A DNA stretch of 50,347 nt from Paracoccus sp. (in: a-proteobacteria) (GTDB taxonomy: Bacteria > Pseudomonadota > Alphaproteobacteria > Rhodobacterales > Rhodobacteraceae): contig NZ_JAUNTJ010000021.1 in assembly GCF_030538755.1 (NCBI RefSeq), positions 1 to 50,347 on the forward strand, read 5' to 3'. Positions within the stretch are counted from its first letter, which is position 1. Every line of letters starts with the position of its first letter. The notes under the pieces are model-generated. The model saw only the letters and a list, made by a program, of their open reading frames with translations, was not told the origin of the DNA and ran no database searches. The translations under genes and the position numbers were made by a program. Of this stretch, positions 1 to 50,347 are shown in pieces.

Positions 1-130
1 ACACAATCAAAACCCGCATCCGAAGCGACAGTGACAACAAAACCTCGCCATCCAACCCACGCGACTGATGCAAAACAGCCGCGCGGCGGAAAAGGGGAAT
101 CGGCTTTTTGCCTTCCTCTTGATCGCTCAT
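1..130 (-). CDS. HlyD-family secretion adaptor, N-terminal fragment (module 1, cut by window edge)
   Basis: Only the first 43 codons are inside the window; the gene runs off base 1. It begins MSDQEEGKK and then reads PLFRRAAVLHQSRGLDGEV, followed by the start of a membrane segment (LRMRVLIV). That stretch is identical in protein to the complete HlyD homologue at 29763-31043. By family, HlyD proteins are periplasmic adaptors that join a type I ABC exporter to an outer-membrane channel. Here the gene lies 94 bases downstream of four double-glycine peptide genes on the same strand, so it probably serves their export. A weak ribosome site (AGGGATGG) precedes the ATG. A C39 exporter probably follows beyond the window, by analogy with module 2. 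Confidence 0.85.
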   Translation of the reverse strand, partial: MSDQEEGKKPIPLFRRAAVLHQSRGLDGEVLLSLSLRMRVLIV

Positions 131-159
131 TGAAAATCCATCCCTGTTGTGATAGAGGT

Positions 160-221
160 GGCGTCAGAGGATGCACCCTCTGACGCCTTGAGGGCGGGTC
201 GGCCCGCTTTGGTGGGCCGAC
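160..221 (-). terminator. Two tandem hairpins between peptide A and hlyD (attenuator-like)
   Basis: Two inverted repeats lie in the 94-base gap. The first has 11-bp arms (160-170 with 177-187, loop 171-176). The second has 8-bp arms (198-205 with 214-221). Read on the minus strand they fall between peptide A and the exporter gene, with no long T-run after them. They could act as a leaky terminator that gives high peptide and lower exporter expression. The structures are seen; the role is inferred. Confidence 0.6.
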
Positions 222-224
222 TGA

Positions 225-413
225 TTAGCGGCGACCGCGATTGGCCAAGTCTTTGCCAAACGTGTAACCTGCGGTAAAACCACCGCCAAATACAGCGGAA
301 AGACCGAGCCCAATGGCCCACGCTACCGGCAAAGCCGCACCCGACACCTGCTCGATCGCATCATCGTTCATTTCAACGCAAAGCGCCTGATCTTCTTTGT
401 ATTTATCATACAT
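225..413 (-). CDS. Double-glycine-leader bacteriocin-like precursor A (62 aa)
   Basis: The peptide has an acidic leader ending EMNDDAIEQVSGA, the pattern cut by C39 peptidases after a GG/GA pair. The predicted mature part (about 36 residues) is hydrophobic and glycine-rich (GLGLSAVFGGGFTAG) with a basic tail (KDLANRGRR). Glycine-zipper cores of this kind occur in class IIb (lactobin/cerein-like) bacteriocins, which act on target membranes. The start at 413 has an AAGGAA site seven bases upstream. It is last in a leftward run of peptide genes and is followed by hairpins and hlyD. Its end (GYTFGKDLA) resembles the neighbouring small membrane protein (GYIFGSDLA). Activity is unproven. Confidence 0.75.
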   Translation of the reverse strand: MYDKYKEDQALCVEMNDDAIEQVSGAALPVAWAIGLGLSAVFGGGFTAGYTFGKDLANRGRR

Positions 414-451
414 ATTTCAGTTCCTTTCTTTTGCCAATGTGGCACATGATT

Positions 452-592
452 TCACCGCTGCTGATGTTCGATCTGAGACCGATCCCGCTTTGATTTATCT
501 GCCAGGTCAGATCCAAAGATGTATCCCTGCCAAAACCAAAATGCGAAAACCAGAGTCAATCCTGCGGTGATAAAGGCTGACGTCGAGGTCAT
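452..592 (-). CDS. Small single-span membrane protein (46 aa), possible immunity peptide
   Basis: A short gene with a strong AGAGGAGA ribosome site about six bases before its ATG. The product starts MTSTSAFITAGLTLVFAFW, which is one hydrophobic span, and ends in a highly charged tail (DKSKRDRSQIEHQQR). It has no double-glycine leader although it sits between two leader-bearing peptide genes. Tiny membrane proteins beside bacteriocin genes are often immunity factors; that is one reading. The other is a leaderless relative of peptide A, because both contain GYxFGxDLA. No family is recognised. The stop is followed by a 38-base gap to the start of peptide A. Confidence 0.6.
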   Translation of the reverse strand: MTSTSAFITAGLTLVFAFWFWQGYIFGSDLADKSKRDRSQIEHQQR

Positions 593-612
593 CTCAAATC
601 TCCTCTTTAAGA

Positions 613-822
613 TTAGCGATTGGCGAACCAACTGGCCAGGGCCCCCGCGCCAAACCCGGCAGCACCAGTCCCGATGATAGCTCCGGCCACCTTCACGCCA
701 AGCGGGATCGCAACCCAGGCAATACCGCCCGACACTTCTTCCACGTCACCAGCACCCAGTTCGACGATAGCGTTCTCGTTCAGGTCTTCGACCAGTTTCA
801 GCTCAGTTTTTTCAGCAAACAT
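613..822 (-). CDS. Double-glycine-leader bacteriocin-like precursor B (69 aa)
   Basis: The start at 822 is fixed by a near-ideal AAAGGAGG site; the frame is open further upstream but has no such signal. The leader is long and acidic and ends GAGDVEEVSGG. The core of about 36 residues (IAWVAIPLGVKVAGAIIGTG onward) is rich in Gly and Ala with several GxxxG spacings and ends SWFANR. Such GxxxG helices are typical of two-peptide class IIb bacteriocins, so A and B may be partners. It lies in the same leftward run as C and D upstream and the small membrane protein downstream (20-base gap). Confidence 0.78.
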   Translation of the reverse strand: MFAEKTELKLVEDLNENAIVELGAGDVEEVSGGIAWVAIPLGVKVAGAIIGTGAAGFGAGALASWFANR

Positions 823-847
823 GATATCCTCCTTTGTTGCTGTGATT

Positions 848-880
848 TGCCCGGAATGGGCGGTTTTGCCCGAATGGGCA
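848..880 (-). repeat. Two near-identical small hairpins between peptides C and B
   Basis: The gap contains two tandem copies of GCCCG(G)AATGGGC, each able to fold as a 4-bp stem, or together as a larger hairpin (TGCCC with GGGCA). It lies just upstream of the ribosome site of peptide B on the minus strand. It may influence transcript stability between the C/D pair and the B/A pair. No T-run follows. Confidence 0.45.
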
Positions 881-881
881 T

Positions 882-1043
882 TCAGCGTGCGCGGAGCGCA
901 GCCCAAGCTGCACGCAGAATTTGATATGGGATTATGGGCACGATAAAGCGCACACCACCGGAAACATCTTCGACCTGCCGGTCATTCAGCGCAACGACAG
1001 AACTTTCGTCCATGTGATGCGCCAGCATTTCTTTCCGCTGCAT
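882..1043 (-). CDS. Double-glycine-leader short cationic peptide precursor C (53 aa)
   Basis: The leader ends VVALNDRQVEDVSGG and the predicted mature peptide is only 23 residues. It is hydrophobic with two prolines (FIVPIIPYQ) and ends in a basic amphipathic stretch (RAAWAALRAR). It resembles peptide D directly upstream in length, proline placement and the (L/R)AAW motif, so the two look like a duplicated pair. The ATG at 1043 follows a GAGGGG sequence; an in-frame ATG at 1028 is the alternative start and leaves leader and core unchanged. The spacing to D is 10 bases, so they are probably translated together. Confidence 0.68.
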   Translation of the reverse strand: MQRKEMLAHHMDESSVVALNDRQVEDVSGGVRFIVPIIPYQILRAAWAALRAR

Positions 1044-1053
1044 GCTGCACCCC

Positions 1054-1188
1054 TCAGCGCTTGAGTTTACCGGCCAGCCAGGCAGCAAGGCGAACCACAA
1101 TCGGGTTCGGCACGACAGGGCGGATAATGCACCCACCCGAAACCTGATCCAGTTCCTTCTCGTTCAGTTCTTTCATATCAGTATTCAT
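1054..1188 (-). CDS. Double-glycine-leader short cationic peptide precursor D (44 aa)
   Basis: This gene is shorter than usual annotation cut-offs. It starts at 1188 after a strong AGGAGG ribosome site and encodes a textbook leader, MKELNEKELDQVSGG. A 25-residue mature region follows: CIIRPVVPNPIVVRLAAW and then a lysine/arginine tail (GKLKR). The leader is nearly the same as that of peptide F at 31161-31388 (KELSEQELDQVAGG), which ties the two modules together. The first mature residue would be the only cysteine. It is the first gene of the leftward peptide run and sets its promoter upstream, within 1189-1523. Confidence 0.75.
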   Translation of the reverse strand: MNTDMKELNEKELDQVSGGCIIRPVVPNPIVVRLAAWLAGKLKR

Positions 1189-1523
1189 CACAGTCCTCCT
1201 ATGGATGATTTTGGTTACGCCGAAAATCTTTCGACATCTTCATCAAACCACAACATCGCACATCTGAAAATCAGGACAGATAGCTTAAAAGATAGAACAC
1301 AGGGGCTAAACACACGCGGTTTTTCGCCGATCACACATCCAAAAGGCATGCGCCTCGATTCGAATCATCGCAAGGCTAAACATAACCCCCGCTTTTTCGA
1401 CCCACACAAATGCGGGGGCCACATCCCGCCCCATCTGATGGGCGGTTATTCACACAGGCGATTTCGGAACAGGCTTTCACCGTTACCATCAGATCGCGCC
1501 CGGAACCGGAGGAGACCGAAGCC
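1189..1523. promoter_or_regulatory. Divergent intergenic region between peptide run and LuxR regulator 1
   Basis: This 335-base stretch has no gene and must hold the promoters for the leftward peptides and the rightward regulator. It is AT-richer than its surroundings. Two copies of GGCTAAACA (1304-1312 and 1374-1382), 70 bases apart, are each followed by a CGC-N(0-1)-TTTTTCG motif. A similar TTTTTCG motif and a GACTAAAC copy lie upstream of regulator 2 (about 31475-31575). An imperfect inverted repeat (CCGCC to GGCGG, 1428-1444) is nearer the regulator start. Operator function is inferred from repetition only. Confidence 0.45.
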
Positions 1524-1919
1524 ATGACCGCCGATCATATGCAGGACATCAAAACCAGAATTATCGTCACCAATGCCAATCCGGCCTATCAGGACGATAT
1601 GCGCCACATTATCCGGCAGCTTAACCCCGGCGCGGATATCGTCATCATGACGGCGCCGCCCTCACCCGAATCACCACAGACGACAACGCCGGACAATCCG
1701 CTGCAAAGACTGTCGGTGCGGCAGAAAACCGTGCTGAAACTGATCGTAGAAGGGCGCACGAACAAGGATATTGCGCGCGACCTGGCCATTTCGCCGTCCA
1801 CCGTGCGCGTTCATGTTTCCGCCGTGCTGCGCGTGCTGGGGGTCAGTTCGCGCACGGCGGCTGCGGTGATGGCCGCGGGTGCGATGACCACCGCTGCCGC
1901 GCGAATCGCTGCGGAATAG
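1524..1919 (+). CDS. Short LuxR/NarL-type regulator 1 with truncated, Asp-less receiver (131 aa)
   Basis: The C-terminal half is a GerE/LuxR helix-turn-helix: RLSVRQKTVLKLIVEGRTNK, then [20 protein letters not shown]. The N-terminal 40 residues read TRIIVTNANPAYQDDMRHII, like strand 1 and helix 1 of a NarL receiver. However, the acidic pair normally in that position is replaced by NAN, and the rest of the receiver, with its phosphorylated Asp, is missing. It therefore cannot be an ordinary phospho-switch. The start at 1524 follows GGAGGAG. A close relative lies at 31678-32079. It is divergent from the peptide run and 118 bases before the graspetide gene, so it probably controls both. Confidence 0.8.
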   Translation: MTADHMQDIKTRIIVTNANPAYQDDMRHIIRQLNPGADIVIMTAPPSPESPQTTTPDNPLQRLSVRQKTVLKLIVEGRTNKDIARDLAISPSTVRVHVSAVLRVLGVSSRTAAAVMAAGAMTTAAARIAAE

Positions 1920-1924
1920 GCGGA

Positions 1925-1967
1925 AATTCGGTGCGTTTGGTCGATGTTTAGCACATCCGACCGAATT
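1925..1967 (+). promoter_or_regulatory. Inverted repeat upstream of graspetide precursor
   Basis: AATTCGGT (1925-1932) pairs with ACCGAATT (1960-1967), and inside it GGTCGATGT can pair with ACATCCGACC with one bulge. The loop carries GTTTAGC, the reverse complement of the GCTAAAC element found in front of both LuxR regulators. It may be a weak terminator for the regulator or an operator for the graspetide transcript; the sequence does not decide. Confidence 0.4.
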
Positions 1968-2037
1968 GCCGCGCCGGCCCTGCCCACCGATCATCAAGGC
2001 TGCGCACATCCGCGCTGACAAAAGAAAGGCTGACACA

Positions 2038-2262
2038 ATGACGAAAGAAACCAATGACATCCGCGCGCTCTCGCCACAGGAATGCGATCAGGTCGGCGGC
2101 GCGCTGCGCGGCTCTGGCTGGGCCACGACCCTGGCCGTCGGCGAAGAGGACGGCGGCTGGCGCGGCCCGATCATGACCACCATGGCCATCGGCGAAGAGG
2201 ATTCGGGCCGCCAGACCCACATCAAACTGCCGCTGGATGCGGCGTTTCACAGCCGCGCCTGA
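2038..2262 (+). CDS. Plesiocin-like graspetide precursor with two TTxxxxEE repeats (74 aa)
   Basis: The core holds TTLAVGEED (residues 30-38) and TTMAIGEED (47-55), two exact matches to TTxxxxEE. In plesiocin (group 2 graspetides) an ATP-grasp enzyme joins the two Thr hydroxyls and two Glu carboxyls of each repeat as esters, giving hairpin-like bicycles. An ATP-grasp gene follows 62 bases later. Unlike a bare graspetide leader, the N-terminus reads ALSPQECDQVGGA, matching the double-glycine leaders of peptides D and F, so a C39 peptidase probably cleaves after residue 21. The start at 2038 has AAGAAAGG upstream. The class is assigned from motif plus neighbour; the modification is inferred. 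Confidence 0.85.
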   Translation: MTKETNDIRALSPQECDQVGGALRGSGWATTLAVGEEDGGWRGPIMTTMAIGEEDSGRQTHIKLPLDAAFHSRA

Positions 2263-2277
2263 TCTGGCGCACAGAGC

Positions 2278-2299
2278 GGGGCACCTTGGCGGGTGCCCC
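2278..2299 (+). terminator. GC-rich hairpin between graspetide precursor and ATP-grasp gene
   Basis: GGGGCACC and GGTGCCCC form a perfect 8-bp stem around a 6-base loop, 15 bases after the precursor stop. There is no T-run. It may be a partial terminator or an RNA-stabilising structure that keeps precursor levels above enzyme levels. Confidence 0.55.
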
Positions 2300-2324
2300 G
2301 GCCATAATCTGAAAGGGGGGTCAG

Positions 2325-3167
2325 ATGATCTTGATGACAGGCGGACAGGGCGACCCCAACATGGCGGTTCTGGTCAACCGGCTGCACCAGCGCGGGATTG
2401 ATTATCACGATCTGCTGCTGGGGCCGGACAGCAATTTTCATATTAATATCGACATTCAGGAAAACAGTTTTTCGATAGATGGCAATGCCATTTCCCCAAC
2501 CGGATTTTTCGGTCGCCATGATGTATTTCTATATCAAACTGCTGACCCCGAACTTGCCCAGACAGCGGCCCTGAACTGGTATCAGGCGATTCGCGGCTGG
2601 GTCAGCGCACAGCCCTCCATCCGTATTTTCAACCGGCATACGCATTTGCGGGAAAACAACAAAATTGAAAACCTTCTGCTTGCGCAGCAGATCGGCCTGC
2701 CGGTTCCGCAAACGCGCGTTATGACCGATTTTTCCGGCCTTTCCGCATATGATACCCTGATTCAAAAGCCCGTCGCAGGCGGAGAATATACGGCCCTGAT
2801 CGCAGACCTGCCGCAGGGGGCGCATTATCCGCGCTTTGTTCAGCGGCGGCTGAACCGGCCTGAACTGCGGGTCTATCGGATCGGTGATGCGGTCATGGGG
2901 TTCTGGCTGAATTCGCCCGATCTTGATTACCGGCGCGCCCAGACGGCGGAACTGACCGTCGCCGAAGTGCCCTGCGATCTGGCGGATGGTCTGGTCGCGC
3001 TATGTGACCGGCTGGAACTGGACTTCGCCGCAGCCGATTTCATGGCCGACGACGCGGGCGAACTGCTGTTTCTAGAGGTAAACAGCCAGCCGATGTTTGC
3101 CGCCTTCGACCGTGTGGCCCAAGGGCTGTTGTGCGACGCGATCATCGACCATTTACAGGCGGGCTGA
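2325..3167 (+). CDS. ATP-grasp peptide ligase (graspetide synthetase, MvdD/PsnB-like), 280 aa
   Basis: By family and neighbour this enzyme phosphorylates Glu side chains of the precursor with ATP and closes ester links to Thr. The N-terminal part (GGQGDPNMAVLVNRLHQRGI) matches the pre-ATP-grasp fold, and IENLLLAQQIGLPVPQT is the typical entry to the ATP-binding half. LIQKPVAGGEY holds the ATP-site lysine region. RPELRVYRIGD and the closing DAGELLFLEVNSQP (Glu and Asn metal/ATP ligands) complete the fold. It is somewhat shorter than microviridin ligases. The start at 2325 follows AAAGGGGGG. The hairpin-forming spacer links it to the precursor. A D-Ala-ligase-like amino-acid ligase is less likely given the TTxxxxEE substrate next door. 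Confidence 0.85.
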   Translation: MILMTGGQGDPNMAVLVNRLHQRGIDYHDLLLGPDSNFHINIDIQENSFSIDGNAISPTGFFGRHDVFLYQTADPELAQTAALNWYQAIRGWVSAQPSIRIFNRHTHLRENNKIENLLLAQQIGLPVPQTRVMTDFSGLSAYDTLIQKPVAGGEYTALIADLPQGAHYPRFVQRRLNRPELRVYRIGDAVMGFWLNSPDLDYRRAQTAELTVAEVPCDLADGLVALCDRLELDFAAADFMADDAGELLFLEVNSQPMFAAFDRVAQGLLCDAIIDHLQAG

Positions 3168-3176
3168 ACGGCACAA

Positions 3177-3203
3177 CCCATGCCACCCGGCTGGCGGCAT
3201 GGG
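3177..3203. terminator. Hairpin between convergent ATP-grasp and Hpt genes
   Basis: CCCATGCC (3177-3184) pairs perfectly with GGCATGGG (3196-3203), with a further GCCA/TGGC option inside. It lies between two convergent stop codons, the right place for a shared terminator, though no T-run follows. Confidence 0.5.
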
Positions 3204-3217
3204 AAACGCCGCACCCG

Positions 3218-3571
3218 TCAGGCAACGCCGGTTTCGTCCAGATCCTCCCCCACCGCGCAGGCCAGATCGCGCATGAAGATCTGCTTGGAAGTGGAATAGC
3301 AGGCCACGAAATCTTCGGGCTTCAGTTCATCCATCCGGCCCCGCACGGCCAGCGTTTCGCCGCGCTGGCACAAGGCGCCGAATTCGGAAAAGCCCAGATT
3401 CCATGCGCTGCCCTTGAGAAAGTGCATATCGCGCGCCATCCGGGCCGGATCGCTGGCGTCAAGGCGCATGACGATTTCTTCCACCTCGTCCATGAACAGT
3501 TCCAGAACCGGGCCGAATTCATCAGGCCCCACTTCGCTGCGCAGTTCGATTACGCGATTCCAGTCAATCAT
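3218..3571 (-). CDS. Hpt-domain phosphotransfer protein (117 aa)
   Basis: A single histidine phosphotransfer domain: HFLKGSAWNLGF carries the phosphorylated His (residue 50) in the H-x-LKG-S pattern, within a four-helix, mostly acidic protein. Such proteins pass phosphate between hybrid kinases and response regulators in the cytoplasm. It is divergent from the receiver-phosphatase gene at 3692, with 120 bases between them, so the two probably form one phosphorelay. No kinase is encoded nearby. The start is the ATG at 3571 in front of DWNRVIEL; no strong ribosome site is visible. Confidence 0.8.
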   Translation of the reverse strand: MIDWNRVIELRSEVGPDEFGPVLELFMDEVEEIVMRLDASDPARMARDMHFLKGSAWNLGFSEFGALCQRGETLAVRGRMDELKPEDFVACYSTSKQIFMRDLACAVGEDLDETGVA

Positions 3572-3691
3572 CCTTGCCCATCCCGAGAATCTCTTTCCGG
3601 CACGATAGCACCCATCGCTTACGAAAACCTTAAACCATGAGAATTTGTCCTATTTACCTGATCTTTACGCCCGCCGGGTTACGTTCGGCCC

Positions 3692-4957
3692 ATGAAAAAC
3701 ACGAATCGTTCCTTTGACATACCGGCAGATTGCGCCCCGGTGCGGGCGTGCCGGCAGGTTTTGCTGGTAGATGACAGCCGCGCCCAGCGACGCACGCTGG
3801 CGATCCAGTTGCGCCGCGCCGGTTACGAGGTGGTCGAGGCCGCATCCGCGTCCGAGGCGTTGGCCATCTGTCAGGCGCGTCAACCCGACATGATCCTGTC
3901 GGATTGGGTGATGCCGGGCATGTCGGGGCCGGAATTCTGTCAGGCATTCCGGGCAATGAAGCGTGAAGGTTACGGCTATTTCATCCTGCTGACCTCGAAA
4001 ACGGACAAGGCCGACATCGCCTATGGGCTGGCCGCAGGGGCCGACGATTTCATGACCAAGCCGGTTGCGGGGGCCGAATTGCTGGCCCGTCTGGCCGCTG
4101 CCGAACGCATCCTGCGATTCGAGGAACAGTTGCGCGCCACAAACGCGCAACTACTAAGCGCGTGGGAAAAGCTGAACGCCGCGCAAGAGGCGATGGACCG
4201 CGACCTGATCGAGGCGCGCAAGCTGCAACAGGGGCTGGTGCGCGAACGCAGCGGCCGGTTCGGTGCCTTTGACATTTCCCTGATGCTGCGTCCTGCCGGC
4301 CATATCGGCGGCGATCTGGTGGGTTTCTTTCCCATCGACGCGGATCGGGCGGGCATCTTTGCCATCGACGTGTCGGGGCATGGCGTCACGGCGGCTTTGC
4401 TGACGGCGCGGCTGGCGGCGCATCTGTCGGGGTCGGCGGAACAGAATCTGGCGCTGCGCCATACGCCCGGTGGAGTCGATGCCGTTCCGCCCAAGCGGCT
4501 GGCCCGCATCTTTAACGCCATGATGCTGGATGAAATGCAGACCGACACCTATTTCACCATGGTCTATGCCGAACTGAACCACCGCACCGGCAGCGTGAAT
4601 CTGGTGCAGGCCGGGCATCCGCATCCGGTGCTGCAACGCAGCACGGGCGAGGTGGTGCCGCTGGGTAATGGCGGCATGCCGATCGGGCTGTTTGCCAAGC
4701 CTCAATTCGACGAAATCTCGGTGCAGCTTGGGCATGGCGACCGGCTGCTGATTACCTCGGACGGCATCACCGAGGCTGAAAACCCCGATGGCCGCCTGCT
4801 GGGCGAGGAAGGGATGTCGATGATCCTGCGCACCAACCAGATGCTGCGCGGCCATAACCTGCTGGAATCCATGTCATGGTCGATTGCCGAATATACCAAG
4901 GGCAAATACGGCGACGATATGTCGGCGGTGCTGATCGAATGCGGCGCGACGCCATAA
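3692..4957 (+). CDS. Response regulator with PP2C (SpoIIE/RsbU-type) phosphatase output (421 aa)
   Basis: Residues 22-140 are a receiver: acidic pair D27-D28, phosphorylated Asp 71 in ILSDWVMPG, and the Lys of FMTKPVAG. A short coiled coil (about 145-185) leads into a PP2C-like serine phosphatase (190-420) with GGDLVGFF, IFAIDVSGHGVTAALL, QAGHPHPVL and ITSDGITEAENPDG, which carry its metal-binding Asp residues. By family it dephosphorylates an anti-anti-sigma partner in a partner-switching path, but no STAS or anti-sigma gene is present here. The divergent Hpt gene is a likely phosphate donor. Length and domain order are usual for the family. Confidence 0.87.
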   Translation: MKNTNRSFDIPADCAPVRACRQVLLVDDSRAQRRTLAIQLRRAGYEVVEAASASEALAICQARQPDMILSDWVMPGMSGPEFCQAFRAMKREGYGYFILLTSKTDKADIAYGLAAGADDFMTKPVAGAELLARLAAAERILRFEEQLRATNAQLLSAWEKLNAAQEAMDRDLIEARKLQQGLVRERSGRFGAFDISLMLRPAGHIGGDLVGFFPIDADRAGIFAIDVSGHGVTAALLTARLAAHLSGSAEQNLALRHTPGGVDAVPPKRLARIFNAMMLDEMQTDTYFTMVYAELNHRTGSVNLVQAGHPHPVLQRSTGEVVPLGNGGMPIGLFAKPQFDEISVQLGHGDRLLITSDGITEAENPDGRLLGEEGMSMILRTNQMLRGHNLLESMSWSIAEYTKGKYGDDMSAVLIECGATP

Positions 4958-5301
4958 CCCGCCGGGGGTGCGCAAACGGCTGGGCATCCGGGGGCGGCGA
5001 TACGGAATAATGGCGGGCATTCATCGCCATATACGGGCCGGACTGGCGGGCGCGGCGGCATTCATCTGACAGCCTGCCCTGCGCCTGCCGGTATCACTGA
5101 CAGCAGAACCGGGGGGTATCAAACGCGCCCCCTATGCCCGACCGGTCGGCACAGCAACATGGCCCGTCTGACCTCCGCCTGCCCCCCGCGCTTGCCGGCC
5201 AGACCATTCCTCGGGTCCAGCCGAACAGGCTACGGTTTACCGGCCCCGCACCGCCCGAGCGCCAGACGGGCTTGCGCCCGCCCGGCGGCAGGTGGCCGCG
5301 C
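4958..5301. other. Gene-free stretch between the phosphatase and VOC genes
   Basis: 344 bases with no convincing coding frame. It lies between converging genes, so terminators are expected; a G-run (5111-5116) facing a C-run (5128-5132) could pair. A perfect 12-bp palindrome CCGACCGGTCGG sits at 5138-5149. Nothing else stands out. Confidence 0.4.
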
Positions 5302-6096
5302 TCAGCCCGCGCGGGGCGCGATCACGATCCGGTTGCCCCATGGATCAGACGTTTCGCGGCGGTCGATCCGGGCGATGCTGTCGGCATCGGCGCTCAGCAC
5401 CAGTTCGGCCAGACCGGCGGTATCGGCACCGCGCGGGCCTGCGCCACGGCTGTTCCAGATATTCGTCGCCAGATGGTGATGATAGCCTCCGGTCGCATAG
5501 AAACTGGCCCCGTTGACCCGCGACGTCAGGTCAAAGCCAAGTTCCCCGGCATAGAACGCCTCGGCCTGCGGGATGTCGCCGACTTGCAGGTGGACATGGC
5601 CGATCACCGTGCCATCCGGCGCGGCGGTCCAATCGCCCGGCGCACGCATCAGGCCGGGCACGTCCAGCGCAACCGTATCCATCTGCACCCGCACCCCGTC
5701 GGTTTTCCACGCGGACCGGGGGCGGTCGGCATAGATCTCGATGCCGTTGCCTTCGGGGTCGCGCAGATACACCGCCTCGCTGACCAGATGATCGGATGCA
5801 CCGTCCAGCCGCAGGTCCAGCGCCATCGCATGGCGCAGCCAGCGGCCCAGATCGTCGCGATGCGGCAGCAGAAAGGCGTTGTGGAACAGCCCCGCCCCAC
5901 GCGGCTGCGGGCGCGCATGGGGATCGCGGCGCAGCTCCAGCAGGCGGGTGTCGCCCTGCCCCAGCGTCAGGCTTTCGCCGTCCGAGGCCAGGTCGTTCAG
6001 CCCCAGCACGCGGCGATAGAAATCGCCGCTGCGGGTCAGATCACGGACGGTCAGTGCCACATGGCTGATCGAAACGGGGGCATCACTGGTTGCCAT
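5302..6096 (-). CDS. Two-domain VOC (glyoxalase/CatE-like ring-cleavage) protein (264 aa)
   Basis: Two vicinal-oxygen-chelate repeats are visible. The first begins ISHVALTVRDLTRSGDFYRR and continues to EAVYLRDPEGNGIEIYADRP; the second begins TVIGHVHLQVGDIPQAEAFY and contains YHHHLATNIWNSRG. His and Glu in these positions bind a divalent metal. The arrangement matches Bacillus CatE/YfiE, annotated as catechol 2,3-dioxygenase. The start at 6096 has a good AAAGGAGA site; the frame stays open upstream into doxX but without a signal. It is transcribed with doxX, 20 bases away, under a divergent LysR regulator, as in quinone/catechol stress loci. The substrate is unknown. Confidence 0.82.
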   Translation of the reverse strand: MATSDAPVSISHVALTVRDLTRSGDFYRRVLGLNDLASDGESLTLGQGDTRLLELRRDPHARPQPRGAGLFHNAFLLPHRDDLGRWLRHAMALDLRLDGASDHLVSEAVYLRDPEGNGIEIYADRPRSAWKTDGVRVQMDTVALDVPGLMRAPGDWTAAPDGTVIGHVHLQVGDIPQAEAFYAGELGFDLTSRVNGASFYATGGYHHHLATNIWNSRGAGPRGADTAGLAELVLSADADSIARIDRRETSDPWGNRIVIAPRAG

Positions 6097-6116
6097 CTCT
6101 TGTTCTCCTTTCAATG

Positions 6117-6539
6117 TCAGTTGCGGGTCAGCGCCATCGCGCCGCCACCCAGCATCGCCTGCACCAGCAGGGTCACGGCCCAGAATGCCGGGTATTCCCA
6201 GCCGCCGCCCGGATTGTTGAACCAGAAGCCGTTGCCGCCATGGCCCAGAACAGCCGCCCCCAGCAGCACCGGGATCAGCATCAGCGCGACAAGGCTGGTC
6301 TGGAACCCGGCGATCAGCGCCAGCCCGCCCAGTGTCTCGGCGGCGATGGTCAGATAGGCCACCGCCCCCGGCAACCCGAGCGAGGCGAAATAGCCCGCCG
6401 TTCCCGAAGGGGTGAACACAAAGATCTTCAGCCCGGCATGGGCCAGAAACAGCGCCCCCAGCGTGACGCGCAAGATCAGCGCCGCATGGGCGGTGGCATT
6501 GGCGCCGCCAAAGCCGAAAGAGGACAGCAGATTCGTCAT
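6117..6539 (-). CDS. DoxX-family membrane protein (140 aa)
   Basis: Four hydrophobic spans: LILRVTLGALFLAHAGLKIF, then GLPGAVAYLTIAAETLGGLA, LVALMLIPVLLGAAVLGHG and AFWAVTLLVQAMLGGGAMAL. This is the DoxX/DoxD fold, including the GNGFWFNNPGGGWEYP loop common in proteobacterial members. These inner-membrane proteins are linked to thiol and quinone stress, but their activity is not settled. It is the first gene of a leftward pair with the VOC protein and divergent from the LysR gene at 6665. Confidence 0.85.
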   Translation of the reverse strand: MTNLLSSFGFGGANATAHAALILRVTLGALFLAHAGLKIFVFTPSGTAGYFASLGLPGAVAYLTIAAETLGGLALIAGFQTSLVALMLIPVLLGAAVLGHGGNGFWFNNPGGGWEYPAFWAVTLLVQAMLGGGAMALTRN

Positions 6540-6631
6540 CGGTCATATTCCTGCAAGCAAGGCGCCCAAAGCGGCGCGATCTGTGATGCCCCGCAGATAG
6601 GTCTGTTCTTTATGCCGGTTAATGGGCAATA

Positions 6632-6652
6632 TTTGCGCCATACTGTCGCAAA
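6632..6652. promoter_or_regulatory. Inverted repeat, candidate LysR operator
   Basis: TTTGCG (6632-6637) and CGCAAA (6647-6652) are perfect 6-bp arms nine bases apart, a typical LysR-box layout. The site lies 12 bases before the LysR start and within the doxX/LysR divergent region. It would suit autoregulation plus control of doxX. Inferred from position and symmetry. Confidence 0.45.
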
Positions 6653-6664
6653 AATGGGGATAAT

Positions 6665-7573
6665 ATGGATTTCATCGACGGGATGCGCACCTTTGTGGCG
6701 GTGGCGGATGCCGGTTCGTTCACGGCGGCGGGGCAGAGGCTGGGTATCTCGAACAAGCTGGCGGGCAAGCATGTTTCGGCGCTGGAAACCCGGCTGGGCC
6801 ATGCTCTGCTGTATCGCAGCACGCGGGCCTTGTCGCTGACGGCGGCGGGTGAACGCTGGCTGCCCCATGCGCGCGAGGTGCTGGCCGCCGTCGAGGCCGC
6901 CGCCACCGCGCTGGATGGCGATGGCGCGTTGTCGGGGCGGCTGCGCATCGCCTGCGGCACCACCATGGGCGAGCTGATCGTGGCCGATGTCGTGCGCGAT
7001 TTCACGGCCCGGCATCCGGCGGTGCAGGTTGATCTGGTGCTTGGCGACAGCCCCGCCGATCTGACGGCGGGGGGCTTTGATCTGGCGGTGCGGCTGGGGG
7101 TGCCGCGCGATTCCAGCCTGCGGATGCGGCGGCTGTGCGCCACCCGCATCCGAATCGCCGCCAGCCCTGCTTATCTGGCCCGCGCGGGCACCCCGCGCCA
7201 GCCCGCCGATCTGGCGGCGCATCAGGCGATCATCGACCTGAACGAGGAAACGCCGGGCCGCTGGCCGTTTCGCGTGAACGGACAGGACATCACCGTCAGC
7301 CCGCAGACGAATATCGCCGTCAACAGCGCCTCGGTCACGATTCGCGCCGCCGTGCAGGGGCAGGGGCTGGTGCGTGCGCCCGACATTTTCCTGGCCCCGC
7401 ATCTGGCCAGCGGCGCGCTGATCGCGGTGCTGGATCAGGCAGCAGTGATCGAACGGCAGGTCTATCTGCTGAGCCATGCCACCAGCTTTCGCCAGCCCCG
7501 GATCGCCGCTTTTGCCGATTTGTTGCGCCACCGCTTTGCCGCGATGGCCGGGAATCACCCCGCTGTTAGTTGA
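6665..7573 (+). CDS. LysR-family transcriptional regulator (302 aa)
   Basis: The N-terminus is a LysR helix-turn-helix: MRTFVAVADAGSFTAAGQRL, then ISNKLAGKHVSALETRLGHA. The rest is the periplasmic-binding-like effector domain (residues about 90-295), with SGRLRIACGTTMGELIVADV and the FDLAVRLG motif. It starts at 6665, divergent from doxX with 125 bases between, and the inverted repeat at 6632-6652 lies in that gap. The expected targets are doxX and the VOC gene. Similar loci respond to quinones or electrophiles, but the effector cannot be read from the sequence. Confidence 0.87.
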   Translation: MDFIDGMRTFVAVADAGSFTAAGQRLGISNKLAGKHVSALETRLGHALLYRSTRALSLTAAGERWLPHAREVLAAVEAAATALDGDGALSGRLRIACGTTMGELIVADVVRDFTARHPAVQVDLVLGDSPADLTAGGFDLAVRLGVPRDSSLRMRRLCATRIRIAASPAYLARAGTPRQPADLAAHQAIIDLNEETPGRWPFRVNGQDITVSPQTNIAVNSASVTIRAAVQGQGLVRAPDIFLAPHLASGALIAVLDQAAVIERQVYLLSHATSFRQPRIAAFADLLRHRFAAMAGNHPAVS

Positions 7574-7598
7574 CAAATTTGATCTGAATTCTTAACAG
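7570..7598 (+). promoter_or_regulatory. Sigma70-like promoter for the exbB-exbD-tonB unit
   Basis: TTGACA (7570-7575) and TAACAG (7593-7598) are separated by exactly 17 bases. The -35 box overlaps the stop codon of the LysR gene. The spacer is AT-rich and carries TGATCTGAATTCTTA, which could be a site for an iron regulator, but no named box can be assigned. The transcript would have a leader of about 140 bases before exbB. Confidence 0.5.
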
Positions 7599-7744
7599 CC
7601 CCCTGATTGCGCAAGCCTTCGCCAGCGCACACGCCTGATTCTGACACTGCGGATTTCATCCGGGGATCGTGTCGCCGCGCGGATGGCCTGACCCTTCGCC
7701 CCGACAGATCGCCCGCCCCGCGCCTGCCGCCGAAAGAGATTGTA

Positions 7745-8503
7745 ATGACACCGACCCGCACCGCCGTTCCTGCCCTTGCCCTGCTGATCCTTGCTGCCGC
7801 CGCCCCCGCGCAGGCGCAGGTCGCGATCGACAGCGGCCTGCCGCATGACCTGTCACCCATGGGCATGTATCGGCAAGCGGACATCGTGGTGAAAGGGGTG
7901 ATGATCCTGCTGCTGGCGGCTTCGGTCGTGACATGGACGGTGCTGGTGGTCAAAGCGGCCGAGATGTTCGGCGCCAACCGCCGCGCCAGCGCCAGCCTGC
8001 GCCGCATCACCGCCGCACCCAGTCTGGATGCCGCCGTCAGCGCCGCGCAGGGCAAAAGCGATCCGGCCAGCCATATGCTGCGGCTGGCGCAATATGAACG
8101 CAACATCGCGGCGGGCGCTGCCACCGGCGGGCTGAAGGATCGTGTGGCCTCGCAACTGGATGGCGTCGTCGGGCGCGCGGGCCGCGCCGCCGGGATCGGC
8201 ACCGGGGTTCTGGCCACCATCGGTTCGACCGCCCCCTTTGTCGGGCTGTTCGGCACCGTCTGGGGCATCATGAACAGCTTTATCGGCATCGCCGAGGCGC
8301 ACACCACGAACCTTGCCGTCGTCGCCCCCGGCATCGCCGAGGCACTGCTGGCGACCGCGCTCGGCCTGGTGGCGGCGATCCCGGCGGTCATCATCTATAA
8401 CCTGTTCGCACGCACCATCACCGGCTATCGCCTGCGGCTGAACGATGCCGCGCAGGCGGTGATCCGGCTGGTCAGCCGCGATATCGACCGGCGGGGGGTG
8501 TAA
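7745..8503 (+). CDS. exbB: ExbB, proton-channel subunit of the TonB complex (252 aa)
   Basis: ExbB forms the inner-membrane pentamer that, with ExbD, converts proton flow into TonB motion. The start at 7745 gives a cleavable signal sequence (ending PAQAQ, near residue 25), as in alphaproteobacterial ExbB forms. A first span (MILLLAASVVTWTVLVVKAA) follows, then a cytoplasmic loop, then the MotA/TolQ/ExbB core with GSTAPFVGLFGTVWGIMNSF and EALLATALGLVAAIPAVIIY. TolQ is excluded because tonB follows and there is no tolA. It is the first gene of the iron-uptake unit; exbD begins two bases after its stop. Confidence 0.9.
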   Translation: MTPTRTAVPALALLILAAAAPAQAQVAIDSGLPHDLSPMGMYRQADIVVKGVMILLLAASVVTWTVLVVKAAEMFGANRRASASLRRITAAPSLDAAVSAAQGKSDPASHMLRLAQYERNIAAGAATGGLKDRVASQLDGVVGRAGRAAGIGTGVLATIGSTAPFVGLFGTVWGIMNSFIGIAEAHTTNLAVVAPGIAEALLATALGLVAAIPAVIIYNLFARTITGYRLRLNDAAQAVIRLVSRDIDRRGV

Positions 8504-8505
8504 TC

Positions 8506-8925
8506 ATGGCGGGCGGTCTGCACTCTGACGAGCTGGACGAAAGCCACGATATCAACGTCACGCCCTTTATCGACGTGATGCTGGTGCTGCTGATTATCTT
8601 TATGGTCGCCGCGCCTTTGGCCACGGTGGATGTGAATGTCGATCTGCCGGTATCGGGCGGGGCGGCCTCGTCTCGGCCCGATCAGCCGGTCTGGCTGACC
8701 GTTGGCCCGGATCTGGCGATGAGCCTTGGCAATGATCCGGTGGGCGAGGGTGCCCTGCCCGCCGCGCTGGAAACCGCCACCAGCGGCGACCGCGAGGCGC
8801 GGATCTTTCTGCGCGCCGACCGCAGCATCGCCTATGGCGAGGTGATGGAGGTCATGAACCGCGTGCGCGACGCGGGCTGGACCCGGATTGCGCTGGTCGG
8901 GCTGGATCAGGGGGCCGCACCATGA
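8506..8925 (+). CDS. exbD: ExbD, TonB-complex subunit (139 aa)
   Basis: A single N-terminal membrane span with the proton-carrying Asp (residue 23) in TPFIDVMLVLLIIFMVAAPL, followed by a periplasmic ExbD/TolR domain (residues about 48-138) ending NRVRDAGWTRIALVGL. Length is normal. The gene begins two bases after exbB, and its stop overlaps the tonB start by four bases, so all three are translationally linked. Confidence 0.92.
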   Translation: MAGGLHSDELDESHDINVTPFIDVMLVLLIIFMVAAPLATVDVNVDLPVSGGAASSRPDQPVWLTVGPDLAMSLGNDPVGEGALPAALETATSGDREARIFLRADRSIAYGEVMEVMNRVRDAGWTRIALVGLDQGAAP

Positions 8926-9755
8926 GCGCGGCGCGCTTTCTGCAAGACACCGCCCGCTGGGCGCTGGCCGCCGGGGCGGTGATCGCCGCGCATGGTGGCG
9001 TGGCTTGGTGGGCGATGGCGCAGGAACGTCAGGTCGCCAGCATGTCGGCGCCGGTCTTTGTCGAACTGCTGGACATGGCCCCCCCCCCCGGCCTGCCGGG
9101 CGAAGCTGCCCCGGCACAGGCCGAGATGCCGGAAACCGAAACCGCCGAGGCTGATCCAGAACCGGAACCCGAGCCGGAACCCGAACCCGAACCGGAACCC
9201 GAATTCGCGGAACAGCCGCCCATTCCGCTGCCGCCCATGCCCGAGATGCTGACTCCGCTGCCCGATGCGGCGCTGTTGCCGCCTCCGCCGCCGGAAAATG
9301 CGCTGGCCAGTTCCGAGCGCCCCGAACGCCGGCCCGAACGCCGCACCCCGCCGCGTGAAACCGTGCAGCGGGAACGCCCCCGGCAGCAACAAACCCAGCA
9401 ACCCACACGCACACAGTCGCAGCCCCGGCAGGCGCAGTCTTCGCGCGGAGGGGGCGGCGGTGGTCGCGGGGCGCAGCCCTCGGCCAGCCCGCAGCAGATG
9501 GACCAGTGGAAAGCGCGCGTCGGCGCACAGATCACCCGCCACATGTCGCGCGCCCGCGGGCGTGGCGGCTCGGGGCAGGTGCAGGTCGCCGTGACCATTT
9601 CCCCCAACGGCTCGGCCAGCGGGCGGCTGGTCAGTTCGACCGGCGATGCCCGCACCGATCAGGCGCTCAGCCGGCAGGCCGCGCGCCTGCCGCGCATGTC
9701 GCCGCCCCCCAGCGGGCGCAGCGAAAGTTTCATCCAGCCGATCAGAATCAGGTGA
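8922..9755 (+). CDS. tonB: TonB energy-transducing protein (277 aa)
   Basis: The protein has an N-terminal membrane anchor (AAGAVIAAHGGVAWWAM), a long Pro/Glu linker with an EPEPEPEP run, and a Gln/Arg-rich segment. The C-terminal TonB domain (about 195-277) reads QVQVAVTISPNGSASGRLVS and ends RMSPPPSGRSESFIQPIRI. It spans the periplasm and opens outer-membrane siderophore receptors. The ATG lies in the ATGA overlap with exbD. An uninterrupted run of 11 C bases (9079-9089) encodes part of MAPPPG near codon 53, and the EPEP part is a short DNA repeat; both could slip in replication. No outer-membrane receptor gene is present in the window. Confidence 0.9.
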   Translation: MSAARFLQDTARWALAAGAVIAAHGGVAWWAMAQERQVASMSAPVFVELLDMAPPPGLPGEAAPAQAEMPETETAEADPEPEPEPEPEPEPEPEFAEQPPIPLPPMPEMLTPLPDAALLPPPPPENALASSERPERRPERRTPPRETVQRERPRQQQTQQPTRTQSQPRQAQSSRGGGGGGRGAQPSASPQQMDQWKARVGAQITRHMSRARGRGGSGQVQVAVTISPNGSASGRLVSSTGDARTDQALSRQAARLPRMSPPPSGRSESFIQPIRIR

Positions 9756-9828
9756 TCTCTGGCACCCTGATTTCCGACTTTTTCGCACGGAAATCTGGCC
9801 ATTCCCCGGCAAAAGGTCTAAACACGCC

Positions 9829-9862
9829 GGGGCGTGACGCCAGTCGGACAACCTCACGCCCC
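9829..9862 (+). terminator. Hairpin between tonB and siderophore-binding protein gene
   Basis: GGGGCGTGA (9829-9837) pairs with TCACGCCCC (9854-9862), a perfect 9-bp stem with a 16-base loop, in the 128-base gap. No T-run follows. It may separate exbBD-tonB from the importer genes or act as an attenuator. Confidence 0.5.
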
Positions 9863-9883
9863 ATATCGCGAAAGGATCTTATC

Positions 9884-10777
9884 GTGCGACATCTCATGCT
9901 GTCCGCCGTTGCGGCGATCGCCTTGGCCGCGCCCGCTCTGGCCGAAGACGTCACCATCGCCACCGCACAGGGCGATGTCACCCTGCCCGCCAATCCGGCA
10001 ACCGTCGCCGTTTACGACATTGCCGCGCTGGATTCGCTGACCGCGCTTGGCGTGCAGGTGCAGGGCGTGCCCGACAACCTGTATCTGCCCGCGCTGAAAG
10101 AGACGGTGACGGCGGAACCTGTCGGCACGCTGTTCGAACCCGATCTGGAAAAGCTGGCGGCGCTGAACCCCGACCTGATTATCGTCGCGGGCCGTTCGGC
10201 CACGCAGAAACAGGCGGTCGAGCGGGTCGCAACCGCCATCGACATGACGCTGGGCACCGATGTGCTGGCTGCGGCGAAAGATCGCATCACCGCCTATGGC
10301 ACCCTGTTCAGCCGTCAGGATCGCGCCGCCGAACTGAACACCGAGCTGGACGGCAAGATCGCCGCCCTGCATGCCGCCGCCGAAGGCAAGGGCACCGCGC
10401 TGGTCATCATGACCAACGGTCCCAAGATGGCGGCCTATGGCGAAGGCTCGCGCTTTGGCTGGCTGCACAGCGTCACCGGGATGCCGCAGGCGATCACCAG
10501 CCTTGACCCCACCGCCAATCACGGCAGCGCGCTGTCGCCGGAACTGATCGCCGATGCGAACCCCGACTGGCTGTTCGTGCTGGATCGCGGTGCCGCCATC
10601 GGGGAAACCGGCCAGTCGGCGCAGGCCACGCTGGACACGCCGCTGATTCAGGGCACCACGGCATGGTCCAACGGGCAAGTGGTCTATCTGCCCTCGTCTG
10701 AAATCTATGTCGCGGCCGGCGGCTATCACGCGCTGAACACCGTCATCGACACCCTGACCGAGGCGCTGACCAAGTGA
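9884..10777 (+). CDS. Periplasmic siderophore/iron-binding protein of an ABC importer (297 aa)
   Basis: The start is taken as GTG at 9884, which follows AAAGGA at proper distance; an ATG at 9896 is the alternative. A type I signal peptide (ending APALAED) precedes a FecB/FatB-like binding domain with AVYDIAALDSLTALGVQVQG, LNPDLIIVAGRSA and NPDWLFVLDRG. It most resembles the FatB/YclQ group for catecholate or petrobactin-type siderophores. No lipobox Cys is present, so it is soluble. Its stop overlaps the next permease gene by four bases. The ligand is inferred from family only. Confidence 0.85.
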   Translation: MRHLMLSAVAAIALAAPALAEDVTIATAQGDVTLPANPATVAVYDIAALDSLTALGVQVQGVPDNLYLPALKETVTAEPVGTLFEPDLEKLAALNPDLIIVAGRSATQKQAVERVATAIDMTLGTDVLAAAKDRITAYGTLFSRQDRAAELNTELDGKIAALHAAAEGKGTALVIMTNGPKMAAYGEGSRFGWLHSVTGMPQAITSLDPTANHGSALSPELIADANPDWLFVLDRGAAIGETGQSAQATLDTPLIQGTTAWSNGQVVYLPSSEIYVAAGGYHALNTVIDTLTEALTK

Positions 10778-11730
10778 GCCGTGGCGCGCGTCTTGTTCTG
10801 GCGGTTCTGGCCGCCCTTGCACTGCTCAGCCTGTGGACAGGCGCGGCCAGTGTTGACGTGACGCGCGCATGGCAAGACCCCGGTGCCGCGATGATCCTGA
10901 TGGAATCGCGGCTGCCGCGCACTTTGGCGGTGATGCTGACCGGCGCGGCGCTGGCCGTGGCGGGGGTGCTGATTCAGGCGCTGGTGCGCAACCGCTTTGT
11001 CGGTCCCGACACCGTGGGCACCAGCGAAAGCGCGGCTCTGGGGCTGCTGCTGGTCACGCTATGGGCGCCCGGCGCACCGATCTGGGCCAAGATCGCCGTC
11101 GCCGCCATCACCGCCATGGCCGGGACAGCACTGTTCATGGCGGTGATCCGCCGCCTGCCCGTGCGCGAGGTGATGCTGGTTCCCATCGCCGGGCTGGTGC
11201 TGTCGGGCGTTATCGGCGCGGTCGTCACCTTTATCGCCTGGCAGGCCGATCTGATGCAATATATCGGCACCTGGCTGATGACGGGCGAGTTTTCGGGCAT
11301 CGTCGCCGGGCGCTATGAATTTCTGTGGATCGCGGGCGGGGCCGCCGCACTGGCCTTTTTCGCCGCCGACCGCTTTGCCATCCTGTCACTGGGCGATCAG
11401 GTCGCCACCGGGCTGGGGCTACGTCGCGCCGGCGTGATGCGGCTGGGGCTGGTGGTGATCGGTATCGTGTCCGCGATGGTCGTCACCACGGTCGGCATGA
11501 TCCCCTTTGTCGGGCTGGTGGTGCCCAATATCGTGGCACGCCTGATGGGCGACAACCTGCGCCAGACGCTGCCGGTCGTCGCGCTTGGCGGAGCGGCGCT
11601 GCTGATGGCCTGCGATATTCTGGCCCGCACACTGGTTCACCCGTTTGAAATTCCGGTGGGCACCGTCATGGGCTTTGCCGGGGCCGGGATTTTCTTGTGG
11701 CTTCTCTATCGCAGGCCCGCGCATGGCTGA
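10774..11730 (+). CDS. FecCD-type siderophore ABC permease 1 (318 aa)
   Basis: A polytopic FecCD permease: RLPRTLAVMLTGAALAVAGV and IQALVRNRFVGPDTVGTSES are the family-defining segments, followed by about nine hydrophobic spans. The coupling region MIPFVGLVVPNIVARLMGD contacts the ATPase. It matches the FatD/YclN side of a heterodimeric channel. It overlaps the binding-protein gene upstream (4 bases) and the second permease downstream (8 bases), so expression is tightly coupled. Confidence 0.9.
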   Translation: MSRGARLVLAVLAALALLSLWTGAASVDVTRAWQDPGAAMILMESRLPRTLAVMLTGAALAVAGVLIQALVRNRFVGPDTVGTSESAALGLLLVTLWAPGAPIWAKIAVAAITAMAGTALFMAVIRRLPVREVMLVPIAGLVLSGVIGAVVTFIAWQADLMQYIGTWLMTGEFSGIVAGRYEFLWIAGGAAALAFFAADRFAILSLGDQVATGLGLRRAGVMRLGLVVIGIVSAMVVTTVGMIPFVGLVVPNIVARLMGDNLRQTLPVVALGGAALLMACDILARTLVHPFEIPVGTVMGFAGAGIFLWLLYRRPAHG

Positions 11731-12721
11731 CGTAATGAACACATCCACCCCGGTTTCCGCCCCCGCATTGTCGCGCCCGGACCTGCTGATCGGCGGGCTG
11801 GCACTGTTGCTGGCCGGGCTAAGCTGGCTGTGGATGTTTCAGGGCATCGGCGGCGGCAACCGCGCCTTCATCCTGGAACTGCGCGCGGTCAAGCTGGCGG
11901 CGCTGATAACCGTGGGCGCGGCGGTCGCTGTTTCGACCATGCTGTTCCAGACCGTCGCAGCCAACCGGGTGCTGACCCCTTCGATCATGGGCTTTGACGC
12001 GCTGTATGTGCTGTTACAGACGGCGCTGGTTGCCGGGCTGGGTGCCTCGGCGGTGGCGGCGCTGCCGCTGGCGGGCAAGTTCATCGGCGAAATCGCATTG
12101 ATGAGCGTGCTGGCCGCGCTGCTGTTTGGCACGCTGCTGGGTCAGGGCAGCCGCGATATTCCCCGCACCATCCTGACCGGCATCATTCTGGGGGTGATGT
12201 TTCGTTCGGCCAGCGGGCTGATCGCGCGCGTGATGGACCCCAACGAATATGCCGTGGTGCAGGCGGCCAGCTTTGCCAGCTTTGCCCGCGCCAATACCAC
12301 GCTGCTGCCCTGGGCGGGGGCGATCTGCGCCACCGCCATCGTGATCGCGCTGCGCCTTGCGCCGCGTCTGGATGTGCTGGCCCTGGGGCATGATGCGTCA
12401 ATCTCGTTGGGGTTGCGGCGGTCGCGCATGGTGATCGGCACGCTGTGTCTGGTGGCGGTGCTGGTGGCGGTTTCGACCGCGCTGGTCGGGCCGGTGGCCT
12501 TCTTTGGCCTGATCGTGTCAGGCGTGGCGCATGGGCTGGCGCGATGCCACCGCCACGCCGTTCTGCTGCCCGCCGCGGCGCTGATCGGGGCGGTGATCCT
12601 TGTCGGCGGGCAATTCCTGTTCGAGCGCCTGCTGGGCCAGCAGGCCACGCTGTCCGTCGTGGTCGAGTTCGGCGGCGGGCTGTTTTTCCTGTATCTGCTG
12701 TTGAAGGGGCGCATCCGATGA
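11723..12721 (+). CDS. FecCD-type siderophore ABC permease 2 (332 aa)
   Basis: The second channel subunit, with ELRAVKLAALITVGAAVAVS, then the TVAANRVLTPSIMGFDALYV segment that replaces the usual Q-x-L-x-R-N-P-L motif in the FatC/YclO group. The coupling sequence is VGPVAFFGLIVSGVAHGLA. The start at 11723 lies inside the end of permease 1 (eight-base overlap), and its stop overlaps the ATPase start by four bases. Together the two permeases make the inner-membrane path for the ferri-siderophore. Confidence 0.9.
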   Translation: MADVMNTSTPVSAPALSRPDLLIGGLALLLAGLSWLWMFQGIGGGNRAFILELRAVKLAALITVGAAVAVSTMLFQTVAANRVLTPSIMGFDALYVLLQTALVAGLGASAVAALPLAGKFIGEIALMSVLAALLFGTLLGQGSRDIPRTILTGIILGVMFRSASGLIARVMDPNEYAVVQAASFASFARANTTLLPWAGAICATAIVIALRLAPRLDVLALGHDASISLGLRRSRMVIGTLCLVAVLVAVSTALVGPVAFFGLIVSGVAHGLARCHRHAVLLPAAALIGAVILVGGQFLFERLLGQQATLSVVVEFGGGLFFLYLLLKGRIR

Positions 12722-13476
12722 TTCGGCTTGACCATCTCAGCCACCGGATCGCAGGCACGACGATCCTTGACGACATCACCGCCACCCTGCCCAAAGGCGG
12801 CGTGACGGCACTGATCGGGCCGAACGGCGCGGGCAAATCGACGCTGCTGCGCCTGATCGGGCGGCTGGAGCCGTTGCAGACCGGCAAGATCAGCATCGAC
12901 GGGCTGGACGTGGCCAGCACCCCCACCGAAACGCTGGCCCGCACCGTCGCCATTCTGGGCCAGCAGACGCTGATCGCCAGCCGGTTACGGCTGCGCGAAC
13001 TGGTCGGCTTTGGCCGCTGGCCGCATCATCAGGGCCGTCCCGGCCCCGCCGATCTGGCGGCGGTCGATGAGGCGCTGAACTGTTTCGGGCTGATGCCGCT
13101 GGCCGACCGCTTTCTGGACGAGCTGTCGGGCGGGCAGGCGCAGCGCGGCTTTCTGGCGATGACATTCGCGCAGGATACCGACTGGCTGCTGCTGGACGAG
13201 CCGCTGAACAATCTGGACATGCGCCACGCCCGCGCGCTGATGGGCGAACTGGCCGGTCTGGTCCGGCGCACCGGCAAAAGCGTCGTCGTCGTCGTCCACG
13301 AGGTGAACTATGCCGCCGCATGGGCCGATCATATCGTCGCGCTGAAAGATGGCCGCATCACGCTGCAAGGCACCCCCGACGAGGTGCTGACCGAAACCGC
13401 GCTTGCTGCGCTGTATGACACGCCGATCACCGTGGCGCGGCACAATGACCGCCCGCTGGTGCTGCATCACCACTGA
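12718..13476 (+). CDS. Siderophore ABC importer ATPase (252 aa)
   Basis: It carries Walker A GPNGAGKST, signature LSGGQAQRG, Walker B WLLLDEPLNNLD and switch His in VVVVHEVN. This is a FepC/YclP-type ATPase powering the two permeases. The ATGA overlap at 12718 fixes the start. The signature has A-Q-R-G where R-Q-R is commoner, a mild variation. It completes the four-gene importer. Confidence 0.92.
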   Translation: MIRLDHLSHRIAGTTILDDITATLPKGGVTALIGPNGAGKSTLLRLIGRLEPLQTGKISIDGLDVASTPTETLARTVAILGQQTLIASRLRLRELVGFGRWPHHQGRPGPADLAAVDEALNCFGLMPLADRFLDELSGGQAQRGFLAMTFAQDTDWLLLDEPLNNLDMRHARALMGELAGLVRRTGKSVVVVVHEVNYAAAWADHIVALKDGRITLQGTPDEVLTETALAALYDTPITVARHNDRPLVLHHH

Positions 13477-13487
13477 AAGGATCACCG

Positions 13488-13766
13488 ATGGACGCGCAGG
13501 CATTTTACCCGACTGAACATGCAGCGAAATATGTGCGGCAACTGGCCAGCCATTTCGCCCACAAGATCGAGGTGACGGACACCGAAGACGGTGCCTCTTT
13601 CGCGCTGAAAGCCGCGCAGGTCCGCCTGACCGCCCGCCCCGACGGGTTGCACGCGGCGATGACGGCCGAAAGCGCCGGCGATCTGATCGAGGCGCGCTTT
13701 GTCATCGACAAGCATCTGGTGAGTTTCGCCTTTCGCGAAAACTTCATCGGCATGAACTGGGTCTGA
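13488..13766 (+). CDS. DUF2218-family protein (92 aa)
   Basis: A short cytoplasmic protein with the DUF2218 pattern: YPTEHAAKYVRQLASHFAHK near the start and VIDKHLVSFAFREN near the end. It has a ribosome site (AAAGGATCACC) and begins 11 bases after the ATPase stop. Members are often found with siderophore import genes, which suggests a role in handling imported iron or ferri-siderophore; the biochemical role is not known. Confidence 0.8.
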   Translation: MDAQAFYPTEHAAKYVRQLASHFAHKIEVTDTEDGASFALKAAQVRLTARPDGLHAAMTAESAGDLIEARFVIDKHLVSFAFRENFIGMNWV

Positions 13767-13777
13767 TGCCTGCCCGA

Positions 13778-13812
13778 CAGACCCGGCGCGCCCACAGGCA
13801 GCGCCGGGTCTG
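13778..13812. terminator. Convergent terminator hairpin after the iron-uptake unit
   Basis: CAGACCCGGCGC and GCGCCGGGTCTG form a perfect 12-bp stem with an 11-base loop between two convergent stop codons. There is no T-run, but position and strength make a bidirectional terminator likely. Confidence 0.7.
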
Positions 13813-13823
13813 CGCTGCTCAGG

Positions 13824-15137
13824 TCAGATCACCCACAGGATGCCGCCGATGATAAGCCCCGAAATCAGCAGCACCACCACGCAATAGCCCATGATGTCGC
13901 GCGGCTTCAGCCCCGCGATACCCAGCATCGGCAGCGCCCAGAACGGTTGCAGCAGGTTTGTCCAGGCATCGCCCCAGGCTACACCCATCACCACTTTGGA
14001 CATGTCGGCACCCAGTTCCTGCGCGGCGGGCAGCATGATCGGGGCCTGAACCGCCCATTGTCCGCCACCTGACGGGATAAAGATGTTGATGATCCCGGCT
14101 GAAATAAAGCTCCAGAACGGCAGGGTGCGGTCGGTGGAAATGGCGACGAACCATTCCGACATGGTGGCCGCCAGGCCGGTGCCGGTCATGATCGCCATGA
14201 TCCCGGCATAGAACGGGAACTGGATCACGATCCCCGCCCCGCCCTTGACCGCATCATCCAGCGCCGCCAGCAGGCTGCGCGCGGTGCCATGCAGCACCAG
14301 CCCAAGGAACAGGAAACCAAAGTTCACCACGTTCAGGTTGATGCCGCCGCCGCTGGCCGCATACATCACCAGCCAGACCAGCCCCGGAATGCCGATGGCC
14401 CACATCAGCAGGCGCGAATGCTCCATCCTCTGGGCCGGGGTGGCATCGGCGGGCAGCGGCGGGATTGGCGTATCGTCGCCCAGTTTCGCCGGATCGACCA
14501 GCACGGTTTCGTCGCGCGGCGGCATCATCATCAGGTTGGCGATGGGGATGGCCACGACCAGCGCCGCACAGATCAGCAGGTTCCAGCCGGCAAAGATCGT
14601 CTCGCCCGTGGGGATGACGCCGATGATCCCGGCGGTGAAGTGGTCAGGCGTCGCCACCGTCAGCGGGATCGACCCCGACAGCCCGCCATGCCAGATCACA
14701 AAGCCCGAATAGGCGGATGCCACCAGCAGCCGGTAATCCACCCGCACCTGCCGCGCCAGCTCGCGCGCAAAGATCGCGCCGACGACCAGACCAAAGCCCC
14801 AGTTGATCCAGCTTGCCAGCAGCGACACCAGCGTAACCATGAGGATGGCCGCGCCCGCCGATCCGGCCCGCCCCGCCAGTGCCCGCAGCAGCCGCTTGAC
14901 CGGCGGCGAGGACGCAAGGATATAGCCCGTCACCAGCACCAGCAGCATCTGCATGGAAAAGGACAGCAGCCCCCACATGCCATCGCCCCAGATGCGGATC
15001 AGCTCGTCCGGGCGGGTGCCCTGAATACCGATGGCGGCCAGCATCGCCACCAGCGTCAGCACGATCACAAAGATGAATGCGTCCGGCAACCACCGCTCCA
15101 TCAGGCGGGTGGCGGGACGCGACAGGATACGCAGCAT
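13824..15137 (-). CDS. Short-chain fatty acid transporter, AtoE family (437 aa)
   Basis: A multi-span inner-membrane transporter: MERWLPDAFIFVIVLTLVAM opens it, and NIFIPSGGGQWAVQAPIM, WGDAWTNLLQPFWALPML and IMGYCVVVLLISGLIIGG are hallmarks of the AtoE/TIGR00366 family, which imports short-chain acids such as butyrate or acetoacetate. The start at 15137 follows GGGAGGAAA; an open frame reaches further upstream without a signal. It stands alone, convergent with the DUF2218 gene and divergent from katG. No thiolase or CoA-transferase genes are adjacent, so the substrate is inferred only. Confidence 0.88.
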   Translation of the reverse strand: MLRILSRPATRLMERWLPDAFIFVIVLTLVAMLAAIGIQGTRPDELIRIWGDGMWGLLSFSMQMLLVLVTGYILASSPPVKRLLRALAGRAGSAGAAILMVTLVSLLASWINWGFGLVVGAIFARELARQVRVDYRLLVASAYSGFVIWHGGLSGSIPLTVATPDHFTAGIIGVIPTGETIFAGWNLLICAALVVAIPIANLMMMPPRDETVLVDPAKLGDDTPIPPLPADATPAQRMEHSRLLMWAIGIPGLVWLVMYAASGGGINLNVVNFGFLFLGLVLHGTARSLLAALDDAVKGGAGIVIQFPFYAGIMAIMTGTGLAATMSEWFVAISTDRTLPFWSFISAGIINIFIPSGGGQWAVQAPIMLPAAQELGADMSKVVMGVAWGDAWTNLLQPFWALPMLGIAGLKPRDIMGYCVVVLLISGLIIGGILWVI

Positions 15138-15233
15138 GATTTCCTCCCTTTTTTTGGTGATCGTGGGGCAAGCGCGGGGGCGCGGCAAGGCTTGACGGCC
15201 TCCATCAGAGTTTCTGATTGGATCGGTCAAAAT

Positions 15234-15250
15234 ATCATAATTCCAATGAT
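15234..15250. promoter_or_regulatory. Small inverted repeat upstream of katG
   Basis: ATCAT and ATGAT flank a seven-base spacer in the AT-rich 196-base gap before katG. Peroxide regulators such as OxyR bind spaced dyads upstream of katG in many bacteria, but this site does not match the full OxyR consensus, so only a candidate operator is claimed. Confidence 0.25.
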
Positions 15251-15282
15251 GACGCAGGGCTGTTACCCTGTCCGGGTCATAA

Positions 15283-17493
<2,211 letters not shown>

Positions 17494-17499
17494 ACCAGA

Positions 17500-17528
17500 C
17501 GGCGCGGCGGGTCGCCCCTGCCGCGCCG
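17500..17528 (+). terminator. Terminator hairpin after katG
   Basis: CGGCGCGGC and GCCGCGCCG make a perfect 9-bp GC stem with an 11-base loop, starting seven bases after the katG stop. The T-run is absent. Confidence 0.6.
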
Positions 17529-17609
17529 CATATTGCGGTGACGCAAGGAACCTCGTTGACAGCCGGGCCTGCCCGTGGCCCCATCCGCCCGTTACACAAG
17601 GGGCGGCAT

Positions 17610-19136
17610 ATGACCGGGATCACCGATCTGTTCATCATTGGCGGCGGCATCAACGGCTGCGGTATCGCGCGCGATGCGGCGGGGCGCGGCCTGTCGGTGC
17701 GGCTGGCCGAACAGGGCGATCTGGCGCAGGCGACATCGAGCGCCTCGACCAAGCTGTTTCACGGCGGCCTGCGCTATCTGGAATATCTGGAATTCCGTCT
17801 GGTGCGCGAGGCTTTGGCCGAACGCGAGGTGCTGCTGCGCGCCATGCCGCATATCGCCCGGCCGATGCGCTTTGTGCTGCCGCTGGACCCGCAGATGCGC
17901 TTTGACAGCGATACGCCGGTGTCGCGGATGCTGGGGCGGGTGATGCCATGGGCGCGCGGGCGGCGGCCTGCGGCGCTGATCCGCGCCGGGCTGGCGCTGT
18001 ATGACAGCCTTGGCGCGCGCAAGATCCTGCCCGGCACCGCCGCGCTGGACCTGACGCACGCGCCCGAGGGGGCCGTGCTGCAACCACGGCTGACGCGGGC
18101 CTATGAATACAGCGATGTCTGGGTGGATGACGCCCGGCTGGTGGTGCTGAACGCCCGCGATGCGGCGCTGCGCGGGGCCGATATTCTGACCCGCACGCAA
18201 GTGGTGTCGGCGCAGCGGCAGGACGGGCTGTGGCAGGTGACGCTGGCCGATGGCCGCCGCTTTGCCGCCCGCGCGCTGGTCAATGCCGCCGGTCCGTGGA
18301 TCGGCGATGTGATCCGCGATGTGGCGCATCTGGCCAGCCGCGAAAGCGTACGTCTGGTGCGCGGCAGTCATATCGTGGTGCCGCGCCTGTTCGACCATGA
18401 CAAGGCGTATTTCTTTCAGGGCACGGACGGGCGGATCATCTTTGCGATCCCTTACGAGGGCGATTTTACCCTGATCGGCACCACCGATGCCGAACATCAC
18501 GGCGCTCCGGGCGCGGCGGTCTGCACGCCTGAGGAACAGCAATATCTGTGCGATTTCGCATCCGGCTATTTCCGGGTGCCGGTGACGCGGGATCAGATCG
18601 TCTGGACCTATTCCGGCGTGCGGCCGCTGTATGATGACGGCGCAAAATCGGCGACGGCGGCCACGCGGGATTATGTGCTGTCGCTGGATAGCGGCAGCGG
18701 CGCGCCCTGCCTGAACATCTTTGGCGGCAAGATCACCACCTATCGCCGGCTGGCGGAATCGGCGCTGTCGCGGCTGGCCCCGTTTTTCGCCGGGATGGGG
18801 CCGGGCTGGACAGCGGGTGCCCCCCTGCCCGGCGGCGATTTTCCGGTGGACGGCGTGCCGGGGCTGGTGGCCGACCTGCGCCGCGCCCATCCGGCGCTGG
18901 ACGGTGCCACCGCGCTGCGGCTGGTGCGCGCCTATGGCACCGAGGCGGCGGCGATGCTGTCGCAGGGGCCGGGCCGCGATTTCGGTGCCGGTCTGACCGA
19001 GGCCGAGCTGAGCTGGCAGATGACGCATGAATATGCGCGCGAGGTTGACGACGTGATCTGGCGGCGCAGCAAGCTGGGTCTGCGGATGACGCCGGATCAG
19101 GTGGCGGAACTGGGCGACTGGATGGCGGCACGTTAG
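17610..19136 (+). CDS. glpD: Aerobic glycerol-3-phosphate dehydrogenase (508 aa)
   Basis: A membrane-associated FAD enzyme that oxidises glycerol-3-phosphate to dihydroxyacetone phosphate and feeds electrons to quinone. The FAD dinucleotide fold is at the N-terminus (LFIIGGGINGCGIARDAAGR), followed by SSASTKLFHGGLRYLE, the family motif near the substrate site. The C-terminal domain ends TYRRLAESALSRLAP and beyond. The start at 17610 (MTGITDLF) matches the usual N-terminus; the upstream open frame is not family-like. glpK follows 66 bases later on the same strand. No glpR regulator or glycerol transporter is in the window. Confidence 0.94.
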   Translation: MTGITDLFIIGGGINGCGIARDAAGRGLSVRLAEQGDLAQATSSASTKLFHGGLRYLEYLEFRLVREALAEREVLLRAMPHIARPMRFVLPLDPQMRFDSDTPVSRMLGRVMPWARGRRPAALIRAGLALYDSLGARKILPGTAALDLTHAPEGAVLQPRLTRAYEYSDVWVDDARLVVLNARDAALRGADILTRTQVVSAQRQDGLWQVTLADGRRFAARALVNAAGPWIGDVIRDVAHLASRESVRLVRGSHIVVPRLFDHDKAYFFQGTDGRIIFAIPYEGDFTLIGTTDAEHHGAPGAAVCTPEEQQYLCDFASGYFRVPVTRDQIVWTYSGVRPLYDDGAKSATAATRDYVLSLDSGSGAPCLNIFGGKITTYRRLAESALSRLAPFFAGMGPGWTAGAPLPGGDFPVDGVPGLVADLRRAHPALDGATALRLVRAYGTEAAAMLSQGPGRDFGAGLTEAELSWQMTHEYAREVDDVIWRRSKLGLRMTPDQVAELGDWMAAR

Positions 19137-19202
19137 CGCGGCTTGCGCGGGATCGCCCGAAGGTGCGTATTTAAGCAAACAGGAAGCAGCGGGGGAGCGC
19201 AG

Positions 19203-20681
19203 ATGAGCATTCTGGCCATGGATCAGGGGACGACCTCGTCCCGCGCGCTGGTCTTTTCCGAGGATCTGCGGGTGCTGGGGCTGGATCAGCAAGAGTTTGC
19301 GCAGCATTTCCCGCGCTCGGGCTGGGTCGAGCATGATCCGGGCGACATCTGGGCATCCAGCGCCGCGACCGCGCGGGGGGCGTTGGAAAAGGCGGGCAAC
19401 CCGGCGATTGCCGCCATCGGCATCACCAATCAGCGCGAAACCGTGCTGGTCTGGGACCGGCGCAACGGCAAGCCAATCCATCGCGCCATCGTCTGGCAGG
19501 ACCGGCGCACCGCCGATAGCTGCGCCGCGCTGCGCGAGGCCGGGCACGAACCGGCGGTGACAGCGACAACGGGTCTGTTGCTGGACCCCTATTTCAGCGC
19601 CACCAAGATCGGCTGGATTCTGGATCATGTGGACGGCGCGCGGGATGCGGCGCAGGCGGGGCATCTGGCCTTTGGCACCGTGGACAGTTTCCTGATCTGG
19701 AAGCTGACCGGCGGGCGGTCCCATGTCACCGATGCGACCAATGCGGCGCGGACCTTGCTGTATGACATTCACGCCGGGTGCTGGTCGGACGAGATGTGCG
19801 ACCTGTTCGGCATTCCCCGCGTCATGCTGCCCGAGGTGCGCGACAGTGCCGATGCGTTCGGCATGACCCGCGCCGATCTGTTCGGGCGCGAGATCCCGAT
19901 CCTTGGCGTGGCGGGCGATCAGCAGGCCGCGGCCATCGGGCAGGCTTGTTTCCAGCCGGGCATGATGAAGGCGACCTATGGCACCGGCTGTTTCGCCCTG
20001 CTGAACACCGGCGATCAGGCGGTGGTTTCGGGCAACCGGCTGTTGACGACCGTGGCCTATCGGCTGAACGGGCGCACGACCTATGCGCTGGAGGGGTCGA
20101 TTTTCATCGCCGGGGCGGTGGTGCAATGGCTGCGCGACGGGCTGGGGCTGGTGCGCCATGCCGCAGACACCGGCGCGCTGTGGGACAAGGCCGATCCGGG
20201 GCAAGAGGTCATCATGGTGCCCGCCTTTACCGGGCTTGGCGCGCCGCATTGGCAGCCGCAGGCGCGTGGTGCGGTATTCGGCCTGACCCGCGCCACCGGC
20301 CCGGCCGAGATGGCCCGTGCCGCGCTGGAAAGCGTCGGCTTTCAGACCCGCGATCTGTGGCAGGCGATGGCCTCTGACTGGTCGGGCGCGGGCGATACGG
20401 TGCTGCGGGTGGATGGCGGCATGACGGCATCGGAACCGGCGATGCAGTTTCTGGCCGATATTCTGGGCGCGCCGGCAGATCGCCCGGTCAACACCGAAAC
20501 CACCGCGCAGGGGGCCGCATGGCTGGCAGGCTGGCGCGCGGGCATCTGCCCCGGACCCGATGAATATGCGGCGATGTGGCGGCTGGACCGCCGCTTTGAT
20601 CCGCAGATGGACGCGGCCGCCCGCGATGCCCGTTACGACCGCTGGCGCCGTGCGGTGCAGGCGGTCATCGCCATGGGCTGA
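19203..20681 (+). CDS. glpK: Glycerol kinase (492 aa)
   Basis: A FGGY-family kinase that makes glycerol-3-phosphate from glycerol and ATP. The start ([16 protein letters not shown]) holds the ATP-binding DQGTTSSR motif. [14 protein letters not shown] and IVWQDRRTA contact substrate. The C-terminal half includes [15 protein letters not shown] and [20 protein letters not shown]. The ATG at 19203 follows GGGGGAG. Length is typical. It supplies the substrate of GlpD encoded just upstream, so the pair forms the glycerol catabolic route. Confidence 0.95.
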
Positions 20682-20923
20682 CGCAAAAGCCCGCGCTGTA
20701 TCGCAACCTGTGGCGGCGGCAGGTCGAAATGCGCCTGCGCGGCGGCCTTTTGCCGTTTGATACGCCAGCCTGACCATCGGCTTGCGCACCAGAGATCACG
20801 GCAGGCAGGAGCCGCCGATATGGCCATCACTACCCCTGGCGCCCGTGCCCAACTGACCGCGCGCGGGGGCAGGCAGGGGCAATCATCCCATCAGCGCGGC
20901 AGGTTTGGCGGCAGGGCGCGCCC

Positions 20924-22066
20924 CTATCCCGCCGCTGCCATGATCCGTTCCAGCGCATCGGCATCCAGCGCCGCCGGATTGGCCCTCATCGAGGATGACG
21001 CCGCCGCCGCATCTGCCGCAGCCCGCCGTGTGGCCTGATCCAGCCGCAGCGGTGGCAGGCCCTGCGCCCGCGCCCATTGTGCCAGATGCGCCGCTGCCTG
21101 CGTCAGCCCGATCTCGGCGGGCAGGCCGAAGGCCGCCGCGATCCACGCGCCCACCTGATCCAGCCGCGCAGCCAATGCCGGGTCGGTCACACCGGCGCGG
21201 TTGGCGGTCAGCACCGGGGCCAGCAGCGCGCCGCAGATCGCCCCATGCGCCGCGCCGGTCAGCCCGCCCAACGGCCCGGCCAGCCCATGCACCGCCCCCA
21301 GCCCGGAATTGGCCAGTGCCAGCCCGCCGCACAGGCTGACCCAAGCCAGTTCGTCGCGGGCGCGGGTGTCGTCCTGAACCTGCATCAGCCGGATCAGCGC
21401 CGCCAGCCCGCGCGGGATCGCATCGCGGCACAGCGCATCGGTCAGCGGATTGGCACGGGTGCAGCAGAACGGCTCGATCACCTGCGTGACGGCATCCAGC
21501 CCCGAGGCCAGCGTGACGCCGCGCGGGCAGCCATCGGTCAGTGCCGGATCGACGATGGCCAGACGCGGCAGCATGGCGGGGTCGCGCAGGCTGACCTTGC
21601 GGCGGTGGTCGGGCACGGTGATGACGGCGTTGCGCGTGACCTCGGCCCCGGTGCCGGCGGTGGTGGGGATGGCGACAAAGGGCAGCGGCGGGCGATCCAG
21701 AGGCAGGCCCGCGCCCACGACCTCAAGATGATCGGTGATCGGGCGGGTGGCGGGGATCAGCGCCGCAATCGCCTTGCCCGCGTCAATGGCCGAGCCGCCG
21801 CCAAGCGCAACCACCGCCACCACCCCCGCCGCACGGGCGGTTTCGGTGGCGGACCGGATCAGCGGCAGGTCGGGTTCGCCCGGCACGGCCAGCCGCAGCG
21901 GCGCATCCAGCACAGCGGCCAGCCAGTCGGCCCGCCGCCCGTCCGCGCCGTGAACCAGCAGCACCCGCCCGCCGCCCGCCATGGCGCGGATACGGTCGGC
22001 CGCGGTCAAGGACGAACCGCGACCAAAGGCAATCTCGGTCGCGGTCATAAAGCTGAACGGTGTCAT
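20924..22066 (-). CDS. Iron-containing alcohol dehydrogenase (380 aa)
   Basis: A group III alcohol dehydrogenase. The NAD-binding half holds VALGGGSAIDAGKAIAALI and FVAIPTTAGTGAEVTRNAVI. The metal half holds GLDAVTQVIEPF and LGAVHGLAGPLGGLTGAAHG with Asp and His ligands. The start is the ATG at 22066 (MTPFSFMTATEIAFG); an ATG six codons later is possible. It is convergent with glpK. Substrate cannot be read; some relatives act on maleylacetate or 1,3-propanediol. A glycerol-related role is possible from position but unproven. Confidence 0.85.
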   Translation of the reverse strand: MTPFSFMTATEIAFGRGSSLTAADRIRAMAGGGRVLLVHGADGRRADWLAAVLDAPLRLAVPGEPDLPLIRSATETARAAGVVAVVALGGGSAIDAGKAIAALIPATRPITDHLEVVGAGLPLDRPPLPFVAIPTTAGTGAEVTRNAVITVPDHRRKVSLRDPAMLPRLAIVDPALTDGCPRGVTLASGLDAVTQVIEPFCCTRANPLTDALCRDAIPRGLAALIRLMQVQDDTRARDELAWVSLCGGLALANSGLGAVHGLAGPLGGLTGAAHGAICGALLAPVLTANRAGVTDPALAARLDQVGAWIAAAFGLPAEIGLTQAAAHLAQWARAQGLPPLRLDQATRRAAADAAAASSSMRANPAALDADALERIMAAAG

Positions 22067-22124
22067 CGGCGCCCCCGGCAGGTTTGCCCCCTGATGCCGG
22101 GCGCGCCGTTCTTGTGCAAGCCTC

Positions 22125-22694
22125 TCAGGCAGTCTGACGACGGCGGCGCAGGACCAGCAGCCCCAGCCCCGAGGCCAGCAGCACCCCCCCGGCAGGCAGC
22201 GGGATCGGCGCGGGAACCGCCATGATCGCCACGTCATAGCTGTTGCCCGCCGTCAGCGCGCGCAGCGGATCGGTGCCCATCGGGTCAAAGAAGAACATCT
22301 CGACGCTCAGCCCGTTCAGGAACTGCGCCGCCAGCGGGCCGGTGATGCCGCCAAAGCCAAGGCTCAACTGATCCGCGCCCGCCGTCACCGAGGTCAACAG
22401 CCCCGACAGCAGTTCGCCCGTGCCATCTTGCAGGGTGAAAACGCCGTCCACATCGGCATAGGGGGCATCCTGCGCAAAGGTGATCGCCAGATTGACGAAC
22501 AGATCGCCGCTGTGGGCAAAATCCATGCCGGTGGCCGGGGCATCGAAGATCAGCAGATCGCCGGTGCCGCCAAAGGCGGCGTAATCCGCCGTCGCGGCAG
22601 GCACGTCGATCACCGGCACGGTCGCCGCCGTGGCCGGCTGGGCCAGCAGCGGCAGCAGGGCGACCAGCGCGGCGGGCAGATATTTCTTGAACAT
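22125..22694 (-). CDS. Secreted VPLPA-CTERM-type sorting-domain protein (189 aa)
   Basis: The protein has a signal peptide (LPAALVALLPLLAQPATAA) and ends with a sorting signal: PIPLPAGGVLLASGLGLLVL and then RRRRQ. That is the VPLPA-CTERM tripartite tail recognised by exosortase-type enzymes in Rhodobacteraceae. The middle is acidic and unrecognised. The start at 22694 follows AAAGGAAAA and is preferred over an ATG eight codons upstream. It lies 32 bases after the large nuclease on the same strand, so the two may be co-expressed. No exosortase gene is in the window. Confidence 0.8.
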   Translation of the reverse strand: MFKKYLPAALVALLPLLAQPATAATVPVIDVPAATADYAAFGGTGDLLIFDAPATGMDFAHSGDLFVNLAITFAQDAPYADVDGVFTLQDGTGELLSGLLTSVTAGADQLSLGFGGITGPLAAQFLNGLSVEMFFFDPMGTDPLRALTAGNSYDVAIMAVPAPIPLPAGGVLLASGLGLLVLRRRRQTA

Positions 22695-22726
22695 GGTTTT
22701 TTCCTTTTTACGTTTCACAGGGTCGC

Positions 22727-25700
22727 TCAGGCCAGCAGCAGCGGGTTTTCATAATCGGTCAGGAAGGTCAGGTTATCCACCGTCACACCGGCACCGCGCA
22801 CATAGATCGCATCATGCGCGCCCGACGGATCGTTCAGATAGACCACGACCTGCGCCCCCGCCTGCTGGACCGAGGCGACGCCGACCCCAGAGCCAAGCGC
22901 GATGGCATCGACGCCGGTTTCGTAATCCATGATCGTCGCCCGTTCGCGCATCCCGTTCAGGGCGGCATCGCCAAAGAAGAACACATCCGCCCCGGCACCG
23001 CCGGTCAGCACGTCGAAATTGCCGCCCGCGCCGACGATCAGATCATCGCCATCGGTGCCGGTCAGGTTGTCGCGCCCTGCGGTGCCGACGATCAGGTTCA
23101 GCGCCGGTTCGGGCAGTTCGTCGATGACGGTATCTTCGCGCCAGGTCAGGTTCTGGATGCGGTCATCGCTGCCATAGCCGCCATCGGCCTTGTCATAGGC
23201 GGTGTCGGGCGTGGCAAAATTCGCGGCCAGATATTCGGCAAAGGCATCCTGTTCGGTGCCGTTATCGGCAAAAGTCGCCGCGCCGCTGCGGTCGCCCGCC
23301 ATCGCCTGCGCCAGATCGACACGATCAATGCCTTGGTGCTGCGGGAAGGGATAGCCGTCGCCACCATCGGCCATAAAGCCAAGCGTGACGATGCGCACCG
23401 GACCATCGGCATTGCCGGCCAGCTCGCCACCGATCACCAGCACATCCAGATCGCGGCCATCGGCATCGGTGATCGCCGCGCTGACGATGCGATCCCCCGC
23501 CGGACGCGACGGATCAAAGCTGAACTGGATGCCCGAGACCTGCGCAAACTGCCCCGCCGCCGCCGGAGCCGCCGCGACGGCATGTTCCAGCACCGCGACC
23601 AGTTCGGCGCGGGTGACGGTTATCAGCGACAGATCGTTGTTGAACGCCAGCGCGGTCTGAATATCGGCCTGACTGATACCGCCCTGCGGTTTGACGACAT
23701 TGCCCTCGCTGTCCAGGATTTCGCCGTTGGGCAGGCGCTGGTAATCGGTCGCCCCGGCCGGAACGGTGATTTCCCCGATAGATGCCCGGATGCCGCCGCC
23801 GTTCTTGATCGACACCGTAACCGTTTCATCGAACGCCTGCGCATAGGCAAGGTTCGCATCCGCCGTCAGGTTGCCAAGATTGGTTTCCTGCGTGCGCACG
23901 CCATCGGGGTTGCCATCCTCGGCCACGCCGGAACGGTTGCCGTTCAGATAGACGCTGGACACGCCGAACACATTGCTTTGGGTGGCGATGATATGGCCCT
24001 CGATCGCATCGACGATAGCCTGAATTTCCGGGTCGGCCATATCCTGCGCGCCCAGATCGGCCACGCCCTGATCGTCGGTGGCATAGGCCCCCGACACCGT
24101 GGCGTCATAGCTGTCGGGGATGATCCGGCCATCGGCGTCGAAATCCAGCACCAGACGGCCGACGTATTTATAGTTGCCATCGGTGTTGACCACGGCGGTC
24201 GTGTGACCATCAGCGCCGGTGACAAGGATCGGATACGGACCCTGCGCCACATCGCCGTCAATCGCGCGGTCGGTTTCATCCATCAGCCGCGTGTTCGAGC
24301 CGCCCGCGATGATGACATCCACATCCGTCAGCCGCGAGGCCAGCTCCAGCTCGATGTTCAGCACCTGCATATGGGTTTGCAGAACGATCTTGTTCAGGCC
24401 GGGGTTGTCGGCCAGCAGGCTGTCCACCTCGGCCTGAATGATCGCGGCCAGCGCGTCCAGTTCGGCGGCGGTCGGCGTGGTGCCCTGCCAATAGGGCGAG
24501 ATGGTCACATCGCCCGAAGACGAAATCCGCGCCAGCGTCGGCGTGGTCGCCCCGATGATGCCGATCTGTTCGCCCTGGTTTTCCACCACCACCGACGAAG
24601 TGATGCTGCGCGGCATCGGGGCCTGACCGCCCTCGACCGCCAGACCGGCCATATAGGGATCGGTCGTCACATCCAGATTGACCGACAGATAGGGCATGTC
24701 GGTGCCGGTGAACGCCTGCCCCGCCAGCGTGCTGCCCGTCAGCACGTCGAAATTGCCGCTGACGGTGCCGCCGATCAGCCCGGCCAGTGCCGCCGTGCCC
24801 TTGTCGAATTCGTGGTTGCCAAGGGTGATGGCGGCAAAGCCCAGCTCGTTCTGGATCTGGATGTCGGCGATCCCGCCCGCGCCGAACAGCGCCTCGGACG
24901 CATCGAAGAACACGCCGGGAATGAACGCATCGCCCGAGGACAGCCGGATCGTCCAGTCGGCCACGCCCTGCGATTCCAGCGCGTTCATCACCGCCGAGGC
25001 ATTGGGCGCATAGCGAATGGACGAACCATTGCCTTCCTGATCGGCCAGATGCAGGATTTCCAGCGTATAGGTCATCGGCGCGGTGCCGAAATCCATCCCG
25101 ACGACAATCGGATCATGGTCCGAGGCGCGATAGATGTCGGCCGTCATCAGCGAACCATCGCGGCCGAAATCCAGATTGTAATCGAACGCATCCGCTTCGT
25201 CGGCATTGATGGGCACATAGCTGGCCCCGGTGACAAAGCCCGTCAGCGGCGCGGTGCCAAAGGCATAATCCAGCGTGCCGGTCATGCCGTCGAACACATA
25301 GCTGATCCCCTGACCATCGAACATCGCGCCCAGATCGGTCAGATCGTCATCGGTGCCGATAATGCCATCCGCGCCCGCGATCAGGTTCTGGATCGCGTCC
25401 TCCATCCGGTAGGCGTTGAAATCGCCCAGAACCAGCACCTTGTCTTCGCCGGTGCCAGTGGGGTCGCTGGAAATCCATTCGGCCAGCGCGATGGTGGCAT
25501 TGGCGCGGATCGTGGCGCTGTGGCCCTGCCCGTCGCCCTGATCGCTGTCACCCATGGCCGCCGAGCCTTTGGATTTCAGGTGGTTCACCACGGCGGTGAA
25601 ACTTTCGCCGCTGGCCTTTTCGGTGAAGGTCTGCGCCATCGCCGGGCGCTGAACGCCGGTGGTCGGGAAACGCGCATCCACCGATTCATCCAGATAGGCC

Positions 25701-27556
25701 ACATCGCCGTTCAGGCTGATGGTTTCATGGTTGTAGATAAAGGCGTTCTTGATCGCGTCACCGCCGACCGGACCGCCCTGCACATTCAACATCGGCCCGG
25801 CATCGACATAGGCCCAGGTGCCGCCCGCCGCATTCAGCGCCGCCGTCAGCGCCATCAGCGAGGCAGACCCCGACGGGTCGTTCTCGATTTCCAGCAGGCC
25901 GACGACATCGGCCCCAAGGCTGTTGATGGCGGCGACGATCTTGGCCTCTTGCCGTTCGAACTCGGCCAGACTATCGGCGCCGCGCGGCGACAGGTTGTTC
26001 GCCGGGCCGGTGGTGCCATTAAGGGTGGTGAAATAGTTCAGCACGTTGAACGCCGCCACCTTGACGGTGCCGCCCACATCCGGCGCGCTGTCGGGGCGGG
26101 GATTGTTCTGGATCAGGTCGCCATCGCCGGGCAGGTGGATGCGGTATTCGGGTTCCTCGCTGCTGGCGGCGCTGTCATGGGAAAAGGACAGAACCCCGGT
26201 CAGCCCGCGATAGGCATCGCCCATGCGGAACTCATCGCCCGCGCGCAGCACGCCATCCTCGCCCAGAAACGGCACCAGCAGTTCCGCCGGGTTCTGCGCA
26301 TTCGACCCGTCGTCGATCACCAGCGACCGCGCGGCGACCTGTTTCAGAAATTCCTGATACCCCTCGACGCTGGGGGCATTGGTCTGGGTAAAGGTCGGAA
26401 TCCGCCCGTCCGAGGTCAGCCGCATGGTGCCGAACCGATCCAGCTGGAACAGCTCGCTGACGGTCATATCCTGCGGGATCGTGACCAGCATCCCTTCATA
26501 CATTTCCAGATTGGCGACGTAATCGCCCTTGGAATCCAGCAGAACAGAGGCGGTCGGGAATTCGATCACCGCCGCCGTGGGCAGCGGATTGCCACTGGAA
26601 TCGACGCTGACATCATCGGCGGTGATGCGGGTTTCACCGCCCACCTCGGCCACCCGGCCCTGAACCGTGACCAGATCGCCAACAGCCACCGGCGCCGATG
26701 ACGCGATGAACACCCCTTCCGAGGAATAGGGGTTGTCATCGGCATCGCGGTCTTCTTCCTGAATATAGAACCCGCCCAGACCGGGCAGAACCTGCGTGAC
26801 GATGGCCTGCACGCGCACCTGTTCGTTCAGCATCGGGCTTTCATCGGCGGCACCGGGCACGCCGACCAGCGTGCCATCGGCCAGATTGGTCTCGCCCTGC
26901 ACCTCGTGGATCCTGACCGACTGATAGGCATCGGGGTCAACGGCATAACTGCCCGCGCGCGGATTGTTGATCTCGGCGCTGTTGTTGAAATCGGCAAAGG
27001 TGAAATCCGTCGCCTGCCCGGTGGATACGCCGTCCTGCACCCGGATCACACCGGCAGGCAGGAACGCCCCCTCTGGCCCGACGACCGGCGCATCGAAGTG
27101 GAAATATTCGGCCCCCTCGCCATCGCTGACACCGATGGCATCCACCGCCGTCAAGGCGTCGGTCACGCGATTGCCGCTGATCCCGGCGGTCGGCACCAGC
27201 GCGATGGTATAGCTGGAGTTTTCGATGAAATTATCGGCAAAGGTCGCATTGGCGGTCACGCCATAGGTGGTCTGCGCCAAAGCGTTGGCGATCAGGAAAA
27301 AGCCGTTATCCCCGATCACATGTTCGGCGGTGAAATCGAACCGGGCGTCGATCATGCCGTTCTGGGCGATATTGTCTGATTCCACCACGATCAGGCTTAG
27401 CCCCGCCAGCGACTGACCGGGCGCGCCGATCAGCTCCACGAACTCGCTGTCCGGGCCGACGGTTGATCCCAACACCTTGTTAATCAACAAGGATTGTTCG
27501 GCCAGGGCATTCAGCGGATTAACGTTCAGGTCAGCGGGGTTGATCTGGATGGTCAT
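22727..27556 (-). CDS. Giant secreted nuclease/5'-nucleotidase with RTX repeats (1609 aa)
   Basis: Domains in order: a lamin-tail-like N-terminus (about 25-215), an OB-like segment, and an ExeM/NucH endonuclease-exonuclease-phosphatase domain (about 495-825; VKVAAFNVLNYF, VGLLEIEND, LVLGDFNAY, ASDHDPIVVG). A metallophosphatase (830-1180; AITLGNHEFDKG) and a 5'-nucleotidase C-terminal domain (NGGGIRASIG) follow, then RTX-like calcium repeats (about 1487-1528; DNLTGTDGDDLI). There is no signal peptide, so type I secretion by the C-terminal signal is expected. In the phosphatase the DxH metal motif reads LADQEGN, and the late GxHxH is GGSNT, so metal binding may be altered. It probably scavenges phosphate from extracellular DNA. 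It starts 74 bases after the C39 exporter. Confidence 0.9.
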   Translation of the reverse strand: MTIQINPADLNVNPLNALAEQSLLINKVLGSTVGPDSEFVELIGAPGQSLAGLSLIVVESDNIAQNGMIDARFDFTAEHVIGDNGFFLIANALAQTTYGVTANATFADNFIENSSYTIALVPTAGISGNRVTDALTAVDAIGVSDGEGAEYFHFDAPVVGPEGAFLPAGVIRVQDGVSTGQATDFTFADFNNSAEINNPRAGSYAVDPDAYQSVRIHEVQGETNLADGTLVGVPGAADESPMLNEQVRVQAIVTQVLPGLGGFYIQEEDRDADDNPYSSEGVFIASSAPVAVGDLVTVQGRVAEVGGETRITADDVSVDSSGNPLPTAAVIEFPTASVLLDSKGDYVANLEMYEGMLVTIPQDMTVSELFQLDRFGTMRLTSDGRIPTFTQTNAPSVEGYQEFLKQVAARSLVIDDGSNAQNPAELLVPFLGEDGVLRAGDEFRMGDAYRGLTGVLSFSHDSAASSEEPEYRIHLPGDGDLIQNNPRPDSAPDVGGTVKVAAFNVLNYFTTLNGTTGPANNLSPRGADSLAEFERQEAKIVAAINSLGADVVGLLEIENDPSGSASLMALTAALNAAGGTWAYVDAGPMLNVQGGPVGGDAIKNAFIYNHETISLNGDVAYLDESVDARFPTTGVQRPAMAQTFTEKASGESFTAVVNHLKSKGSAAMGDSDQGDGQGHSATIRANATIALAEWISSDPTGTGEDKVLVLGDFNAYRMEDAIQNLIAGADGIIGTDDDLTDLGAMFDGQGISYVFDGMTGTLDYAFGTAPLTGFVTGASYVPINADEADAFDYNLDFGRDGSLMTADIYRASDHDPIVVGMDFGTAPMTYTLEILHLADQEGNGSSIRYAPNASAVMNALESQGVADWTIRLSSGDAFIPGVFFDASEALFGAGGIADIQIQNELGFAAITLGNHEFDKGTAALAGLIGGTVSGNFDVLTGSTLAGQAFTGTDMPYLSVNLDVTTDPYMAGLAVEGGQAPMPRSITSSVVVENQGEQIGIIGATTPTLARISSSGDVTISPYWQGTTPTAAELDALAAIIQAEVDSLLADNPGLNKIVLQTHMQVLNIELELASRLTDVDVIIAGGSNTRLMDETDRAIDGDVAQGPYPILVTGADGHTTAVVNTDGNYKYVGRLVLDFDADGRIIPDSYDATVSGAYATDDQGVADLGAQDMADPEIQAIVDAIEGHIIATQSNVFGVSSVYLNGNRSGVAEDGNPDGVRTQETNLGNLTADANLAYAQAFDETVTVSIKNGGGIRASIGEITVPAGATDYQRLPNGEILDSEGNVVKPQGGISQADIQTALAFNNDLSLITVTRAELVAVLEHAVAAAPAAAGQFAQVSGIQFSFDPSRPAGDRIVSAAITDADGRDLDVLVIGGELAGNADGPVRIVTLGFMADGGDGYPFPQHQGIDRVDLAQAMAGDRSGAATFADNGTEQDAFAEYLAANFATPDTAYDKADGGYGSDDRIQNLTWREDTVIDELPEPALNLIVGTAGRDNLTGTDGDDLIVGAGGNFDVLTGGAGADVFFFGDAALNGMRERATIMDYETGVDAIALGSGVGVASVQQAGAQVVVYLNDPSGAHDAIYVRGAGVTVDNLTFLTDYENPLLLA

Positions 27557-27630
27557 CTGGGGTGCCTGCTTTGGTTAACAAGGATCACCCCCGGTTAACC
27601 GCCGCGCGTAACAGCCCTGTTACAGCCCCC

Positions 27631-29766
27631 TCACCCGACTTTATGTATATTCTTATGTTTATTTTGTATTTCGGTTATTTTTGCGTTTTGGATGCGGATG
27701 TTTCGTTTAGCCCTGTTGATGAGGGCTGGTCTGTGGGCGATGATGATGCGGGTTATGGGCAGTTGGGCGATCAGGTCTGCGATGGCGCTTTCGGTCTGTT
27801 CGTCCAGGTTGGCGGTGCCCTCGTCCAGCAGCAGCAGGCGCGGCTGGCGGTAAAGGGCGCGGGCCAGCAGCACGCGCTGGCGCTGGCCGCCCGACAGGGC
27901 CGAGCCCATATCGCCCACCAGCGACAGGTATTGCATCGGCATCCGCAGGATGTCCTCGTGGATCTGGGCGGCGGCGGCGGCGGTGGCCACGCGCTCCATA
28001 TCCATGTCGGGGTCGAAGAAGGCGATGTTATCCGCGATCGAGCCGGACAGCAGCTGGTCATCCTGCGCCACCACGCCGATCTGGCTGCGCCAGGCGCGCC
28101 ACAGTTCCGGCGTGGCGGGCTGGCCGTCCAGCAGGATCTGCCCCGATTCCGGCGCGTTCACCCCCAAAAGCAGCTTGGACAGCGTGGTCTTGCCCCCGCC
28201 CGAGGGGCCGGTGATCGCCACGAAATCCCCCGCCTCGATGTCCAGCGACACGTCATCCAGCACCAGCGGGCTGGCATCGCCATAGCGGAACGACACGCCG
28301 CGCACCGAAATCGCGCCCTGAACGTCGATCATCCGCGCCGGGGCGCCGCTGTCGCGGATGTCGGGTTCCGCCGTCACGATGTCGGACAGGCGTTCCAGAT
28401 GCAGCCGCAGCAGCCGGAACTGCATCACCTCGCCCACCAGCGACAGCGCCCGGTCGCTGAAGGTCTGCCGGAACGACAGGAACGCCATCAGCATCCCCAC
28501 CGAAAACCCCTGCGCATCCAGGATCATCACCGCGCCCAGATAGATCACCAGCACGGTCTGGATGCCGATCACCGCGCTTTGCAGAAACGACAGGGTGATT
28601 TCATATTTGCCGACCCGGACCGAACTGTTGATGACCGCGGCATAGCGGCTGCGCCATTTGCCCTCGCGCCCGGTTTCCCCGCCCATCAGCCGGATGGTGG
28701 GCATGGCGCGCACGGTTTCGATCAGATGCGACTGTTCGGCAGCCATGTTGACGATATTGTCCTCGGTCGCGGCGCGGGTGACGGGGTAAAAGGCAAAGCC
28801 CAGTCCCAGCACGATCAGCAGCGAGGCGACCACCACCGTCCCCAACAGCGGCGAATACAGAAACAGGATCGCCGCCGCGATCACCGCCATCAGCCCGTCC
28901 ACCATGGCCGAGATCATCCCCCGCGTCAGCGCGTCCTGGATGGCGTTGGTCGATTCGATCCGTGACATGATGTCGCCGACGTGGCGTTTCTCGAAAAACG
29001 ACACCGGCAGGCGGATCATGTGGCGCACGATATTGCCCACGATCTGGAACGACATCATCGAGCCAAGCAGCCGCAAGACCCAGTTGCGCAGCGCCTCGAG
29101 CCCCGCATGCAGCAGCGTCAGCGCCCCAAAGCCAAGCGCCAGCACCACCAGCAGGTCGCGATCGGATCGCCCGATCGCCTCGTCCACCACCAGCTGGATG
29201 TGAAACGGCAGCGCGAAGGTGGCGATCTGGAACACCAGCGACAGCGCCAGCACCTGAAAGATCGCCGCCCCCATCCCCTGCGTCCGCGACCACAGGCTGG
29301 ACAGCCTGACCGACACCCGCGCCGTGGCCTTGCGGAAATCGCCCGCCGGGGTCAGTTCCAGCACCACCCCGGTGAAATGGTTCGACAGCTCCGCCATCGA
29401 CAGCTTGCGCGCGCCCCGCGCCGGGTCGTGGATCACCGCCCCGCGCCGGCTGATGGATTTGAGCACCACGAAATGGTTCAGATCCCAGTGCAGGATCGCC
29501 GGCAGCCGCACCTGCCCCAGCGCATCCAGCCCCACCCGCAAGGCGCGCGGCGCCAGCGACAACTGTTCGGCCAGCTGCATCAGATGCCGCAGCGTCGCCC
29601 CGGTCAGCGACAGCGAAAACCGCTGCCGCAACCCGTTCAGATCAATGTCATGGCCGTAATAGCGGCCCACCATCGCCATACAGGCCAGCCCGCATTCCGC
29701 CGCCTCAGCGGCGCGGATTTCCGGCAGGCGGCGCAGCCCGGAAAAGTTCAGATCGGTAATGCTCAT
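27631..29766 (-). CDS. C39-peptidase-containing bacteriocin ABC exporter (711 aa)
   Basis: This exporter cuts double-glycine leaders and secretes the mature peptides. The N-terminal C39 peptidase has catalytic Cys25 in AAECGLACMAMVG, His98 in HWDLNHFVVLK and Asp114 in VIHDPARG. Six membrane spans (about 160-440) and an ABC domain follow: Walker A GPSGGGKTT, signature LSGGQRQRVLLAR, Walker B LLLLDEGTANLDE, switch His IIIAHRP. The ATG at 29766 overlaps the hlyD stop (ATGA), fixing the start. Substrates should be peptide F and, with the missing module 1 exporter as alternative, A-E. The last 20 codons are AT-rich and unlike the rest. Confidence 0.95.
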   Translation of the reverse strand: MSITDLNFSGLRRLPEIRAAEAAECGLACMAMVGRYYGHDIDLNGLRQRFSLSLTGATLRHLMQLAEQLSLAPRALRVGLDALGQVRLPAILHWDLNHFVVLKSISRRGAVIHDPARGARKLSMAELSNHFTGVVLELTPAGDFRKATARVSVRLSSLWSRTQGMGAAIFQVLALSLVFQIATFALPFHIQLVVDEAIGRSDRDLLVVLALGFGALTLLHAGLEALRNWVLRLLGSMMSFQIVGNIVRHMIRLPVSFFEKRHVGDIMSRIESTNAIQDALTRGMISAMVDGLMAVIAAAILFLYSPLLGTVVVASLLIVLGLGFAFYPVTRAATEDNIVNMAAEQSHLIETVRAMPTIRLMGGETGREGKWRSRYAAVINSSVRVGKYEITLSFLQSAVIGIQTVLVIYLGAVMILDAQGFSVGMLMAFLSFRQTFSDRALSLVGEVMQFRLLRLHLERLSDIVTAEPDIRDSGAPARMIDVQGAISVRGVSFRYGDASPLVLDDVSLDIEAGDFVAITGPSGGGKTTLSKLLLGVNAPESGQILLDGQPATPELWRAWRSQIGVVAQDDQLLSGSIADNIAFFDPDMDMERVATAAAAAQIHEDILRMPMQYLSLVGDMGSALSGGQRQRVLLARALYRQPRLLLLDEGTANLDEQTESAIADLIAQLPITRIIIAHRPALINRAKRNIRIQNAKITEIQNKHKNIHKVG

Positions 29767-31043
29767 CCCAGACGCCCCACAGCATAGATCGGATCCAGAA
29801 GCCATTCGACCAGCGTGCGCCGGTCGATCACGATACCCGCGGTCAGCAACATGCCGGGCTGGACCTGAATGTCCTGCCCGTAGGCGCGCACCTGATCGCT
29901 GGCCAGTTCCACCTTGACCCGGAACACCGGCTCCTGGATCTCCAGCCCCGGTATCGCCACCTCGGACGGGGCCAGCACCGTGCGCGACACGCTGCGCACC
30001 ACGCCGCGGGCGGTGCCGAATTTTTGATACGGGAAGGCCTGATACATCAGCTGCACCTCTTGCCCGGCCTTGATGAACCCGGCCGAGCGCGACGGCACAT
30101 AAAGTTCCGCCTCAAGCGACGAGCCTTCGGGCGTCAGCACCGCCACCACCGATTGCGGCGCCACCGTCTGGCCGCGCGACACCGGCACCGCCACCACCCG
30201 GCCCGCCACCGTGGCCCCGGCGTGATAGACGTTCTGGGTTTCCATCTCGGTGCCCTGCAAGGCCAGTTGCGCCTGCCCGGCACTGGCGCGGGCATCCGCC
30301 GCCCGGATCGACAGCGGCAGGCTGCGCAACTGCGCGTCGATCTCGCTGATCTGGCGGTCCATCGCCAGCACGCTGCTGCGCACGCCCGACAGTTCCTGCT
30401 GCGCCACCAGCACCGCCATCTCGCTTTCCTCGACGGTCTTGCGGCTGGCGATGCCGCGCCCGGCCATCGCCCGCACCCGTTCGGCATTCGCCTCGACCAG
30501 CGCCAGCCGTTCGGCGGTGGTCTCGATCCGGGCGCGGCCCTGATCGCGTTCGGCCACCAGCCCCTCGCGCTGGGTTTTGAGGTTGGTCTCGTCGGCGACC
30601 AGCATCTCGCGCTCGGCCTCGGCCTGCGCGCGCGCCGCGTCGATCTGGGCGTGCAATTGCGTCAGCAGCGCCTGCCCGGCACTGCCCCCGGCCAGATCCG
30701 CCGACAGCCGCAGCTCTGCCAGAGACTGCCCGGCCGAAACCGTATCGCCCTCGGAGACCGTCAGGCTCTGGATCACCCCGCCACGCGGCGCCGTCACCCG
30801 GATCAACCCACCCTCGGGCACAACCCAGCCCGCAACCGTCTCGATCCGCGCATAAGACGCCGTGGACGCAAACGCCAGGGCCCCCACAACGACACAAACC
30901 GCCAACACAATCAAAACCCGCATCCGAAGCGACAGTGACAACAAAACCTCGCCATCCAAACCACGTGACTGATGCAAAACAGCCGCGCGACGGAAAAGGG
31001 GCGTGGGGGATTCGTTATCATCGCTGGGACGCTGATCGGTCAT
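29763..31043 (-). CDS. HlyD-family secretion adaptor (426 aa)
   Basis: A periplasmic adaptor for the C39 exporter. A short cytoplasmic start is followed by one membrane span (MRVLIVLAVCVVVGALAFAS), a lipoyl-like half (GWVVPEGGLIRVTAPRGGVI), a long coiled coil (about 110-220, rich in Ala, Glu, Arg), and a second lipoyl/beta-barrel part ending VRVKVE-like repeats and GMLLTAGIVIDRRTLVEWLL. Its first 43 residues match the partial protein at 1-130 except for the extreme N-terminus. It is translationally coupled to the ABC gene and lies 117 bases after peptide F with two hairpins between. No outer-membrane TolC partner is in the window. Confidence 0.92.
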   Translation of the reverse strand: MTDQRPSDDNESPTPLFRRAAVLHQSRGLDGEVLLSLSLRMRVLIVLAVCVVVGALAFASTASYARIETVAGWVVPEGGLIRVTAPRGGVIQSLTVSEGDTVSAGQSLAELRLSADLAGGSAGQALLTQLHAQIDAARAQAEAEREMLVADETNLKTQREGLVAERDQGRARIETTAERLALVEANAERVRAMAGRGIASRKTVEESEMAVLVAQQELSGVRSSVLAMDRQISEIDAQLRSLPLSIRAADARASAGQAQLALQGTEMETQNVYHAGATVAGRVVAVPVSRGQTVAPQSVVAVLTPEGSSLEAELYVPSRSAGFIKAGQEVQLMYQAFPYQKFGTARGVVRSVSRTVLAPSEVAIPGLEIQEPVFRVKVELASDQVRAYGQDIQVQPGMLLTAGIVIDRRTLVEWLLDPIYAVGRLG

Positions 31044-31071
31044 GGCTGGCCTTGCTTGTCAGGGTCGGGCT

Positions 31072-31144
31072 GCGCAACCGCCCGGCGCCAACTGCGATCA
31101 GATCGGTTGCGGGGGAAACCGCGACGATCGGGCGACCGTCGCGG
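31072..31144 (-). terminator. Two tandem hairpins between peptide F and hlyD (attenuator-like)
   Basis: CGCAACCG (31073-31080) pairs with CGGTTGCG (31104-31111), and CCGCGACG (31119-31126) pairs with CGTCGCGG (31137-31144); both stems are perfect 8-mers. Module 1 has two unrelated hairpins in the same position, which argues for a kept function: partial termination after the peptide gene. Confidence 0.55.
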
Positions 31145-31160
31145 GGATGTCATGCGTCAA

Positions 31161-31388
31161 TCAGCAACGCGGCTTGACCGGGGCGCAGCCCGTGTCGCAG
31201 CCGGTGTCGCAGCCCGTGCTGCCGCCGGTTTTGCCGCCCCAGGTCTTGGGGTTAAAGATCGACAGGATACCGCTGAGAATATTGACTTTGGTGTTGATGA
31301 CGGTGCCCAGCAGGCAACCACCAAACAGGAAGCCGCCGGCGACCTGATCCAGTTCCTGTTCGCTCAGTTCTTTGATGTTGGCGTCCAT
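31161..31388 (-). CDS. Cysteine-rich double-glycine-leader peptide precursor F (75 aa)
   Basis: The leader is MDANIKELSEQELDQVAGG, nearly the leader of peptide D. The mature part is about 56 residues: a hydrophobic half (LFGGCLLGTVINTKVNILSG), a short FNPKTWGG turn, and a tail with a GCDTGCDTGC repeat ending KPRC. It has five cysteines (24, 60, 64, 68, 75), an odd number, so one may stay free, pair between molecules or be modified. The start at 31388 suits a GGAG site seven bases upstream; the ATG at 31394 would be too close. It is first in the module 2 export operon. No family is recognised. Confidence 0.82.
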   Translation of the reverse strand: MDANIKELSEQELDQVAGGFLFGGCLLGTVINTKVNILSGILSIFNPKTWGGKTGGSTGCDTGCDTGCAPVKPRC

Positions 31389-31677
31389 TGTCATGCTCCT
31401 ATTGATTTGCACATGTCGCACAGGCGACGCCATCATCAGGACACAGGCGCAGGCAGCGAGCCATTAGGGCAGTTGGACTAAACGCTTAGAACTTCTGAAT
31501 TAAACAATTGAAAAACGCAATTATCGGCAGTAGCCTGCCGATACGCGCCTGCAACCATGGCGCGTTTTTCGCCCGCCCATAAACCCCTCGTCTCAAGGGT
31601 AGCAGATCAGACAAACGCGCATCTCACCCCAGATGTCGCCCGATGAGGACCAATCCGCGAAGGACATGAAGGATTTG
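31389..31677. promoter_or_regulatory. Divergent intergenic region of module 2
   Basis: 289 bases between peptide F and LuxR regulator 2, AT-rich in 31470-31530. It contains GACTAAAC (31476-31483), a hairpin or operator dyad ATCGGCAG-TAGC-CTGCCGAT (31523-31542), and GCGCGTTTTTCGCC (about 31560-31573). The first and third elements recur upstream of regulator 1, which suggests sites for these regulators. No -10/-35 pair was convincing. Confidence 0.45.
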
Positions 31678-32079
31678 ATGACGCTCGATCAAACCGACAA
31701 GGCCCGGACCAGAATCATCATTGCCAATGCCAACCCAGCCTATTGCGAGGACATGCAGGAAATCATCCGAACCCTGAACCCCGAGGCCGATGTGATCGTG
31801 ATTCCGGTGGCGGAACACACGGCCCGGCCACCCACCGCCGCAGCACCGGACACCGCCTGCCTTGACCGGCTGTCCACCCGGCAGCGCGATGTTCTGGCGC
31901 TGATCGTCGAAGGGCGCTCGAACAAGGATATTGCCCGCAACCTTCAGATCGCGCCTTCGACGGTGCGGGTGCATGTGTCGGCCTTGCTGCGGATATTGGG
32001 GGTCAGTTCGCGCACGGCGGCGGCGGCACTGGCCGCCGGGGTGATCGCGCGGCGAACAGGGGATCAGCCGGCGCAATAG
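31678..32079 (+). CDS. Short LuxR/NarL-type regulator 2 with truncated, Asp-less receiver (133 aa)
   Basis: A paralogue of the regulator at 1524-1919. Both share TRII(V/I)xNANPAY, EGR(T/S)NKDIAR and STVRVHVSA(V/L)LR(V/I)[10 protein letters not shown]. The receiver remnant again has NAN instead of acidic residues and no phosphorylated Asp. The start at 31678 gives the same N-terminal length as its paralogue and follows AAGGA; ATGs at 31633 and 31666 are in frame but lack ribosome sites. It is divergent from peptide F and ends 46 bases before the LysR gene stop on the other strand. Role: probable control of module 2, perhaps with cross-talk to module 1. Confidence 0.8.
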
Positions 32080-32125
32080 GGCGGCGCGGCGGGGCTGCCC
32101 CCTTGCCCGCCCCCGCCGGGACGGA

Positions 32126-33040
32126 TCAGCCGTTCAGGCGGGCGATCAGCCAATCCAGAAATGCCTGCGCCTGCGGCGTGGGCACGCTGTCGGCGGGAAT
32201 GATGACGTGATAGCGTTCCTCGGTCGTCAGGCTGTGCTGGCCCAGTGGAATCAGCCGCCCCTCGGCCAGATGGGACGAGATCAGCGTTTCCCAGCCAAGC
32301 GCCACCCCCTCGCCGTTGACGGCGGCGTGGATCGAATCGGTGTAATGGTTGAACCGCAGCCCGCTGCGGTCGGATGCGCGGCCCAGATCGCCGCCCAGCC
32401 CGACCCGCTGCGCCCATGATCGCCACGTCAGCCAGGACGGGTTCACCGTATCCGAGGCGATCAGCGGCAGGCGCGCCAGATCGGGCGCATCCCCAAGGGA
32501 CAGCTTGTCCCGCAGCGCGGGGCTGCACACCGGAAACACCCGGTCGGCGCGGCTGGCCAGACTGGTGGCCTGCGGAAACGGCGCCCGGCCATAGCGGATC
32601 GCCACATCCAGCCGGTCGCGGCGCAGATCGGTGATGCCATCCTCGGCCACCAGTTTCAGCTTGATCTGCGGATGGGTTTCGCGGAATTCGGCCAGACGCG
32701 GCAGAATCCAGAAATGCGTGAACCCCAGCGTCGCCGCCACCGCCACCGTATCCGAACTGGCGGGGCGGCGGATGGTGTCGATCATTTCAGCCATATTGGT
32801 AAATGACAGCGACACCGTGGCCGCCAGTGCCGTGCCGGGCGGGGTCAGCACCACCCTTTTATGCGCGCGGGTGAACAGGCTGGTGTTCAGATCCTGTTCC
32901 AGCAGCTTGATCTGACGGCTGACCGCCGCCTGCGTGACGCCCAGTTCCGCGGCAGCCTGCGTGAAACTGCCCAAACGCGCGGCAGCCTCGAAGGTGGACA
33001 GCGCGGCAAGCGAGGGAAGGCTGCGGCGAAGGCTTGTCAT
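32126..33040 (-). CDS. GcvA-like LysR-family regulator (304 aa)
   Basis: LysR helix-turn-helix LPSLAALSTFEAAARLGSFT then LGVTQAAVSRQIKLLEQDL, of the GcvA subtype, with an effector domain reading FWILPRLAEFRETHPQIKLK and DRLDVAIRYGRAPFP. The start at 33040 follows AAAGGA; an ATG 24 bases earlier is possible. It is divergent from the Rieske monooxygenase gene, with 160 bases between, and should regulate it. An ATAA-N7-TTAT dyad at 33067-33081 is a candidate operator. Confidence 0.88.
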   Translation of the reverse strand: MTSLRRSLPSLAALSTFEAAARLGSFTQAAAELGVTQAAVSRQIKLLEQDLNTSLFTRAHKRVVLTPPGTALAATVSLSFTNMAEMIDTIRRPASSDTVAVAATLGFTHFWILPRLAEFRETHPQIKLKLVAEDGITDLRRDRLDVAIRYGRAPFPQATSLASRADRVFPVCSPALRDKLSLGDAPDLARLPLIASDTVNPSWLTWRSWAQRVGLGGDLGRASDRSGLRFNHYTDSIHAAVNGEGVALGWETLISSHLAEGRLIPLGQHSLTTEERYHVIIPADSVPTPQAQAFLDWLIARLNG

Positions 33041-33066
33041 CGGCGATCCTTTCTGCTGCGCCATAC

Positions 33067-33081
33067 ATAATCTGAAGTTAT
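33067..33081. promoter_or_regulatory. Short dyad in LysR/Rieske divergent region
   Basis: ATAA and TTAT flank seven bases, 26 bases upstream of the LysR start. The layout fits a LysR-type site, but the arms are short and AT-only, so chance is possible. Confidence 0.3.
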
Positions 33082-33200
33082 CAATGCGTCGAGAATTTCT
33101 GCCGTTGCGCCCCACCGTCAATTTCCCCGAGATGAGACGATATGACACAGCACCGTAACGGATTCGGCGCAATCCATTGCTTTTTACAGGAACCAAGGCC

Positions 33201-34433
33201 ATGATCGACCAAGGCAATCTCGCTTCGCTTCTGGACGCCCATCAGTCGGGGCGCTCTCTTGCGCGTCCGTTTTATACGGATGCGGATGTGTTTCAGGCCG
33301 ACCTGGACCTGATCTGGTATCGTGAATGGATCTTTGCGGCACCGGCGGCGGAACTGCCCAAGGCGGGGTCTTATGTCACGCTGCAACTGGGGGCCTATCC
33401 GATCCTGATCGTGCGTGGCGGCGATGGCAGCATCCGCGCCTTTCACAATTCCTGCCGCCACCGGGGCAGCCGGATCTGCTCGAAACCCTCGGGTCAGGCG
33501 GCCAAGCTGGTCTGCCCCTATCACCAATGGACCTATGAAACCGATGGCCGCCTGCTGTGGGCGCGCGACATGGGGCCGGATTTCCAGATGGGCGAACACG
33601 GCCTGCGCCCGGTGCATTGCACCATCGCCGCCGGGATGGTGTTTATCTGCGTGGCCGATCAGGCACCCGATTTCAGCGCCGTGCAACAGGCCGCCGACCG
33701 TTATGCCGCGCCGCACGGGCTGGCCGATCTCAAGGTCGCGCACCAGTCGCGCATCATCGAGAACGGCAACTGGAAGCTGGTGATGGAAAACAACCGCGAG
33801 TGCTATCACTGCGCCGGATCGCACCCCTCTTTGTGCCGCACCTTCAACGACGATCCCAATCTGGTCGGCGGCGACGACAGCCTGTCATCGCCCGCCGGGG
33901 CCGCGCATGTGCAACGCTGCGAAGATGCGGGCCTGCCGTCGCGCTATCTGATCGCGGATAGCGAACAATGGCGGCTGGTGCGCATCCCCTTTGTCGGCGA
34001 TGCCGTCAGCTATACGATGGATGGCAAGGCCGCCGCGCCGCTGCTGCCGGGGATGCCCTTTGCCAATGCCGGATCGCTGCTGTTCTTCCATTACCCCAAC
34101 ACATGGAACCACTTTCTGTCCGATTCCGTGCTGAACTTTCGCATGATCCCTGTCAGCCCCACCGAAACCGAGGTCGTGACCACATGGATGGTGCGCAAGG
34201 ATGCGGTCGAGGGCAAGGATTACGACCTGTCCCGCCTGACCGAAGTCTGGATCGCCACCAATGACGAAGACCGCCGTGTGGTCGAGGAAAACCAGATCGG
34301 CATCAGCTCGCCCGCCTATCGGCCCGGCCCCTATTCGGCGGCGCAGGAAAGCGGCGTGATCCAGTTCATCGACTGGTATGTGCGCGCCATGACCGGCGCC
34401 CTGTCCGGCCCCGCGAAAATGGCGGCGGAATAA
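33201..34433 (+). CDS. gbcA: Rieske oxygenase subunit, glycine betaine monooxygenase type (410 aa)
   Basis: A Rieske non-haem iron oxygenase. The [2Fe-2S] ligands are Cys85, His87, Cys105 and His108 (CRHRG and CPYHQW). The mononuclear iron region is ENNRECYHCAGSHP (196-209; His203 and His208), the pattern seen in GbcA and stachydrine demethylases. By family it demethylates glycine betaine to dimethylglycine. The start at 33201 follows AGGAA. Its stop shares a base with the reductase start. Related enzymes act on carnitine or proline betaine, so the substrate is likely but not certain. Its regulator is LysR type, not the AraC type known in Pseudomonas. Confidence 0.82.
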   Translation: MIDQGNLASLLDAHQSGRSLARPFYTDADVFQADLDLIWYREWIFAAPAAELPKAGSYVTLQLGAYPILIVRGGDGSIRAFHNSCRHRGSRICSKPSGQAAKLVCPYHQWTYETDGRLLWARDMGPDFQMGEHGLRPVHCTIAAGMVFICVADQAPDFSAVQQAADRYAAPHGLADLKVAHQSRIIENGNWKLVMENNRECYHCAGSHPSLCRTFNDDPNLVGGDDSLSSPAGAAHVQRCEDAGLPSRYLIADSEQWRLVRIPFVGDAVSYTMDGKAAAPLLPGMPFANAGSLLFFHYPNTWNHFLSDSVLNFRMIPVSPTETEVVTTWMVRKDAVEGKDYDLSRLTEVWIATNDEDRRVVEENQIGISSPAYRPGPYSAAQESGVIQFIDWYVRAMTGALSGPAKMAAE

Positions 34434-35494
34434 TGCCCCGCCCGCGCCAGAACTGGACCGCCGAGCCATGGGACGACAGCGAATTGCTGGAATGCGCCAT
34501 GGTGATCCCGGAAACGGCGGATACCTGGACCTTTGCGTTTCGCGCGCCGTCGGGGGCGTGGTTCGACTATCAGCCGGGGCAGTTCCTGACACTGGACCTG
34601 CCGCTGCCCGGCGGGTCGGTGCAGCGGACCTATACCATCTCGTCCTCGCCCTCGCGGCCCTTGTCGATCTCGGTCACGGTCAAGGCGCAGGACGGATCAA
34701 AGGGCAGCCGCTGGATGCTGGATCACCTGAAACCGGGGATGCGGATCAAGGCCTTTGGCCCGACGGGGCAGTTCACCATGCTGCGCCACCCGGCACCGAA
34801 ATACTTGTTCATCTCGGCCGGGTCGGGCATCACGCCGATGATGTCGATGACGACATGGGCATGGGATTCGGGCGAAATGCCCGACATCGTATTCGTCCAT
34901 GCCGCGCGCCGGCCCAGCGACATCATCTTTCGCCGCAGGCTGGAACAATTCGCCGCCCGCGTGCCGGGGTTGCAGCTGCACCTCACCGTCGAAGAGGAAG
35001 AGCCCTTCAGCGCCTGGCCCGGCTATCGCGGACGGCTGACCCAGATCATGCTGGGCCTGATGGCCCCCGACTATCTGGACCGCGAAGTTTTCTGCTGCGG
35101 CCCCGCCCCCTTCATGGCCGCCGTGCGCGACATGCTGGAATCGCTCGGCTATGATCTGAACCGCTATCACGAAGAAAGCTTCAGTGCCCCCACCCCGGTC
35201 GAAATCCCGGTCGAGCCATCGCCGCCGCCCGGCGACGCCACCATCCGGTTCGAAGGCGCAGACCTGACCATCAACTGTTCAGGCGACGACACGGTGCTGG
35301 CCGTGGCGAAACAGGCCGGGCTGAACATCCCCTCGGGCTGCACCTTCGGCCTGTGCGGCACCTGCAAGATCCGCAAGATCTCGGGTGATGTGAACATGAT
35401 CCACAACGGCGGCATCTCGGACGAAGAAATCGACGAGGGCTATATCCTCGCCTGCTGTTCGAAACCGCAAGGCACGGTGGTGGTGGACATCTGA
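34433..35494 (+). CDS. gbcB: Reductase subunit of the Rieske monooxygenase (353 aa)
   Basis: It passes electrons from NAD(P)H to the oxygenase. The FAD-binding part has RTYTISSSPSRP, the NAD part has YLFISAGSGITPMMSM, and CCGPAPFMAAVRDMLE closes the reductase half. A C-terminal plant-type ferredoxin (about 265-353) has CTFGLCGTCKI and ACCSKPQG cysteines for the [2Fe-2S] cluster. This FNR-plus-ferredoxin layout is that of GbcB. It overlaps gbcA by one base, so the two are coupled. Confidence 0.85.
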   Translation: MPRPRQNWTAEPWDDSELLECAMVIPETADTWTFAFRAPSGAWFDYQPGQFLTLDLPLPGGSVQRTYTISSSPSRPLSISVTVKAQDGSKGSRWMLDHLKPGMRIKAFGPTGQFTMLRHPAPKYLFISAGSGITPMMSMTTWAWDSGEMPDIVFVHAARRPSDIIFRRRLEQFAARVPGLQLHLTVEEEEPFSAWPGYRGRLTQIMLGLMAPDYLDREVFCCGPAPFMAAVRDMLESLGYDLNRYHEESFSAPTPVEIPVEPSPPPGDATIRFEGADLTINCSGDDTVLAVAKQAGLNIPSGCTFGLCGTCKIRKISGDVNMIHNGGISDEEIDEGYILACCSKPQGTVVVDI

Positions 35495-35535
35495 ACCAAA
35501 CCGGGCAGGCCACACCTGCCCGGCCCATCTTTGGT
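35495..35535. terminator. Bipartite terminator after gbcB
   Basis: CCGGGCAGG (35501-35509) pairs with CCTGCCCGG (35515-35523), enclosed by ACCAAA (35495-35500) and TTTGGT (35530-35535). It starts directly after the gbcB stop. Confidence 0.65.
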
Positions 35536-35556
35536 CTGCAAATATCCCACCGGGGT

Positions 35557-35577
35557 CCGGGGGTGTGAAACCCCCGG
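35557..35577. terminator. Hairpin after the aldo/keto reductase gene
   Basis: CCGGGGGT and ACCCCCGG form a perfect 8-bp stem with a 5-base loop, ten bases beyond the stop of the leftward reductase gene. With the preceding AAATATCCCACCGGGGT it resembles extragenic repeats recalled from Rhodobacteraceae genomes. Confidence 0.55.
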
Positions 35578-35586
35578 TCGCAACCG

Positions 35587-36417
35587 TCACATCATCGCAA
35601 AGGTATCAGGATCAGGGCCAGTCCGGTGGCCGCTGTCCAGCGCGTTCAGCGCGGCCATATCCTCATCGCTCAGCACCAGATCCAGCGCGGCAAGGTTTTC
35701 GCGCAGGCGTTCGGGCCGTTCCGATTTCGGGATCACCGACAGCCCGTTCTGAACATGCCAGCGCAGGATCACCTGCGCGGGCGTGGCCCCCAGCCGCCCG
35801 GCAATGGCGACCACCTCGGGCGCGGCGAACAGATGCCCGCGCCCCAGCGGTGTCCAGCTTTGGGTGACGATGCCCAGCCTGTCGTTATGCGCACGCAGCG
35901 CCACCTGCGGCAACGAGGGGTGCAGCTCGATCTGGTTCAGCGCCGGGGTGACGCCGGTTTCGGCGATCAGCCGGTCCAGATGCGCCTGATGGAAATTCGC
36001 CACGCCGATGGACCGCGCCCGGCCCTCTTCGCGCAGACGGATCAGCGCCTTCCATGTTTCCACATACAGATCGCGCGACGGCACCGGCCAGTGGATCAGA
36101 TACAGATCGACGTAATCCAGCCCCAGCCGCCCGATGCTGGCATCAAAGCCGCGCAGCGCCGCGTCATAGCCCTGCGCATCGTTCCACAGCTTGGTGGTGA
36201 CGAAAATATCCTCGCGCGGAATGTCGGTTTCCCGGATCGCCTGCCCCAGCCCCTGTTCGTTCTGATAGGCAGCGGCCCCGTCGATCAGGCGATAGCCCGC
36301 CGCCAGCGCATCACCGACGACGCGCGCGGTATCATCGGCGGGCACCAGCCAGATCCCGGCGCCCATTTGCGGCATCCGGCGGCCATCGTTCAGCCGCAAG
36401 GTGGGGTGGTTGGCCAT
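35587..36417 (-). CDS. Aldo/keto reductase, 2,5-diketogluconate reductase type (276 aa)
   Basis: An NADPH-dependent reductase with the AKR tetrad visible: Asp and Tyr in LIDGAAAYQNE, Lys in FVTTKLW, and His in YLIHWPVP. The signature LNQIELHPSLPQ and the coenzyme-binding VIPKSERPERLRENL place it with the DkgA/DkgB group. The motif has Gly where Thr is usual after the catalytic Asp, probably tolerated. The ATG at 36417 follows AGGAG. The gene stands alone and convergent with gbcB. The substrate is unknown. Confidence 0.9.
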   Translation of the reverse strand: MANHPTLRLNDGRRMPQMGAGIWLVPADDTARVVGDALAAGYRLIDGAAAYQNEQGLGQAIRETDIPREDIFVTTKLWNDAQGYDAALRGFDASIGRLGLDYVDLYLIHWPVPSRDLYVETWKALIRLREEGRARSIGVANFHQAHLDRLIAETGVTPALNQIELHPSLPQVALRAHNDRLGIVTQSWTPLGRGHLFAAPEVVAIAGRLGATPAQVILRWHVQNGLSVIPKSERPERLRENLAALDLVLSDEDMAALNALDSGHRTGPDPDTFAMM

Positions 36418-36810
36418 GCTCGGTCTCCTGTTTTGTCAGGCGATAAAATCAGCCTCGCATAAGCGGGTTATCGCCAGCAGACGGTCCGGGGCAATCGCAA
36501 AAATACGCCGATGGCTGCCCTCGGCAACCCAAACCCGTGAAAAATAACGCAATCCGGGATCAAAAAATGCTGTGATCGGGTGTAGATGACCCATCGGCAC
36601 AACTTTGCCGATAGTAAAACCCGCCCCTGCGCGGATTCATGCCGCATCGGCCTTGCCCAGCGGCTGACCGGCCAACTGCACCGCCCTGCCCGGATCGACG
36701 CGGTTGTCGCCCGCCGTCAGGCTTTTGCTCGTTTCGTGCCCCTGCACCTTGCTGCTTGCGATACGCGCCATTCTGCGGCAGGTCTGAACGTCATCGCAAA
36801 GGGGAAAGAG
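36418..36810. promoter_or_regulatory. Gene-free divergent region with an 8-bp dyad
   Basis: 393 bases between the aldo/keto reductase and the 108-residue unknown protein. GGCGATAA (36439-36446) and TTATCGCC (36468-36475) form a perfect dyad 21 bases apart, just upstream of the reductase start. An AT-rich patch (36530-36620) may hold the rightward promoter. No convincing gene was found. Confidence 0.4.
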
Positions 36811-37137
36811 ATGCAGGTTTTCATGCTGCTGGTTCAGGTGGGGCGCAAACAGGGCGACGGCCTGCCCGATGGCAGCACGGGTGCCGGGCTGATCTGTTAC
36901 GCCGCCGGCAAGGACGAGGCCGAGGCGGTGCGCGAAACCGTGGCGATTCTGAAACAGGCCGACATGGCACCGCTGGATGTGACCGGATACGGCACTCTGG
37001 CCGAACGGCAGGCCGCCGGGCAGGACATCAGCGATGAAGAACGCGCCCTGACCGACCGCGCCCTGGCCGATAATGCCGTGATCGTCGCCGCGGTCGAGCC
37101 GTTCTTTGGCGACGGCCCGGATGCTGGCGAAGGCTAG
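36811..37137 (+). CDS. Conserved-looking protein of unknown function (108 aa)
   Basis: The start at 36811 follows AAAGGGGAAAG; the open frame upstream lacks coding character. The product is small, cytoplasmic and acidic, beginning MQVFMLLVQVGRKQGDGLPD and containing AGKDEAEAVRETVAILKQAD and NAVIVAAVEPFFGD. Alternating hydrophobic strands and an amphipathic helix suggest a compact alpha/beta fold. I do not recognise the family. It precedes the lytic transglycosylase by 67 bases on the same strand, so both may be co-transcribed. Confidence 0.6.
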   Translation: MQVFMLLVQVGRKQGDGLPDGSTGAGLICYAAGKDEAEAVRETVAILKQADMAPLDVTGYGTLAERQAAGQDISDEERALTDRALADNAVIVAAVEPFFGDGPDAGEG

Positions 37138-37204
37138 GCAGGCCCGGCGGCTTGGTCTAGGATGCAGACAACGAAAACCAAAGCAGTCCAGAACAGGCAA
37201 ACCC

Positions 37205-38476
37205 ATGACCCGACCCGTTATCCGCTTTTTGATGTCCACCGCCGTGATCGGCACGCTTGCATCCTGCGGCGCTGCCGTGGTGCAGGTGCCCGGCGCGGGC
37301 GGCCCGCCTGCGGTGTCGGGCGGCCAGACCCCGGCGGCAATCCCCGCCGCCACCCCCGGAGACGAGGCCGGGCTGCAACGCTGGATCGCGCAATTCCGCC
37401 CGCGCGCGCTGTCGTCGGGCGTGTCCGCCGCCACCTATGACCGCGCCATGGCCATCGCCCGTTACAACCCCGAGGTGATCCGGCTGGACCGGCGTCAGGC
37501 CGAGTTCTCGCGCCCGGTCTGGCTGTATCTGGACAGCGCCGTATCGGATAACCGCATCACCACCGGCCGGCAGATGCTGTCGCGCCATGGCCGCACGCTG
37601 GCCGCGATCGAGGCGCGCTACGGCGTCCCGCGCGAAGTCGTGCTGGCCGTCTGGGGCATGGAGTCGAATTTCGGTGCCAACCGGGGCCGGATGCAGATCA
37701 TCCCCTCGCTGGCGACGCTGGCCTATGACGGCCGCCGGGGCGAGATGTTCGCCGGGCAGTTGATCGCGGCGCTCAAGATCATTCAGGCGGGCGACATCGA
37801 CCCGGCGCATATGCTGGGATCATGGGCGGGCGCGATGGGGCACACGCAATTCATGCCCACCTCTTATCTGCAATATGCGGTCGATTTTACCGGCGATGGC
37901 CGCCGCGACATCTGGTCGGACGACCCGACCGACGCGCTGGCATCGACCGCCGCCTATCTGGCGCGCAACGGCTGGGTGCGCGGCCAGCCCTGGGGGGCCG
38001 AAGTGCAACTGCCCGCCAATTTCAACATGGGCCTGATCGGCAAGGGCACCCGCCGCGCCGACTGGGGCAGCATGGGCGTGCGGCGCATCGGCGGCGGCGC
38101 GGTGCCCGCGGGCAGCGGCTCGATCATCATGCCGGCGGGGGCACGTGGCCCGGCCTTCCTGATTATGGACAACTTCCGGTCGATCCTGCGCTATAACAAC
38201 AGCGACAACTATGCGCTTGGCGTGTCCTATCTGGCGGAACGCATCGCCGGACGCCCCGGCATTCAGGGCAACTGGCCCCGCGCCGACCGCCCGCTGTCCA
38301 CGTCCGAGCGCGAAGAAATCCAGCGTCGTCTGGCGCAGCGCGGTTTCTATCAGGGCGAGATCGACGGCCTGTTCGGCTCGGCCACGATGGAGGCGGTGTC
38401 GGCGTTCCAGCGGTCCATCGGCGTCACCCCGGACGGCTATCCGACCTCGATCCTGCTGGGTCAGTTGCGGGGATAA
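37205..38476 (+). CDS. Lipoprotein lytic murein transglycosylase, MltB type, with peptidoglycan-binding domain (423 aa)
   Basis: It cleaves peptidoglycan glycan strands to anhydro-muropeptides. The start at 37205 gives a lipobox (GTLASCGA) with Cys near residue 20, so it is lipid-anchored. The MltB domain (about 55-340) has the catalytic Glu in VVLAVWGMESNFGANRG and MGHTQFMPTSYLQYAVDF. A PG_binding_1 domain (about 360-420; RLAQRGFYQGEIDGLFGSAT) closes it. Length and order match the family. It is followed by a GlsB-type gene 140 bases on. Confidence 0.92.
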   Translation: MTRPVIRFLMSTAVIGTLASCGAAVVQVPGAGGPPAVSGGQTPAAIPAATPGDEAGLQRWIAQFRPRALSSGVSAATYDRAMAIARYNPEVIRLDRRQAEFSRPVWLYLDSAVSDNRITTGRQMLSRHGRTLAAIEARYGVPREVVLAVWGMESNFGANRGRMQIIPSLATLAYDGRRGEMFAGQLIAALKIIQAGDIDPAHMLGSWAGAMGHTQFMPTSYLQYAVDFTGDGRRDIWSDDPTDALASTAAYLARNGWVRGQPWGAEVQLPANFNMGLIGKGTRRADWGSMGVRRIGGGAVPAGSGSIIMPAGARGPAFLIMDNFRSILRYNNSDNYALGVSYLAERIAGRPGIQGNWPRADRPLSTSEREEIQRRLAQRGFYQGEIDGLFGSATMEAVSAFQRSIGVTPDGYPTSILLGQLRG

Positions 38477-38616
38477 GCGGGCGCTGGTGGCGCGTCCCCT
38501 GATTCGCCACCCCGCCTGCGCGTCCACCGGGAAACGGCAGCGAAATTCCCGCCCGCGTTGAACCTTTCGCGCGGGCGCGGCGTTACCCCGGCAAAGGAAT
38601 GGACAGGAGCTTTCCG

Positions 38617-38865
38617 ATGCAGGGATTGGGTTGGCTGGCAGCGATCATTGTCGGCGGCATTGCGGGCTGGATCGCCAGCAATATCATGAAGGCCGATACC
38701 GGCGTTCTGGTGAACATCATTCTGGGGATCGTCGGCGCGGTTCTGGCCAATGCGCTGTTCGCGATGGTCGGCATCAACGCGCAGGCCGGCAGCTGGATCG
38801 CGCAGGGCATCGCCGGGCTGGTCGGGGCGGTGATCCTGATCTGGCTGGGGCGGCGATTGTTCTGA
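38617..38865 (+). CDS. GlsB/YeaQ/YmgE-family membrane protein (82 aa)
   Basis: Three hydrophobic spans: GWLAAIIVGGIAGWIASNIM, LVNIILGIVGAVLANALFAM and IAGLVGAVILIWLGRRLF, the transglycosylase-associated/GlsB pattern. These small inner-membrane proteins are stress-linked with no defined activity. The start at 38617 is set by AGGAG seven bases upstream; an ATG at 38599 is in frame but without a signal. A strong terminator follows. Confidence 0.85.
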   Translation: MQGLGWLAAIIVGGIAGWIASNIMKADTGVLVNIILGIVGAVLANALFAMVGINAQAGSWIAQGIAGLVGAVILIWLGRRLF

Positions 38866-38885
38866 CCCCGCCCCCAAAACACACC

Positions 38886-38913
38886 AAGGCCCGCTGCGAC
38901 GCGGGCCTTTTTC
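38886..38913 (+). terminator. Intrinsic terminator between glsB-like gene and rppH
   Basis: AAGGCCCGC and GCGGGCCTT form a 9-bp stem with a 6-base loop, followed by a T-run. It is the clearest intrinsic terminator in the window and can serve both convergent units. Confidence 0.85.
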
Positions 38914-38950
38914 ATGGCATCTTGTTGGTATCTTGCGGCAGTCGCGGCGC

Positions 38951-39445
38951 TCAGCCCGCCAGATGCGGGGCGAATTCGGCCATCACCTGCCGGTAAACAT
39001 CGCGCTTGAACGGCACGATCCCGGCGACCAGATCATCCGCGCGCACCCATCGCCAGGCGTCGAATTCCGGGTGGTCGGTGTCGATGCGCACATCGCTGTC
39101 CTGCCCCAGAAAGCGCATCAAGACCCATTTCTGCCGCTGGCCGCAGTATTTGCCCTTCCACACCTTGCCCAGCAATTCCGGCGGCAGATCATAAAGCACC
39201 CAATCGGCGGTTTCGCCGATCACCTCGACCAGATCGGCCGAAACGCCGGTTTCCTCGACCAGTTCGCGCAGCGCGGCCTGTTGCGGCGTTTCGCCCTTGT
39301 CGATCCCGCCCTGCGGCATCTGCCAGGCGTTGCTGTCGCTGTCGATGCGATGGCCCGCAAAGATCAGACCATCGCGGTTCACCAGCACCACCCCGGCGCA
39401 GGGGCGATAGGGCAGGCCGTTGGCACCTGCGGGTTGGCCGCTCAT
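38951..39445 (-). CDS. rppH: RNA pyrophosphohydrolase RppH (164 aa)
   Basis: A Nudix hydrolase that removes pyrophosphate from mRNA 5' ends and starts decay. It opens [20 protein letters not shown], then [20 protein letters not shown] and ELVEETG, which include the full Nudix box with its Glu metal ligands. The tail [20 protein letters not shown] is typical of RppH/NudH. Its ATG overlaps the ctpA stop (ATGA), so it is the last gene of the gpmI-envC-ctpA-rppH operon. Confidence 0.93.
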
Positions 39446-40875
39446 TCCGCGGCCTCGCTGCTGTCACCCTGCGCGGCGGACCCTTCGCCCGTGACCGCAG
39501 GCGTCGCCTCGGCCCGCACGTCACCGGCGCGGAAATCGACCGCCGACAGACCTTTGAGGATGTCCACCGCATAGGCAAGCTGGTAATCCTGTTCGCGCAG
39601 CCGTGCCGTCGCCTCGACCTGCGCGGCTTCTTCTTCGATCTGCTTGCGCTCTTCCTCGCTGATGGAATCGTTGTTCAGCGCGCCGCGCAGATCCGCCTCG
39701 GACCGCGAAAAGCTGGAATTGCTGCGCGGGCCGTTTTCCTCGGACTCGGCTTCGGCCGCCGGGCGCGAAGGCGGTTGCACCACGATGATGTCGGGGTTGA
39801 TGCCCATGGCCTGAATCGACCGGCCCGAGGGGGTGTAATAGCGCGCCGTGGTCAGCCGGATGCCGCTGTCAGCCGTGACCTGCATCACCGTCTGGACCGA
39901 GCCTTTGCCAAAGGATTTTTCGCCCACCACGATGGCGCGGCGGTGATCCTGCAAGGCGCCGGTGACGATTTCCGATGCACTGGCCGAGCCGCCGTTAATC
40001 AGCACCACCATCGGCTTGCCCTGCGCCAGATCGCCGGGTTCGGCATTCCAGCGTTCGCTTTCTTCCGGGTCGCGGCCACGGGTAGAGACGATTTCGCCCG
40101 CATCCAGAAAGGCATCACTGACCGCGATGGCCTGATTCAACAACCCGCCGGGGTTGTTGCGCAGATCCAGCACAAAGCCGCTGATCCTGTCCATGCCGCC
40201 CGCTTCTTCGACCGCCTTTTCCATTTCGGCCTGCAAGGTCGAATAGGTTTCGTCGTTAAAGGTGGACACGCGCACGACAACGGCATTGCCTTCGATCTGG
40301 GTGCGCACCACGGTCAGCTTGATCGTGTCGCGGGTCATGGTCAGGTCAAAGGGTTCCTGTTCGCCCTGCCGCAGAATGGTGATCGTCACCTCGGACCCGA
40401 CCGGGCCGCGCATCCGGTCCACCGCCTGATCGACGCCCAGACCCATCAGCGATTCGCCGTTCACATGGGTGATGAAATCGCCCGATTTGACCCCCGCCTT
40501 GGCCGCAGGCGTATCGTCGATAGGCGAAACCACCTTGACGATGCCATCTTCCTGCGTGACCTCCATCCCCAGCCCGCCAAAGCTGCCGCGCGTCTGGGTC
40601 TGCATGTCTTCGTAATCATTGGCCGACAGGAAACCGCTGTGCGGATCAAGCGAGGTCAGCATCCCGTTGATCGCCGCCTCGATCAGTTTCTTGTCGTCGG
40701 GGCGTTCGACGTAATCTGAACGGATGCGTTCGAACACATTTCCGAACAGTTCCAGATCCTGATACAGCGCGGCATTGCCATCCGTCTCTTGCGCGATCAG
40801 CGGGCCTGCCAATTGCGTCGTTACCAGAACCCCGGCCAGAATGCCGCCGACCCCTGCCATCATGTAATGCTTCAT
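39442..40875 (-). CDS. ctpA: Carboxy-terminal processing protease CtpA, S41 family (477 aa)
   Basis: A periplasmic serine protease. The N-terminus is a signal/anchor ([20 protein letters not shown]). A PDZ domain (about 95-175; [20 protein letters not shown]) precedes the S41 core with [20 protein letters not shown], the catalytic Ser in [15 protein letters not shown], and the Lys in [14 protein letters not shown] charged tail ends in [15 protein letters not shown]. Length is typical. It lies between envC and rppH on one transcript; the 12-base gap to envC implies coupling. In this setting it probably tunes cell-wall hydrolases. Confidence 0.94.
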
Positions 40876-40887
40876 CTGGTCTCTGCC

Positions 40888-42072
40888 TTAATCCTGCGCC
40901 TGCTGCGTTCCGGTCAGCGCGTTCATCACGAACCAATCCGCCGGGTTCAATGTTTCCCTGCCCTTGCGCAATTCAAGATACAAGGTTTGGGACTGCCCTG
41001 CATCGCCGCCTTTGGTGGCATCGGCCACGAATTGCGCACCGAATTCCTGTGCTGGCGGCTCGGTTCCGCCCATAAGGCCGACCGGATCACCGGCGGCCAG
41101 CACGTCGCCCACCTCTCCGAACACCTGACCTAGCCCTGCAAAGACCAGAAGATAACCGCGCGCGGGTTCCAGGATCATCACATTGCCGTAATCAAGCAAG
41201 GGGCCGCGAAAGCGGATCGTTGCGGGCCACGGTGTCGTGACCAGCGCGGCGGGGGCCGATGCGATCACCAGACCGGGGCGGCTGACGCCCGCCGCATCGG
41301 CCTGACCATAGCCGCGCATGACGGTGCCCGCGACCGGCAGCGGCAGGCTGCCCTGCGCACCCTCGAAGTCGGTGATCGGCGGGCCGACATCCAGATCCAT
41401 GCGCGACACCCCGGCGGCAAATTCATCCAGGCTGGAGGCGCTGCTTTCCAGCGCCTGCAATTCCGCCGGGTTTTCGGCATAGCGCACCGGCATATGCGAA
41501 CGGTCGGTGACGGCACTGGCCAGCAGGCGACGCGCCTCTTGCACGGCGATCAGGCCGCTGCCTAGCACCTGCGCGGTGCTGTCTTGCAATTCGCGCACGG
41601 TGGCGATCTCGTCCAGATCGGATTGCAGCGCCTCGGCCTCGGCCCGCAGACCGGGGGCGATGTCGGCGACGATCATGGCCGAGCGGGCGGTGGCCGTCGC
41701 CCCGCCGGGATGCAGCAGCAGGGCGGTTTCGGGCGATTGCTGCATGGCAGTCATCGCCCCCAGCACCCGCGACAGCCGGTCATGCTGCGCCTGAAACCGC
41801 GCGCGCAGATCGGTTTCGCGCTGCGCCGCTTCGCGCAGACCGGCACGCAAGGCGGCAAGGCCCTGTTCATAGCCGTGGATCACCTCGGTCAGCGCCGTCA
41901 CCTGATCGTCGGCCCCAAGCGCGGATTCCAGCCGCGAGATGGAATCGCGCAACTGATCCGCCGCCAGTTGCGCGGCCTGCGCTGCCTCGGACGCCGGGGT
42001 GACGGCAGTGGCGGGCGCGGACAGCGCAGCGATCAGCGCCAGCGCGGCAAGGGGACGGGTGCCGGGGATCAT
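40888..42072 (-). CDS. envC: EnvC-like murein hydrolase activator, degenerate LytM domain (394 aa)
   Basis: The protein has a signal peptide (PLAALALIAALSAPATA), a long coiled coil (about 25-235, Ala/Gln/Leu/Arg-rich), and a C-terminal LytM fold (about 275-385; ITDFEGAQGSLPLPVAGTVM). The zinc ligands of active LytM proteases are missing: where HxH is expected the sequence reads LLVFAGLG, and no H-x3-D is visible. EnvC proteins act as such inactive activators of division amidases in the periplasm. The ATG at 42072 overlaps the gpmI stop by four bases. A DivIVA-like or NlpD identity is less likely because of the coiled coil and position. Confidence 0.86.
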   Translation of the reverse strand: MIPGTRPLAALALIAALSAPATAVTPASEAAQAAQLAADQLRDSISRLESALGADDQVTALTEVIHGYEQGLAALRAGLREAAQRETDLRARFQAQHDRLSRVLGAMTAMQQSPETALLLHPGGATATARSAMIVADIAPGLRAEAEALQSDLDEIATVRELQDSTAQVLGSGLIAVQEARRLLASAVTDRSHMPVRYAENPAELQALESSASSLDEFAAGVSRMDLDVGPPITDFEGAQGSLPLPVAGTVMRGYGQADAAGVSRPGLVIASAPAALVTTPWPATIRFRGPLLDYGNVMILEPARGYLLVFAGLGQVFGEVGDVLAAGDPVGLMGGTEPPAQEFGAQFVADATKGGDAGQSQTLYLELRKGRETLNPADWFVMNALTGTQQAQD

Positions 42073-43586
42073 GCGCGGCAGATCAGGCTTTGGCCGGTCA
42101 TTTCCGGCGGCAGCGGCAGGCCCATCAGATCCAGCACCGTGGGCGCCAGATCGGCCAGCCGCCCCTCGCGCAGCGACGCGCCGTCGGGGCCGCCAAAGAC
42201 GATCACCGGCACCGGGTTGGTGGTGTGCGCGGTATGCGGGCCGCCGGTGGCCGGATCGGTCATGGTTTCGCAATTGCCGTGGTCGGCACAGATCACCGCC
42301 GCCCCGCCGGTATCGCGCAGCGCCGCGATCATCATGCCAAGGCCGCGGTCCACCGCCTCGCAGGCGCGGATGGCGGCGGGCAGGCTGCCGGTGTGGCCCA
42401 CCATATCGGGGTTGGCGAAATTGACCACGATCAGGTCATAGCCATCACGGATCGCCTGCACCAGACGGTCACTGACTTCGGCTGCGGCCATTTCCGGGGC
42501 CAGATCATAGGTCGCCACCTTGGGGCTGGAGGGCATAAAGCGATCCTCGCCCGGTTCCGGCGTTTCCTTGCCGCCGTTCAGGAAAAAGGTGACATGCGGG
42601 TATTTCTCGGTTTCGGCCAGCCGGAACTGGCGCAGCCCCTGCGCCGCGACCCAGGCCCCCAGCGTGTTGACCACCTGCCGTTTCGGATAGGCGGCGGTCA
42701 TAAAGGCATCGTGATCGGCGGAATAATCGACCATCCCCAGCATCGCCGCCCATTGCGGGCGGATGCCGGTGTCAAAGGCGGCAAAATCAGGCGCGGCCAG
42801 TGCGGCCAGAATCTCGCGCGCGCGGTCGGCGCGGAAATTCAGGCAGAAAAAGCCGTCGCCATCGCGCACCCCGGTATAGCCGGGCAGGACGGTCGGCTGA
42901 ATGAACTCATCCGTTTCGTCGCGGACATAGGCGGCGGTGACGGCATCGGGGGCATCGGCGGCGGTCAGCCCCTCGGCCCGGATGATGGCGGCAAAGGCGC
43001 GCGACACCCGATCCCAGCGGTTGTCGCGATCCATCGCGTAATAGCGGCCGATGACGGTGCCGATCCGCACCCCTTCGGGCAGGTTTCCGGCCAGTTCGGT
43101 GACAAAGCCAAGCGCCGATTTCGGCGGCACGTCGCGCCCGTCGGTGATGGCGTGGATCACCACCGGCACCCCTGCCCCGGCCACGGCCTGCGCAGCGGCG
43201 ATCACATGGCTGATATGGCCATGAACCCCGCCGTCGGAGACCACGCCCATCAGATGCGCCGTCCCGCCGGTTGCCTTAAGCCTGGCGACGAATTCACCCA
43301 AAGCGGTATTGGCCCAAAAGCTGCGGTCCTCGATGGCAAGGTCGATCTGGCCCAGATCCATCGCCACCACCCGGCCCGCGCCGATATTGGTGTGCCCGAC
43401 CTCGGAATTGCCCATCTGGCCACGGGGCAGGCCGACGTCGGGGCCAAAGGTGGTCAGCGTCGCATGGGGGCAGGTCGCCATCAGCCCGTCAAAGACCGGA
43501 GTGTTCGCCTGATCGGGGGCGGATTGTTCGGGCCGATCGGATATGCCCCAGCCGTCCAGAATGCACAGGATCACAGGTTTCGTCAT
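42069..43586 (-). CDS. gpmI: 2,3-bisphosphoglycerate-independent phosphoglycerate mutase (505 aa)
   Basis: A glycolytic/gluconeogenic enzyme converting 3- to 2-phosphoglycerate with two manganese ions. The start MTKPVILCILDGWGISDRPE carries the first Asp ligand. QMGNSEVGHTNIGAGR holds the phospho-Ser. NFANPDMVGHTGSLPAAI and VICADHGNCETM give later metal ligands. Length is standard. The start at 43586 follows AGAGGGCGG; the frame is open for 300 bases upstream without family similarity. It is first in the operon with envC, ctpA and rppH. Confidence 0.95.
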   Translation of the reverse strand: MTKPVILCILDGWGISDRPEQSAPDQANTPVFDGLMATCPHATLTTFGPDVGLPRGQMGNSEVGHTNIGAGRVVAMDLGQIDLAIEDRSFWANTALGEFVARLKATGGTAHLMGVVSDGGVHGHISHVIAAAQAVAGAGVPVVIHAITDGRDVPPKSALGFVTELAGNLPEGVRIGTVIGRYYAMDRDNRWDRVSRAFAAIIRAEGLTAADAPDAVTAAYVRDETDEFIQPTVLPGYTGVRDGDGFFCLNFRADRAREILAALAAPDFAAFDTGIRPQWAAMLGMVDYSADHDAFMTAAYPKRQVVNTLGAWVAAQGLRQFRLAETEKYPHVTFFLNGGKETPEPGEDRFMPSSPKVATYDLAPEMAAAEVSDRLVQAIRDGYDLIVVNFANPDMVGHTGSLPAAIRACEAVDRGLGMMIAALRDTGGAAVICADHGNCETMTDPATGGPHTAHTTNPVPVIVFGGPDGASLREGRLADLAPTVLDLMGLPLPPEMTGQSLICRA

Positions 43587-43981
43587 CGCCGCCCTCTTGT
43601 CTTGATCTTGCGTCTCAATACGCCCCTGCGGGCCGGGGGGCAACCAAAGCCGGGGTGCCGCAGCCGCTGAAATTTGCCGCAGGGATGGCGGCAGGGGGCC
43701 GCAAGGGCGCGGTCGCGTGGCTGATCGGTGATGCTGGCGGTTGCAGGGGGAAAGCCAGCTTGCTGATGGCGGGGATCGCGGTGCCATCGGGTGACGCCGT
43801 GCAGGGGCGCGACGCGCCAGCCGTATCCTCTGCCGGTGAAGCAACGCAGATGCCGGGGGCGCAGCGTTGGTTGCCGCTGCCGGGTGAGCCGGCACGGGAT
43901 GCAGCCAGCCACGCTGCCCCGAACGGCAGGGCGGGGTTGACCGGGGCCGATCCCGCCGCCAGACCCCATTCGCCCAAGCGA
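43587..43981. other. Gene-free stretch upstream of gpmI
   Basis: 395 bases between gpmI and the PAS-protein gene. Open frames exist on both strands but have no ribosome site, motif or coherent composition. It should hold the gpmI promoter and the PAS-gene terminator, but no clear signal was picked out. Confidence 0.4.
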
Positions 43982-45655
43982 TCAGCCCGCGATCGCAGCG
44001 GCCCGAACAGTCGCCGGTTCCGGTGGCTGCGCCGCTGCGGCACCCGCACCTGCGCCAGAGGTAACGGCAGTGGCAGCACCTGCTCCAGCGTCATCGACAC
44101 CAGCGGCTGCCGCACCGTCTTCGCCAAGAGGGGCCGCAACCACCGATTGGCGAAAGCGGATCATCAGCCGGCCGCCCGACAGCCGCGTGGCCGTCCAGCC
44201 CAGCAAACGCCCGCCCGGCCCGATCAGCGCCCCTTCGTCGCGGGCATCGGTCATGCCCCGAACCCGGTCACACAGCGCGCCAAGGCCCGGACCGGCCTGA
44301 TCCGCCTCGTCCTGCCACAGCGCAAGCGCCTGATCGGCGCGGCTGCTGCGCTGGCCCCAGATGTCCACATAGGCCTTGTTGGTGGTCTTGACCGCACCGT
44401 TCGAGCCAAAAACGATCAACCCGTCGTCGATCCCGTCCAGCACCATCGCGCCAAGCGACAGTTCGGCGCGGTATTTGCGGTTCAGGGTGATTTCCGAGGT
44501 AATATCCTCGAACAGGAACGCCACCGCGCCATCGGGATGCGGGCGCCCGGTCACGCGATAGGTCTGCCCGCCGGGCAGCGACCATGTTTCGACATGCCGC
44601 CCAGTGGCGGCGGCGCTTTCCAGATTGTTCATCTGCTGGCGCCAACTGCGGTAATCCTTGGGTTCGGGCACCATCCGCGCCTCGCGCAGCTGATCGAGAA
44701 AATCGAACAGCGTCGGGCGCGCGGTCAGAAAGCCGGTCGGCAGGCCCGTCAGGTCGATCAGTGCCGGGTTGAACAGTTGCAGCTTGCGTTCGCGGTCAAA
44801 GATCGCCAGCCCGGTCGGCAGGTCGGCAAAGGTCTTGGTCAGCGTCTGCACGAATTCGCGCAAGGACCGTTCGGCGCGCACCGCCGCATCAGCGGGCAGC
44901 GCGAACATCATCGTCTGATCGCCCGCGCGATGGCTGTGGCAATCATACCAAAGCACCGATCCGCCGCTGTCCAGCCGCGCCCGGCGCGGGGCGGCGATGC
45001 CGCCCGGCTGCGTCCGGGGCACATCCAGCAGACGCGGCAGCGGCCAGGCGATCTGGCCGTCGGCCCCCGCCTCGGCCCGTTGCAGATAGGCGGCATTGGC
45101 CCATGTGATCCGGTCATCGGCATCCTGCCGCCAGACCAGCATCGGGGTCTGATCCATGGACAGGCGCAGCAGGTCCAGTTCTTCCTCCATCGCCTGAAGC
45201 ACCAGCGAATCGACGGTGATGCCCGCATGTTCGGCGGAAGGATCGGTCAGGGTCAGGCGCATCAACCCGCTGCCCAGATCCTCGGCCGCCAGCCGCAGGG
45301 TGGCATTGCCATGCCCGTCAGGGCCGCGCAGATCCTGACGCGGGTTGTCGGCCAGCCGGTCCAGCGCACCGGCGGCATCGGGAAAACGCCCGGCGATCCA
45401 GCCGTCCAGCCGCGCCCATTCGCCGCCGGTGCCGGTCACGCTGTCCAGCAGCGCACGGGCGGGCGGCGTGGCGTCGATCAGCATCCGGTCGCGGAACAGA
45501 AAGACCATGGGCTGCACCGCCGGTTCCAGCAGATCCAGCCGCCGCGCCACGGCAACAGAGCCGCCGCGCCGCCGGTCCCACAACCGGATGGCTGCCACCG
45601 CCAGAATCACCGATAATATGCCGGCCCCAAGCGCGATCAAAAACGTCTGCAACAC
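43982..45655 (-). CDS. Membrane-anchored PAS-domain sensor without kinase domain (557 aa)
   Basis: An N-terminal anchor (TFLIALGAGILSVILAVAAI) is followed by several PAS units: PMLVWRQDADDRITWANAAY (about 182-201), LPTGLAIFDRERKLQLFNPA (about 284-303), and IDDGLIVFGSNGAVKTTNKA (about 412-431). No histidine-kinase H-box or ATP-binding motifs follow; instead the protein ends in an Ala/Gly-rich tail. It resembles PAS-7 sensors of Rhodobacterales. It lies 78 bases downstream of regB on the same strand, so it may sense signal for or modulate RegB, but partner and ligand are unknown. Confidence 0.8.
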   Translation of the reverse strand: MLQTFLIALGAGILSVILAVAAIRLWDRRRGGSVAVARRLDLLEPAVQPMVFLFRDRMLIDATPPARALLDSVTGTGGEWARLDGWIAGRFPDAAGALDRLADNPRQDLRGPDGHGNATLRLAAEDLGSGLMRLTLTDPSAEHAGITVDSLVLQAMEEELDLLRLSMDQTPMLVWRQDADDRITWANAAYLQRAEAGADGQIAWPLPRLLDVPRTQPGGIAAPRRARLDSGGSVLWYDCHSHRAGDQTMMFALPADAAVRAERSLREFVQTLTKTFADLPTGLAIFDRERKLQLFNPALIDLTGLPTGFLTARPTLFDFLDQLREARMVPEPKDYRSWRQQMNNLESAAATGRHVETWSLPGGQTYRVTGRPHPDGAVAFLFEDITSEITLNRKYRAELSLGAMVLDGIDDGLIVFGSNGAVKTTNKAYVDIWGQRSSRADQALALWQDEADQAGPGLGALCDRVRGMTDARDEGALIGPGGRLLGWTATRLSGGRLMIRFRQSVVAAPLGEDGAAAAGVDDAGAGAATAVTSGAGAGAAAAQPPEPATVRAAAIAG

Positions 45656-45733
45656 GGACAGTCTGCCCCCGGATTCCCACTATTGCACAGACATTATGTC
45701 ACAAGACGTTAAGGGAAGGTTAACAAAACCGCT

Positions 45734-47077
45734 TCAGCCGGTAATCTCGGGGTTTTCGCCCAAAGCCTGCCGCGTATCCGCCGCGATCAGCGCCAGCGGC
45801 CAGCGCAGTGTGACCTGCGCACCGGGCCGCAGATTGGCAAAATCAACGGCGGCGCCCGACCGTTCCAGCAGAGTGCGGGCGATGAACAGGCCAAGGCCCA
45901 TCCCCTCGCCATCCTTGCGCGTGGAAACGGATCGCGGTCCCAGCGGATAGCTTTCGCCCAGACGCGGCAGCAGCCCGGCGGGAAAGCCCGGCCCGTCGTC
46001 GCTGATCGTCACCGTCAGGCTGTCGGCATCCTGAAAGGCCGTGATCTCGATCCGGGTTGCGGCATAATCGACCGCATTCTGGATCAGGTTGCGCATCGCG
46101 TGAATCACACCGGGATCGCGCCGGATGTCGGGGCCATCAGCGTCGATCTGAATGATAACGCCGCGATTCTGATGCGGCTCGGCCGCTTCTTCCAGAACGA
46201 CGCGCAGAGGCCCGGCGCGCAGCAGCAGATCATCCTTGCCCGCCCGCCCCATGGATCGCAGCGTCGCGGCGCACCGGTCGGCCGACTGACGCAGCGTGGC
46301 CAGATCGGCGGCCAGATCGGGGCGGTCGGACAATTCGTCCTCCAGTTCGGCGGCGATCAGCTTGATGGTGCCCAAGGGGGTGCCCAGCTCATGCGCGGCG
46401 GCGGCAACCACGCCGCCCAGATGTTGCAGCCGGTGTTCCCGCGCCAGCGCCAGCTGGGTGGCAAACAGCGCGTTGGTGGTGTCCGAGATTTCAGCCGTGA
46501 CGCGGCGGGCATAGATCGCGAAAAAGCCGATCCCCACCAGAATCGCCAGCCAGTGCCCCAGCGCCAGCAAGGGCGGCAGTTCCAACCGCACCCCGGTCGC
46601 ATCATGGATCGGCCAGCCCCACAGTGCCGCCGCCGTAATCAGCGCCGCCGCCAGCAGGCCCAGCGCCACCGTCAGCCGCCGACCCAGCACCGTGGCCGAT
46701 ACGGTGACAGGCGCCAGCACCAGCAGCGCAAAGGGGTTGGCAATGCCGCCGGTCAGCGCCAGCAGCGCCGAAAGCTGCACCAGATCAAAGCCAAGCTGCC
46801 CCAGCACCGCGCGCGGCGACATGCGCTGCGGGCCGCGCAGCATCAGCCACAGGTTCAGCAGCCCCCCCGCCGCAATCAGCAGCGCGACCGGCACAACCGG
46901 AAAGCGCACCCCCAGCATCAGCGCACCCGCCAGCGCCGCCGCCTGCCCCGCCGTCGCCATCCAGCGCAACAGCGTCAGGGTGCGCGCGCGGATCGGCTCG
47001 GCCTGAATGGGGGGCAAGGGCGGTGCCGCAGCGGCGGTGGTGGCAGCGGCGGGTTGCGGTCGGATCATGGCGGGCAC
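45734..47077 (-). CDS. regB: Redox sensor histidine kinase RegB/PrrB (447 aa)
   Basis: An inner-membrane kinase controlling photosynthesis, respiration and nitrogen/carbon genes by redox state. Six spans (about 35-195) include the quinone-binding GGIANPF motif (110-116). The H-box VVAAAAHELGTPLGTIK has phospho-His229. The redox-active Cys269 is in SADRCAATLRSMGRAG. N- and G-box motifs (RNLIQNAVDYA, ISDDGPGF, GEGMGLGLFI) form the ATPase. It is divergent from senC-regA-hvrA, the classical layout in Rhodobacter. Confidence 0.95.
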   Translation of the reverse strand: MPAMIRPQPAAATTAAAAPPLPPIQAEPIRARTLTLLRWMATAGQAAALAGALMLGVRFPVVPVALLIAAGGLLNLWLMLRGPQRMSPRAVLGQLGFDLVQLSALLALTGGIANPFALLVLAPVTVSATVLGRRLTVALGLLAAALITAAALWGWPIHDATGVRLELPPLLALGHWLAILVGIGFFAIYARRVTAEISDTTNALFATQLALAREHRLQHLGGVVAAAAHELGTPLGTIKLIAAELEDELSDRPDLAADLATLRQSADRCAATLRSMGRAGKDDLLLRAGPLRVVLEEAAEPHQNRGVIIQIDADGPDIRRDPGVIHAMRNLIQNAVDYAATRIEITAFQDADSLTVTISDDGPGFPAGLLPRLGESYPLGPRSVSTRKDGEGMGLGLFIARTLLERSGAAVDFANLRPGAQVTLRWPLALIAADTRQALGENPEITG

Positions 47078-47083
47078 CGGGTT

Positions 47084-47098
47084 GTGACGATGCGTCGC
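47084..47098. promoter_or_regulatory. Candidate RegA site in regB/senC divergent region
   Basis: GTGAC-N5-GTCGC is an imperfect dyad close to the half-sites GCGNC and GNCGC known for RegA/PrrA. It lies in the 81-base gap between regB and senC, where autoregulation would act. One half-site deviates. Confidence 0.35.
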
Positions 47099-47158
47099 TT
47101 GATAACCCCGGCTTTCTGGGCGATCAATGCGCGCCCATCTGTCAAACCGAGGATCGCC

Positions 47159-47791
47159 ATGACTACCGAACGCCGGATCATCATGCTGGGAACCGCCGCG
47201 ACCGCATTGTTGCTGGTCAGTGGCTGGCTGTGGCTGTCACGCGGACCTGCGGGCGATCCTTATGCGGGGTGCCGTCAGTCGGTGGTCAGCGGCGGAATGG
47301 ACAGTTTCGGCACCGATTTCACCCTGACCAATCAGGATAGTCAGCGGGTCAGCTATGCCGATGTGTTCACCAAGCCGTCGCTTTTGTATTTCGGCTATAC
47401 CTTCTGCCCCGATGTCTGCCCGATGGACAGCGCCCGCAATGCCGAGGCCGCCGATCTGCTGGCCGGACAGGGCAAGGATGTGCAGACGGTCTTTATCACC
47501 GTCGATCCCAAACGCGACACGCCCGAAGCTCTGCGCGATTTCACCGGGCTGTTTTCCGACAGCATGATCGGCCTGACCGGCAGCGAGCAGGAAATCGCCG
47601 ATGTGAACCGGGGCTGGCGCAATTACTATCGTGCGCAGGATGCGGATGGCGACGATTATTATCTGGTCGATCACATGACCAATACCTTTCTGATTCTGCC
47701 CGGCGATACCGGCACGGTCGAGTTCTTTGGCCGCGACATTGCCCCCGCCGATATGGCCCGGCGCACCGCCTGTTTTGTGGATGCCGCATAG
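47159..47791 (+). CDS. senC: SCO1/SenC/PrrC copper chaperone (210 aa)
   Basis: A membrane-tethered thioredoxin-fold protein for cytochrome oxidase copper-site assembly, with an effect on Reg signalling. One N-terminal span (IIMLGTAATALLLVSGWLWL) precedes the copper ligands Cys83 and Cys87 (GYTFCPDVCPMD) and His172 (YYLVDHMTNTF). The start at 47159 is the ATG before TTERR. regA follows after 66 bases on the same strand. Confidence 0.93.
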   Translation: MTTERRIIMLGTAATALLLVSGWLWLSRGPAGDPYAGCRQSVVSGGMDSFGTDFTLTNQDSQRVSYADVFTKPSLLYFGYTFCPDVCPMDSARNAEAADLLAGQGKDVQTVFITVDPKRDTPEALRDFTGLFSDSMIGLTGSEQEIADVNRGWRNYYRAQDADGDDYYLVDHMTNTFLILPGDTGTVEFFGRDIAPADMARRTACFVDAA

Positions 47792-47857
47792 GGCCATCGT
47801 CTAACTGTTTGACCAGACAGACCCGGACAGCTTAAATCGCATCAACAAGGAGGCGAT

Positions 47858-48412
47858 ATGGCTGACATACCCGGCGACCGGATCGGCAGTGACCCCAGCT
47901 TGCTGCTGGTCGATGATGATGAGATTTTCGTAACGCGGCTGGCCCGCGCCATGGAAAAGCGCGGCTTTCGCCCCACCGCCGTTTTCAGCGTGGCCGAGGC
48001 GATGAAAGCCATCGCGCAATCCGCCCCCGCCTATGCCGTGGTCGATCTGCGGCTGGAGGACGGGTCGGGGCTGGATGTGGTCGAGGCGCTGAACGAAGCC
48101 CGCCCCGATTGCCGCGCCATCGTTCTGACAGGTTATGGTGCCATCGCCAGCGCCGTGGCTGCAGTGAAAATGGGCGCGACCGATTATCTTTCCAAGCCGG
48201 CGGATGCGAATGACATCACGCTGGCGCTGCTGGCCAGTGGTGACATATTACCCCCGCCGCCGCAGGACCCGATGTCGGCCGACCGGGTTCGCTGGGAACA
48301 TATCCAGCGCGTTTTTGAACAATGCGACCGGAATGTCAGCGAAACGGCACGCCGCCTGCATATGCACCGGCGCACCTTGCAGCGCATTCTGGCGAAACGC
48401 AGCCCGCGCTGA
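47858..48412 (+). CDS. regA: Response regulator RegA/PrrA/ActR (184 aa)
   Basis: A two-domain regulator paired with RegB. The receiver has SLLLVDDDEIFVTRLARAM, phospho-Asp63 in AVVDLRLEDGSG, and the Lys in DYLSKPADAND. A short proline linker (LPPPPQDP) joins a Fis-type helix-turn-helix: CDRNVSETARRLHMHRRTLQ then RILAKR. Length and linker are those of RegA. The start at 47858 follows AAGGAGG. It controls redox-dependent operons genome-wide. Confidence 0.96.
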   Translation: MADIPGDRIGSDPSLLLVDDDEIFVTRLARAMEKRGFRPTAVFSVAEAMKAIAQSAPAYAVVDLRLEDGSGLDVVEALNEARPDCRAIVLTGYGAIASAVAAVKMGATDYLSKPADANDITLALLASGDILPPPPQDPMSADRVRWEHIQRVFEQCDRNVSETARRLHMHRRTLQRILAKRSPR

Positions 48413-48421
48413 ATATATCTT

Positions 48422-48451
48422 TTGACCTCTTGCAAATTCTGCTAATATTAA
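48422..48451 (+). promoter_or_regulatory. Promoter-like sequence before hvrA
   Basis: TTGACC (48422-48427) is followed 18 bases later by TATTAA (48446-48451), in an AT-rich patch that stands out in this GC-rich region. It suits a separate promoter for hvrA, with a transcript leader of roughly 30 bases. Confidence 0.45.
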
Positions 48452-48488
48452 TATGTGGCAGAAACTGTTTGTTTGGGGAAACCGATCA

Positions 48489-48800
48489 ATGACCATCGAA
48501 ATCGAAAAAATGGACCTGAAAGAGCTGCGCGAACTGCGCGCCAAGCTGGAACGGGCCATCAATTCCTATGAAGACCGTAAACGCCGCGAAGCTCTGGCCG
48601 CCGTCGAGGAAGCCGCGCGCACCTATGGCTTTAACCTGGCCGATCTGACCGGCGGCAAAACCCGCCGTGCGGGCACCGTGGCGCCGAAATACGCCAATCC
48701 GCAAGACCCGACCATGACCTGGACCGGCCGTGGCCGTAAACCGCGTTGGGTTCAGGAAAGTCTGGATTCGGGCAAATCCCTGGAAGATCTGCAGATCTGA
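48489..48800 (+). CDS. hvrA: H-NS-family DNA-binding protein HvrA (103 aa)
   Basis: The N-terminal half is a coiled coil (MDLKELRELRAKLERAINSY) for oligomerisation. The C-terminal half has the H-NS DNA-contact motif: MTWTGRGRKPRWVQESLDSG, with the TGRGRKP core. The start at 48489 follows GGGGAAA. In Rhodobacter capsulatus hvrA follows regA and adjusts light-dependent and nitrogen genes; the same position here supports the name. Some GTG or ATG frames upstream lack a ribosome site. Confidence 0.9.
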   Translation: MTIEIEKMDLKELRELRAKLERAINSYEDRKRREALAAVEEAARTYGFNLADLTGGKTRRAGTVAPKYANPQDPTMTWTGRGRKPRWVQESLDSGKSLEDLQI

Positions 48801-48807
48801 ACGATAC

Positions 48808-48832
48808 GGGGCCGTCGCGTCAGCGCCGGCCC
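48808..48832. terminator. Weak hairpin between hvrA and HD hydrolase genes
   Basis: GGGCCG (48809-48814) and CGGCCC (48827-48832) form a 6-bp stem with a 12-base loop between convergent stops. There is no T-run, so termination here is only a possibility. Confidence 0.35.
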
Positions 48833-48836
48833 TGAA

Positions 48837-49454
48837 TTACCCCCGCCCCTGATCGAATTGCGCCATCAGTTCGTCAAATCGCGCCAGATATGCCTGACGC
48901 ACCTGCGCGGGCGGGCGCAGCGTTATCGAAAAAGAATCCAGAATATCCGTCTGCGGCACCGGGAACAGCTTTTTCGCCTCGTTCGCGGTAAAACCGGCGA
49001 TGCGTTCCGCCTCGATCCGGGCGGAAATCCGGTCGGCGGTCTTTATTTGACGGTGTAAACTGCGCGTCAATGTCGCAGGCAGGCCAAAACGGCGATGAAT
49101 AGCGGCGGAAATCCGCCGATCTATTTCTCCGTATTCTACACCAAGCGCGGATTTAACCGGCGAAATCATGTCGCCGATGACATATTCCGGCGCATCATGC
49201 AGCAGGGCCGCAAGGCGTGATCCGGCATCAGATTGCGGCATCAGATAAGAAAATATTCGCTCGACCAGCAATGAATGTTCGGCCACCGAATAGGGCCAGT
49301 CGCCCTGCGTCTGCCCGTTCCAGCGCGCGACAAAGGCCAGCCCGTGGGCAATATCGGCGATCTCGATGTCGAAAGGGGTCGGGTCCAGCAGGTCAAGCCG
49401 GCGCCCCGACAGCATCCGCTGCCAGGCGCGCGGCGATTTTGCGCGGGGGGGCAT
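48837..49454 (-). CDS. HD-domain phosphohydrolase, YfbR-like (205 aa)
   Basis: A metal-dependent HD hydrolase: the first His is in SVAEHSLLVERIF, the HD pair is in LAALLHDAPEYVIGD, and a later Asp is in IKTADRISARIEAERI. Members of the YfbR group dephosphorylate deoxynucleoside monophosphates. The protein has the usual N-terminal RMLSGRRLDLLDPTPFDIEI. It starts 12 bases after the secB stop on the same strand and is thus likely read from the secB transcript. Confidence 0.85.
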   Translation of the reverse strand: MPPRAKSPRAWQRMLSGRRLDLLDPTPFDIEIADIAHGLAFVARWNGQTQGDWPYSVAEHSLLVERIFSYLMPQSDAGSRLAALLHDAPEYVIGDMISPVKSALGVEYGEIDRRISAAIHRRFGLPATLTRSLHRQIKTADRISARIEAERIAGFTANEAKKLFPVPQTDILDSFSITLRPPAQVRQAYLARFDELMAQFDQGRG

Positions 49455-49466
49455 TCCGGCCCCGGA

Positions 49467-50003
49467 TTACGACAGCGGCACGCCTTCGGGGCGCTGATTC
49501 TGCTGCTGTTGCTGACGGCGGGCGATTTCCTGACGATACAGGGCCACGAAATCCACCGGGTCCATGTTGAAGGGCGGGAAACCGCCGTCGCGCGTCACAT
49601 CCGAAATGATCCGCCGCACAAAGGGGAACAACATGCGCGGGCATTCGATCATCAGGAAGGGGTGCAACTGGTCTTCGGGCACGCCCTCGACGTGGAAGAC
49701 GCCAGCATAGTCGATCTCGCACAGGAACAGGGTCTGGCTGTCCACGGTATTGGTCGAGCCGACCTTGAATTTGGTGATGACCTCATACTGGTGATCGACG
49801 GGGCGCTTGCGCGCGTCGAGGCTGACCTGCACGTTGATCTCGGGCTTGACCTCGCCGGTCGGGATGCCCTTTTGCACCACCGCGTTTTCGAACGAAAGAT
49901 CGCGGATGAACTGCGCCAGAATGCGCATCTGAACCTGCGGCGGTTGCTGCTGCGCGTCAGCCGCTGCGTTGTTATCCGCTGCGCCGGTGGTTTCGTCGGC
50001 CAT
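49467..50003 (-). CDS. secB: Protein-export chaperone SecB (178 aa)
   Basis: A tetrameric cytoplasmic chaperone that holds preproteins unfolded for SecA. The conserved stretches are QMRILAQFIRDLSFENAVV, EINVQVSLDARKR, LFLCEIDYAGVFHVEG and LMIECPRMLFPFVRRIISDV. A Gln-rich tail (RRQQQQQNQRPEG) follows. Length fits alphaproteobacterial SecB. It lies 73 bases after fxsA, the common local order in Rhodobacteraceae. Confidence 0.96.
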   Translation of the reverse strand: MADETTGAADNNAAADAQQQPPQVQMRILAQFIRDLSFENAVVQKGIPTGEVKPEINVQVSLDARKRPVDHQYEVITKFKVGSTNTVDSQTLFLCEIDYAGVFHVEGVPEDQLHPFLMIECPRMLFPFVRRIISDVTRDGGFPPFNMDPVDFVALYRQEIARRQQQQQNQRPEGVPLS

Positions 50004-50076
50004 GTCGATTCCTCGTGTAAAAAAGACGCTGCGCGTTACCTATCAGGGCTGCGCGCCGGTCTCAATCGTCAAGCGG

Positions 50077-50347
50077 TCAGGATCGCGTCCAGCCGGACCC
50101 GCCGCCGGGCGGCAGCGCATCGGGCGGGCCGGGCGGCTGGCGGGGGGATTCGTCATCCTCGATGGTATAATCGCCGTCGATGACGCCGCCCTGAAACGGC
50201 GGGCGATGCGGTTCGCGGGGCATCCCGCCAAAGCCCGCGCTCTGCACCCGCACGCGGCGCCCGATGCGGTGCATCACCAGATCGCGCACCGGCGGGATCA
50301 GCAGCAGCAGGCCGATGGCATCGGTGAAAAAGCCCGGCAGCACCAGC
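50077..50347 (-). CDS. fxsA: FxsA-family membrane protein, C-terminal part (cut by window edge)
   Basis: The gene enters from beyond the window and only its last 89 codons are seen. The visible part starts LVLPGFFTDAIGLLLLIPPV and RDLVMHRIGRR, the FxsA signature after the last membrane spans. A Pro/Gly-rich cytoplasmic tail follows (FQGGVIDGDYTIEDDE, then PPGPPDALPPGGG). FxsA is an inner-membrane protein first known for reducing F-plasmid exclusion of phage T7. A GTG at 50341-50343 should not be taken as the start. Confidence 0.85.
   Translation of the reverse strand, partial: LVLPGFFTDAIGLLLLIPPVRDLVMHRIGRRVRVQSAGFGGMPREPHRPPFQGGVIDGDYTIEDDESPRQPPGPPDALPPGGGSGWTRS

Follow-up and report, generated by a model that had tools for sequence, protein, structure and literature searches.

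A plesiocin-type graspetide gene pair predicted in Paracoccus, and ligase relatives with varied precursors and phage repeat proteins

The window (that is, the whole stretch of 50,347 nucleotides analysed here, one entire contig of a 3.0-Mb Paracoccus sp. assembly that is 86.8% complete) carries a short peptide gene with two TTxxxxEE units followed by an ATP-grasp ligase gene, and we consider it very probable that the two direct the synthesis of a plesiocin-type graspetide, which would bear two esters per unit and leave the cell by a C39 route. The kinship of the ligase, the units themselves and the conserved pairing of the two genes support the plesiocin-type locus that a sequence-only reading had proposed. 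The pair comprises the following features:

2038–2262, plus strand: graspetide precursor, 74 amino acids (open reading frame translation; pairing in relatives)
2038–2100, plus strand: N-terminal leader, residues 1–21, ending VGG (fit to the C39-type export-leader pattern)
2125–2148, plus strand: core repeat 1, TTLAVGEE
2176–2199, plus strand: core repeat 2, TTMAIGEE
2233–2250, plus strand: C-terminal motif LDAAFH, of the form L[DE]xx[FL]H (tails of clade precursors)
2278–2299, plus strand: stable RNA hairpin in the precursor–ligase interval (folding; the same interval in the relative L002 also folds well; z −2.5 and −3.5)
2325–3167, plus strand: predicted ATP-grasp ester ligase, 280 amino acids, PsnB-like

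Translation of 2038–2262 on the plus strand gives the 74-residue peptide MTKETNDIRALSPQECDQVGGALRGSGWATTLAVGEEDGGWRGPIMTTMAIGEEDSGRQTHIKLPLDAAFHSRA, which contains, as had been claimed, exactly two TTxxxxEE units (residues 30–37 and 47–54), the core repeat of group 2 (plesiocin-type) graspetides. Purine-rich, ribosome-site-like sequence lies 5′ of both the precursor and the ligase starts, and the RNA hairpin between the genes is possibly an expression step-down. Chance does not explain the paired units: a six-frame scan of the 50-kb window found TTxxxxEE nowhere outside them, Markov-resampled windows (n = 60) held a mean of 0.05 single units and no pairs, and shuffling of the precursor residues returned two units in 2 of 200,000 trials. 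In L002, whose ligase is 79% identical, the peptide retains both units; the two precursors differ at 12 first, 12 second and 20 third codon positions, and of the changed codons 13 are synonymous and 22 non-synonymous; the codon evidence from this pair is only modest. Across the 17 precursors compared, Gly occupies unit position 6, which the search pattern left unconstrained, in 56 of 56 units; it is absent from the units of L019 and from two phage units (TTMAIPEN). The repeats of the L019 relative (2395–3081, minus strand) read KTxxxFEE, which suggests that one Lys–Glu amide replaces an ester there.

In the pathway that we propose, the ATP-grasp enzyme would phosphorylate the Glu side chains of both TTxxxGEE units, and the phosphate would be displaced by the Thr hydroxyls paired with them. 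Each unit would then hold two nested esters, and the product two hairpin-like bicycles formed with the loss of up to four waters. The N-terminus up to GG(A) would next be cut off, and a C39-peptidase ABC exporter would carry the product out of the cell with the help of its HlyD adaptor, a route common to the microcin-like neighbours described below, and the adjacent LuxR-type regulator probably controls expression. Graspetides known in 2022 are all said to inhibit proteases (Makarova 2022), which is also the most likely activity of this product. The full loss of four waters is not assured here, since the group 2 precursor Gra-5 lost only one (PMC9576775). Calculated monoisotopic masses are 7892.82 for the intact precursor and 7820.77 with four waters gone, or 5619.77 and 5547.73 if cleavage is at G21; removal of A22 (71.04) and of four waters (72.04) differ by only 1 Da.

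A graspetide with another connectivity or with fewer bonds (a single ester in each unit, or a link to the Asp of the LDAAFH tail) is unlikely; in its favour are that Gra-5, with its single lost water, is without one donor/acceptor set that plesiocin has (PMC9576775), that L005 and L006 each retain a single intact unit, and that an Asp or Glu is conserved in the tail of the clade. The motif L[DE]xx[FL]H follows the last unit in all 12 clade precursors (9 distinct, as three pairs are near-duplicates) versus none of five multi-repeat precursors; tail shuffling puts its chance occurrence at 0.001–0.01 per tail, a statistic that is only descriptive because the pattern was picked after the tails had been seen and the rows are related. 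The motif could guide the ligase or form part of the product. Against fewer bonds, both window units keep the full TT and EE of plesiocin-type repeats, and the PsnA2 repeats modified by PsnB bear two lactones each (PMC9484694), so we retain the reading of two esters per unit.

The expected ATP-grasp gene with a LEVN-type end does follow the peptide, at 2325–3167 on the plus strand with LEVN at residues 250–253. K148, R182, D238, E251 and N253 are invariant, R182 both in 16 aligned ligases and in a separate set of 7. R182 aligns with PsnB chain position 233, which is residue 213 if the entry numbering is offset by 20, as the comparisons with PsnB together suggest; R182 would then match PsnB R213. 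Among solved relatives PsnB comes nearest, both by sequence profile and by fold, and in a single-sequence search it ties with PruB (7.1e-8 and 6.6e-8, respectively). In one tree the ligase joins PsnB (support 99/97) on long branches, at about 23% identity. The family profile matched six PDB sequences at E ≤ 1e-5 (PsnB, AMdnB, CdnC, PruB, MdnB and MdnC), all of them graspetide ligases; the grouping with non-peptide ATP-grasp enzymes that would have told against the sequence-only reading was not seen among these matches. The ligase scores 53.9 bits against TIGR04187, a model of one named ligase subfamily rather than of the whole graspetide ligase class, below the curated cut-off of 350, as the ligases of five relatives score 54.2–74.1 bits, and no Pfam family matched it above cut-off.

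A search of genome contigs recovered 13 relatives (in Paracoccus, Halomonas, Rhizobiales and others), and in 13 of 13 a TTxxxxEE peptide lies just 5′ of the ligase, so that each has the short precursor with Thr/Ser/Lys donors and Asp/Glu acceptors beside a ligase that characterises graspetides. The ligase family is rare and scattered. Matches were found in 15 of 292 genomes of the order at E ≤ 1e-3 (6 of them below 1e-30), 5 of 385 of the class at 1e-15, 11 of 250 of the Halomonas family (4 strong), 4 of 250 Lysobacterales (1 strong), 5 of 249 of the order Rhizobiales (1 strong) and, at 1e-30, 1 of 54, 2 of 198 and 1 of 199 in three other sets, with genomes already known included in these counts; 72,556 plasmid records held no match to the ligase. 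The conserved pairing, together with the lack of any RimK-type chain among the six PDB profile matches, makes it very improbable that this is a RimK-like enzyme, one that attaches amino acids to proteins or small molecules, and that the TTxxxGEE peptide is its unmodified neighbour. The case against a RimK-like function is one of sequence, not of fold.

The genes that surround the pair, and a second locus on the same contig, bear on export:

1524–1919, plus strand: LuxR-type HTH regulator (GerE domain, E 1.6e-18)
1054–1191, minus strand: microcin-like peptide, leader LNEKELDQVSGG (TIGR01847, above cut-off)
882–1043, minus strand: microcin-like peptide, leader LNDRQVEDVSGG (TIGR03949, below cut-off)
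613–822, minus strand: microcin-like peptide, leader AGDVEEVSGG (TIGR03949, below cut-off)
225–413, minus strand: class IIb bacteriocin-like peptide, leader ending VSGA (TIGR03949, above cut-off)
2–130, minus strand: HlyD-type adaptor, first 43 codons, cut by the contig end
29763–31043, minus strand: HlyD-family adaptor, second locus
27631–29805, minus strand: C39 peptidase ABC exporter, candidate exporter (Peptidase_C39, 4e-32; best NCBIfam TIGR03796, under cut-off)

The N-terminus of the precursor is a double-glycine-type leader that ends in the GG or GA of the C39 consensus and resembles those of the four adjacent minus-strand peptides, which all have GG- or GA-ending leaders and two of which score above the cut-off of a named model. 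Cleavage would fall after G21, or after A22 if the leader is set in register with those of the neighbours; unless A22 is the cleavage residue, the stretch ahead of GG has one residue fewer than theirs. In L002, a microcin-like GG peptide array (six by pattern) occupies the minus strand at 1–1700 beside the graspetide genes. That the short peptide is itself just a class II microcin, with a ligase gene that happens to lie beside it, is scarcely credible, for all the similarity of the four adjacent leaders, given that the repeat pattern exceeds chance and that the units and the ligase are kept in relatives without a GG-type leader (L012–L014 and L016).

No complete exporter adjoins the precursor–ligase pair in the assembly, the contig stopping within a HlyD copy. 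Bases 1–97 are 97% identical to 30905–31001 of the second HlyD gene and the L002 contig likewise ends in a HlyD gene, which together suggest a probable assembly break at a repeated exporter. The second locus (27631 to about 32046) holds a LuxR-type gene, a GG peptide, HlyD and a C39-ABC gene 24 kb from the ligase, the last being the only C39 match in the genome assembly. Its GG peptide has a C-rich tail, GCDTGCDTGC. Active C39 peptidases usually have Gln six residues before the Cys; in this C39 domain (about 29692–29712, minus strand) the Cys is kept and the residue six before it is Ala, as in L009. Next to the exporter, 22727–27556 (minus strand) encodes a 1609-amino-acid protein with endonuclease/phosphatase and 5′-nucleotidase C-terminal domains and a weak RTX-type C-terminus, perhaps a type I secretion cargo.

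Of the 11 GG-type clade genomes counted, 10 have a C39 gene, against 1 of the 7 whose precursors are of other types (Fisher p = 0.0025; 0.0037 when L004, a clade row whose N-terminus is masked, is removed; the test treats genomes as independent and ignores shared ancestry). The C39-negative clade genome is that of L002, a metagenome-assembled genome (MAG; G672); G680 was left out of the count, and L010, which comes from it, holds a C39 gene. C39 and HlyD genes lie near the precursor–ligase pair in L003, L007, L009, L010, L011 and L066, with the order HlyD, C39-ABC, precursor, ligase in L009 and L010. A search of about 10 kb around the pair in L005, L006 and L008 revealed no C39-type exporter (the L008 flank matched the ABC part alone, at 26.5%), and the genomes of all three have a C39 gene on a different contig.

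The N-termini ahead of the repeats vary widely. Eleven of the 17 precursors compared have a GG-type N-terminus (in L009 and L010 an AG/GAG variant; the N-terminus of L004, one of the 17, is masked), those of L012 and L014 are short and basic, and those of L013 and L016 comprise just six residues ahead of the first unit, with an in-frame stop 14 and three codons upstream of the ATG, respectively, so that no hidden long leader is possible. The L031 precursor has a weakly Nif11-like N-terminal stretch (17.6 bits against a cut-off of 23.8), and L017 and L019 carry about 100–150 amino acids ahead of the repeats, a stretch to which no Pfam family matched. Units number two in the window and one to eight in relatives. 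By pattern, the hydrophobic leader motif Phhx(1,2)h occurs in none of 12 precursors, and a PDB sequence search for PsnA2 with repeat-rich relatives and the window peptide gave no meaningful match.

The ligase family also extends to phages. A scan of viral contigs found 23 loci, with 21 relatives of about 250 amino acids that are 29–33% identical and two fragments, and a second scan with the L071 ligase as query found 8 loci:

L071/L095, L073, L075/L096 and L097–L101: phage ligase with gp25-like repeat protein, marine phage contigs
L070, L072, L087, L091 and L102–L113: other phage ligase loci, no repeat protein in the flanks examined

In all eight loci of the second scan the gene directly 3′ of the ligase encodes a repeat protein homologous to gp25 of phage HMO-2011, with 4–7 units by a loose pattern (some contigs are mutually close, and two proteins are cut by the contig or locus end). 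The units are of the type [T/K]TxAxGE[D/E], for example KTMAIGED and TTMAVGEE. In six proteins the repeats sit between a match to gp25 from 1 to about 65–108 and a match from about 69–86 onward; in L097 and L098 the gp25 match covers the C-terminal half only and the units start directly after the Met. Of 27 matching records, eight isolate homologues from phages without the ligase were examined, three matching on both sides of the repeat stretch and five only from query residue 318, and none has TTxxxGEE-type units; the isolate proteins are annotated as hypothetical and lie near tail genes. Of the phage ligases, the eight included in the tree form a single clade (support 99/96), and neither phage ligase type matched anything in 50,697 phage isolate records; P0002 matched one unannotated phage record at 25.6% identity. 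The repeat protein is absent from the flanks examined of 20 of the 23 loci of the first scan, and from 16 phage loci with wider flanks (two of the 16 from one contig). By eye, the genes beside these other phage ligases look like those for DNA polymerase and the like.

As the ligase family serves leaderless precursors and, in marine phages, lies beside repeat proteins, the core motif may guide the ligase and the leader may be a swappable export tag. We therefore put forward, at somewhat less than an even chance, that the family is guided by the TTxxxGEE-type unit, that the precursor N-terminus is exchangeable (a GG leader in the window, six residues in L013 and L016, weakly Nif11-like in L031, about 100–150 amino acids in L017 and L019), and that the phage module staples a phage protein. 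In HMO-2011-like marine phages the same module would cross-link repeats set into a large phage protein, its enzyme thus being a stapler of that protein rather than a peptide natural-product enzyme, and in the window clade L[DE]xx[FL]H is perhaps a natural follower that helps a unit-guided ligase. With the unit constant and the N-termini ranging from export leader to none, the simplest explanation is that the core suffices for recognition and the leader follows the exporter. In our trees, however, leader types follow ligase clades, which is compatible with leader–ligase co-evolution; Makarova 2022 likewise reports that leaders track ligase branches, takes leader motifs as activating the ligase, and finds that about half of precursors have GG motifs and about half have Phhx(1,2)h, the latter not strictly defining. 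The graspetide ligase ThfB is known to depend on a leader (PMC13003496). The leaderless precursors are a stronger argument for core guidance than the leader–clade argument is, although clade-specific leaders could still bind the ligase, or leaderless precursors could hold a guide elsewhere. The literature searched, which covered few subscription papers, described no graspetide substrate that is leaderless or comes from a phage, and none of the matches listed concerned a graspetide in Paracoccus or Halomonas.

It is the variety of leaders and the phage form that raise the interest of this ligase family. A guide placed behind the core has so far been published as an engineering step (PMC13003496); if core guidance holds, natural leaderless precursors and phage-internal repeats would make recognition by graspetide ligases directly testable, and a compact stapling tag for proteins might be possible. 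The locus itself would give Paracoccus an exported peptide with two hairpins.

Among known systems, plesiocin (PsnA2/PsnB) shares with the window locus TTxxxxEE repeats and a single ATP-grasp ligase, PsnB being the nearest solved ligase. The window ligase differs in its length (280 amino acids versus about 312 in solved chains) and in its identity of only about 23%, the peptide in having two units whereas plesiocin is tetravalent (PMC12291112), and the clade in its C-terminal L[DE]xx[FL]H and in some leaderless relatives; the window leader appears export-type by its likeness to the microcin-like neighbours. Class II microcins and GG-leader bacteriocins with C39-ABC and HlyD have the same leader type and probably the same export route, whereas the window core is predicted to be ester cross-linked. 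In fuscimiditide, moving the leader to the C-terminus left the ligase able to work with a guide behind the core (PMC13003496); that precursor was engineered for the leader-dependent ThfB, whereas the C-terminal motif of the window clade is natural and its guide role putative. For lasso peptides, precursors that naturally lack a leader are on record (PMC13003496). The updated RODEO survey (PMC13097080) describes group 2 as often accompanied by NHLM-type transporters and groups 34 and 35 as often having long precursors with repeats. No Pfam or NCBIfam model scores the window ligase above cut-off. Its family may coincide with one of RODEO groups 1–43 (PMC13097080), and the locus itself appears to be a good new plesiocin-type member, in line with the earlier suggestion that it may be a new family member.
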